This document shows, piece after piece, positions 1 to 33,587 of a stretch of 33,587 nt of DNA. The notes under the pieces are model-generated. The model saw only the letters and a program-made list of their open reading frames with translations. It was not told where the DNA came from and searched no databases. Source of the stretch: Acidimicrobiia bacterium (lineage in GTDB: Bacteria; Actinomycetota; Acidimicrobiia; Spongiisociales; SHLN01); the NCBI GenBank assembly GCA_013002865.1, contig JABDLU010000048.1, forward strand, positions 1-33,587, given 5' to 3'. Within the stretch, counting starts at the first letter, position 1. Every line of letters begins with the position of its first letter. Both the position numbers and the translations under genes were made by a program.

Positions 1-2
1 TC

Positions 3-3000
3 CTAGGACAGACCGGCTCAGGCGATGACCGCACCGTGCAGTACGAGTACACCCTCAACACCACCCTGCATATTGTGAGCCTCCCCAAGGTGGTGAACCT
101 GGCATCGGGGTGGCGCAACCAAAACAACCCGGCCGCCAAGCCCGATCAGTTGGCCCGCACCGAGATCCTCTACGACAACAACACCTACTTCTGGAACCCA
201 CCCACCAAGGGTGACCCCACCGACACCCGGGTGTATTACGACGACCTGACCGGTCCGATCGGCACCTACACCTACCATCGCAGCCTCACCAGCTACGACA
301 CCTACGGGCGCGTGACCTCGTTCACCGACGCCGAAAGCAACACCACCAACTTCGACTTCGACACCTTCGGCCATGTCGACTGGGTCCGCAACCCGTTGTT
401 GCACGAAACCGACTACGTGACCGACCCCAAGCTTGGCGTTGTGATCCAGATCACCGATGTCAACGACGAAGTCACCAAGGCTGACTACGACGGATTCGGT
501 CGGCTGCTTGGTGTTGAGCGGCCTACCGACCCATCCGGTACCGATGGGGTTCAGTACACCTATACCTATCCGGACCGCGGTTCGCAGGGTGCGGCTGATG
601 ACACGATGGTGCTCACCACCCGCACCCTCCTCGAACCAGGCGTGTTCGTCACCTCGGCCACCCACTACGACGGGCTCGGGCGGGTGGTGCAAACCGACGC
701 CCCCCGCCCCCAGAACGCCACCCAAGCAGTAGTCGGGTTGGTGGACTTCGACCCCGACGGTCGTCCGTTCCGTTCCGGGGTGCCGTTCACGATGTCCAAC
801 GCACCCGGAGCCGCCTACATCGCCGGGGACGTGTGGACGTCGTGGGGCGTGGTCCACGACGAGACCACCTACGCCGGGAACACCACCACCGTCACCCGCA
901 AACAAGGCGCCACCACCGTGTGGTCCTCCCAATCGGTATCCGATGGGTGGGAGACCACCTCCACCGACGCCGAAGGCCACACCACCACCTACGTGAACGA
1001 CGCCTTCGGGCAACTCGTTCAGGTCGACGAAGACAAGGACACCGAGACCTACACCACCACGTATGCGTATGACTTGTCCGGCAACCTGACCACGGTCACC
1101 GACGACGCCAACAACGTCACGTCGATGACCTATGACCGGCTCGGTCAGAAACGCACCATGGACGATCCGGACTCCGGTGACTGGACCTACGTCTACGACG
1201 GCGTCGGGAACATCACCAGCCAACAGGACGGCGAAGGTGATTGGCTGTACTTCGAGTACGACGACCTCAATCGGGTGCTGAAACGCCGGTCAGATAGCGC
1301 GAGTGGGCCCGTGTTGGCCGAATACGCCTACGACGCACCGTTCGTTGGTGCCCTCGACTGGTCCAAGGCCAATGTCACCGGCGGAGAAGTCCGCATCGAC
1401 CACCTCAGCTACGACGACGCCGGGCGGGTCCTGGCCCGCACGCTCACCATGCCGGGCTCGCAGGTGTTCCGGGAGGAGTTCACGTATAACAACGCCGGCA
1501 ATATGGTGACCCGCGCCTATCCGGATGGAGCTACCGGGAACACCGATGAGGTTGTCACCTACGACTATGACGCCGTGTCGGGTCTTCCTGAAACGCTGAC
1601 TGGTGATGCCAGTTTCAGTGACGACGACTACGTGACCTCGACGACGTTTAACCCGTTCGGGCAGATCACCGCCCAACAAGCCGGCACCGGCGACGGCCTG
1701 TACTGGGATCCGGCCTACGACGTCCACACCCGCGTCGAACGATCCCTGGTGCGTCAGGGCACCAGTGGGGGTGCGATCAGTCAGGACTACAACTACGACC
1801 GCGACGACAACGGCCTGATCACCCGCATCTGGGACGACACCGTCGTCAACGATCAGTTCCAATGCTTCACCTACGACGACCTCGGGCGCCTCACGACCGG
1901 ATTCACCGGTGACTGGCTATGCCGCTGGTATCGGTCGAATGGTCCTGATCCGTACTACTTCTCCTATCAGTACGACTCGATTGGGAATCTGACCAAGAAG
2001 GGTGGGGTCACCCTCACCTACAGCGGTGTTGAGGCGGGGCCGCATGCGGTCACCAAGTACGGCACCGATGACTTCGCCTACGACGACAACGGCAACATGA
2101 CCAGCCGCGACATCGCCGGTGGCACCCAGACGCTGGCCTGGGATGACGATCACCAGCTCGATTCGGTTGCGGACACGTCGGGGACTACAAGTTTCCTCTA
2201 TGACGCCGATGGGAACCGGGTGAAACGAACCACCGGGTCAGAGTCGACCGTACACGTGGGCGGGGTGTATGAGTACACCACTGCTGGTGCCAACACCACC
2301 GAAACCAGCTACTACACGGTCGCTGGTCGCACCGTGGCAGTCCGCAACGGCAGCGACCTGCACTACCTAGCCCAGGACCACCTCGGCTCCACCTCCCTCA
2401 CCCGAGACGGAAGCTCGGGGTCGGTTGCGGTGCACCGGTACAAGCCGTTCGGGGACCCACGAGGCACCTCGGCGCCCACGGAGACCGATCACACCTACAC
2501 CGGGCAAATCGCTGATGGGTCGACAGATCTGATGTTCTACAACGCCCGCTACTACGACCCCACCACCGCACGATTCATCTCGCCCGACACCATCATCCCC
2601 GACCCAACAAACCCTCAAGACCTCAACCGATACTCCTACGTCCGCAACAGCCCGACCAACCTGGTTGACCCAACGGGGCATTGTCCCGAGTTCATGAAGA
2701 ACAGCGATGGCGGCTGTTGGGGGGCTGGGGTTGCCCGCGCGGCGGTGACATTTGTAGACCGGACTGCCGACGGCGTTGCCTTTGTCGCTGGGACGGCTAC
2801 GGCATTCGGCTGCGGCCCATGCGCGCCGGTGGCTGCTGCGGCAGTCACGACGGGCCGCGTCACAGATGCCTTGATCTTCGGTGATGAATGTTTCGTTCAA
2901 CGCGATGGTGGTTGTGGCGAGGCTGTCTTCTACATGGCGGTCAACGCCGGAATCCAGGGACTCAATGACGCTGGCAGGATCACTGACGGAGCGGCAGCAG

Positions 3001-3224
3001 CGGGGATTGGCTACACAAGCCTTCTGGTTCCAGTCCTTGGTACGGAGGCTGAGACAACGGCTGAGCCAGCTCAACCCAAGAGAGTGGGCAAGGGGTCTGA
3101 CAGGTTTGAGAAGGGGTCAGGCACGTCCTATTGGGATCACAGCGACGAGTTTCTCTCGCTGCTTCCCTCGTCGAGCCGTCCCAAGTCATCGACCGGTCAT
3201 CTACTAGGGTTGTCGATCGAATGA
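3..3224 (+). CDS. RHS repeat-associated core domain protein, 5'-truncated by window start; variable C-terminal domain after DPTGH
   Basis: Many YD-type repeats (YDxxGxL/NxT), RHS core 'YYGARYYDP'-like 'LMFYNARYYDPTTARFISPDTIIPDPTNPQDLNRYSYVRNSPTNLVDPTGH', followed by an unrelated ~180-aa tail. Frame is open to the window edge upstream of the first ATG/GTG. Confidence 0.93.
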   Translation, partial: LGQTGSGDDRTVQYEYTLNTTLHIVSLPKVVNLASGWRNQNNPAAKPDQLARTEILYDNNTYFWNPPTKGDPTDTRVYYDDLTGPIGTYTYHRSLTSYDTYGRVTSFTDAESNTTNFDFDTFGHVDWVRNPLLHETDYVTDPKLGVVIQITDVNDEVTKADYDGFGRLLGVERPTDPSGTDGVQYTYTYPDRGSQGAADDTMVLTTRTLLEPGVFVTSATHYDGLGRVVQTDAPRPQNATQAVVGLVDFDPDGRPFRSGVPFTMSNAPGAAYIAGDVWTSWGVVHDETTYAGNTTTVTRKQGATTVWSSQSVSDGWETTSTDAEGHTTTYVNDAFGQLVQVDEDKDTETYTTTYAYDLSGNLTTVTDDANNVTSMTYDRLGQKRTMDDPDSGDWTYVYDGVGNITSQQDGEGDWLYFEYDDLNRVLKRRSDSASGPVLAEYAYDAPFVGALDWSKANVTGGEVRIDHLSYDDAGRVLARTLTMPGSQVFREEFTYNNAGNMVTRAYPDGATGNTDEVVTYDYDAVSGLPETLTGDASFSDDDYVTSTTFNPFGQITAQQAGTGDGLYWDPAYDVHTRVERSLVRQGTSGGAISQDYNYDRDDNGLITRIWDDTVVNDQFQCFTYDDLGRLTTGFTGDWLCRWYRSNGPDPYYFSYQYDSIGNLTKKGGVTLTYSGVEAGPHAVTKYGTDDFAYDDNGNMTSRDIAGGTQTLAWDDDHQLDSVADTSGTTSFLYDADGNRVKRTTGSESTVHVGGVYEYTTAGANTTETSYYTVAGRTVAVRNGSDLHYLAQDHLGSTSLTRDGSSGSVAVHRYKPFGDPRGTSAPTETDHTYTGQIADGSTDLMFYNARYYDPTTARFISPDTIIPDPTNPQDLNRYSYVRNSPTNLVDPTGHCPEFMKNSDGGCWGAGVARAAVTFVDRTADGVAFVAGTATAFGCGPCAPVAAAAVTTGRVTDALIFGDECFVQRDGGCGEAVFYMAVNAGIQGLNDAGRITDGAAAAGIGYTSLLVPVLGTEAETTAEPAQPKRVGKGSDRFEKGSGTSYWDHSDEFLSLLPSSSRPKSSTGHLLGLSIE

Positions 3225-3271
3225 GCGAGTATCCCAGCCACTGGCCTCACTGGACGAGGTGGTGGCTATGA
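3221..3271 (+). CDS. possible 16-aa Trp-rich micro-ORF MSEYPSHWPHWTRWWL, coupled by ATGA overlaps on both sides
   Basis: ATG at 3221 overlaps the RHS stop (ATGA 3221-3224); its TGA (3269-3271) overlaps the ATG of the next ORF (ATGA 3268-3271). Very short, so tentative. Confidence 0.3.
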   Translation: MSEYPSHWPHWTRWWL

Positions 3272-3456
3272 ACTGGCTCGCCCTTGGGCTCGGCCTTGCG
3301 TTCTTGTTGGTCGGGCTCGCCTTCCGAAGACCGATGAAGAGGGGCGTGACTCACAGCGCGATGCCTAACCCACGCTTCAGCGTCATCCTCTACGGGGGTA
3401 TTGGTTTGGTGCTAATCGTGTGGGCGATCATTAGTTGGCTGGTTGACTTGGCCTAG
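3268..3456 (+). CDS. small predicted two-TM membrane protein; candidate immunity partner of the RHS toxin
   Basis: MNWLALGLGLAFLLVGLAFRRP...RFSVILYGGIGLVLIVWAIISWLVDLA: two hydrophobic helices; immediately downstream of RHS. Confidence 0.5.
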   Translation: MNWLALGLGLAFLLVGLAFRRPMKRGVTHSAMPNPRFSVILYGGIGLVLIVWAIISWLVDLA

Positions 3457-3743
3457 CTCGTGCGGCGAGGAACAGCGACCAGAGCGGAGTGCACCGGTGG
3501 GACCTGTCAGGACTCACCGTCATTCTGGACCGGGCTGCGGTTGCGTGAGATCACCACCGGGGTGTGGCACCAGAGTTCGTGGCAGGGCGCCTGCAAATGG
3601 GGGCTGCAGAATTGTGAGAGATGGTCCCGCGGGGGCTCCATTGATGGACGTTGCAGCAAATACCGATGGTCGTGGCCGAACTCCTCTAGTTCGCCGATCG
3701 TAGGCCGAGGGTCGCGACTCGTCGTCGGACCGCTGGCGGAGCA

Positions 3744-3815
3744 CGCCGATCACCAGATCGGGCGCACAAATGAGCATTTCCACGAGTACTCGGTATCGGC
3801 ACTTCGGAGTGCGGG
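3744..3815 (+). repeat. dispersed structured element, copy A
   Basis: CCGATC-ACCA-GATCGG perfect hairpin (3746-3761) and GCACT-TCGG-AGTGC hairpin (3799-3812); shares 'cggcacttcggagtgcggg' with copy B. Confidence 0.6.
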
Positions 3816-3847
3816 CTCTCCGAGCGTTGGTGGGCAGTTGTCCTTCG

Positions 3848-4273
3848 CTACGGGGCGAGCGAGCAATGGCTCTCGGACCACTTGAGGAGCTCCCCGAGCC
3901 CATCCACGAGGCGACTGCCTACGGCAGCGATTTCTCCCTCCCGTTGTTGGCCCGTGCGTCGAACGGACTCCATGTGCTTGGACAGGTCCTCCCAGCCTGC
4001 AAGGGTTTCCTCCGCTGAGCGACGTATTTCGCGGGGAGCGATATCCGCCATCTCCTCAAACGCCTCCGAGTACAGGATGTCGAGTCCCGCACCTCTACCA
4101 TCGGGTGTCAAGGGACTCCCGGACGGAAGATCAGCCAGGATCTCACACAGCCGGTCCTCATCGACGCTGTCGCCGCTGCTACAAGCTCCCGTGGCCACCG
4201 CGAGAGCAAGGGCAAGCATCAATACGTACGGCGGTCTGCCTTTGGTCACAATTCCAGAATTCGCGAGTTCCAA
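3848..4273 (-). CDS. small predicted lipoprotein
   Basis: N-terminal hydrophobic segment with lipobox-like 'ALAVATGACSSG'; remainder unknown. Confidence 0.6.
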   Translation of the reverse strand: MELANSGIVTKGRPPYVLMLALALAVATGACSSGDSVDEDRLCEILADLPSGSPLTPDGRGAGLDILYSEAFEEMADIAPREIRRSAEETLAGWEDLSKHMESVRRTGQQREGEIAAVGSRLVDGLGELLKWSESHCSLAP

Positions 4274-4403
4274 GGGTCAACATACAGCACCCCATTCGTT
4301 CCATGGCCATGGGGAAGCAGCCGTTTGCCTGGACCGGCCCATGGCAGTCCGATTGGCGAGCTGTTCACGGCCATCGGGGCGGAGGTGGTGGCCAGCCTCA
4401 AAA

Positions 4404-4480
4404 CGCCCAGAACGCCCCAATCTCGCGCGATAACGCTCCGATCGAAAAGTGCTCGGGACCGGCACGTCGGAGTGCGGGGG
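4404..4480 (+). repeat. dispersed structured element, copy B
   Basis: 'agaacgccccaatctcgcgcgataacgctcc...ccggcacgtcggagtgcgg'; shares 'tctcgcgcgataacg' with copy C and the 3' module with copy A. Confidence 0.6.
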
Positions 4481-4516
4481 TTCCATCTCAAGTATTTCGT
4501 ATTACACTATTGTGAT

Positions 4517-4780
4517 GTGGATATCCACCACACCGCCCGCAGGCACGGTATCGACGACGAGACCATCCTTCACGCCATCAATCATGCCCTCACCGTCATC
4601 GACCTCGAACCCGACGCTGACCCGCCCAAGGTGCTCGCCATCGGACCCGACCACGCCGGCAACTTGCTTGAGATCGTTTGGCTCGAACTCGCCGAAGGCG
4701 CTGAACTCGTCATCCATGCGATGCCACTGCGCCAAGTGTTCTACGACCTACTTGGACCACCCAGGGAGGACACCCTATGA
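4517..4780 (+). CDS. BrnT-like type II toxin (GTG start proposed)
   Basis: MDIHHTARRHGIDDETILHAINHALTVIDLEPDADPPKVLAIGPDHAGNLLEIVWLELAEGAELVIHAMPLRQVFYDLL resembles the BrnT fold pattern; 4-bp ATGA overlap with an RHH partner. Confidence 0.65.
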   Translation: MDIHHTARRHGIDDETILHAINHALTVIDLEPDADPPKVLAIGPDHAGNLLEIVWLELAEGAELVIHAMPLRQVFYDLLGPPREDTL

Positions 4781-5058
4781 CTGAACCAACTACCCGTCGT
4801 ACCCCGAGCGGTCGCCCCCTCACCGACGAGGATCTTGATCGCATCGCCACTGAGGTGGAGGAGAAGGACTATGACGTTGAGGCGCTCAAGTCACGCCGTC
4901 GTGGTCGACCCCCGATGGGGTCAGGACCTGCTGATGTTGTGCCGGTGAGGATCGACCCGGAACTGCGGGCCGCCATCGAAGCACGAGCCGTGGCAAACCA
5001 CACCACCACAAGCGAGATCATCCGCGAAGCTCTCCGCCGATTCCTCGACGTTGCCTGA
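4777..5058 (+). CDS. ribbon-helix-helix (CopG-type) antitoxin
   Basis: 'VVPVRIDPELRAAIEARAVANHTTTSEIIREALRRFLDVA' RHH motif; overlaps the upstream toxin gene. Confidence 0.8.
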   Translation: MTEPTTRRTPSGRPLTDEDLDRIATEVEEKDYDVEALKSRRRGRPPMGSGPADVVPVRIDPELRAAIEARAVANHTTTSEIIREALRRFLDVA

Positions 5059-5069
5059 CGACGAGGACT

Positions 5070-5150
5070 GCCCGAGAACACCCAGTTCTCGCGCGATAAC
5101 GAGCACATCACTCAACCGAGCAGAGCGGCACTTCGGCGAGCGAGTGGAGT
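5070..5150 (+). repeat. dispersed structured element, copy C
   Basis: Perfect 7-bp hairpin CGAGAAC-ACCCA-GTTCTCG (5073-5091), then GCGCGATAACG and 'gcggcacttcggcgagcg'; begins ~12 nt after the antitoxin stop. Confidence 0.6.
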
Positions 5151-5255
5151 CCTGATGGTTGGACACGAGATGCCGAGAAGACTCCCAGTCGGCTCTACAG
5201 CGCACGCTGACAGCGACGTCATCGAGTTGGGGCTTCACCGACCGAGATAGCGTGC

Positions 5256-5606
5256 TCATCTCCCAAGTTCGTAACTCACGACCGCATCGAAAGTCTCGCC
5301 GTTTCGGCCGTCGACCACCGTACGTTCACCGAGGGGCTTTGCCAACGTCACGAGGAACCCGTCGGCGCAGTCGTCTCCGCTGTCGTTCTCTACCGAGGGC
5401 GTGACGATGACCTCGGTGGCGGTCTCTTCGACGGTGACGACTATGTCGGCGTTGCACGATCCGATCCCGATATTGAGGAGCAATCCGTCGGGTGAGACGT
5501 AGATCTCGTCGTCAATGAAGGCAGGGTCCGAGTAGCAGCCGCCCAGCGCCAACACCACTAGGCCCGCTACGACGATCCGGATGGTCGACCCCCTAACCGC
5601 CCTCAT
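5256..5606 (-). CDS. small predicted lipoprotein
   Basis: MRAVRGSTIRIVVAGLVVLALGGCYSDPAF...: signal peptide with lipobox LALGGC; ATGA overlap with the upstream gene. Confidence 0.65.
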   Translation of the reverse strand: MRAVRGSTIRIVVAGLVVLALGGCYSDPAFIDDEIYVSPDGLLLNIGIGSCNADIVVTVEETATEVIVTPSVENDSGDDCADGFLVTLAKPLGERTVVDGRNGETFDAVVSYELGR

Positions 5607-5929
5607 GCAACCCACGCGTTCGGATCGAGTGTGATCACGAGACCGGCGGCCATCAGCACAACACTCGAAAACACATAGGCGGCGAATCGTCGAGCCAACC
5701 CATCTGGGGCACGGAACAGGCGCGCTCCCGCGATTGCTGCGGTAATCGTGGCACCAGCAGCGACGATCGAGAGAACGGCAACCCGCGTCGGGTGCTGCCA
5801 CTCGGGGCCACCGCTCACCGCCCTAGGTTCCGGTGCGCCGAGCACCCAGAGATAGGCCCAGATCACGAGACCCAGCACTGCGGCGTTCAGCACTCCAATC
5901 GACAAGATCATCGGCCGCACCCACCTCAC
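5603..5929 (-). CDS. small membrane protein (multiple TM)
   Basis: Three hydrophobic segments; stop overlaps the start of the downstream lipoprotein ORF. Confidence 0.6.
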   Translation of the reverse strand: MRWVRPMILSIGVLNAAVLGLVIWAYLWVLGAPEPRAVSGGPEWQHPTRVAVLSIVAAGATITAAIAGARLFRAPDGLARRFAAYVFSSVVLMAAGLVITLDPNAWVA

Positions 5930-6012
5930 ATATCACCCCCACCTGGGTTCCTCGCTGCATCATATGGCCAACCGCACATGAGCAGGGGCCAGGCCAACGC
6001 GCGGGACGCCTC

Positions 6013-6064
6013 CACGCCGATCAAGCGATCTAGAGCGATAACGCCCACCTCTCGGAGTGTCCGG
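6013..6064 (+). repeat. dispersed structured element, copy D (shorter)
   Basis: 'cacgccgatcaagcgatctagagcgataacgcccacctctcggagtgtccgg'; GATC-AAGC-GATC and 'gagcgataacg'. Confidence 0.5.
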
Positions 6065-6167
6065 TCTCCTCACATCTGCGTGCGTTACGCCGAATGGTGC
6101 GGCTGTCGCTCCTATTCTGAGGCGTGCGCACGAGTGCGTCGGACGCACGCAAGCCTTGTAGGGGATC

Positions 6168-6515
6168 TTGGTCGACCAGGAAACGAGCGAGGTGATCGGC
6201 CGCTGTCTCTCGGCAGCGTTGACCGATGCGATCTTCCCAGAGTGGGAATTCGCCGCTCTGATGGGAGCTTCTCGCGACGACCTCAGGACCGTCGTTGAGG
6301 CTTGGCCCGAAGCGGTGGATCAACCGACAGACGATCAGCGGTCTCTAGTGAACAACGTGCTCAACAATCTCCTCGGCTACCCACACGGGCTCGATGGTCA
6401 GGGCTTCGTGGATCGGGTCAGCGCCACTGAGGAACAGGTCGCCAAGGCACTCGCAGCCTGGCGCGACGACACCGGCCTCGCCCGACCTTCTGACTACTTC
6501 GACAACCTGACGTGA
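6168..6515 (+). CDS. hypothetical protein (115 aa)
   Basis: Open frame with plausible acidic composition: MVDQETSEVIGRCLSAALTDAIFPEWEFAALMGASRDDLRTVVEAWPE...; no family recognised. Confidence 0.55.
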   Translation: MVDQETSEVIGRCLSAALTDAIFPEWEFAALMGASRDDLRTVVEAWPEAVDQPTDDQRSLVNNVLNNLLGYPHGLDGQGFVDRVSATEEQVAKALAAWRDDTGLARPSDYFDNLT

Positions 6516-6517
6516 GC

Positions 6518-6590
6518 CACGCCAGATCACCAATTCTGGGACGAGAACGCTCCCATTCCCGAATAGCGCCGATCGGCACCGATGCGCTCG
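6518..6590 (+). repeat. dispersed structured element, copy E
   Basis: CCAGA-tcaccaat-TCTGG hairpin, then 'acgagaacgctcc' and 'gcgccgatcggcaccgatgcgctcg'; begins ~3 nt after the stop of the preceding gene. Confidence 0.5.
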
Positions 6591-6657
6591 TTTAGACCTT
6601 CCCAATATTGCGTGTCGTAGGCCTGATAGGACATGTCGGCACTCGTAGGATGAGGTG

Positions 6658-7569
6658 ATGTCTGTTGGTTTTGGCGCGACGATCGTTCAACTCGTGCCCT
6701 ATGCGGCGCTCCGTGACGATTTTCTCTTTGCTGAGGCGATTGGCCTGGACAACGGCTGGGTGATCGATCAGTTCTGGATCGATGGTGCGCCCGAGGTCCC
6801 GTTGCTCGAGGCGTGGGCGACTTTGGCCGCTTTGGCTGCGGACACCGAGCGGATTCGAATTGGGTCGATGGTCACAAATGTGGCCAACCGCAATCCCGGG
6901 ATCCTTGCCAAGTCAATCCTGACTGTCGACCAGGTGTCGGACGGAAGGGTTGACGTTGCAGTAGGTGGCGGCCACTACCCGGTCGAGCATGAGGCGCTGG
7001 GACTCGACTTCCTCGACCCGCAAGGTCGAGGTGACAGGCTGCGCGAGGCCGTGACCATCCTTGATGAAGCACTGCGTGGCAGTACGGTCTCTCACGAAGG
7101 TCAACACTTCACCCTGAGAGAGGCGACCTTCCGCCCCGGTCCGACTCAGTCTCCTCGCCCACCGATTTGGGTGGCCGCCCAAGCATCAAGATCTCTCCGT
7201 GTCGCAGCGCAACATGCCGACGGGGTTGTATCCCTGGGCGAGTACGAGAAAGGGATCGAGGACTCCCTTCGAGCGTTCCGAGCGAGGATGGAGAAGCTCG
7301 ACGAGATCTGCGTCGAGGAAGGTCGCGACCCTTCCACGTTGCGGCGCTGCTACTTCGCCGGCTGGGCCAACGAACCGATCTTCGCTTCGGTCGACGCCAC
7401 CGCGGATCTGATAGGGAGCTACGTAGATGCAGGTGCGACCGACTTCACCTTCTACCTCCACAACCCTGAAGAACCCCTTCTCGACGACCTACTCGCCTCA
7501 GATCGAATGGCAACACGAGACCAGCTCGCCGAAACCGCCCAAGAAGTCTTCCCCCACTTCAGGGGCTAG
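6658..7569 (+). CDS. LLM-class (F420-dependent-type) flavin oxidoreductase
   Basis: Luciferase-like pattern 'LLEAWATLAALAADTERIRIGSMVTNVANRNPGILAKSILTVDQVSDGRVDVAVGGGHYPVEHEALGLDF...RLREAVTILDEAL'. Confidence 0.9.
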   Translation: MSVGFGATIVQLVPYAALRDDFLFAEAIGLDNGWVIDQFWIDGAPEVPLLEAWATLAALAADTERIRIGSMVTNVANRNPGILAKSILTVDQVSDGRVDVAVGGGHYPVEHEALGLDFLDPQGRGDRLREAVTILDEALRGSTVSHEGQHFTLREATFRPGPTQSPRPPIWVAAQASRSLRVAAQHADGVVSLGEYEKGIEDSLRAFRARMEKLDEICVEEGRDPSTLRRCYFAGWANEPIFASVDATADLIGSYVDAGATDFTFYLHNPEEPLLDDLLASDRMATRDQLAETAQEVFPHFRG

Positions 7570-7610
7570 ACCTGCTTGAGGCTGTTCGTCAAAGAGCCTG
7601 TGCCAACCCG

Positions 7611-7680
7611 GTATCAACTGATCCCGAGCGATAACACGCGCGACGAGAAACCACGCGTACTGGCACGTCCAGGATCGGGT
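7611..7680 (+). repeat. dispersed structured element, copy F (divergent)
   Basis: 'tatcaactgatcccgagcgataacacgc...tactggcacgtccagga' with CTGG-CACGT-CCAG hairpin. Confidence 0.45.
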
Positions 7681-7683
7681 CGG

Positions 7684-8022
7684 TCAGTGGTTGAGCAGGG
7701 TCTTGATGACGGCGCTGACCTGGTTGCTGACGTTTGATCCCACGGAGCCCAGGGGATGGACGAGCCGGTTGCGGTTGATCGACCGGATCAGCTCGCATTG
7801 GATGTAGCTGGTGGTGTCGAGACCGGTGTCCGCGCTGGGCTCGACTTCGATATGCAGGGAAAGGCCGCGCCGGGCCGTGGTGAGTGGGACGACGATCACG
7901 AACGGAAACCCTGGGCCGAACGTGTCGGGGGGACCAAGAATCAGTGCTGGGCGGTGCGCGGCCGGCTCACCGGAAGAGGGATTGCCGAAGTCGACTAGCC
8001 AGAGGTCATCAACCGATGCCAT
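7684..8022 (-). CDS. MazF/PemK-like toxin
   Basis: MASVDDLWLVDFGNPSSGEPAAHRPALILGPPDTFGPGFPFVIVVPLTTARRGLSLHIEVEPSADTGLDTTSYIQCELIRSINRNRLVHPLGSV: PemK/MazF fold signature. Confidence 0.85.
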   Translation of the reverse strand: MASVDDLWLVDFGNPSSGEPAAHRPALILGPPDTFGPGFPFVIVVPLTTARRGLSLHIEVEPSADTGLDTTSYIQCELIRSINRNRLVHPLGSVGSNVSNQVSAVIKTLLNH

Positions 8023-8245
8023 CGGACACCGACGTGTCATCGGCTGCGGTGAGATAGGCCTCCCATGCCTGAGGGTCGTCTCGAAGTTCGGCAAGCTCGG
8101 CGGCCACCTGATGGCCGAAGCGTTGCCGTCGGAGCGCTTCGGCAGCGTCGCGTACCGTTTCGATGAGCGATGCGCCGGTTGTTTGGCTCAGGGCGAGGAG
8201 GCGGGCGTGGGTGTCGGTGTCGACGCGGATTGTTGTTGTTCCCAT
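8009..8245 (-). CDS. antitoxin (RHH-like N-terminus) of the MazF-like pair
   Basis: MGTTTIRVDTDTHARLLALSQTTGASLIETVRDAAEALRRQRF...; overlaps the toxin start by 14 bp. Confidence 0.8.
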   Translation of the reverse strand: MGTTTIRVDTDTHARLLALSQTTGASLIETVRDAAEALRRQRFGHQVAAELAELRDDPQAWEAYLTAADDTSVSDGIG

Positions 8246-8262
8246 ATCAGCAGTATACAGAA

Positions 8263-8281
8263 TGTAGACGTTTTGTCTACA
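8263..8281. promoter_or_regulatory. candidate autoregulatory operator of the MazF-like TA
   Basis: Perfect inverted repeat TGTAGAC-GTTTT-GTCTACA, 17 nt upstream of the antitoxin start; adjacent palindrome GTATAC (8253-8258). Confidence 0.65.
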
Positions 8282-8306
8282 GCCTTCGTTGCTCCCCCCT
8301 GCATGG

Positions 8307-8392
8307 ACGCCGATCACTAGATCGCGTACATGAACACCCTCCACAGCGCCGGGAGCCAGCGACCTAGGCCCGGCACAAGGCGGAGTGTCGAC
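8307..8392 (+). repeat. dispersed structured element, copy G
   Basis: CGATC-ACTA-GATCG hairpin and CGGCAC-aaggcgga-GTGTCG at the 3' end ('cggcacaaggcggagtg' vs copy A 'cggcacttcggagtg'). Confidence 0.5.
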
Positions 8393-8497
8393 CACGTCAG
8401 TGGACACCACAAATAGCTGTCCTCACATGCCCCAAACTTTTCGCGGCCTGCTCCCGGCGCGGACGTCGCACCAGTTGCCGCTAGTACCCTCCCGGCC

Positions 8498-9658
8498 ATG
8501 GCAGATATCGAAATTGGCATCGGAAAATCAGGTCGTCAGGCGTACGGGTTCGACGACATCGCAATAGTTCCATCCCGGCGGACCCGGGACCCTGAGGACG
8601 TCGACCTGAGCTGGGAGATCGACGCCTACCGGTTCGACTTGCCGCTCATGGCATCGGCGATGGACTCGGCTGTCAGCCCAGAAACCGCTCTCGAAATCGG
8701 GCGCCTCGGCGGTCTGGCCGTGCTCAACCTGGAGGGGTTGTGGACCCGGTATGAAGACCCAACGCCGCAACTGGAGGAGATCGCATCACTTCCGGCCGAG
8801 AAGGCCACCCGGCGTATGCAGGAGATCTACCAGGAACCGATGAAACCGGACCTCATCGGCACCCGGATATCAGAATTGCGCAGCGCCGGCATCACCACCG
8901 CGGCCAGTCTCACCCCGCAGCGGGTCGAGGAATTCGCACCGCTGACGGTCGAGGCGGGTCTGCACATTCTCGTCATCCAAGGGACGGTGGTATCGGCCGA
9001 GCATGTCTCGAGCCGCTCGGCGCCCCTCAACCTGAAAGAGTTCATCCGGGGGTTCGAGCTGCCGGTGATCGTCGGAGGGGTGGCGTCGTATTCGACGACG
9101 CTTCACCTGATGCGCACCGGGGCCGTCGGTGTGCTGGTCGGAGTTGGCCCGGGGGCAGCCTGCACCACCCGGGGTGTGCTGGGGATCGGTGTGCCGCAGG
9201 CCACCGCTATCGCAGACGCCGCCGGCGCCCGCATGGCCTACCTGGACGAGAGCGGCCGCTATGTGCAGGTCATCGCCGATGGCGGAATGCGCCGCGGGGG
9301 AGACATCGCCAAGGCGATCGCCTGCGGCGCCGATGCGGTCATGATCGGCTCGCCGCTTGCCTCCGCGCAGGAATCGCCCGGGCGCGGCGTCCATTGGGGC
9401 ATGGCCACCTTTCATCCAACGCTTCCCCGTGGAGCACGGGTCGAGGTCGGCAACCTTGGGACTCTCGAAGAAATCCTCGTTGGTCCGGCCTACGAGAACG
9501 ACGGCCGGCGCAACCTGTTCGGGGGCCTGCGGGTCTCGATGGCCACCACGGGTTACGAGACCATCAAGGACTTCCAAAAAGCCGAAGTGATGATCGCCCC
9601 GGCCCTCCAGACCGAGGGCAAGGCACTCCAGAAGGCCCAGCAGATCGGCATGGCCTGA
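8498..9658 (+). CDS. guaB3: GuaB3 family IMP dehydrogenase-related protein
   Basis: '[69 protein letters not shown]' and '[28 protein letters not shown]'; directly precedes guaA. Confidence 0.93.
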
Positions 9659-11208
9659 TGTCGGGCGAGTTGGAGGACTTCGACAAGGTTCTCGTTTTCG
9701 ACTTTGGAGCCCAGTACGCCCAGCTCATTGCCCGGCGCGTCCGGGAAGCGCACGTGTTCTCTCAGATCGTGCCGCGTGACACCACGGCTGCTGAAGCAGC
9801 CGGGCACGAGCCCACCGCCATCATCCTGTCGGGCGGCCCGGCATCGGTGTACGCCGAAGATGCCTACGACGTGGATTCGGCCATCTTCGAGCTCGGCGTG
9901 CCCGTCCTCGGCATCTGCTACGGCCACCAGTTGCTCGCTCACGGGATGGGCGGGGTGGTCGACCGCCGGGAATCCGGCGAGTACGGCAAGGCGGACCTGA
10001 CGGCTGAGATCGAGGGCTCGGTGTTGTTCAGCGAGCTCCCCGAGGAGCAGCCCGTATGGATGAGCCACGGCGATTCCGTGGTCAAAGCCCCGCCCGGATT
10101 CCAGACCACCGCCTGGACCGACGGATCTCCGGTCGCCGCCATGGAGGACCCCTCCCGGCACCTGTACGGGGTCCAATTCCATCCTGAAGTGGCTCACACG
10201 CCGCGCGGCCAGGAGCTGCTCAAGCGGTTCCTCTACGACGCGGCCGGAGCCCGCCCGACCTGGACGCACGTGTCGATCATCGAACGCGCCGTCGAGTCCA
10301 TCCGGGAGCAGGTCGGGGATCGCAAGGTCATATGTGGCCTGTCGGGCGGGGTTGATTCGGCAGTCGCGGCCGCACTGGTCCACAAAGCGGTCGGTGATCA
10401 GCTGACCTGTGTCTTCATCGACCATGGCTTGCTTCGGTACGGGGAGGCTGAGCAGGTCGTCGAAACCTTCGACCGGTCGTTTCACATGAACCTGATCCAC
10501 GTTGAGGCAGGCGAGCGGTTCGTCGGCGCGCTGCGGGGGGTCACCGATCCTGAGCGCAAGCGCAAGATCATCGGCGAGACCTTTATTCGTGTGTTCGAGG
10601 AGGTGGCCGCCGACCTGAAGGACGTCGATCTCCTCGTCCAGGGAACCTTGTATCCCGACATCATCGAGTCGGGCACCAAGGACGCCGCCAAGATCAAGAG
10701 CCACCACAACGTGGGTGGCCTGCCCGATGACATGCAGTTCGAGTTGGTAGAGCCGCTTCGGGATCTCTTCAAGGACGAAGTCAGAGCCGTGGGCGAAGAG
10801 CTGGGCCTGCCCGACGAGATCGTGTGGCGTCAGCCATTTCCCGGACCGGGTCTAGCGATCCGCATCATCGGGGAGGTCACCGAGGAGCGCCTCGAGATTC
10901 TGCGAGCCGCCGACCACATCATCACCGAAGAGGTGCGGCGGGCCGGGTTGTATAGGGATCTCTGGCAGTCCTTCGGCGTGCTGGCGGCGATCCGCACCGT
11001 CGGCGTGCAGGGAGACGAGCGAACCTACGCCCACCCCTTGATCCTGCGGGCGGTCACATCCGATGACGCCATGACGGCCGACTGGGCCCGACTGCCCTTC
11101 GACGTTCTGGAACGGATCTCGTCGCGAGTCATCAACGAGGTCGACGGGATCAACCGCGTGACCTACGACATCTCCTCCAAGCCCCCCGCCACGATTGAGT
11201 GGGAATAG
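9658..11208 (+). CDS. guaA: GMP synthase (glutamine-hydrolysing)
   Basis: Class I amidotransferase '[15 protein letters not shown]', '[34 protein letters not shown]', C-terminal '[20 protein letters not shown]'; TGATG overlap with guaB3. Confidence 0.98.
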
Positions 11209-11225
11209 GGGAAACCCTTCGGGGT

Positions 11226-11286
11226 GGTCGCCGGTCGCCGGTCACCGGGAACCCTTCGGATTCCTTGGGAGTTGCTCCGCAACTCC
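11226..11286. other. degenerate heptamers (GGTCGCC) followed by a 7-bp hairpin
   Basis: ggtcgcc-ggtcgcc-ggtcacc-gggaacc (11226-11253); GGAGTTG-CTCCG-CAACTCC (11268-11286). Confidence 0.55.
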
Positions 11287-11306
11287 ATAACTGGGTTCGA
11301 CCTCTG

Positions 11307-11376
11307 ACTTGCAACTTGCAACTTGAAACCGGCAACTGCTGATCGCCGATTGCTGATTGCTGATTGCTGATTGCTG
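11307..11376. repeat. intergenic period-7 array, 10 consecutive heptamers
   Basis: acttgca|acttgca|acttgaa|accggca|actgctg|atcgccg|attgctg x4. Confidence 0.9.
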
Positions 11377-11481
11377 GCCAATTACACGGCGTGGAGGCGG
11401 CGTCGCGCCTTTGACCTCTTGGTCCTCAAGAAGCCGTCGGCGGGTGTCGAAACGTATCTAGTCCCCTCGATTGGTGTATGC

Positions 11482-13668
11482 GTGGACTGGAACCAGGACG
11501 ACGAATTGCAGGCGATCTTCCGCACCGAAATGGAAGAACGCGCCCCGCATCTGGTTGCCGGTGCCCAGGCGATGATCGACGGCACCCTTTCTGCCGAGAT
11601 CACCGAGCAATGCGTCCGTGAAGCCCACACCATCAAGGGGACGGCCAAAGTCATGGGCTACGACCTCATTGGAGACGCCGGCGGCCGCCTCGAAACCGAT
11701 TGGCGTGCCATCGCCGACCACACGCTGGAGCCAAGCGCCGAGTTGGGGCGCCGATTTCTTGCCCTCAGCAGCCACCTCCTTCCCGCCGTGGACGGCGATC
11801 CCCAACAAGGCACTCCGGAGCTGTCCGACGCGCTCCGAGCGGTGATCCACGGCGAAGAGGTACCCCCGATCCCCGAACCGGCGAGCGCACCCGCTCCACC
11901 CGAGGCCATCAGCATGGCCCCGGAACTGCCTGGGCCCGAACCCGAACCGGTCGAAGCCGACGGCCCGTCGCTCATCGTGATCGACGGCTCGGGCGGGGAG
12001 CGGCCGTCGGTGAACCCCAACGTCGGCAACCTGGGCGGTTTGCTCGCCTCGTCTGAGAACTTCTCCGCAGGCGAAACCACCGGGGTAGACACCGCCAAGC
12101 TCTACCGCCTGATCAATCGAGTAGCCGAGTTGCGCCTGGACGCCGAGGCCCTGGCAGGCACCATCGAAGCGCTGCGCATGGCCGCCACGGCCAGCCCCAG
12201 CGAGGTCGCCGCCCTGGCGTCCCGGTGGGAGACCGCCGTTGCCGACATCGGCGAGGCCGTCACGGAGATCCAGAACCAGGCCGTCACCCTGGTCGCCGTC
12301 CCGCTGTCCACGGTCACCTCGACCGTGCCGGGGCTGGTGCGATTCCTGGCCCGTAAGACCGGGCGGGAGGTGCGGCTCGAGATCATCGACGACGACATCG
12401 AAGTTGACCTGCAGATCCTGGAGAACCTGGGAAACGCCTTCCGCAACCTCGTCGTCAACTCAATCGAACATGGCATCGAGAATCCCGAAGAGCGGGTCGC
12501 CGCCGGCAAGTCCGCCACCGGGACCCTCCGCATCAGCGCAGAGGTGGAGGATGGCCGGCTCAGCCTGTCCGTCAGTGACGATGGGCGGGGAATGAACTGG
12601 GAGCTCCTCAAGCAGACGGCTATCGAAAACCGCCTGGTTGATCAAGCCGGCGAGATTACCGAGGAGCAGCTGCGGCGGTTGCTGTTCGAGACCGGCATCA
12701 GCACGTCCCCGACCCACAGCGAGCTCAGTGGCAGCGGCCAGGGGTTCAACGCCGTGGCGAGGCTCGTCCGCGAGATGCGTGGCACGGTGCGGCTGCAAAC
12801 TGAGCCCGGCGCCGGAACCACGGTCACCATCACCGTCCCGGCCTTCCAGAGTCTGCAGCGGGCGCTCATCGTGGAAGCCGCCGGACGCCGCTGGGGCCTG
12901 GCCGAGCCTGCGGTGCTGGACCGGTTCGCACTGATTGATGCCGATCGGGTCACCGTGGCCGGCAGCCAGGAGGTGGTGTGGGGCGACGGCATGCTGCCGA
13001 TCGGCTCGTTTGCCAACGCTGCTGGTCTGCCAGATACCGAAGCCCACCGCGATGTCGTGGTTGTTTCCACCCAAACCGGCCCGGCAGCACTGGCCGTCAC
13101 CTCCATCGTTGGGGTGCGCGAGGTAGCCACCAAGAGCCTCGGCCCGCTCGTTTCCGGAACAGACCTCATCACCGGCGCCGCCTTGCTCGGAGGCGGCGAG
13201 CTTGCCCTGATGCTCGATGCCAATGCGCTCGGTGAGTCGAGCCGGAAGTCACGGGGTGGGGTTTCTCCGGATGAGCTTGCCCGCGTGCTGGTGGTCGACG
13301 ACTCGCCCGGAGTCCGCCAGATCGTGGCTGGTGCTCTCGCGGCGGGAGGCTTCGACACCGTCGTGGCCGGCTCCGCCGAGGAGGCGCTCGAGGTGGTCTC
13401 TGGTGGCGGCGTCGACGCCATCGTGGTCGACTATTCCATGCCGGGGTCAGACGGCATCTCGGTGGTGGAGCGGGTACGGGCCCGGTCCACCACCCTGCCG
13501 ATCGTGATGATGTCGGCGGTGGCCGAGCGCGCCGACCAGGACCGGGCGAAGGCGGCCGGCGTGGACGCCTATTTCGACAAGTCAGACTTCCGTGAAGGGG
13601 CGCTCGTATCAACCCTTCACTCGCTGCTCGAACGCGCCGATAGAGGACGAGAGGCTCACGCACAATGA
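11482..13668 (+). CDS. CheA-like hybrid histidine kinase (Hpt - HATPase - CheW-like - REC)
   Basis: Hpt 'CVREAHTIKGTAKVMG'; 'NAFRNLVVNSIEHGIENPEERVAAGK', 'VSDDGRGMNWELL', 'SGSGQGFNAVARLVREMRGTVRLQTEPGAGTTVTITVP'; C-terminal receiver 'VLVVDDSPGVRQIV...IVVDYSMPGSDGI'. GTG start at 11482 is a guess; the ORF is open from 11371. Confidence 0.9.
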   Translation: MDWNQDDELQAIFRTEMEERAPHLVAGAQAMIDGTLSAEITEQCVREAHTIKGTAKVMGYDLIGDAGGRLETDWRAIADHTLEPSAELGRRFLALSSHLLPAVDGDPQQGTPELSDALRAVIHGEEVPPIPEPASAPAPPEAISMAPELPGPEPEPVEADGPSLIVIDGSGGERPSVNPNVGNLGGLLASSENFSAGETTGVDTAKLYRLINRVAELRLDAEALAGTIEALRMAATASPSEVAALASRWETAVADIGEAVTEIQNQAVTLVAVPLSTVTSTVPGLVRFLARKTGREVRLEIIDDDIEVDLQILENLGNAFRNLVVNSIEHGIENPEERVAAGKSATGTLRISAEVEDGRLSLSVSDDGRGMNWELLKQTAIENRLVDQAGEITEEQLRRLLFETGISTSPTHSELSGSGQGFNAVARLVREMRGTVRLQTEPGAGTTVTITVPAFQSLQRALIVEAAGRRWGLAEPAVLDRFALIDADRVTVAGSQEVVWGDGMLPIGSFANAAGLPDTEAHRDVVVVSTQTGPAALAVTSIVGVREVATKSLGPLVSGTDLITGAALLGGGELALMLDANALGESSRKSRGGVSPDELARVLVVDDSPGVRQIVAGALAAGGFDTVVAGSAEEALEVVSGGGVDAIVVDYSMPGSDGISVVERVRARSTTLPIVMMSAVAERADQDRAKAAGVDAYFDKSDFREGALVSTLHSLLERADRGREAHAQ

Positions 13669-14666
13669 AAGTACTAATCGCCGACGACAGTCCGGTCCTG
13701 GTGACCGCCCTCCGCAAGCTCCTCGAGCAAAGCGGATACGAGGTCGTGGCGGCAATGGACGGCCTGGAAGCAGTGCAACGCTTCTATCAGGAGAACCCCG
13801 ACCTCGTCCTGCTGGACATTCAGATGCCCAAGCTGCACGGCTATGTGGTGTGCCGCCTCCTCAAAGAGGATCCGGCCAGCCGCCATATCCCCGTGCTCAT
13901 CCTGACCGGTCGCGACTCGGCCGAGGACCGCTACTGGGGCAATCGGTCCGGCGCCGATGGCTACCTCACCAAAGAATCCATGGGCGAAGAGCTGCTCGAT
14001 GCCATCCAGTCGGCGCTGGCCAGCCGGGCCCTGTCGGACATGGGCCGCGTCGAGCCACTCCCACAATCACTGGATGAGAGTGATGTGCTGAGCCGGGTAT
14101 GTGAGGTGCTCGATCGCAAGCTGTTCGAAGCAACCATCGTCAATGACATCGTCGGCGTGGGCGTCCGGGCGATGGACCTCGAGGCCACCGTCGCAGAGGC
14201 CCTGAACATCATTCGGCGGATCCTCGACTTCGAGGCCGGGGGTGTTGTGCTCCCCAACGAGCGCCGCCTGCTGGTCCGGTTCGAAAAGCAGATCTCCCCT
14301 GGGGACTACGACGAGTTCCGGTCGCTGAGCGCGCTGCGCTGCCGCCAGTTCACCACCGCCGACGTGACCGTCGAGGACCTGAGCGTGTCGTTCGTGCACG
14401 GTTTCGGCAAAGACCAGGAACTCGAGGACGTCGCCATCGAAGACTCCGGCTGGCCCTCGTTCGCCGTTGCGCCGCTCTGGTCGCGCGGTGAGGTAGTCGG
14501 CGTGCTCGTACTGGGCTCGCAGCGAGAGGACGTGTTCGGTGACTCGATCGACCGCACATTGCGCACTATCGAGCCCCACGTGGCTTCCGTGGTCGACTCC
14601 GCCCGTCACTACCAGAAGCTCCTCGAACAAGAAGCCAGAAGCTCATTGTCGTCACTCTTCGAGTGA
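13665..14666 (+). CDS. response regulator with C-terminal GAF-like domain
   Basis: 'MKVLIADDSPVLVTALRKLLEQSGYEVVAAMDGLEAVQRFYQENPDLVLLDIQMPKLHGYVVCRLLKED' receiver; C-terminal region with GAF-like pattern; overlaps the kinase stop. Confidence 0.88.
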   Translation: MKVLIADDSPVLVTALRKLLEQSGYEVVAAMDGLEAVQRFYQENPDLVLLDIQMPKLHGYVVCRLLKEDPASRHIPVLILTGRDSAEDRYWGNRSGADGYLTKESMGEELLDAIQSALASRALSDMGRVEPLPQSLDESDVLSRVCEVLDRKLFEATIVNDIVGVGVRAMDLEATVAEALNIIRRILDFEAGGVVLPNERRLLVRFEKQISPGDYDEFRSLSALRCRQFTTADVTVEDLSVSFVHGFGKDQELEDVAIEDSGWPSFAVAPLWSRGEVVGVLVLGSQREDVFGDSIDRTLRTIEPHVASVVDSARHYQKLLEQEARSSLSSLFE

Positions 14667-14667
14667 C

Positions 14668-14682
14668 CGCAGCTTCGCTGCG
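14668..14682 (+). terminator. hairpin downstream of the response regulator (possible terminator)
   Basis: CGCAGC-TTC-GCTGCG immediately after the stop; no clear T-tract. Confidence 0.4.
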
Positions 14683-14686
14683 TAGT

Positions 14687-15195
14687 CGATGGTCGTTGGT
14701 CACTAATTGAGTCGACTGTCAACCGTCAACTGTCGACTGCCAGAACCCGTTTCACGTTCTTCGTGGAATCGAGAGCGGCACGAACTGCCCCTGACCCTAC
14801 CCCCGCGCCGTGGTTGGCTTCCAGGACGGATCATTCGCTCTTGGCCGTTGACCGTCGACGGTTGACCGTTGACTGTTTCACTCATCGGGTCGACGGTCGA
14901 CCGTCAACTGTCGACTGCCAGAACCCGTTTCACGTTCTTCGTGAGGTCAGGAGCGGCACGAACCGCATCCCAGGCCCGACGTCTGCGCCGTGGTTGGCTT
15001 CCAGGACGCATTGTTCGCTCTTGGCCGTTGACCGTCGACGGTCAACTGTCGACTGACTGCCAGAACCCGTTTCACGGGGTTTGTGAGATCGGAGCGGCGC
15101 GAACTGTCCTCACACCCGATGCCTGTGCGGTGGTTGGCTTCCAGGACGCATCGTTCGCTCTTGGCCGTTGACCGTCGACGGTTGACCGTCGACTG
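14687..15195. repeat. three tandem copies of a complex repeat with heptamer arms in inverted orientation
   Basis: 'cagaacccgtttcacg' at 14741, 14919, 15061; 'ggttggcttccaggacg..t.(g)ttcgctcttggccgttgaccgtcgacgg' in all three; flanked by GTCRACN heptamers and their reverse complement. Confidence 0.92.
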
Positions 15196-15252
15196 ATTCG
15201 CCGAATCACACTCTTGGGATTCTCGTCGGGGGAGGCTCGTATACTCGCCTGC

Positions 15253-17442
15253 GTGGAATCTGATCTCTTTGTCGACCTCAATCCGGCCCAGCGCGAAGCG
15301 GTAGCGGCGACCGAAGGGCCGGTGCTGGTGGTGGCAGGCGCCGGCTCCGGTAAGACGCGGGTGCTCACCTATCGCATCGCGCACCTGCTGCAGGACCTGG
15401 AGATCTCGCCCTATCAGATCCTCGCCATCACCTTCACCAACAAGGCCGCCGCCGAGATGAAGGAGCGGGTCGGCCAGCTGGTCGGCCCCGTGGTCAACTC
15501 GATGTGGGTGTCGACGTTCCACTCGGCCTGTGTCCGGATCCTCCGCCGGGAGGCCAATCGGTTCGGGTATAAGTCGTCGTTCTCGATCTACGACGCAGCC
15601 GATTCGCTTCGGCTGATCACCTACTGCCTGCGCGACCTCGACCTCGACACCAAGCGATTCCCGCCCCGCAACATCCGGGCGGCCATCAGCAACGCCAAGA
15701 ATGAGCTTGTCGATCACGAGACGTTCGCATCGCAGGGATCGGGGTATTTCCACGAGCAGGTGTCCGAGGTCTACCGGCTTTATCAACAGCGCCTGGTCGA
15801 GGCGTCCGCCATGGACTTCGACGACCTGCTCAAGGTGACCGTTGAGCTACTCGGGGCCTTCCCTGAGGTCCTGTCCTATTACCAGGACCGCTTCCGGTAC
15901 ATCCTGATCGACGAGTACCAGGACACCAATCACGCCCAGTACATGATGGTGAAGATGCTGGCCGAGAAGCACGGCAACCTGTGTGTGGTGGGAGATTCCG
16001 ACCAGAGCATCTATGCGTTCCGCGGGGCCAATATACGCAACATCATCGAATTCGAGCGGGACTATCCCGACGCCCGTATCATTCTGCTGGAGCAGAACTA
16101 CCGGTCGACGCAGAACATCCTCGATGCTGCCAACTCGGTCATCGCCAACAACCCGGCCCGCCAGCCGAAGCGACTCTGGACCGATGCCGGCGGCGGAGAG
16201 AAGATCCGCCGGTACGAGGCCCAGGACGAGCGTGATGAGGCCGCCTACGTCGCCGAAAAGGTGGGGGAACTCGAACAGGAAGGCCTGGCGGCCCGTGACA
16301 TGGCCGTGTTCTACCGGACCAACGCCCAGAGCCGCGTGCTGGAGGAAGTGTTCGTTCGCTACGGCATCCCGTACCAGGTGGTGGGCGGCACCAAGTTCTA
16401 CGACCGTCGGGAGGTCAAGGACGGGTTCGGCTACCTGCAGGTGCTGGTCAACCCCGACGACCAGGTCGCGCTCAAGCGCATCATCAACTCACCGAAGCGC
16501 GGGATCGGCGATACGTCGGTCGGGCACATCGACCGGTTCAGCCAGGCCGAGGGGATCACCTTCTACGACGCGCTTCTCAGGATCAACGACATCCCGGGGG
16601 TGTCTAAGCGGGCTGCCAGGTCGGTGACCGAGTTCCTCGGGCTGATCGACTATTTGCGGGAGAAGGCGGAGGCCGGGCCCCGGGCGGCGGTCGACGCGAT
16701 GCTCATCGACAGCGGGCTCGTCCAGGCCTTCGAGGCGGAGCGAACGGTCGAGGCGCTCGGCCGGGTGGAGAACCTCAAAGAGCTGCTCACCATCGCCGAG
16801 GAGTTCGAAGAGTCCGGGCCGGGCCGCGAAGACGCCGAGGGTGTGCCGTGGGTTGAGCTCGATGGCATGAGCCGGCTACAACTGTTCCTGGAAACGGTCA
16901 GCCTCGTGAACGAAACCGATGAGTTGGCCGACGATGCCCACACCGGTGCCGTCACGCTGATGACCCTGCACAACGCCAAGGGCCTCGAGTTCCCGGTGAT
17001 CTTCATGGTCGGTCTCGAAGACGGCGTGTTCCCGCACATGCGATCCCTCGGCGAGCCCGCCGAGATGGAGGAGGAACGCCGGCTGTTCTATGTCGGGGTG
17101 ACGCGTGCCGAACAGCGGTTGTTTCTCATCAACGCCGTTCAGCGGGCGCTATGGGGGGCTCCCAACTTCAACGGCCCGAGCCGATTCCTGCGGGAGGTCC
17201 CCGAGCATCTCCTCGAGGAGGAGTCCCGGGTGCGGCGCGACAAGCGAGAGTCATACCCGGCCCGCCCCGACCCGATCTCCGGCGTGTCAACGGGTGAGCA
17301 GGTCATCCATGACCACTGGGGGAGGGGGATCATCGTCTCGATCGACGGTGCCGGGGACAAAGCCGAGGCTGTCGTCGAGTTCGACGGTGAGGGCAAGAAA
17401 ACCCTGCTGCTCGCATGGGCCCCGCTCCGGAAGGTCGAGTAG
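15253..17442 (+). CDS. pcrA: UvrD/PcrA-type ATP-dependent DNA helicase
   Basis: 'LNPAQREAVAATEGPVLVVAGAGSGKTRVLTYRIAHLL', 'ILIDEYQDTNHAQYMMVKMLA', 'VVGDSDQSIYAFRGANIRNI', 'LMTLHNAKGLEFPVIFMVGLEDGVFPH', 'RRLFYVGVTRAEQRLFL'. Confidence 0.97.
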   Translation: MESDLFVDLNPAQREAVAATEGPVLVVAGAGSGKTRVLTYRIAHLLQDLEISPYQILAITFTNKAAAEMKERVGQLVGPVVNSMWVSTFHSACVRILRREANRFGYKSSFSIYDAADSLRLITYCLRDLDLDTKRFPPRNIRAAISNAKNELVDHETFASQGSGYFHEQVSEVYRLYQQRLVEASAMDFDDLLKVTVELLGAFPEVLSYYQDRFRYILIDEYQDTNHAQYMMVKMLAEKHGNLCVVGDSDQSIYAFRGANIRNIIEFERDYPDARIILLEQNYRSTQNILDAANSVIANNPARQPKRLWTDAGGGEKIRRYEAQDERDEAAYVAEKVGELEQEGLAARDMAVFYRTNAQSRVLEEVFVRYGIPYQVVGGTKFYDRREVKDGFGYLQVLVNPDDQVALKRIINSPKRGIGDTSVGHIDRFSQAEGITFYDALLRINDIPGVSKRAARSVTEFLGLIDYLREKAEAGPRAAVDAMLIDSGLVQAFEAERTVEALGRVENLKELLTIAEEFEESGPGREDAEGVPWVELDGMSRLQLFLETVSLVNETDELADDAHTGAVTLMTLHNAKGLEFPVIFMVGLEDGVFPHMRSLGEPAEMEEERRLFYVGVTRAEQRLFLINAVQRALWGAPNFNGPSRFLREVPEHLLEEESRVRRDKRESYPARPDPISGVSTGEQVIHDHWGRGIIVSIDGAGDKAEAVVEFDGEGKKTLLLAWAPLRKVE

Positions 17443-17490
17443 TCGTTGGTCGTTGGTCGTTGGTCGTTGGTCGTTGGTCGTTGGTCGTTG
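17442..17490. repeat. seven perfect tandem copies of the heptamer GTCGTTG
   Basis: Exactly 49 nt, starting on the last base of the helicase stop codon. Confidence 0.98.
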
Positions 17491-17574
17491 GGCGTCGGCT
17501 AGGTGTGCTGAGACCCCGGGCATTGTGACCTTCAGCCCTGCCGACGATGCCCGTGGGATCGCGATAGTCACGAA

Positions 17575-17880
17575 GTGGGTTCAACCGATGTTGAAACAAC
17601 AACTCTTGAATTGAGAGCAGCCGCGTTCCGTGCATTGAGCGACCCGATCCGGCTGTCGATCCTCGACCAGCTGAACCGGGGCCGACGCTGCGTCTGTGAT
17701 CTTCAAGAAGTCCTGGACGTCGCTCCGAACCTGTTGTCCTATCACTTGAGGATCCTGCGCGAGGCAGGTCTGGTTGTTTCGTTCCGTCGCGGACGGTGGG
17801 TCGACTACCAGATCGCGGATGGTGCCGCCGAGGCCGTGAGGGCAGCTCTGCCCTCGCCGCTGATCGAGGTGGTGTCGTGA
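17575..17880 (+). CDS. arsR: ArsR-family regulator, arsenite-sensing type
   Basis: 'ELRAAAFRALSDPIRLSILDQLNRGRRCVCDLQEVLDVAPNLLSYHLRILREAGLVVSFRRGRWVDYQI'; CVCDL motif; adjacent to acr3. Start uncertain (GTG 17575 or TTG 17611). Confidence 0.9.
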   Translation: MGSTDVETTTLELRAAAFRALSDPIRLSILDQLNRGRRCVCDLQEVLDVAPNLLSYHLRILREAGLVVSFRRGRWVDYQIADGAAEAVRAALPSPLIEVVS

Positions 17881-18983
17881 CCGCCGGCATCGACGTCGAG
17901 GCGCCCGTCCTGGAACGGCTTTCGCTTCTTGACCGTTTTCTGCCGGTGTGGATCGGAGTCGCCATGGTGATCGGCCTGCTTCTCGGTCGTCTCATCCCCG
18001 ACCTGAACGACTGGCTTGACACGGTCAAGATCGGCACCGTGTCGCTCCCCATCGCCATCGGCCTTCTGGCAATGATGTACCCGGTGCTCGCCAAGGTCCG
18101 CTACTCGAAGGTCGGTGAGATCGCCGCCGATCGGAAGCTCATGGTCACCTCGCTGGTGCTCAACTGGATCATCGGACCGGCGCTGATGTTCGCCCTCGCC
18201 TGGATCCTGCTTCCCGACTTGCCCGAGTACCGCACCGGACTAATTGTCATCGGCCTCGCCCGCTGCATCGCCATGGTCCTGATCTGGAACGACCTTGCGT
18301 GCGGCGACCGTGAAGCTGCCGCCGTTCTCGTCGCTATCAACTCCGTGTTCCAGATCGTCGCCTACTCGATCCTTGGCTACTTCTACCTGCAACTGCTCCC
18401 CGAATGGCTCGGACTCGACACAGCCACGCTCGACGTCACGATGTGGGAGATCGCCAAGATCGTGCTCGTCTTTCTGGGCATCCCCCTTGCCGGCGGTTAT
18501 CTCACCCGGCGGTGGGGCGAACAGGCCCGTGGCGTCGAGTGGTACGAGACACGCTTCCTGCCGCGCCTTGGCCCGTGGGCCCTCTACGGTCTCCTATTCA
18601 CGATCGTCATCCTGTTCGCCCTCCAAGGTGAAACGATCACCGACCGTCCCCTCGACGTTGCCCGCATCGCGATCCCACTCCTCATCTACTTCTCCCTCAT
18701 GTGGGGCGTCTCGTTCGCCCTCGGACTGTGGCTCCGGCTCTCCTACGAGAAGAACACCACCGTCGCATTCACCGCCGCCTCAAACAACTTCGAACTCGCC
18801 ATCGCTGTGGCCATTGGCGTCTTCGGGGTCACCTCCGGCGAAGCCCTTGCCGGCGTCGTCGGTCCCCTCATCGAAGTTCCGGTCCTCGTCGGCCTCGTCT
18901 ACGTCGCTCTGTGGGCCCGCACGCGCTTCTACCGCAATGGCCGTAGACCTCTCAAGAGTTCCTCGGTCGGATCATTGGAGTAG
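17877..18983 (+). CDS. acr3: ACR3-family arsenite efflux transporter
   Basis: 'LLGRLIPDLNDWLDTVKIGTVSLPIAIGLLAMMYPVLAKVRY', 'GLARCIAMVLIWNDLACGDREAAAVLVAINSVFQI', 'FTAASNNFELAIAVAIGVFG'; GTGA overlap with arsR. Confidence 0.96.
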   Translation: MTAGIDVEAPVLERLSLLDRFLPVWIGVAMVIGLLLGRLIPDLNDWLDTVKIGTVSLPIAIGLLAMMYPVLAKVRYSKVGEIAADRKLMVTSLVLNWIIGPALMFALAWILLPDLPEYRTGLIVIGLARCIAMVLIWNDLACGDREAAAVLVAINSVFQIVAYSILGYFYLQLLPEWLGLDTATLDVTMWEIAKIVLVFLGIPLAGGYLTRRWGEQARGVEWYETRFLPRLGPWALYGLLFTIVILFALQGETITDRPLDVARIAIPLLIYFSLMWGVSFALGLWLRLSYEKNTTVAFTAASNNFELAIAVAIGVFGVTSGEALAGVVGPLIEVPVLVGLVYVALWARTRFYRNGRRPLKSSSVGSLE

Positions 18984-19069
18984 CGACGCGATCGTCGCCG
19001 TGGCCAGGCGAGCGGGCGCCGTCACCGCAGCCATGCGTTCACGGGCCGGCGGGTTCGCGCAGGCTTCGC

Positions 19070-20722
<1,653 letters not shown>

Positions 20723-20825
20723 GACCGGGACGGTACAGCGCCGGTGCGACGAGTGACTATTTCGGTGACTACCCGTCGAATCTGCCGTGATCGCAGCGTC
20801 TTACGGGTGAGGAAAGGAAAACCAC

Positions 20826-21365
20826 ATGAAACGAGCACTCATCGTCGCCCTGACCGTCGCCCTATTCGGCACCCTGTTTGCCGGGATGGCGGCCGCCCAA
20901 TCATCCGTCGACCTCAAACCTGCCCAGTCCGACATCCGGCCTGATGCAGGTGAGGACTCGGCCGACATCGGCCACATCCTGAGGCGATGCCGGCACCTGT
21001 TTGGGGAGGATGAACTGACGGACAGCCTCGAGGAGCGGTGTCTCGAGCTGTGGAAACGGTGGTGCAGCGCACACCCGGACGCCCGCTACTGCCGCCGGCC
21101 CGACGTGCGGCCGCACGATTGCCGGGTGACCGACCGCGTCATCGACCGGCGATGCCATCCAGATCGGCCGACTGATCGACCGGTTGATCGTCCCGCCGTG
21201 CGGCCCGCCGACGTCCCGGCCGATCGCCCGGTGGTGCGACCCTCCGATGCTCCGTCCGATCGCCCGACCGACAAGCGCCCGACCGACCAGCGCCCGACCG
21301 ACCAGCGCCCGACCGACAGAACGAGAAATGACGTACACCTGCGCCTTCGCAGCGCCGATCTCTAG
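20826..21365 (+). CDS. secreted Cys-containing protein with degenerate RPxD(Q) C-terminal repeats
   Basis: Signal peptide MKRALIVALTVALFGTLFAGMAAAQ; Cys-rich middle; DRPTDRPVDRPAVRP...RPTDQRPTDQRPTD tail. Confidence 0.65.
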   Translation: MKRALIVALTVALFGTLFAGMAAAQSSVDLKPAQSDIRPDAGEDSADIGHILRRCRHLFGEDELTDSLEERCLELWKRWCSAHPDARYCRRPDVRPHDCRVTDRVIDRRCHPDRPTDRPVDRPAVRPADVPADRPVVRPSDAPSDRPTDKRPTDQRPTDQRPTDRTRNDVHLRLRSADL

Positions 21366-21387
21366 AGGTATTCGCCAACCACGAGGA

Positions 21388-21951
21388 ATGACCATTACGC
21401 GTGGTGCCGACAACGCCGAGTTGCGCGCACTCCCGGAGGGAGTGCGCCGGCTCGCGCCCGACGCGTTCCGCACCCTGTATGACGAGCTCGCCGACGGCCT
21501 CAATTCGTTTGCCATCTCCCTCTTACGCGACCGTGCCGCGGCCGAGGACGCCGTGCAGCAGGCGTTCCTCGAGTTCGTCCAGGCGGCACCGGGGCTCCGC
21601 GGCGACTTCGCGGCCATGCGTGCGTGGCTGTTTCGCAGTGTGCGGTTCCGGTGTCTCGACGAGATCCGCCGCCGGCAGCGGCGGCGTGAAACGCTACACG
21701 CCGAGCTGCCGGACGACCTCCTCTCCACGGTTCCTTCCCCGGGGGGTGGGGGCGACCTCGCGGCCGCCATGTCCGAGTTGACCGAGCAGCAGCGCGCCGT
21801 GCTGTTTCTCCGTCACGTCGCGGGCATGAGCGGCCACGAGGTCGCGGTCGTGCTCGACACCAACCGCGCCGCTGTGTTCGCAACGGCGGCTCGGGCCGAA
21901 CGACGCCTCCGTGCCCTGCTGGGCGGGGCAGAGAGCAGGAGTACCGCCTGA
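21388..21951 (+). CDS. RNA polymerase sigma factor, ECF/sigma-70 family
   Basis: 'LLRDRAAAEDAVQQAFLEFVQAAPGLRGDFAAMRAWLFRSVRFRCLDEIRRRQRR' (region 2) and 'LTEQQRAVLFLRHVAGMSGHEVAVVLDTNRAAVFATAARAERRLRALL' (region 4). Confidence 0.9.
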   Translation: MTITRGADNAELRALPEGVRRLAPDAFRTLYDELADGLNSFAISLLRDRAAAEDAVQQAFLEFVQAAPGLRGDFAAMRAWLFRSVRFRCLDEIRRRQRRRETLHAELPDDLLSTVPSPGGGGDLAAAMSELTEQQRAVLFLRHVAGMSGHEVAVVLDTNRAAVFATAARAERRLRALLGGAESRSTA

Positions 21952-22904
21952 TGGATATCAAGAAGACGCTTCGGGAGGCTCTGTGGCACCCGGTCGAGGA
22001 GGAGACCCGCTCCAGCCAGCTCGCTGCCATCGAGGCAGCCGTCGATGCACAGCGGGCCCGCCCGACCCCGGTGGCCAGGCGACGGCGCCGGTTCACCACG
22101 GTGGCGGTTACGGCCGCTCTGCTGGCGGTTCCGGCCGGAGTTGCATTCGCAGCAGAAGGGTCGCTTCCGGGTGAGGCGCTCTACCCGGTGAAGAAGCTCA
22201 CCGAAGCAATCCGATCGGTGGTCGACGCCGATATCGCCGCCGAGCACCGGGTTGCCGAGCTGGAAACACTGCTGGCGAGCGACGCTCCGGCCGGCGAGGT
22301 CGCCATTCAGGCCGATCGTGCTGAAGCGGAGGTTGCCCGGCTCGGCGCCGATCATCCGCTCGCCGACCGGCTGGAAGCCCTGGCGGTCGATCGGCCAGAC
22401 CGGCCGAGCGACGCCGATCCACCGCCGATCCGGTCGGACGATCCGGCCACCACGACCACCGTCGTGGACCCGACCACTACGACCAACGACCGGCCGTCGA
22501 CGACGGTCGCTGACGACCCGGTGTCGACGACATCAACAACCGTGCCGACGACGACCACGGCGCCGGCCACCACCACGACCGTGCTCGACCGGGAGACCGT
22601 CCGGGTGATCGGGCGGGTGATGGCCGGTCCCACCTGCCCGACCGAGCGCCACCCGCCCGATCCCGATTGTGCCGACCGCCCGGTCGACGGGGCAGTCTTG
22701 ATCGTCACCGATCTCGACGGCGCGGAACAATCCCGGGTCACGTCGGATGCCGACGGCAGGTTCGGGCTCCGTCTCGAGAGTGGTGCCTACCGGCTCGTGC
22801 CCCAGCCCCACGACGGGCTGCTGGGCACAGCTCCGCCCCAGGAGTTCACTGTCGAATCAGACCCGGTTGAGCTGCAGGTCGCCTACGACACCGGTATCCG
22901 CTAG
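21951..22904 (+). CDS. DUF5667-like membrane protein with Thr-rich linker and C-terminal carboxypeptidase-regulatory-like domain
   Basis: Single TM; 'GSLPGEALYPVKKLTEAIRS'; TTTTV linker; 'VDGAVLIVTDLDGAEQSRVTSDADGRFGLRLESGAYRLVPQP'; 1-bp overlap with the sigma gene. Confidence 0.75.
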   Translation: MDIKKTLREALWHPVEEETRSSQLAAIEAAVDAQRARPTPVARRRRRFTTVAVTAALLAVPAGVAFAAEGSLPGEALYPVKKLTEAIRSVVDADIAAEHRVAELETLLASDAPAGEVAIQADRAEAEVARLGADHPLADRLEALAVDRPDRPSDADPPPIRSDDPATTTTVVDPTTTTNDRPSTTVADDPVSTTSTTVPTTTTAPATTTTVLDRETVRVIGRVMAGPTCPTERHPPDPDCADRPVDGAVLIVTDLDGAEQSRVTSDADGRFGLRLESGAYRLVPQPHDGLLGTAPPQEFTVESDPVELQVAYDTGIR

Positions 22905-22906
22905 CG

Positions 22907-24595
22907 CTAGTGCCAGGTGGCCGAGCCGGCGGTCGGCATGATGTGCACCCAGGTGCGGCCGGGATCCATGGCGATCTCCCGGCCGTCTTCTCGCATGAAA
23001 CGGAAGAACTGGCCGGTGGTGTCCCGGACCCATTCAACCGGCCAGGCCTGGCCGTTGCGGAAGACGACGGCGTCACCCCGTCCGGTGACGATGTAGTCGG
23101 GGACCGGCTGGTTGGCAGAGTCGCGTCTGCCGGTGTCGATCTGCTCGACGTAGGCAACCACCACCGAATCGGCGGTGATCGGTGCTCCGTCGGCATCAAG
23201 CGATCGGCTGCCCGATTGTGATCGTACGTAGTGCCCGTCCTGGTAGCTCCACGCCAGGGTGTTTGCCCCGGTCATCGCCACGTCGAGGGCCGTGGCCGGC
23301 ACCCCACCGGAGGGAATCCAGGAGTCGAACGGCAGCACGGGAGCGACCGAGCCCGTCCACCCGTCGTCGGGCAACCGGCTGAAGTCGTACATGAGGTCGT
23401 ACACCCGGCGCCGGTTCGGATCGCGGTAGTAGCCGGGGATCCGTCCGTTTCCCTCGTCGACGGCGACCTGGGAGAGCGTCTGGCGAACCGAGGCCTGGCC
23501 CCCACTATGGAGCACGCGGGCGTCGAACGGCTCAATGAGCTTCGGGTCGACCTCGCGAACGCTGCGGAGCGGGCCGGCGATCCGGGGGAGCTCTGATTGA
23601 TAGAGCACGATCCACCGACCGATTCCCCCCTCGACGATGACTTCCATCACGAAATCGGCTTCGGCGATGCCGGCCTGCGGGCGGGCGCGGGAGGAATTGG
23701 AGATCTTGGCGATGACTACCCGGTTGGCCGGGTTGGCGCCGATCTTCCCGGTGAGCGACGAGACCGGAGCAGTGCCGCCGACATGGTTCTGGATGTTGCC
23801 GGCCACCGCCTGCCAATCGGAACGACCAAACTGGAAACTGCGGCGAGAGGCTTTGCCCGTCCACAGATGGTCATGCAGATGAACCGTGGTCGTGAACGGC
23901 CGGAACACTCCCGGTGTGTCCGTGCCATCCCCGTTCCAGTCTCCGACCACGAACTGGTCGCCGCGGGCTCCGAAGTACAAGGAGCCGGCCGAGTCGGCGA
24001 CCAGGTGCTCTGTTGGGTCGGTGGCATAGAAAACTGACAGCGAACTGATTCGCTGCAGGAAGATGCCATCGATGCCGTTGCCGTCTGGGTCGCCGGCATG
24101 CGGGATATCAGCATGGGTGCCGAACCAGAACACCTGGTCGGCAATACTGGTGGCGTTGGTACCGGCCAGGAACACCTGGCCGAAACGGCTCAGTCCAAGG
24201 GTGTCGATGCCGTCGCCGTCCCAGTCGCCGGCAAAGATGGTGCGATCACCGGGCAAACCGAAGAAGAAGCGCAATTCGGGCTCATCGATGGTCTCGCCGA
24301 ACGCAGGAATCCGGTTGGTCAGATGGGCCGACCCATCCGACGGGCGGTAGACGCCGGGCGTGTCGATCCCGTCGCCGTCCCAATCACCAAGGAGCGGAAT
24401 GTCGCCTTCCGCGCCGAGATCGAAGCGGTAGTCGACGTGGCCGGGCTGTTGGACGTGCCACCGGCCGGACGGCTCAACCAGGACGACGTGATCGGGATCG
24501 TCTCCAGCCGCCTGCGCCGGGTCGGCCCATGCTGAGCTGAGCGCGAGCAGGCCGAAGCCCACAGCCCATATCACCACCGCCCGTTTTCCGCCCAC
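22907..24595 (-). CDS. DUF3048-like secreted protein with N-terminal FG-GAP/VCBS-like repeats
   Basis: Signal peptide after GTG 24595; 'GDWDGDGIDTPGVYRPSDG' repeated; C-terminal 'LTGKIGANPANRVVIAKISNSSRARPQAGIAEADFVMEVIVEGGIGRWIVLYQSELPRIAGPLRSVREVD'. Start inferred. Confidence 0.8.
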   Translation of the reverse strand: MGGKRAVVIWAVGFGLLALSSAWADPAQAAGDDPDHVVLVEPSGRWHVQQPGHVDYRFDLGAEGDIPLLGDWDGDGIDTPGVYRPSDGSAHLTNRIPAFGETIDEPELRFFFGLPGDRTIFAGDWDGDGIDTLGLSRFGQVFLAGTNATSIADQVFWFGTHADIPHAGDPDGNGIDGIFLQRISSLSVFYATDPTEHLVADSAGSLYFGARGDQFVVGDWNGDGTDTPGVFRPFTTTVHLHDHLWTGKASRRSFQFGRSDWQAVAGNIQNHVGGTAPVSSLTGKIGANPANRVVIAKISNSSRARPQAGIAEADFVMEVIVEGGIGRWIVLYQSELPRIAGPLRSVREVDPKLIEPFDARVLHSGGQASVRQTLSQVAVDEGNGRIPGYYRDPNRRRVYDLMYDFSRLPDDGWTGSVAPVLPFDSWIPSGGVPATALDVAMTGANTLAWSYQDGHYVRSQSGSRSLDADGAPITADSVVVAYVEQIDTGRRDSANQPVPDYIVTGRGDAVVFRNGQAWPVEWVRDTTGQFFRFMREDGREIAMDPGRTWVHIMPTAGSATWH

Positions 24596-24718
24596 TTCCG
24601 CTCCTGCCCAGCCCGTGACCCTATCAACGTGCCACGGGTGCCAACAACTCGCAAATCGAATGCTCAAGCAAACGTGGTCCGGGGTCGATTGGTATCCATA
24701 TGAACCCTGAGAACCTCC

Positions 24719-25747
24719 ATGTCTGATCTCAGCGGCAACCTCGCCGCGTTTGGCCTGTCCGGTGTCTTCGACCTGCTCGGCGGCGCCGGCAAGTCGGGGG
24801 AACTGCGGCTCAACGTCGATGGCGTAACCGGCCGCATCATCCTCACCGACGGGGCTATCGCCTACGCCACCCACGGCACCGACGCTCCCGGTGAGCTGCG
24901 CGGGCTGCACGAGGCCTACTCGTCGGCGCCAGACCGGGACTACGCCGGACCCGTCACCTTCGAAGCAGCCATCGACGAGCGCATCGTCGAGGTGTGCCAC
25001 CACCTGATGCAGCGTCCGGATGGCACATTCGAATTCAGTGCGGCCGATGGCAGTGATGACCGGCCGTACGCTGTGCCGGTGGCCGACGTGCTGCGTCGCG
25101 TCGAGGAGCGCTCCGCCGAGTGGGAAGCACTGCGCAGCGTGATCCCGACCGACGACACCGTCTTCCGGCTGGCCCGACGGCTCCCCGGTGAGGAGACCGT
25201 CACGACGATCGATGCTCTCACGTGGCGTCTCCTGGCACTGGTCGGCGACGGAGGCTCGGTTGCCTTTCTCGCCGATGAGCTCGGCCTATCCGAGTACCGA
25301 TCGGCCCGTCTGCTGGCCGACCTGTTCCAGTCGGGCCTGCTGGAGCGTTCCGACGGAGAGTCATCGTCGCCGTTTGTGGCCGCTCCCCGGGAGCGTTTGA
25401 TGCCCAGAGAGATGGCGCTGGCCGAGAGCGACGTAGATCACGCCTCCGACGGATACCACATGGCCGCGACCGTCGAGGAGGCCGCACCGGCCGAGCCGGC
25501 TTCGCCTCCCGTCGACGAAGCGGCGGCACCGCAGCCGGCCGACGAGCCGACCGACGAGCTGTTCGATGAGCTCCTGCTGGAGGATTCGTTCATCGACGAG
25601 CCCGAGATGGACGACGCACCGATCACCGAAGAGGTCCCGCAGCTCGCTCCGCCGACACCTCCGGTTTCGTTCTCGAAGTCGGATCTGTCGCCCGACGAGC
25701 GGGATGAGCTCATCCGGAATATCGGCCGGGGAATCTTCCCCAGCTGA
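24719..25747 (+). CDS. DUF4388 domain-containing protein
   Basis: 'MSDLSGNLAAFGLSGVFDLLGGAGKSGELRLNVDGVTGRIILTDGAIAYATHG'; Pro/Glu-rich C-terminus. Confidence 0.8.
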   Translation: MSDLSGNLAAFGLSGVFDLLGGAGKSGELRLNVDGVTGRIILTDGAIAYATHGTDAPGELRGLHEAYSSAPDRDYAGPVTFEAAIDERIVEVCHHLMQRPDGTFEFSAADGSDDRPYAVPVADVLRRVEERSAEWEALRSVIPTDDTVFRLARRLPGEETVTTIDALTWRLLALVGDGGSVAFLADELGLSEYRSARLLADLFQSGLLERSDGESSSPFVAAPRERLMPREMALAESDVDHASDGYHMAATVEEAAPAEPASPPVDEAAAPQPADEPTDELFDELLLEDSFIDEPEMDDAPITEEVPQLAPPTPPVSFSKSDLSPDERDELIRNIGRGIFPS

Positions 25748-25808
25748 GCCCGTCCTAGCACCCTGCAACCACCTATAGTGGTGCCGCACTCACACGGGGT
25801 ACAGGGCG

Positions 25809-26711
25809 TTGCGGGATTTCGACTCTCAATACAGTCATGCCGACCGGGTCAATCGACTGGCTCGCGTCGGTGTTGCCGCGTTGCTCCTATTGAGCACCGC
25901 CTTCGTCCTGATCGCCTTCGGACAGGGGCCCCGCTCCACCGAGGAAGCCACGCCGACGACGCCGCCCACCGCCCCGACCGAGGTCCTTGCTGCGAGTGTT
26001 ACCTCGACGACCTCGCTGCGGCTGCCTCCGGCAATCGCCGGCAACAAGCAACCCGTTCCGGCCGCCACCACCACCACGACGGCCGGCACGGTCGCCACCG
26101 CACCCGGATCCACGACGTCTACCACCCGCCCGTCTACGACCACGACGGCCCAGCCGACCACTACGACTCCGGCTCCCACCACCACGACTACCCGTCCGGC
26201 TCCGACCACCACGACGACCCGGCCGCCCACGACAACGACTACGAAGCCACCGCCAACCACCACGACCACCACGACGCCGCCTCCCACGACCACGACGACG
26301 ACGACAACGCTGCCGCCGACGACGACCACGACCGTCCTGCCGACGACGACCACCACCACCGTCCCGCCGACTACTACGACGACGACCGTCCCCACTGATG
26401 TCTGGTTCCCGATACTGGGGGCTACGGCGTTTTGCGATGATGAGACGGCCGTCATCCGCTGGTCGGTAGCCGACCCCGACACCGATTGGTCGGACGGCTG
26501 GCAGCTGGTGATCGACGCCGACAACCGGGGCGTTTACGAGCCGGGAACGATCGTGACCAGCAGCGGCGGCGCTGCGCTCGCCTTCGAGGCGGTCGAAGCA
26601 GGGACGCACACACTCCGGGTCGACATCCACTTCGAGCGACTCTTGATCGGCAACCGGGATCGTGGTTACGGGACGTGGAGTGTCACGACCACGGCCGAGG
26701 ATTGCTCCTAG
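25809..26711 (+). CDS. membrane-anchored Thr/Pro-rich protein with C-terminal globular domain
   Basis: One TM (VGVAALLLLSTAFVLIAFG), long TTTT/PTTTTT tract encoded by ACC/ACG triplets, C-terminal ~100 aa. Confidence 0.75.
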   Translation: MRDFDSQYSHADRVNRLARVGVAALLLLSTAFVLIAFGQGPRSTEEATPTTPPTAPTEVLAASVTSTTSLRLPPAIAGNKQPVPAATTTTTAGTVATAPGSTTSTTRPSTTTTAQPTTTTPAPTTTTTRPAPTTTTTRPPTTTTTKPPPTTTTTTTPPPTTTTTTTTLPPTTTTTVLPTTTTTTVPPTTTTTTVPTDVWFPILGATAFCDDETAVIRWSVADPDTDWSDGWQLVIDADNRGVYEPGTIVTSSGGAALAFEAVEAGTHTLRVDIHFERLLIGNRDRGYGTWSVTTTAEDCS

Positions 26712-27115
26712 CGGGTCCGGCCAAACAGCCCGCGCAGCGCCCAGTATCCAACCGTCGCGACCACCCCGACGATGGCGGCTTCGCGAGGCCCGATCAGCAC
26801 GCGGGATCCTTCGCTGAGCGTGATCGATGGGGCGATGGCGATTCCAAGGTAGGAATTCCGAGCTTCGATTGAGCCTGCCGCAGCGACAACGGCCCCGCCC
26901 TGGGTGAGGCTGGCGTCGCCGGCCACCCCGAGGAGATTCGCCCCACCCTGATGAATCACCGCATCGCCGCCGGTCAACATCACCTGGGCGCCGCCCTGGG
27001 TGACACTCGTCGTGGAACGGGACATCACCACCGTGGCGCCGGCTTGCTGGATGGTCACGGCCTCCCCGGTCACGACCGGAAAGAACCCGCGGTGGGCCGT
27101 GGTGGGCTGGGGCAT
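26708..27115 (-). CDS. hypothetical protein with QGGA/VxxxGG repeats and C-terminal hydrophobic segment
   Basis: 'VTQGGAQVMLTGGDAVIHQGGANLLGVAGDASLTQGGAVVAAAGSIEARNS' repeats; 'AAIVGVVATVGYWALRGLFGRTR'. Confidence 0.65.
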   Translation of the reverse strand: MPQPTTAHRGFFPVVTGEAVTIQQAGATVVMSRSTTSVTQGGAQVMLTGGDAVIHQGGANLLGVAGDASLTQGGAVVAAAGSIEARNSYLGIAIAPSITLSEGSRVLIGPREAAIVGVVATVGYWALRGLFGRTR

Positions 27116-27199
27116 GGTTCCTCTCCTTCGTCCCGGCCGACGCTAGTGCCGCGCCCCGGATCAAAGCAGTCGATGCCCGGCAGCTAATGTCGCCGGGCA

Positions 27200-27967
27200 A
27201 TGAACAGACTGGCCGAACGCTCGCTTGTCGTCACGGGCGCCACCGGAATCGCCGCGGCGGGGGCGGACCGGTTTGCCCGGGAGGGGGGCACCGTTTTCGT
27301 GATCTCGCTGCGGCGCCAGGATTGCGAGATGCTGGTGAGTTCGCTGCCCGGCGCGGGGCACGGGTTCGCAACGGCCGACCTCGCCGATGAGCCGGCCACC
27401 GAAGCAGCGTTCGCGGCTGCTACAGAGCACCTCGACGGGCTCGACGGGCTGTTCGCCGTTGCCGGTGGCAGTGGCCGGGCTGATGGTGACGGACCCGCCG
27501 CGGCGATTCCGTTGGCGGGATGGGAAGCCACCCTCGACCGCAACCTGACAACGTCCTTCCTGGCGATGCGGGAAGCCCTCCGGCGGATGGGCCCCGGCGG
27601 ATCCGTCGTCGTGGTCTCCAGTGTCCTGGCCGATCACCCGTCGGCGAGGTTCAGCACGCACGCTTACGCCGCCGCCAAGGGCGCGCAGCTTGCGCTGGTG
27701 CGGGCGGCCGCCGCCCACTACGCCACCGCCGGCATCCGAATCAACGCCCTGCAGCCCGGGCTGGTGCGGACGCCCATGTCCGAGCGTGCCCAGGCCGACT
27801 CGGAGACCATGCGCTACATCGCTCGCAAGCAACCGCTGACCGGGGGGATCGTCGAAGCCGCCGATGTGGCGGCCGCCGCCGCTTTCCTTTTGTCCGACGA
27901 CGCCTGGACCATCACCGGCCAGGCCCTGGCGGTCGACGGCGGCTGGTCGGTCACGGAGGCCGAGTGA
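27200..27967 (+). CDS. SDR-family oxidoreductase
   Basis: N-terminal 'LVVTGATGIAAAGADRFAREGGTVFVIS', 'YAAAKGAQLALVRAAAAHYATAGIRINALQPGLVRTPMSE', 'ITGQALAVDGGWS'. Confidence 0.92.
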   Translation: MNRLAERSLVVTGATGIAAAGADRFAREGGTVFVISLRRQDCEMLVSSLPGAGHGFATADLADEPATEAAFAAATEHLDGLDGLFAVAGGSGRADGDGPAAAIPLAGWEATLDRNLTTSFLAMREALRRMGPGGSVVVVSSVLADHPSARFSTHAYAAAKGAQLALVRAAAAHYATAGIRINALQPGLVRTPMSERAQADSETMRYIARKQPLTGGIVEAADVAAAAAFLLSDDAWTITGQALAVDGGWSVTEAE

Positions 27968-28575
27968 CCGCCCGCATTGAACTGCCCCGGGCCATTCTCG
28001 ACAGCCGCGTGATTGTGATTGCGCGGCGTCTCGCACCCGATCGCCTGGAGCGGGTTGCAGAGGTGCTCACCCGGAACCGAATCGGCGTCATCGAGGTGAC
28101 GATGGATGCCGACGATGCACCTGATCTCATCGCCGGATTGGGGGGGTCCGGACTCCTGGTGGGGGCCGGAACGGTCCGATCGATGGCCGACGCAGAACGG
28201 GCCGTGGCGGCGGGGGCCTCGTTCCTTGTGCTGCCCCACACCGATGCGTCGATCGTGGGGTGGGCCGTCTGGCGCCAGGTGCCAGTCGTGCCCGGAGCGC
28301 TGACGCCCACCGAGGTGGTCGCCGCCTGGGACCTGGGCGTGTCGGCGGTCAAGCTCTTCCCCGCCCACATCCCCGGCCCGGCCGGGATCCGGGCGCTGCG
28401 GGGGCCGTTCCCCGACATCCCGCTGATTCCGACCGGCGGGGTGACGGGTGACAATGCAGCGGACTTCCTGGCGGCCGGCGCCGTCGCCGTTGGCATAGGC
28501 TCCTGGCTGACCGGGGCGACCGAGCCGCTGGAAGAGCGAGCCGCACGGCTCGCTTCGCTGGCTACGAGTCGGTGA
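27964..28575 (+). CDS. KDPG/KHG aldolase family protein
   Basis: 'VIVIARRLAPDRLERVAEVLTRNRIGVIEVTMDADDAPDLIAGL...LLVGAGTVRSMADAERAVAAGASFLVLPHTDASIVGWA...PVVPGALTPTEVVAAWDLGVSAVKLFPA...IPLIPTGGVTGDNAADFLAAGAVAVGIGSWL'; GTGA overlap with the SDR gene. Confidence 0.92.
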   Translation: MTARIELPRAILDSRVIVIARRLAPDRLERVAEVLTRNRIGVIEVTMDADDAPDLIAGLGGSGLLVGAGTVRSMADAERAVAAGASFLVLPHTDASIVGWAVWRQVPVVPGALTPTEVVAAWDLGVSAVKLFPAHIPGPAGIRALRGPFPDIPLIPTGGVTGDNAADFLAAGAVAVGIGSWLTGATEPLEERAARLASLATSR

Positions 28576-29530
28576 TCTCGCCGCGGCGAAGCTGCGCGCT
28601 CTTGAAATCCCCGGCCAGAAAGCGGCGGTCCTTCGTCGGCGACTCGATGGCGGCCAGGGCCGCCCCAATCGCCCCCGCCCCGGTGCCGAGCTCAGCGGCG
28701 ACGATCTCGACCTGATCGGGCGGCACCAGCGTGACCCGATCCTGCACGGCCCGGCGGATCAAGCCCAGAAGAGCATCTCCGGCGGTGGCGACCCCGCCGC
28801 CGATCACTATTCGCTCGGCCCCCACGGTCGTCACGATGTTGGCCAGCCCGATCCCAAAATACGTGGCTGCATCGGCCAGGGCGGCCCGGCATGCCGCATC
28901 GCCTTCGTCGGCGCCGGCCAGGACTTCCTCGATGGTGGCGCGCCCCGCCGCGGCGGCAATCGCCGACGCCCTGGTCAGCGCTTCCATGCACCCGGCGTTA
29001 CCGCATCCGCACACGGGGCCGTCCGGTTGCACCGTCTGGTGGCCTAGTTCGCCGGCAATCCCGAAGGCGCCGAAATGCAGCTCGCCGTTGATGAACAAGC
29101 CTCCGCCCACCCCGGTGCCGAGGGTGATGCAGGCAACGGTTGTGCAACCCCGGCCGGCGCCGAGGGTGGCCTCGGCCAGGGTGAATGCCCGGGCATCGTT
29201 GATGAGCGTCGCCGGCACCTTCAAACCGTCGGCGAGTTTGGCCCGCAGCGGGAATCCTTCCCAGGCGCCGGGAAGGTTCGTGAAGAAGGTCACAACACCG
29301 GTGTCGAAGTCGAAGAGACCCGGGACACCCGCCCCCAATCCGTCTAGAGGACCAACCTCATCGGTGAGGTCCCGGCCAAGCCGCACCATCCGTTCGACGA
29401 CCGCAGCCGGGCCCTCCGAGGCCCGGGTGGGGGTCGAGGCCGTGTGGACTACGACCGGTGGATGGGCCGACTCGATGACGGCCGCTTTGATCTTGGTGCC
29501 ACCCAGGTCGAGGCCGAGATAGCGCTTCAC
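28562..29530 (-). CDS. ROK-family sugar kinase
   Basis: 'YLGLDLGGTKIKAAVI', 'LINDARAFTLAEATLGAGRGCTTVACITLGTGVGGGLFINGELHFGAFGIAGELGHQTVQPDGPVCGCGNAGCMEALT'. Confidence 0.95.
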   Translation of the reverse strand: MKRYLGLDLGGTKIKAAVIESAHPPVVVHTASTPTRASEGPAAVVERMVRLGRDLTDEVGPLDGLGAGVPGLFDFDTGVVTFFTNLPGAWEGFPLRAKLADGLKVPATLINDARAFTLAEATLGAGRGCTTVACITLGTGVGGGLFINGELHFGAFGIAGELGHQTVQPDGPVCGCGNAGCMEALTRASAIAAAAGRATIEEVLAGADEGDAACRAALADAATYFGIGLANIVTTVGAERIVIGGGVATAGDALLGLIRRAVQDRVTLVPPDQVEIVAAELGTGAGAIGAALAAIESPTKDRRFLAGDFKSAQLRRGEITDS

Positions 29531-30252
29531 GTCCTGTCCTCGGTCTCGCCCCGGTAGAGGACGGCTTCGAACTCGTAGCGCTCGGCGGCGTAGCGAGTCT
29601 CCGTGTGCTCGAGGGGCATGTCGTTCTGATCGCTAATCACACGCCGCTCGGCCAGGACGACCCCGGAACTGCCGAGCTCGAGAAGCCGTTTCTCCTTGGC
29701 CGTTGCCCGCCGGGCGCTCACCGTTGCATGCGCCTTCATCGGCAGGTGCCCGAGGCGCTCAAAGACCGCGTGGAGGGACTCGGTGGCCATGTCGGCTTCG
29801 AGGATTCCGGCGCAGCGGGGCGTCACCACCGCTCGCTCCAGCGCCATCGGCGTGGTGCCGCCGAGCCGGAGGCGTTCCAGCAGGACCGGCCGCTCACCGG
29901 GCTCGAGGCGCAGCGCCGCCCGATCGCCAGGGGAGGGATCGATCTGGCGGAACTCGAGAACCCGGGAGGAGGCCGGTAGGCCGCGCGCTCGCATGCCTTC
30001 GGTGAAGGAGAGGGGTGAGCCCAGCAGCCGCGCCACTCGCCGGGGCGCCACGAATGTGCCGTGACCGCGCACCCGATACACGAGCCCGTCGGCGACGAGC
30101 ACGCCGACGGCCTGGCGGGCGGTCATCCGGGACACGTCGAACTGTTCACATAGCTCGGCCTCCGATGGGAGGCGGGCGTTCGCCTCACTCCCGGCAACCA
30201 CCTCGCGCAGGGCACGGGCGATCACCTCGTAGCGGGGCCGGGTCTGCGTCAT
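29527..30252 (-). CDS. GntR-family (HutC/UTRA) transcriptional regulator
   Basis: 'YEVIARALREVVAGSEANARLPSEAELCEQFDVSRMTARQAVGVLVADGLVYRVRGHGTFVA' wHTH plus UTRA domain. Confidence 0.94.
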   Translation of the reverse strand: MTQTRPRYEVIARALREVVAGSEANARLPSEAELCEQFDVSRMTARQAVGVLVADGLVYRVRGHGTFVAPRRVARLLGSPLSFTEGMRARGLPASSRVLEFRQIDPSPGDRAALRLEPGERPVLLERLRLGGTTPMALERAVVTPRCAGILEADMATESLHAVFERLGHLPMKAHATVSARRATAKEKRLLELGSSGVVLAERRVISDQNDMPLEHTETRYAAERYEFEAVLYRGETEDRT

Positions 30253-30276
30253 ACGGTGAATGTACTACCTGCCGGC

Positions 30277-30315
30277 TTGACCTGTCTATACAACCCCCGA
30301 TAGCATGTCTAGACA
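30277..30315. promoter_or_regulatory. candidate promoter with paired GntR operators
   Basis: TGTCTATACA (30283-30292) and TGTCTAGACA (30306-30315), centres 23 bp apart; TTGACC (30277-30282) -18 bp- TAGCAT (30301-30306) for the rightward gene. Confidence 0.65.
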
Positions 30316-30330
30316 ACTACGGAGGTTGCG

Positions 30331-31137
30331 GTGGGCCGCTGGTTGGCCGAAGCGCGAGTGTTGCTTGACCGGCTCGAGGAAACTCAGATGGAGGCGATCG
30401 ACGCCGCGGCGCAAATCTGTGCAGACGCGATCGGCGCCGGTGGGCTGGTGCATCTGTTCGGAGCGGGGCACTCGCGGATACCCACCGAGGAGATGTTCCC
30501 CCGGTACGGCTCCTACCCGGGATTCCACCCGATGGTCGAGCTTTCGATGACGTTTCACACCCAGATCGTCGGGTCGAATGGGCAGCGGCAGGCGATGTTC
30601 ATCGAGCGTGCTGCCGGCCTTGCCGAGGTGATTCTCTCCAACTACCACTTCGGGACCCATGATGCGCTGATCGTCTTCAGCGTGAGTGGGCGAAGTGCCG
30701 TCCCTATCGAGATGGCGATCGGTGCCCGCCGACGCGGGCTCCCGGTGGTGGCGGTGACCTCCCGGGACGAGTCGCTGGCCGCCGTCTCGCTACATCAGAC
30801 CGGGACCCGGCTGCTCGACCATGCGGACGTCGTGATCGACCTGGGAACGCCACCCGGGGACGCACTCGTCGGACTCGACGGGCTCGATGAGAAGGTCGGG
30901 CCCGGCTCCACCTTCCTCTACGTCGCGGTCGCCAACGAGATCAAAGTGCAGACGGCCGCCCGGCTGGTCGAGCGAAACGCCATGCCGGCGGTCATTACCA
31001 GCGCCTCCCAGGTGGGAGAGGAGCGGTCCCGCGATCTGTTCGACGCCGCCTATGCCGATCACGCCACTCGCCTGGCTGCGGTCATCGACCCGCGTCGAGG
31101 CGCCGGCCGCCCCGGCACGCCCGACGAGAAGGGCTGA
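30331..31137 (+). CDS. SIS-domain (sugar isomerase-type) protein
   Basis: 'LVHLFGAGHSRIPTEEMFPRYGSYPGFHPMVELSM', 'ALIVFSVSGRSAVPIEMAIGARRRGLPVVAVTS'; preceded by GGAGG. Confidence 0.88.
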   Translation: MGRWLAEARVLLDRLEETQMEAIDAAAQICADAIGAGGLVHLFGAGHSRIPTEEMFPRYGSYPGFHPMVELSMTFHTQIVGSNGQRQAMFIERAAGLAEVILSNYHFGTHDALIVFSVSGRSAVPIEMAIGARRRGLPVVAVTSRDESLAAVSLHQTGTRLLDHADVVIDLGTPPGDALVGLDGLDEKVGPGSTFLYVAVANEIKVQTAARLVERNAMPAVITSASQVGEERSRDLFDAAYADHATRLAAVIDPRRGAGRPGTPDEKG

Positions 31138-31160
31138 CGGTGGGTCCGGCTCCCAGCCCC

Positions 31161-31187
31161 ACTTTTGTACTTGACACACGCAAAAGT
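31161..31187. promoter_or_regulatory. candidate operator/promoter of the ROK regulator
   Basis: Perfect 7-bp inverted repeat ACTTTTG-N13-CAAAAGT spanning a TTGACA hexamer (31171-31176). Confidence 0.55.
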
Positions 31188-31214
31188 CTCTGGTTGGATG
31201 CGCAAATTGAGGAG

Positions 31215-32414
31215 GTGAGTTTGGGCCGCTCGCATGTCAGCACCGCCGGTGGGAGTGCCGGCGACCTTCTTCGTCTGATCCGATCCGGGGTCGCCACCAC
31301 CCGAGCCGAGCTGGCCTCAACCACCGGTCTCGCTCGCTCCACCGTGTCCCAGCGCATCGATAGCCTGTCGGCGCACAACCTTATCCGAGAGATCGGGGGG
31401 GCCCGATCGACCGGCGGCCGGCCGCCGGCCGTTCTCGGCTTGAACGAGGATGCCGGAGTCGTGCTTGCCGCCGACCTCGGGGCAACCCATTCCCGCATTG
31501 CCGTCGCCGATCTGGGCGGCGAGGTCCTGGCAGAGACGGCGGCCGATATCGAGATCGCGGCCGGGCCGGAACGGGTGCTCGCCTGGGTGGACGAGACCTT
31601 TGACGCCCTACTGATTCAGGTGTCGACGGGCCCCGACGATGTTCTCGGGATCGGGATCGGCCTGCCCGGTCCGGTCGAGTTTGCCGAAGGGCGGCCGGTG
31701 AGCCCACCGATCATGCCGGGCTGGGACGGATACGACGTTCGCGGGCACTTCTTCGGACGGTTCGGAGTGCCAGTCCTGGTAGACAACGACGTGAACATCA
31801 TGGCGCTGGGCGAACACTGGCTGATGCCTGATCCCGTCGACGACCTGCTGTTCATCAAAGTGGGGACCGGGATCGGCTCGGGCCTCATCCTGGGTGGACG
31901 GCTACACCGCGGCGCTCAGGGTGCGGCCGGTGATATCGGTCATGTTCCGGTCGCAGGCTCTGAGGCGGTGTGCCGATGCGGCAACGTCGGATGTGTGGAA
32001 GCCTCGGCCGGCGGGGGAGCCCTCGCCCGTGAACTCGCCGCACTGGGCAAAGAAACTCGCAACAGCCGGGACGTGATGCGTCTCGCCCGGGCGGGTGACA
32101 ATGATGCGATCCGGGCGGTCCGGCGGGCCGGCCGGCTGCTGGGGCGGATCATCGCCGCCTCGGTGAATCTGTTGAACCCGGCCGTCATCTTGATCGGCGG
32201 CGACGTTGCTGATTCAGGAGACCAGCTGCTGGCCGGCGTGCGGGAGGTCGTCTACCAGCGCTCAACCGCGCTTGCCACTAACGAGCTCATCATCCGCTCC
32301 GCCTCAGCCGGCGACCGGGCGGGAGTTATTGGTGCCGCCGCCATGGTCATCGAGCATGTGCTTGAACCCGCCACGCTCGATGCCACCCTGCTCGCCGGGG
32401 TGGGGACCTCGTGA
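31215..32414 (+). CDS. ROK-family transcriptional regulator (NagC/XylR type)
   Basis: N-terminal HTH '[34 protein letters not shown]', ROK body '[18 protein letters not shown]', '[15 protein letters not shown]'. Start GTG 31215 or TTG 31221. Confidence 0.93.
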
Positions 32415-32443
32415 AGTTCATACCGCCAGTACCAGTCACCCAC

Positions 32444-32459
32444 CCTGCCGTCCGGCAGG
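32444..32459. other. compact hairpin between regulator and binding-protein gene
   Basis: CCTGCCG-TC-CGGCAGG, perfect 7-bp inverted repeat. Confidence 0.5.
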
Positions 32460-32511
32460 AAGGGGAGGAGTCGAATCCGGCGGAAGCCGGTTCGAGAAAC
32501 AGGAGGAACCT

Positions 32512-33555
32512 ATGAGATGGAGGAAGGTAGCTGCGGTCTTCGCAGCACTCGCGCTCGTCGCCGCAGCTTGCGGTGGTGACGACTCGAGCGACACGACGGC
32601 TGCAGGCGGGAGTGGCGATGACACGTTCACTCTCGGTGTATCGAACACCCTGGTCGGAAACGCCTGGCGAGAGCAGATGATCTGTGCGATCAAGGCCGAA
32701 GCGCTTGCGCGCGGCAATGTCGATGAGGTGGTTCTTCAGAACCGCAACACCGACGTCGCCGGCCAGATTGCCGACATCCAGACCCTGATTTCGCAGGGGG
32801 TCGATGCGATTCTGATCAATCCGGCGGATCGCTCGGCGCTGGACGACGTGATCGAGGAAGCCGCTTCGCAAGGAATCCCGGTCATCGCCATCGACGCGCC
32901 GGTCACTGCGCCGAGCGCCTATTTCGTGTCGAACAACCAGGTCGAGTACGGCGAGGTCGGTGCCCGCTGGCTCTTTGAAGAGCTGGGCGGTGAAGGCAAG
33001 GTTGCCTACATGCGCGGCCTCGACGGACATCCGGCCGATACCGATCGTGACACGGGGTTCCAGGCTGCCCTCGCGGACTATCCCGGCATCGAGATCGTCT
33101 ACGAGAACTGGACCGGGTGGGATCCCAGCGTCGGCGCCCAGCAGGCGCTCGAGATCCTGACGACTCAGGAAATCGATGGCATCTGGACGTCGGGCATCGA
33201 CTACACCGTCGTGGAGCAGTTCGACGTCGCCGGTGTCCCCTACGTGCCGGTGGTCGGTGCGGACAACAACGAGTTCGTCAATCAGCTGATCAGCATTGAC
33301 GGGCTCAGCGGCGCCGCCGTTAGCAATCCGCCATCGGTGGGTGGCGTTGGTGCAGCCGTCGCGCTCGACATCCTCGAGGGCAAGACGGTGTCCCAGGAGA
33401 CGCTGCTGACCCCGGCGGTGCTGAGCGACCAGAGTGAGCTCGAGGCCGTGTATGTGCCCGACCTCACCGCCGGCTGGTCTTCTTACATGGAGATCGCGCC
33501 GTATGTCAGCTACACCACCGACATGGTCGTGGACTGCAAGGGTCCCGGCGAATAG
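32512..33555 (+). CDS. sugar ABC transporter substrate-binding lipoprotein (RbsB-like)
   Basis: Lipoprotein signal '[18 protein letters not shown]'; '[45 protein letters not shown]'; GGAGG RBS. Confidence 0.93.
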
Positions 33556-33587
33556 AAAGCGGAAGTTGGGTGCCGGGCTCGTTTGAG

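Follow-up and report, generated by a model that had tools for sequence, protein, structure and literature searches.

Six small gene units lie in a row in the window, i.e. the whole contig C171 (33,587 bases) of a 2.9-Mb Acidimicrobiia MAG, which is 90% complete and comprises 224 contigs. Each unit has the same kind of recombination-site-like 3' end. Judging from sequence comparisons, we estimate with a probability of roughly 0.7 that the six units are cassettes belonging to a site-specific system of gene capture in Acidimicrobiia, which would rely on a tyrosine recombinase and, less firmly, on a clade of 299-aa proteins. Integrons are the textbook platform for single-gene capture. The system described here is integron-like and real, yet it fails the integron tests on IntI and attC, and no description of such a system was found among the open-access papers searched. 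It appears to be a second gene-capture system working in the manner of an integron, not described before and found in Acidimicrobiia, a class whose phylum is reported to lack complete integrons. If this is true, cassette capture arose more than once, with the same layout but with unrelated sites and another clade of recombinase. A hidden reservoir of toxin-antitoxin and orphan genes in Acidimicrobiia would likewise be accounted for, and defined sites and a candidate enzyme can now be put to the test.

Elements and cassettes of the array

A first-pass annotation of this DNA had claimed seven same-strand elements, A to G. All seven were found, on the + strand in each case and at most 6 nt from where they had been placed. 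A covariance model (R1) built from A–F matched these six elements in their own genome, all on the + strand, with E values from 2e-20 to 4e-14. Because these matches exist by construction, the weight lies on the array being local and on the model transferring to other genomes. The array is indeed local, since no other R1 match in its own genome falls below 3e-4, the E value of the next-best place in 2.9 Mb. Element A spans 3741–3818 (GGCAC at 3798–3802; E = 1.5e-16), B spans 4403–4481 (4461–4465; 8.8e-19), C spans 5069–5147 (5127–5131; 1.9e-20), E spans 6518–6595 (6575–6579; 4.1e-14) and F spans 7605–7682 (7662–7666; 2.7e-15). In element D (6012–6089; E = 4.2e-15), CTCAC at 6069–6073 replaces GGCAC. 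Element G (approximately 8302–8389, +), at the 3' end of the array, is degenerate. It has about 10 additional nt ahead of its GGCAC (8372–8376) and is matched neither by R1 nor by R2, a second sequence model made from 85 elements. We retained G as an element because its first 18 nt, corresponding to hairpin 1, are 94% identical to A, and because a homologous MazF unit in a genome of another family (G042, locus L112) closes with a clear element at the equivalent place.

The hairpins are far more frequent in the array region than in shuffled sequence. The second hairpin, CGGCACTTCGGAGTGCGGG, occurs three times versus 0.015 expected, the hairpin-1 motif occurs three times versus 0.09 expected, and neither motif is found on the reverse strand of the region. 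Two details of the shared order proposed in the first pass need correction: GGCAC is not universal, as seen in D, and the GGAGTGCG half of hairpin 2 is missing from E and F.

Cassette boundaries were set from the exchange point mapped by the RelBE/VapBC comparison described below, and all six predicted cassettes are on the + strand. Cassette 1 (3803–4465), which ends in element B, holds a lipoprotein-like gene on the − strand (3848–4219/4273), as assessed by ORF and gene prediction. Cassette 2 (4466–5131) contains a small ORF without a Pfam match (4472–4780) and an RHH antitoxin-like gene (4777–5058; RHH_1). Cassette 3 (5132–6073) contains two − strand genes delineated from ORFs, encoding a lipoprotein-like protein (5256–5558/5606) and a membrane protein (5603–5929), and it has a partial homologue with an element nearby in G003 (L105). 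Cassette 4 (6074–6579) carries a hypothetical + strand gene without a Pfam match (6168–6515). Cassette 5 (6580–7666) carries a + strand gene for an LLM-class oxidoreductase (6655–7569; PF00296), a homologue of which lies near elements in L138. Cassette 6 (7667–8376) encodes, on the − strand, a MazF/PemK toxin (7684–8022; PF02452) and its partner (8009–8248). Pfam matches thus bear out the earlier RHH, MazF/PemK and LLM oxidoreductase calls; the ORF that had been called BrnT has no Pfam match.

The chromosomal site of the array was compared with its relatives, as the first pass had suggested for the syntenic region between RHS and guaB3. The array is missing in five relatives (G001, G002, G005, G006 and G007), where trpS lies directly before guaB3 without any element. 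Downstream of the array, the guaB3-guaA flank (8498–11208, +) is homologous to these relatives from 8478–8510, i.e. homology resumes about 75–110 nt past the array. Considering that the trpS-guaB3 site is empty in five relatives, the array and the preceding RHS-like gene are therefore an insertion relative to them.

Distribution, orientation and cargo

The R1 model found matches in 28 of 59 genomes, its own genome included, and these matches form one-strand clusters. R2 extended this to 63 of the 138 genomes of the order, with at least 34 matches in the richest genome. The array-bearing genomes that were inspected closely are all fragmented MAGs. Across the retrieved sequences we counted 240 elements, spread over 101 loci within the same order. 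Among adjacent elements (less than 3.5 kb apart), 128 of 133 are co-oriented and five are opposite (binomial, 3e-32); the loci had been chosen for containing matches, a choice that is neutral as to orientation. Adjacent elements have a median spacing of 766 nt, with typically one or two genes in each interval, and 52 of the genes between elements point with the elements versus 67 against them.

We also scanned 85,462 named species for the exact pattern, which yielded 29 stretches. Of these, the full model backs only those in MAGs labelled Acidimicrobiia, Acidimicrobiaceae or Actinobacteria, or carrying no label; those outside Actinobacteria lack full-model support and were rejected.

Toxin-antitoxin families are the most frequent cargo among the 111 cassette proteins that were scanned, including Phd/YefM (11), PemK/MazF (6), ParE (6), RHH (6) and PIN (5). 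Serpins account for three of the 111 proteins. Accessory cargo is also found in tRNA-anchored integrative islands and tycheposons, in which whole islands move via an integrase at a tRNA. A few of our arrays do lie in tRNA islands (L084 and L116), but the majority are away from tRNA, and here it is single genes that move.

The 3' site and the point of exchange

The site is approximately 75 nt long. It consists of hairpin 1 (consensus CCAGATCACCCTGATC or CCGATCACC..., with seven pairs showing compensatory changes among A–F), a step of about 9 nt, an ATAAC core (GCGATAACGC), a variable stretch of about 30 nt that falls into a few recurrent classes, and CGGCAC. This is followed by a spacer of a few nt and then by a GnGCGG-like box, which completes the site and with which the next cassette opens.

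Homologous single units (MazF, RelBE and VapBC) recur with differing neighbours in different genomes. The MazF unit of the window is found across G000, G042, G112, G122 and G085. Its homologues in G042 (83%) and G112 (84%) each have an element at their end, and the unit is element-adjacent in G112, G122 and G085. Homologues of the RHH unit occur with elements in G012 and G082, and adjoin elements in L113 and L148, while L090 and L091 display homology over a whole unit (85%). The sharpest pair is the RelBE unit of G112 and G078. At its tail, the element is conserved up to CGGCACG and homology then ends; at its head, the preceding elements are unrelated, and the two sequences become alike only in the box that follows the spacer. 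The VapBC unit, which lies in different arrays in G112, G102 and G126, shows the same pattern at its head. From these homology edges it follows that the site goes with the genes before it and the box with the genes after it, with exchange taking place between the two. As mapped by these alignments, the exchange point is directly after the conserved GGCAC, so that each unit has its own site at its 3' end.

Unit-wise movement refutes the notion that the elements are terminators or REP-like repeats lying between genes by chance, to which we attach a negligible probability. Although the elements hold hairpins and are often close behind stop codons, their orientation is independent of that of the genes, and units are gained or lost whole, together with their element. 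Genome-wide scatter and immobile units, the hallmarks of REP/BIME sequences or terminators, were not seen: the copies greatly exceed background, follow one another head to tail on a single strand and are local rather than genome-wide, the relatives' site is empty and units move. Reuse of units in new contexts, the empty chromosomal site and the constant orientation support the gene-capture reading proposed in the first pass.

This reading raises the question of whether the array is a true integron with very diverged attC sites and an IntI acting in trans. The layout is alike, with head-to-tail cassettes, TA-rich cargo and integrase-less clusters. Covariation over 85 copies, however, supports the short 5' hairpin only, and revealed neither consensus long-range pairs nor an attC-type long stem. 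In the 240 elements, R''..R' pairs (RYYYAAC/GTTRRRY) number two versus 0.4 expected, and the R'' box is below chance (13 observed versus 20 expected). There is no excess folding on either strand, with mean fold z values of −0.37 and −0.50. An attC-like long stem is therefore ruled out and, considering the lack of R-box excess, the ordinary folding energy and the hairpin-only covariation, the elements are not attC sites. In addition, IntI (TIGR02249, cut-off 265 bits) was above cut-off in none of 19 genomes, and cassette genes are in both orientations. A true integron is thus highly improbable and largely refuted. The first pass had left open a divergent-attC integron or a different platform; the R-boxes, the stem, IntI and the distinct recombinase clade described below speak against the former, and the latter stands.

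A candidate array recombinase

The first pass had also suggested looking for a tyrosine recombinase near other arrays, and one clade was indeed found inside arrays elsewhere. Running a tyrosine-recombinase profile over the ORFs near elements identified a protein of 299 aa in G079. Near-identical fragments of it are present in G126 (96%) and G001 (85%), and the three genomes belong to three different families. The protein is XerC/D-like: it scores 138 bits with TIGR02225 (cut-off 330) and 74 bits with TIGR02249 (cut-off 265), and the XerD profile aligns over its residues 25–276. Its AlphaFold model is of low quality (pLDDT 53). In a phylogenetic tree, the 299-aa clade is supported at 99/99 and separate from host Xer. 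Its nearest relatives are actinobacterial plasmid recombinases (40–46% identity), near which no elements were found.

Elements are present on 12 of the 23 contigs carrying the clade, with none detected by R2 on the rest, roughly half, and all 12 array-borne copies point in the direction of the elements. With equal flanks of 1.5 kb, an element was present beside 5 of 11 clade members versus 0 of 17 other tyrosine recombinases (one-sided Fisher, approximately 0.005, calculated by hand). In two loci (L264 and L081), the recombinase unit has its left junction precisely at the site spacer, the preceding elements being unrelated; its gene is therefore carried as a cassette-like unit. In six loci, we identified a conserved attI-like site, ATCTGCCGGTT(~17)GCGCTCGATAACGTGC(~20)TGGGCGG, or in short form ATCTGCCGGTT...GCTCGATAACGTGC...TGGGCGG. 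Five copies are 60–200 nt downstream of the candidate recombinase and the sixth, in L229, lies where a contig begins. Downstream of the site there are co-oriented elements in L222, L229, L261 and L273. The site shares a GATAAC core with the elements and ends in the cassette-head box, as expected of a counterpart of attI. On these grounds, the 299-aa XerC/D-like clade is the likely candidate for the array integrase.

The clade was not found in the MAG of the window, nor in several MAGs with many elements, G003 and G112 among them, in which the matches are Xer-level only. These genomes are not so incomplete as to account for its absence. In array genomes that lack the clade, the role assigned to it must be played in trans, belong to the past, or be wrong.

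Host XerC/XerD might instead recombine the elements, as in the pdif modules of Acinetobacter, in which case the array-borne recombinase would be a passenger. Xer genes are present in nearly every genome of the order, including those without the candidate clade, and pdif modules likewise consist of toxin-antitoxin and other accessory genes shuffled by tyrosine recombination (PMC13141974, PMC6449649). However, genomes without arrays have Xer too, and pdif modules, which come in C and D forms, are bounded by short XerC/XerD core sites (PMC13141974), whereas the sites here are about 75 nt long and co-oriented in 128 of 133 neighbouring pairs. We regard this alternative as unlikely. Even less probable is rolling-circle transposition (HUH, IS91- or Helitron-like), which would add units head to tail with the element as a 3' terminator hairpin. 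The constant orientation, the hairpin in the 3' site and the weak conservation at the 5' end of units would all suit it, but no recurrent HUH gene family was seen among array neighbours grouped by clustering, and the conserved unit-head box and the attI-like site better fit a two-site recombinase.

On balance, we favour an independent cassette system: a XerC/D-derived clade with its own attI-like and cassette-end sites would capture and shuffle genes one at a time, whichever way they point, and the gene of the recombinase, itself a cassette, would be able to seed new arrays. Each cassette consists of one or two genes in either orientation and a 3' site of about 75 nt. A tyrosine recombinase would exchange strands in the short spacer after GGCAC, so that single cassettes are excised or inserted and joined head to tail. 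Less firmly, this enzyme may be the XerC/D-like 299-aa clade of other genomes' arrays, which may insert cassettes at the conserved attI-like site that lies a short way downstream of the recombinase gene, and may itself travel as a cassette-like unit. In that case, the array in the window would correspond to a cassette cluster without an integrase, either moved in trans or left over.

With integrons and CALINs this system shares head-to-tail arrays of one- or two-gene cassettes, each made of gene and 3' site, exchange at the distal edge of that site, cargo rich in TA modules, many clusters that have no linked integrase and an attI-like site by the recombinase. It differs in that there are no R''/R' boxes or attC stem, the recombinase is XerC/D-like and far under the IntI cut-off, its gene sits inside the array and points with it, and cassette genes are in both orientations. 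In a large published survey, Actinobacteria were without complete integrons (PMC9024848).

Three other sets of recombinases were considered and rejected. A catalytic-only recombinase of 205–215 aa does not occur in element-rich families but is abundant in genomes without elements. The integrases beside arrays in L084, L116, L117, L119, L120 and L088 each abut a tRNA and are hence island integrases. Finally, a two-recombinase element inside the arrays of G003, present as two diverged copies, is transposon-like.

Further features of the window

An RHS/YD-repeat-like gene lies close to the contig start (window:36-3224), and both this gene and the array are absent from the trpS-guaB3 interval of relatives. 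Self-comparison of the window also revealed overlapping direct repeats at 14700-15199, each of about 160-360 nt and with 77-84% identity.

Additional tyrosine recombinases

Two diverged members of the candidate recombinase clade, with about 61-73% identity, are encoded on one contig of genome G100 (C200:7838-8623 and 15849-16690), where one of the copies sits within an 823-codon open frame; no elements were detected on this contig. Genome G092 encodes five copies of a tyrosine recombinase on one strand within 8 kb (C246:9050-17048), which consist of the catalytic domain alone (about 200-215 aa) and lack the N-terminal arm domain. This family is present in 18 of the 138 genomes of the order, with no linkage to arrays. 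Inside the arrays of genome G003, there is an element with two tyrosine recombinases, found in two copies (L075:17913-20000 and L097:146-3015) that are 78% identical to each other, the first recombinase being frameshifted in one of them.

Second site class, serpin cargo, and tRNA-anchored islands

A second class of sites, TCACCGACGAGCGGGAGGCCCCGCCCGCTCATTGCATCAC-like and with a longer hairpin, occupies the expected element position upstream of the MazF unit in locus L136 and of the LLM unit in locus L139. The R2 model did not recognize these sites in either locus as elements.

Serpin-family genes are cassette cargo in three arrays (L075:4491-5597, L079:9056-10426, and L080:98-1267). Several cassettes also lie inside a tRNA-Val-anchored island (L084:3182-10683, on contig C69 of genome G012), which displays a perfect 102-nt duplication (3207-3308 and 10582-10683) and encodes an integrase, an excisionase-like gene, and an IS3-type transposase. 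Loci L116 and L117 contain similar islands, with a TrwC-like relaxase.
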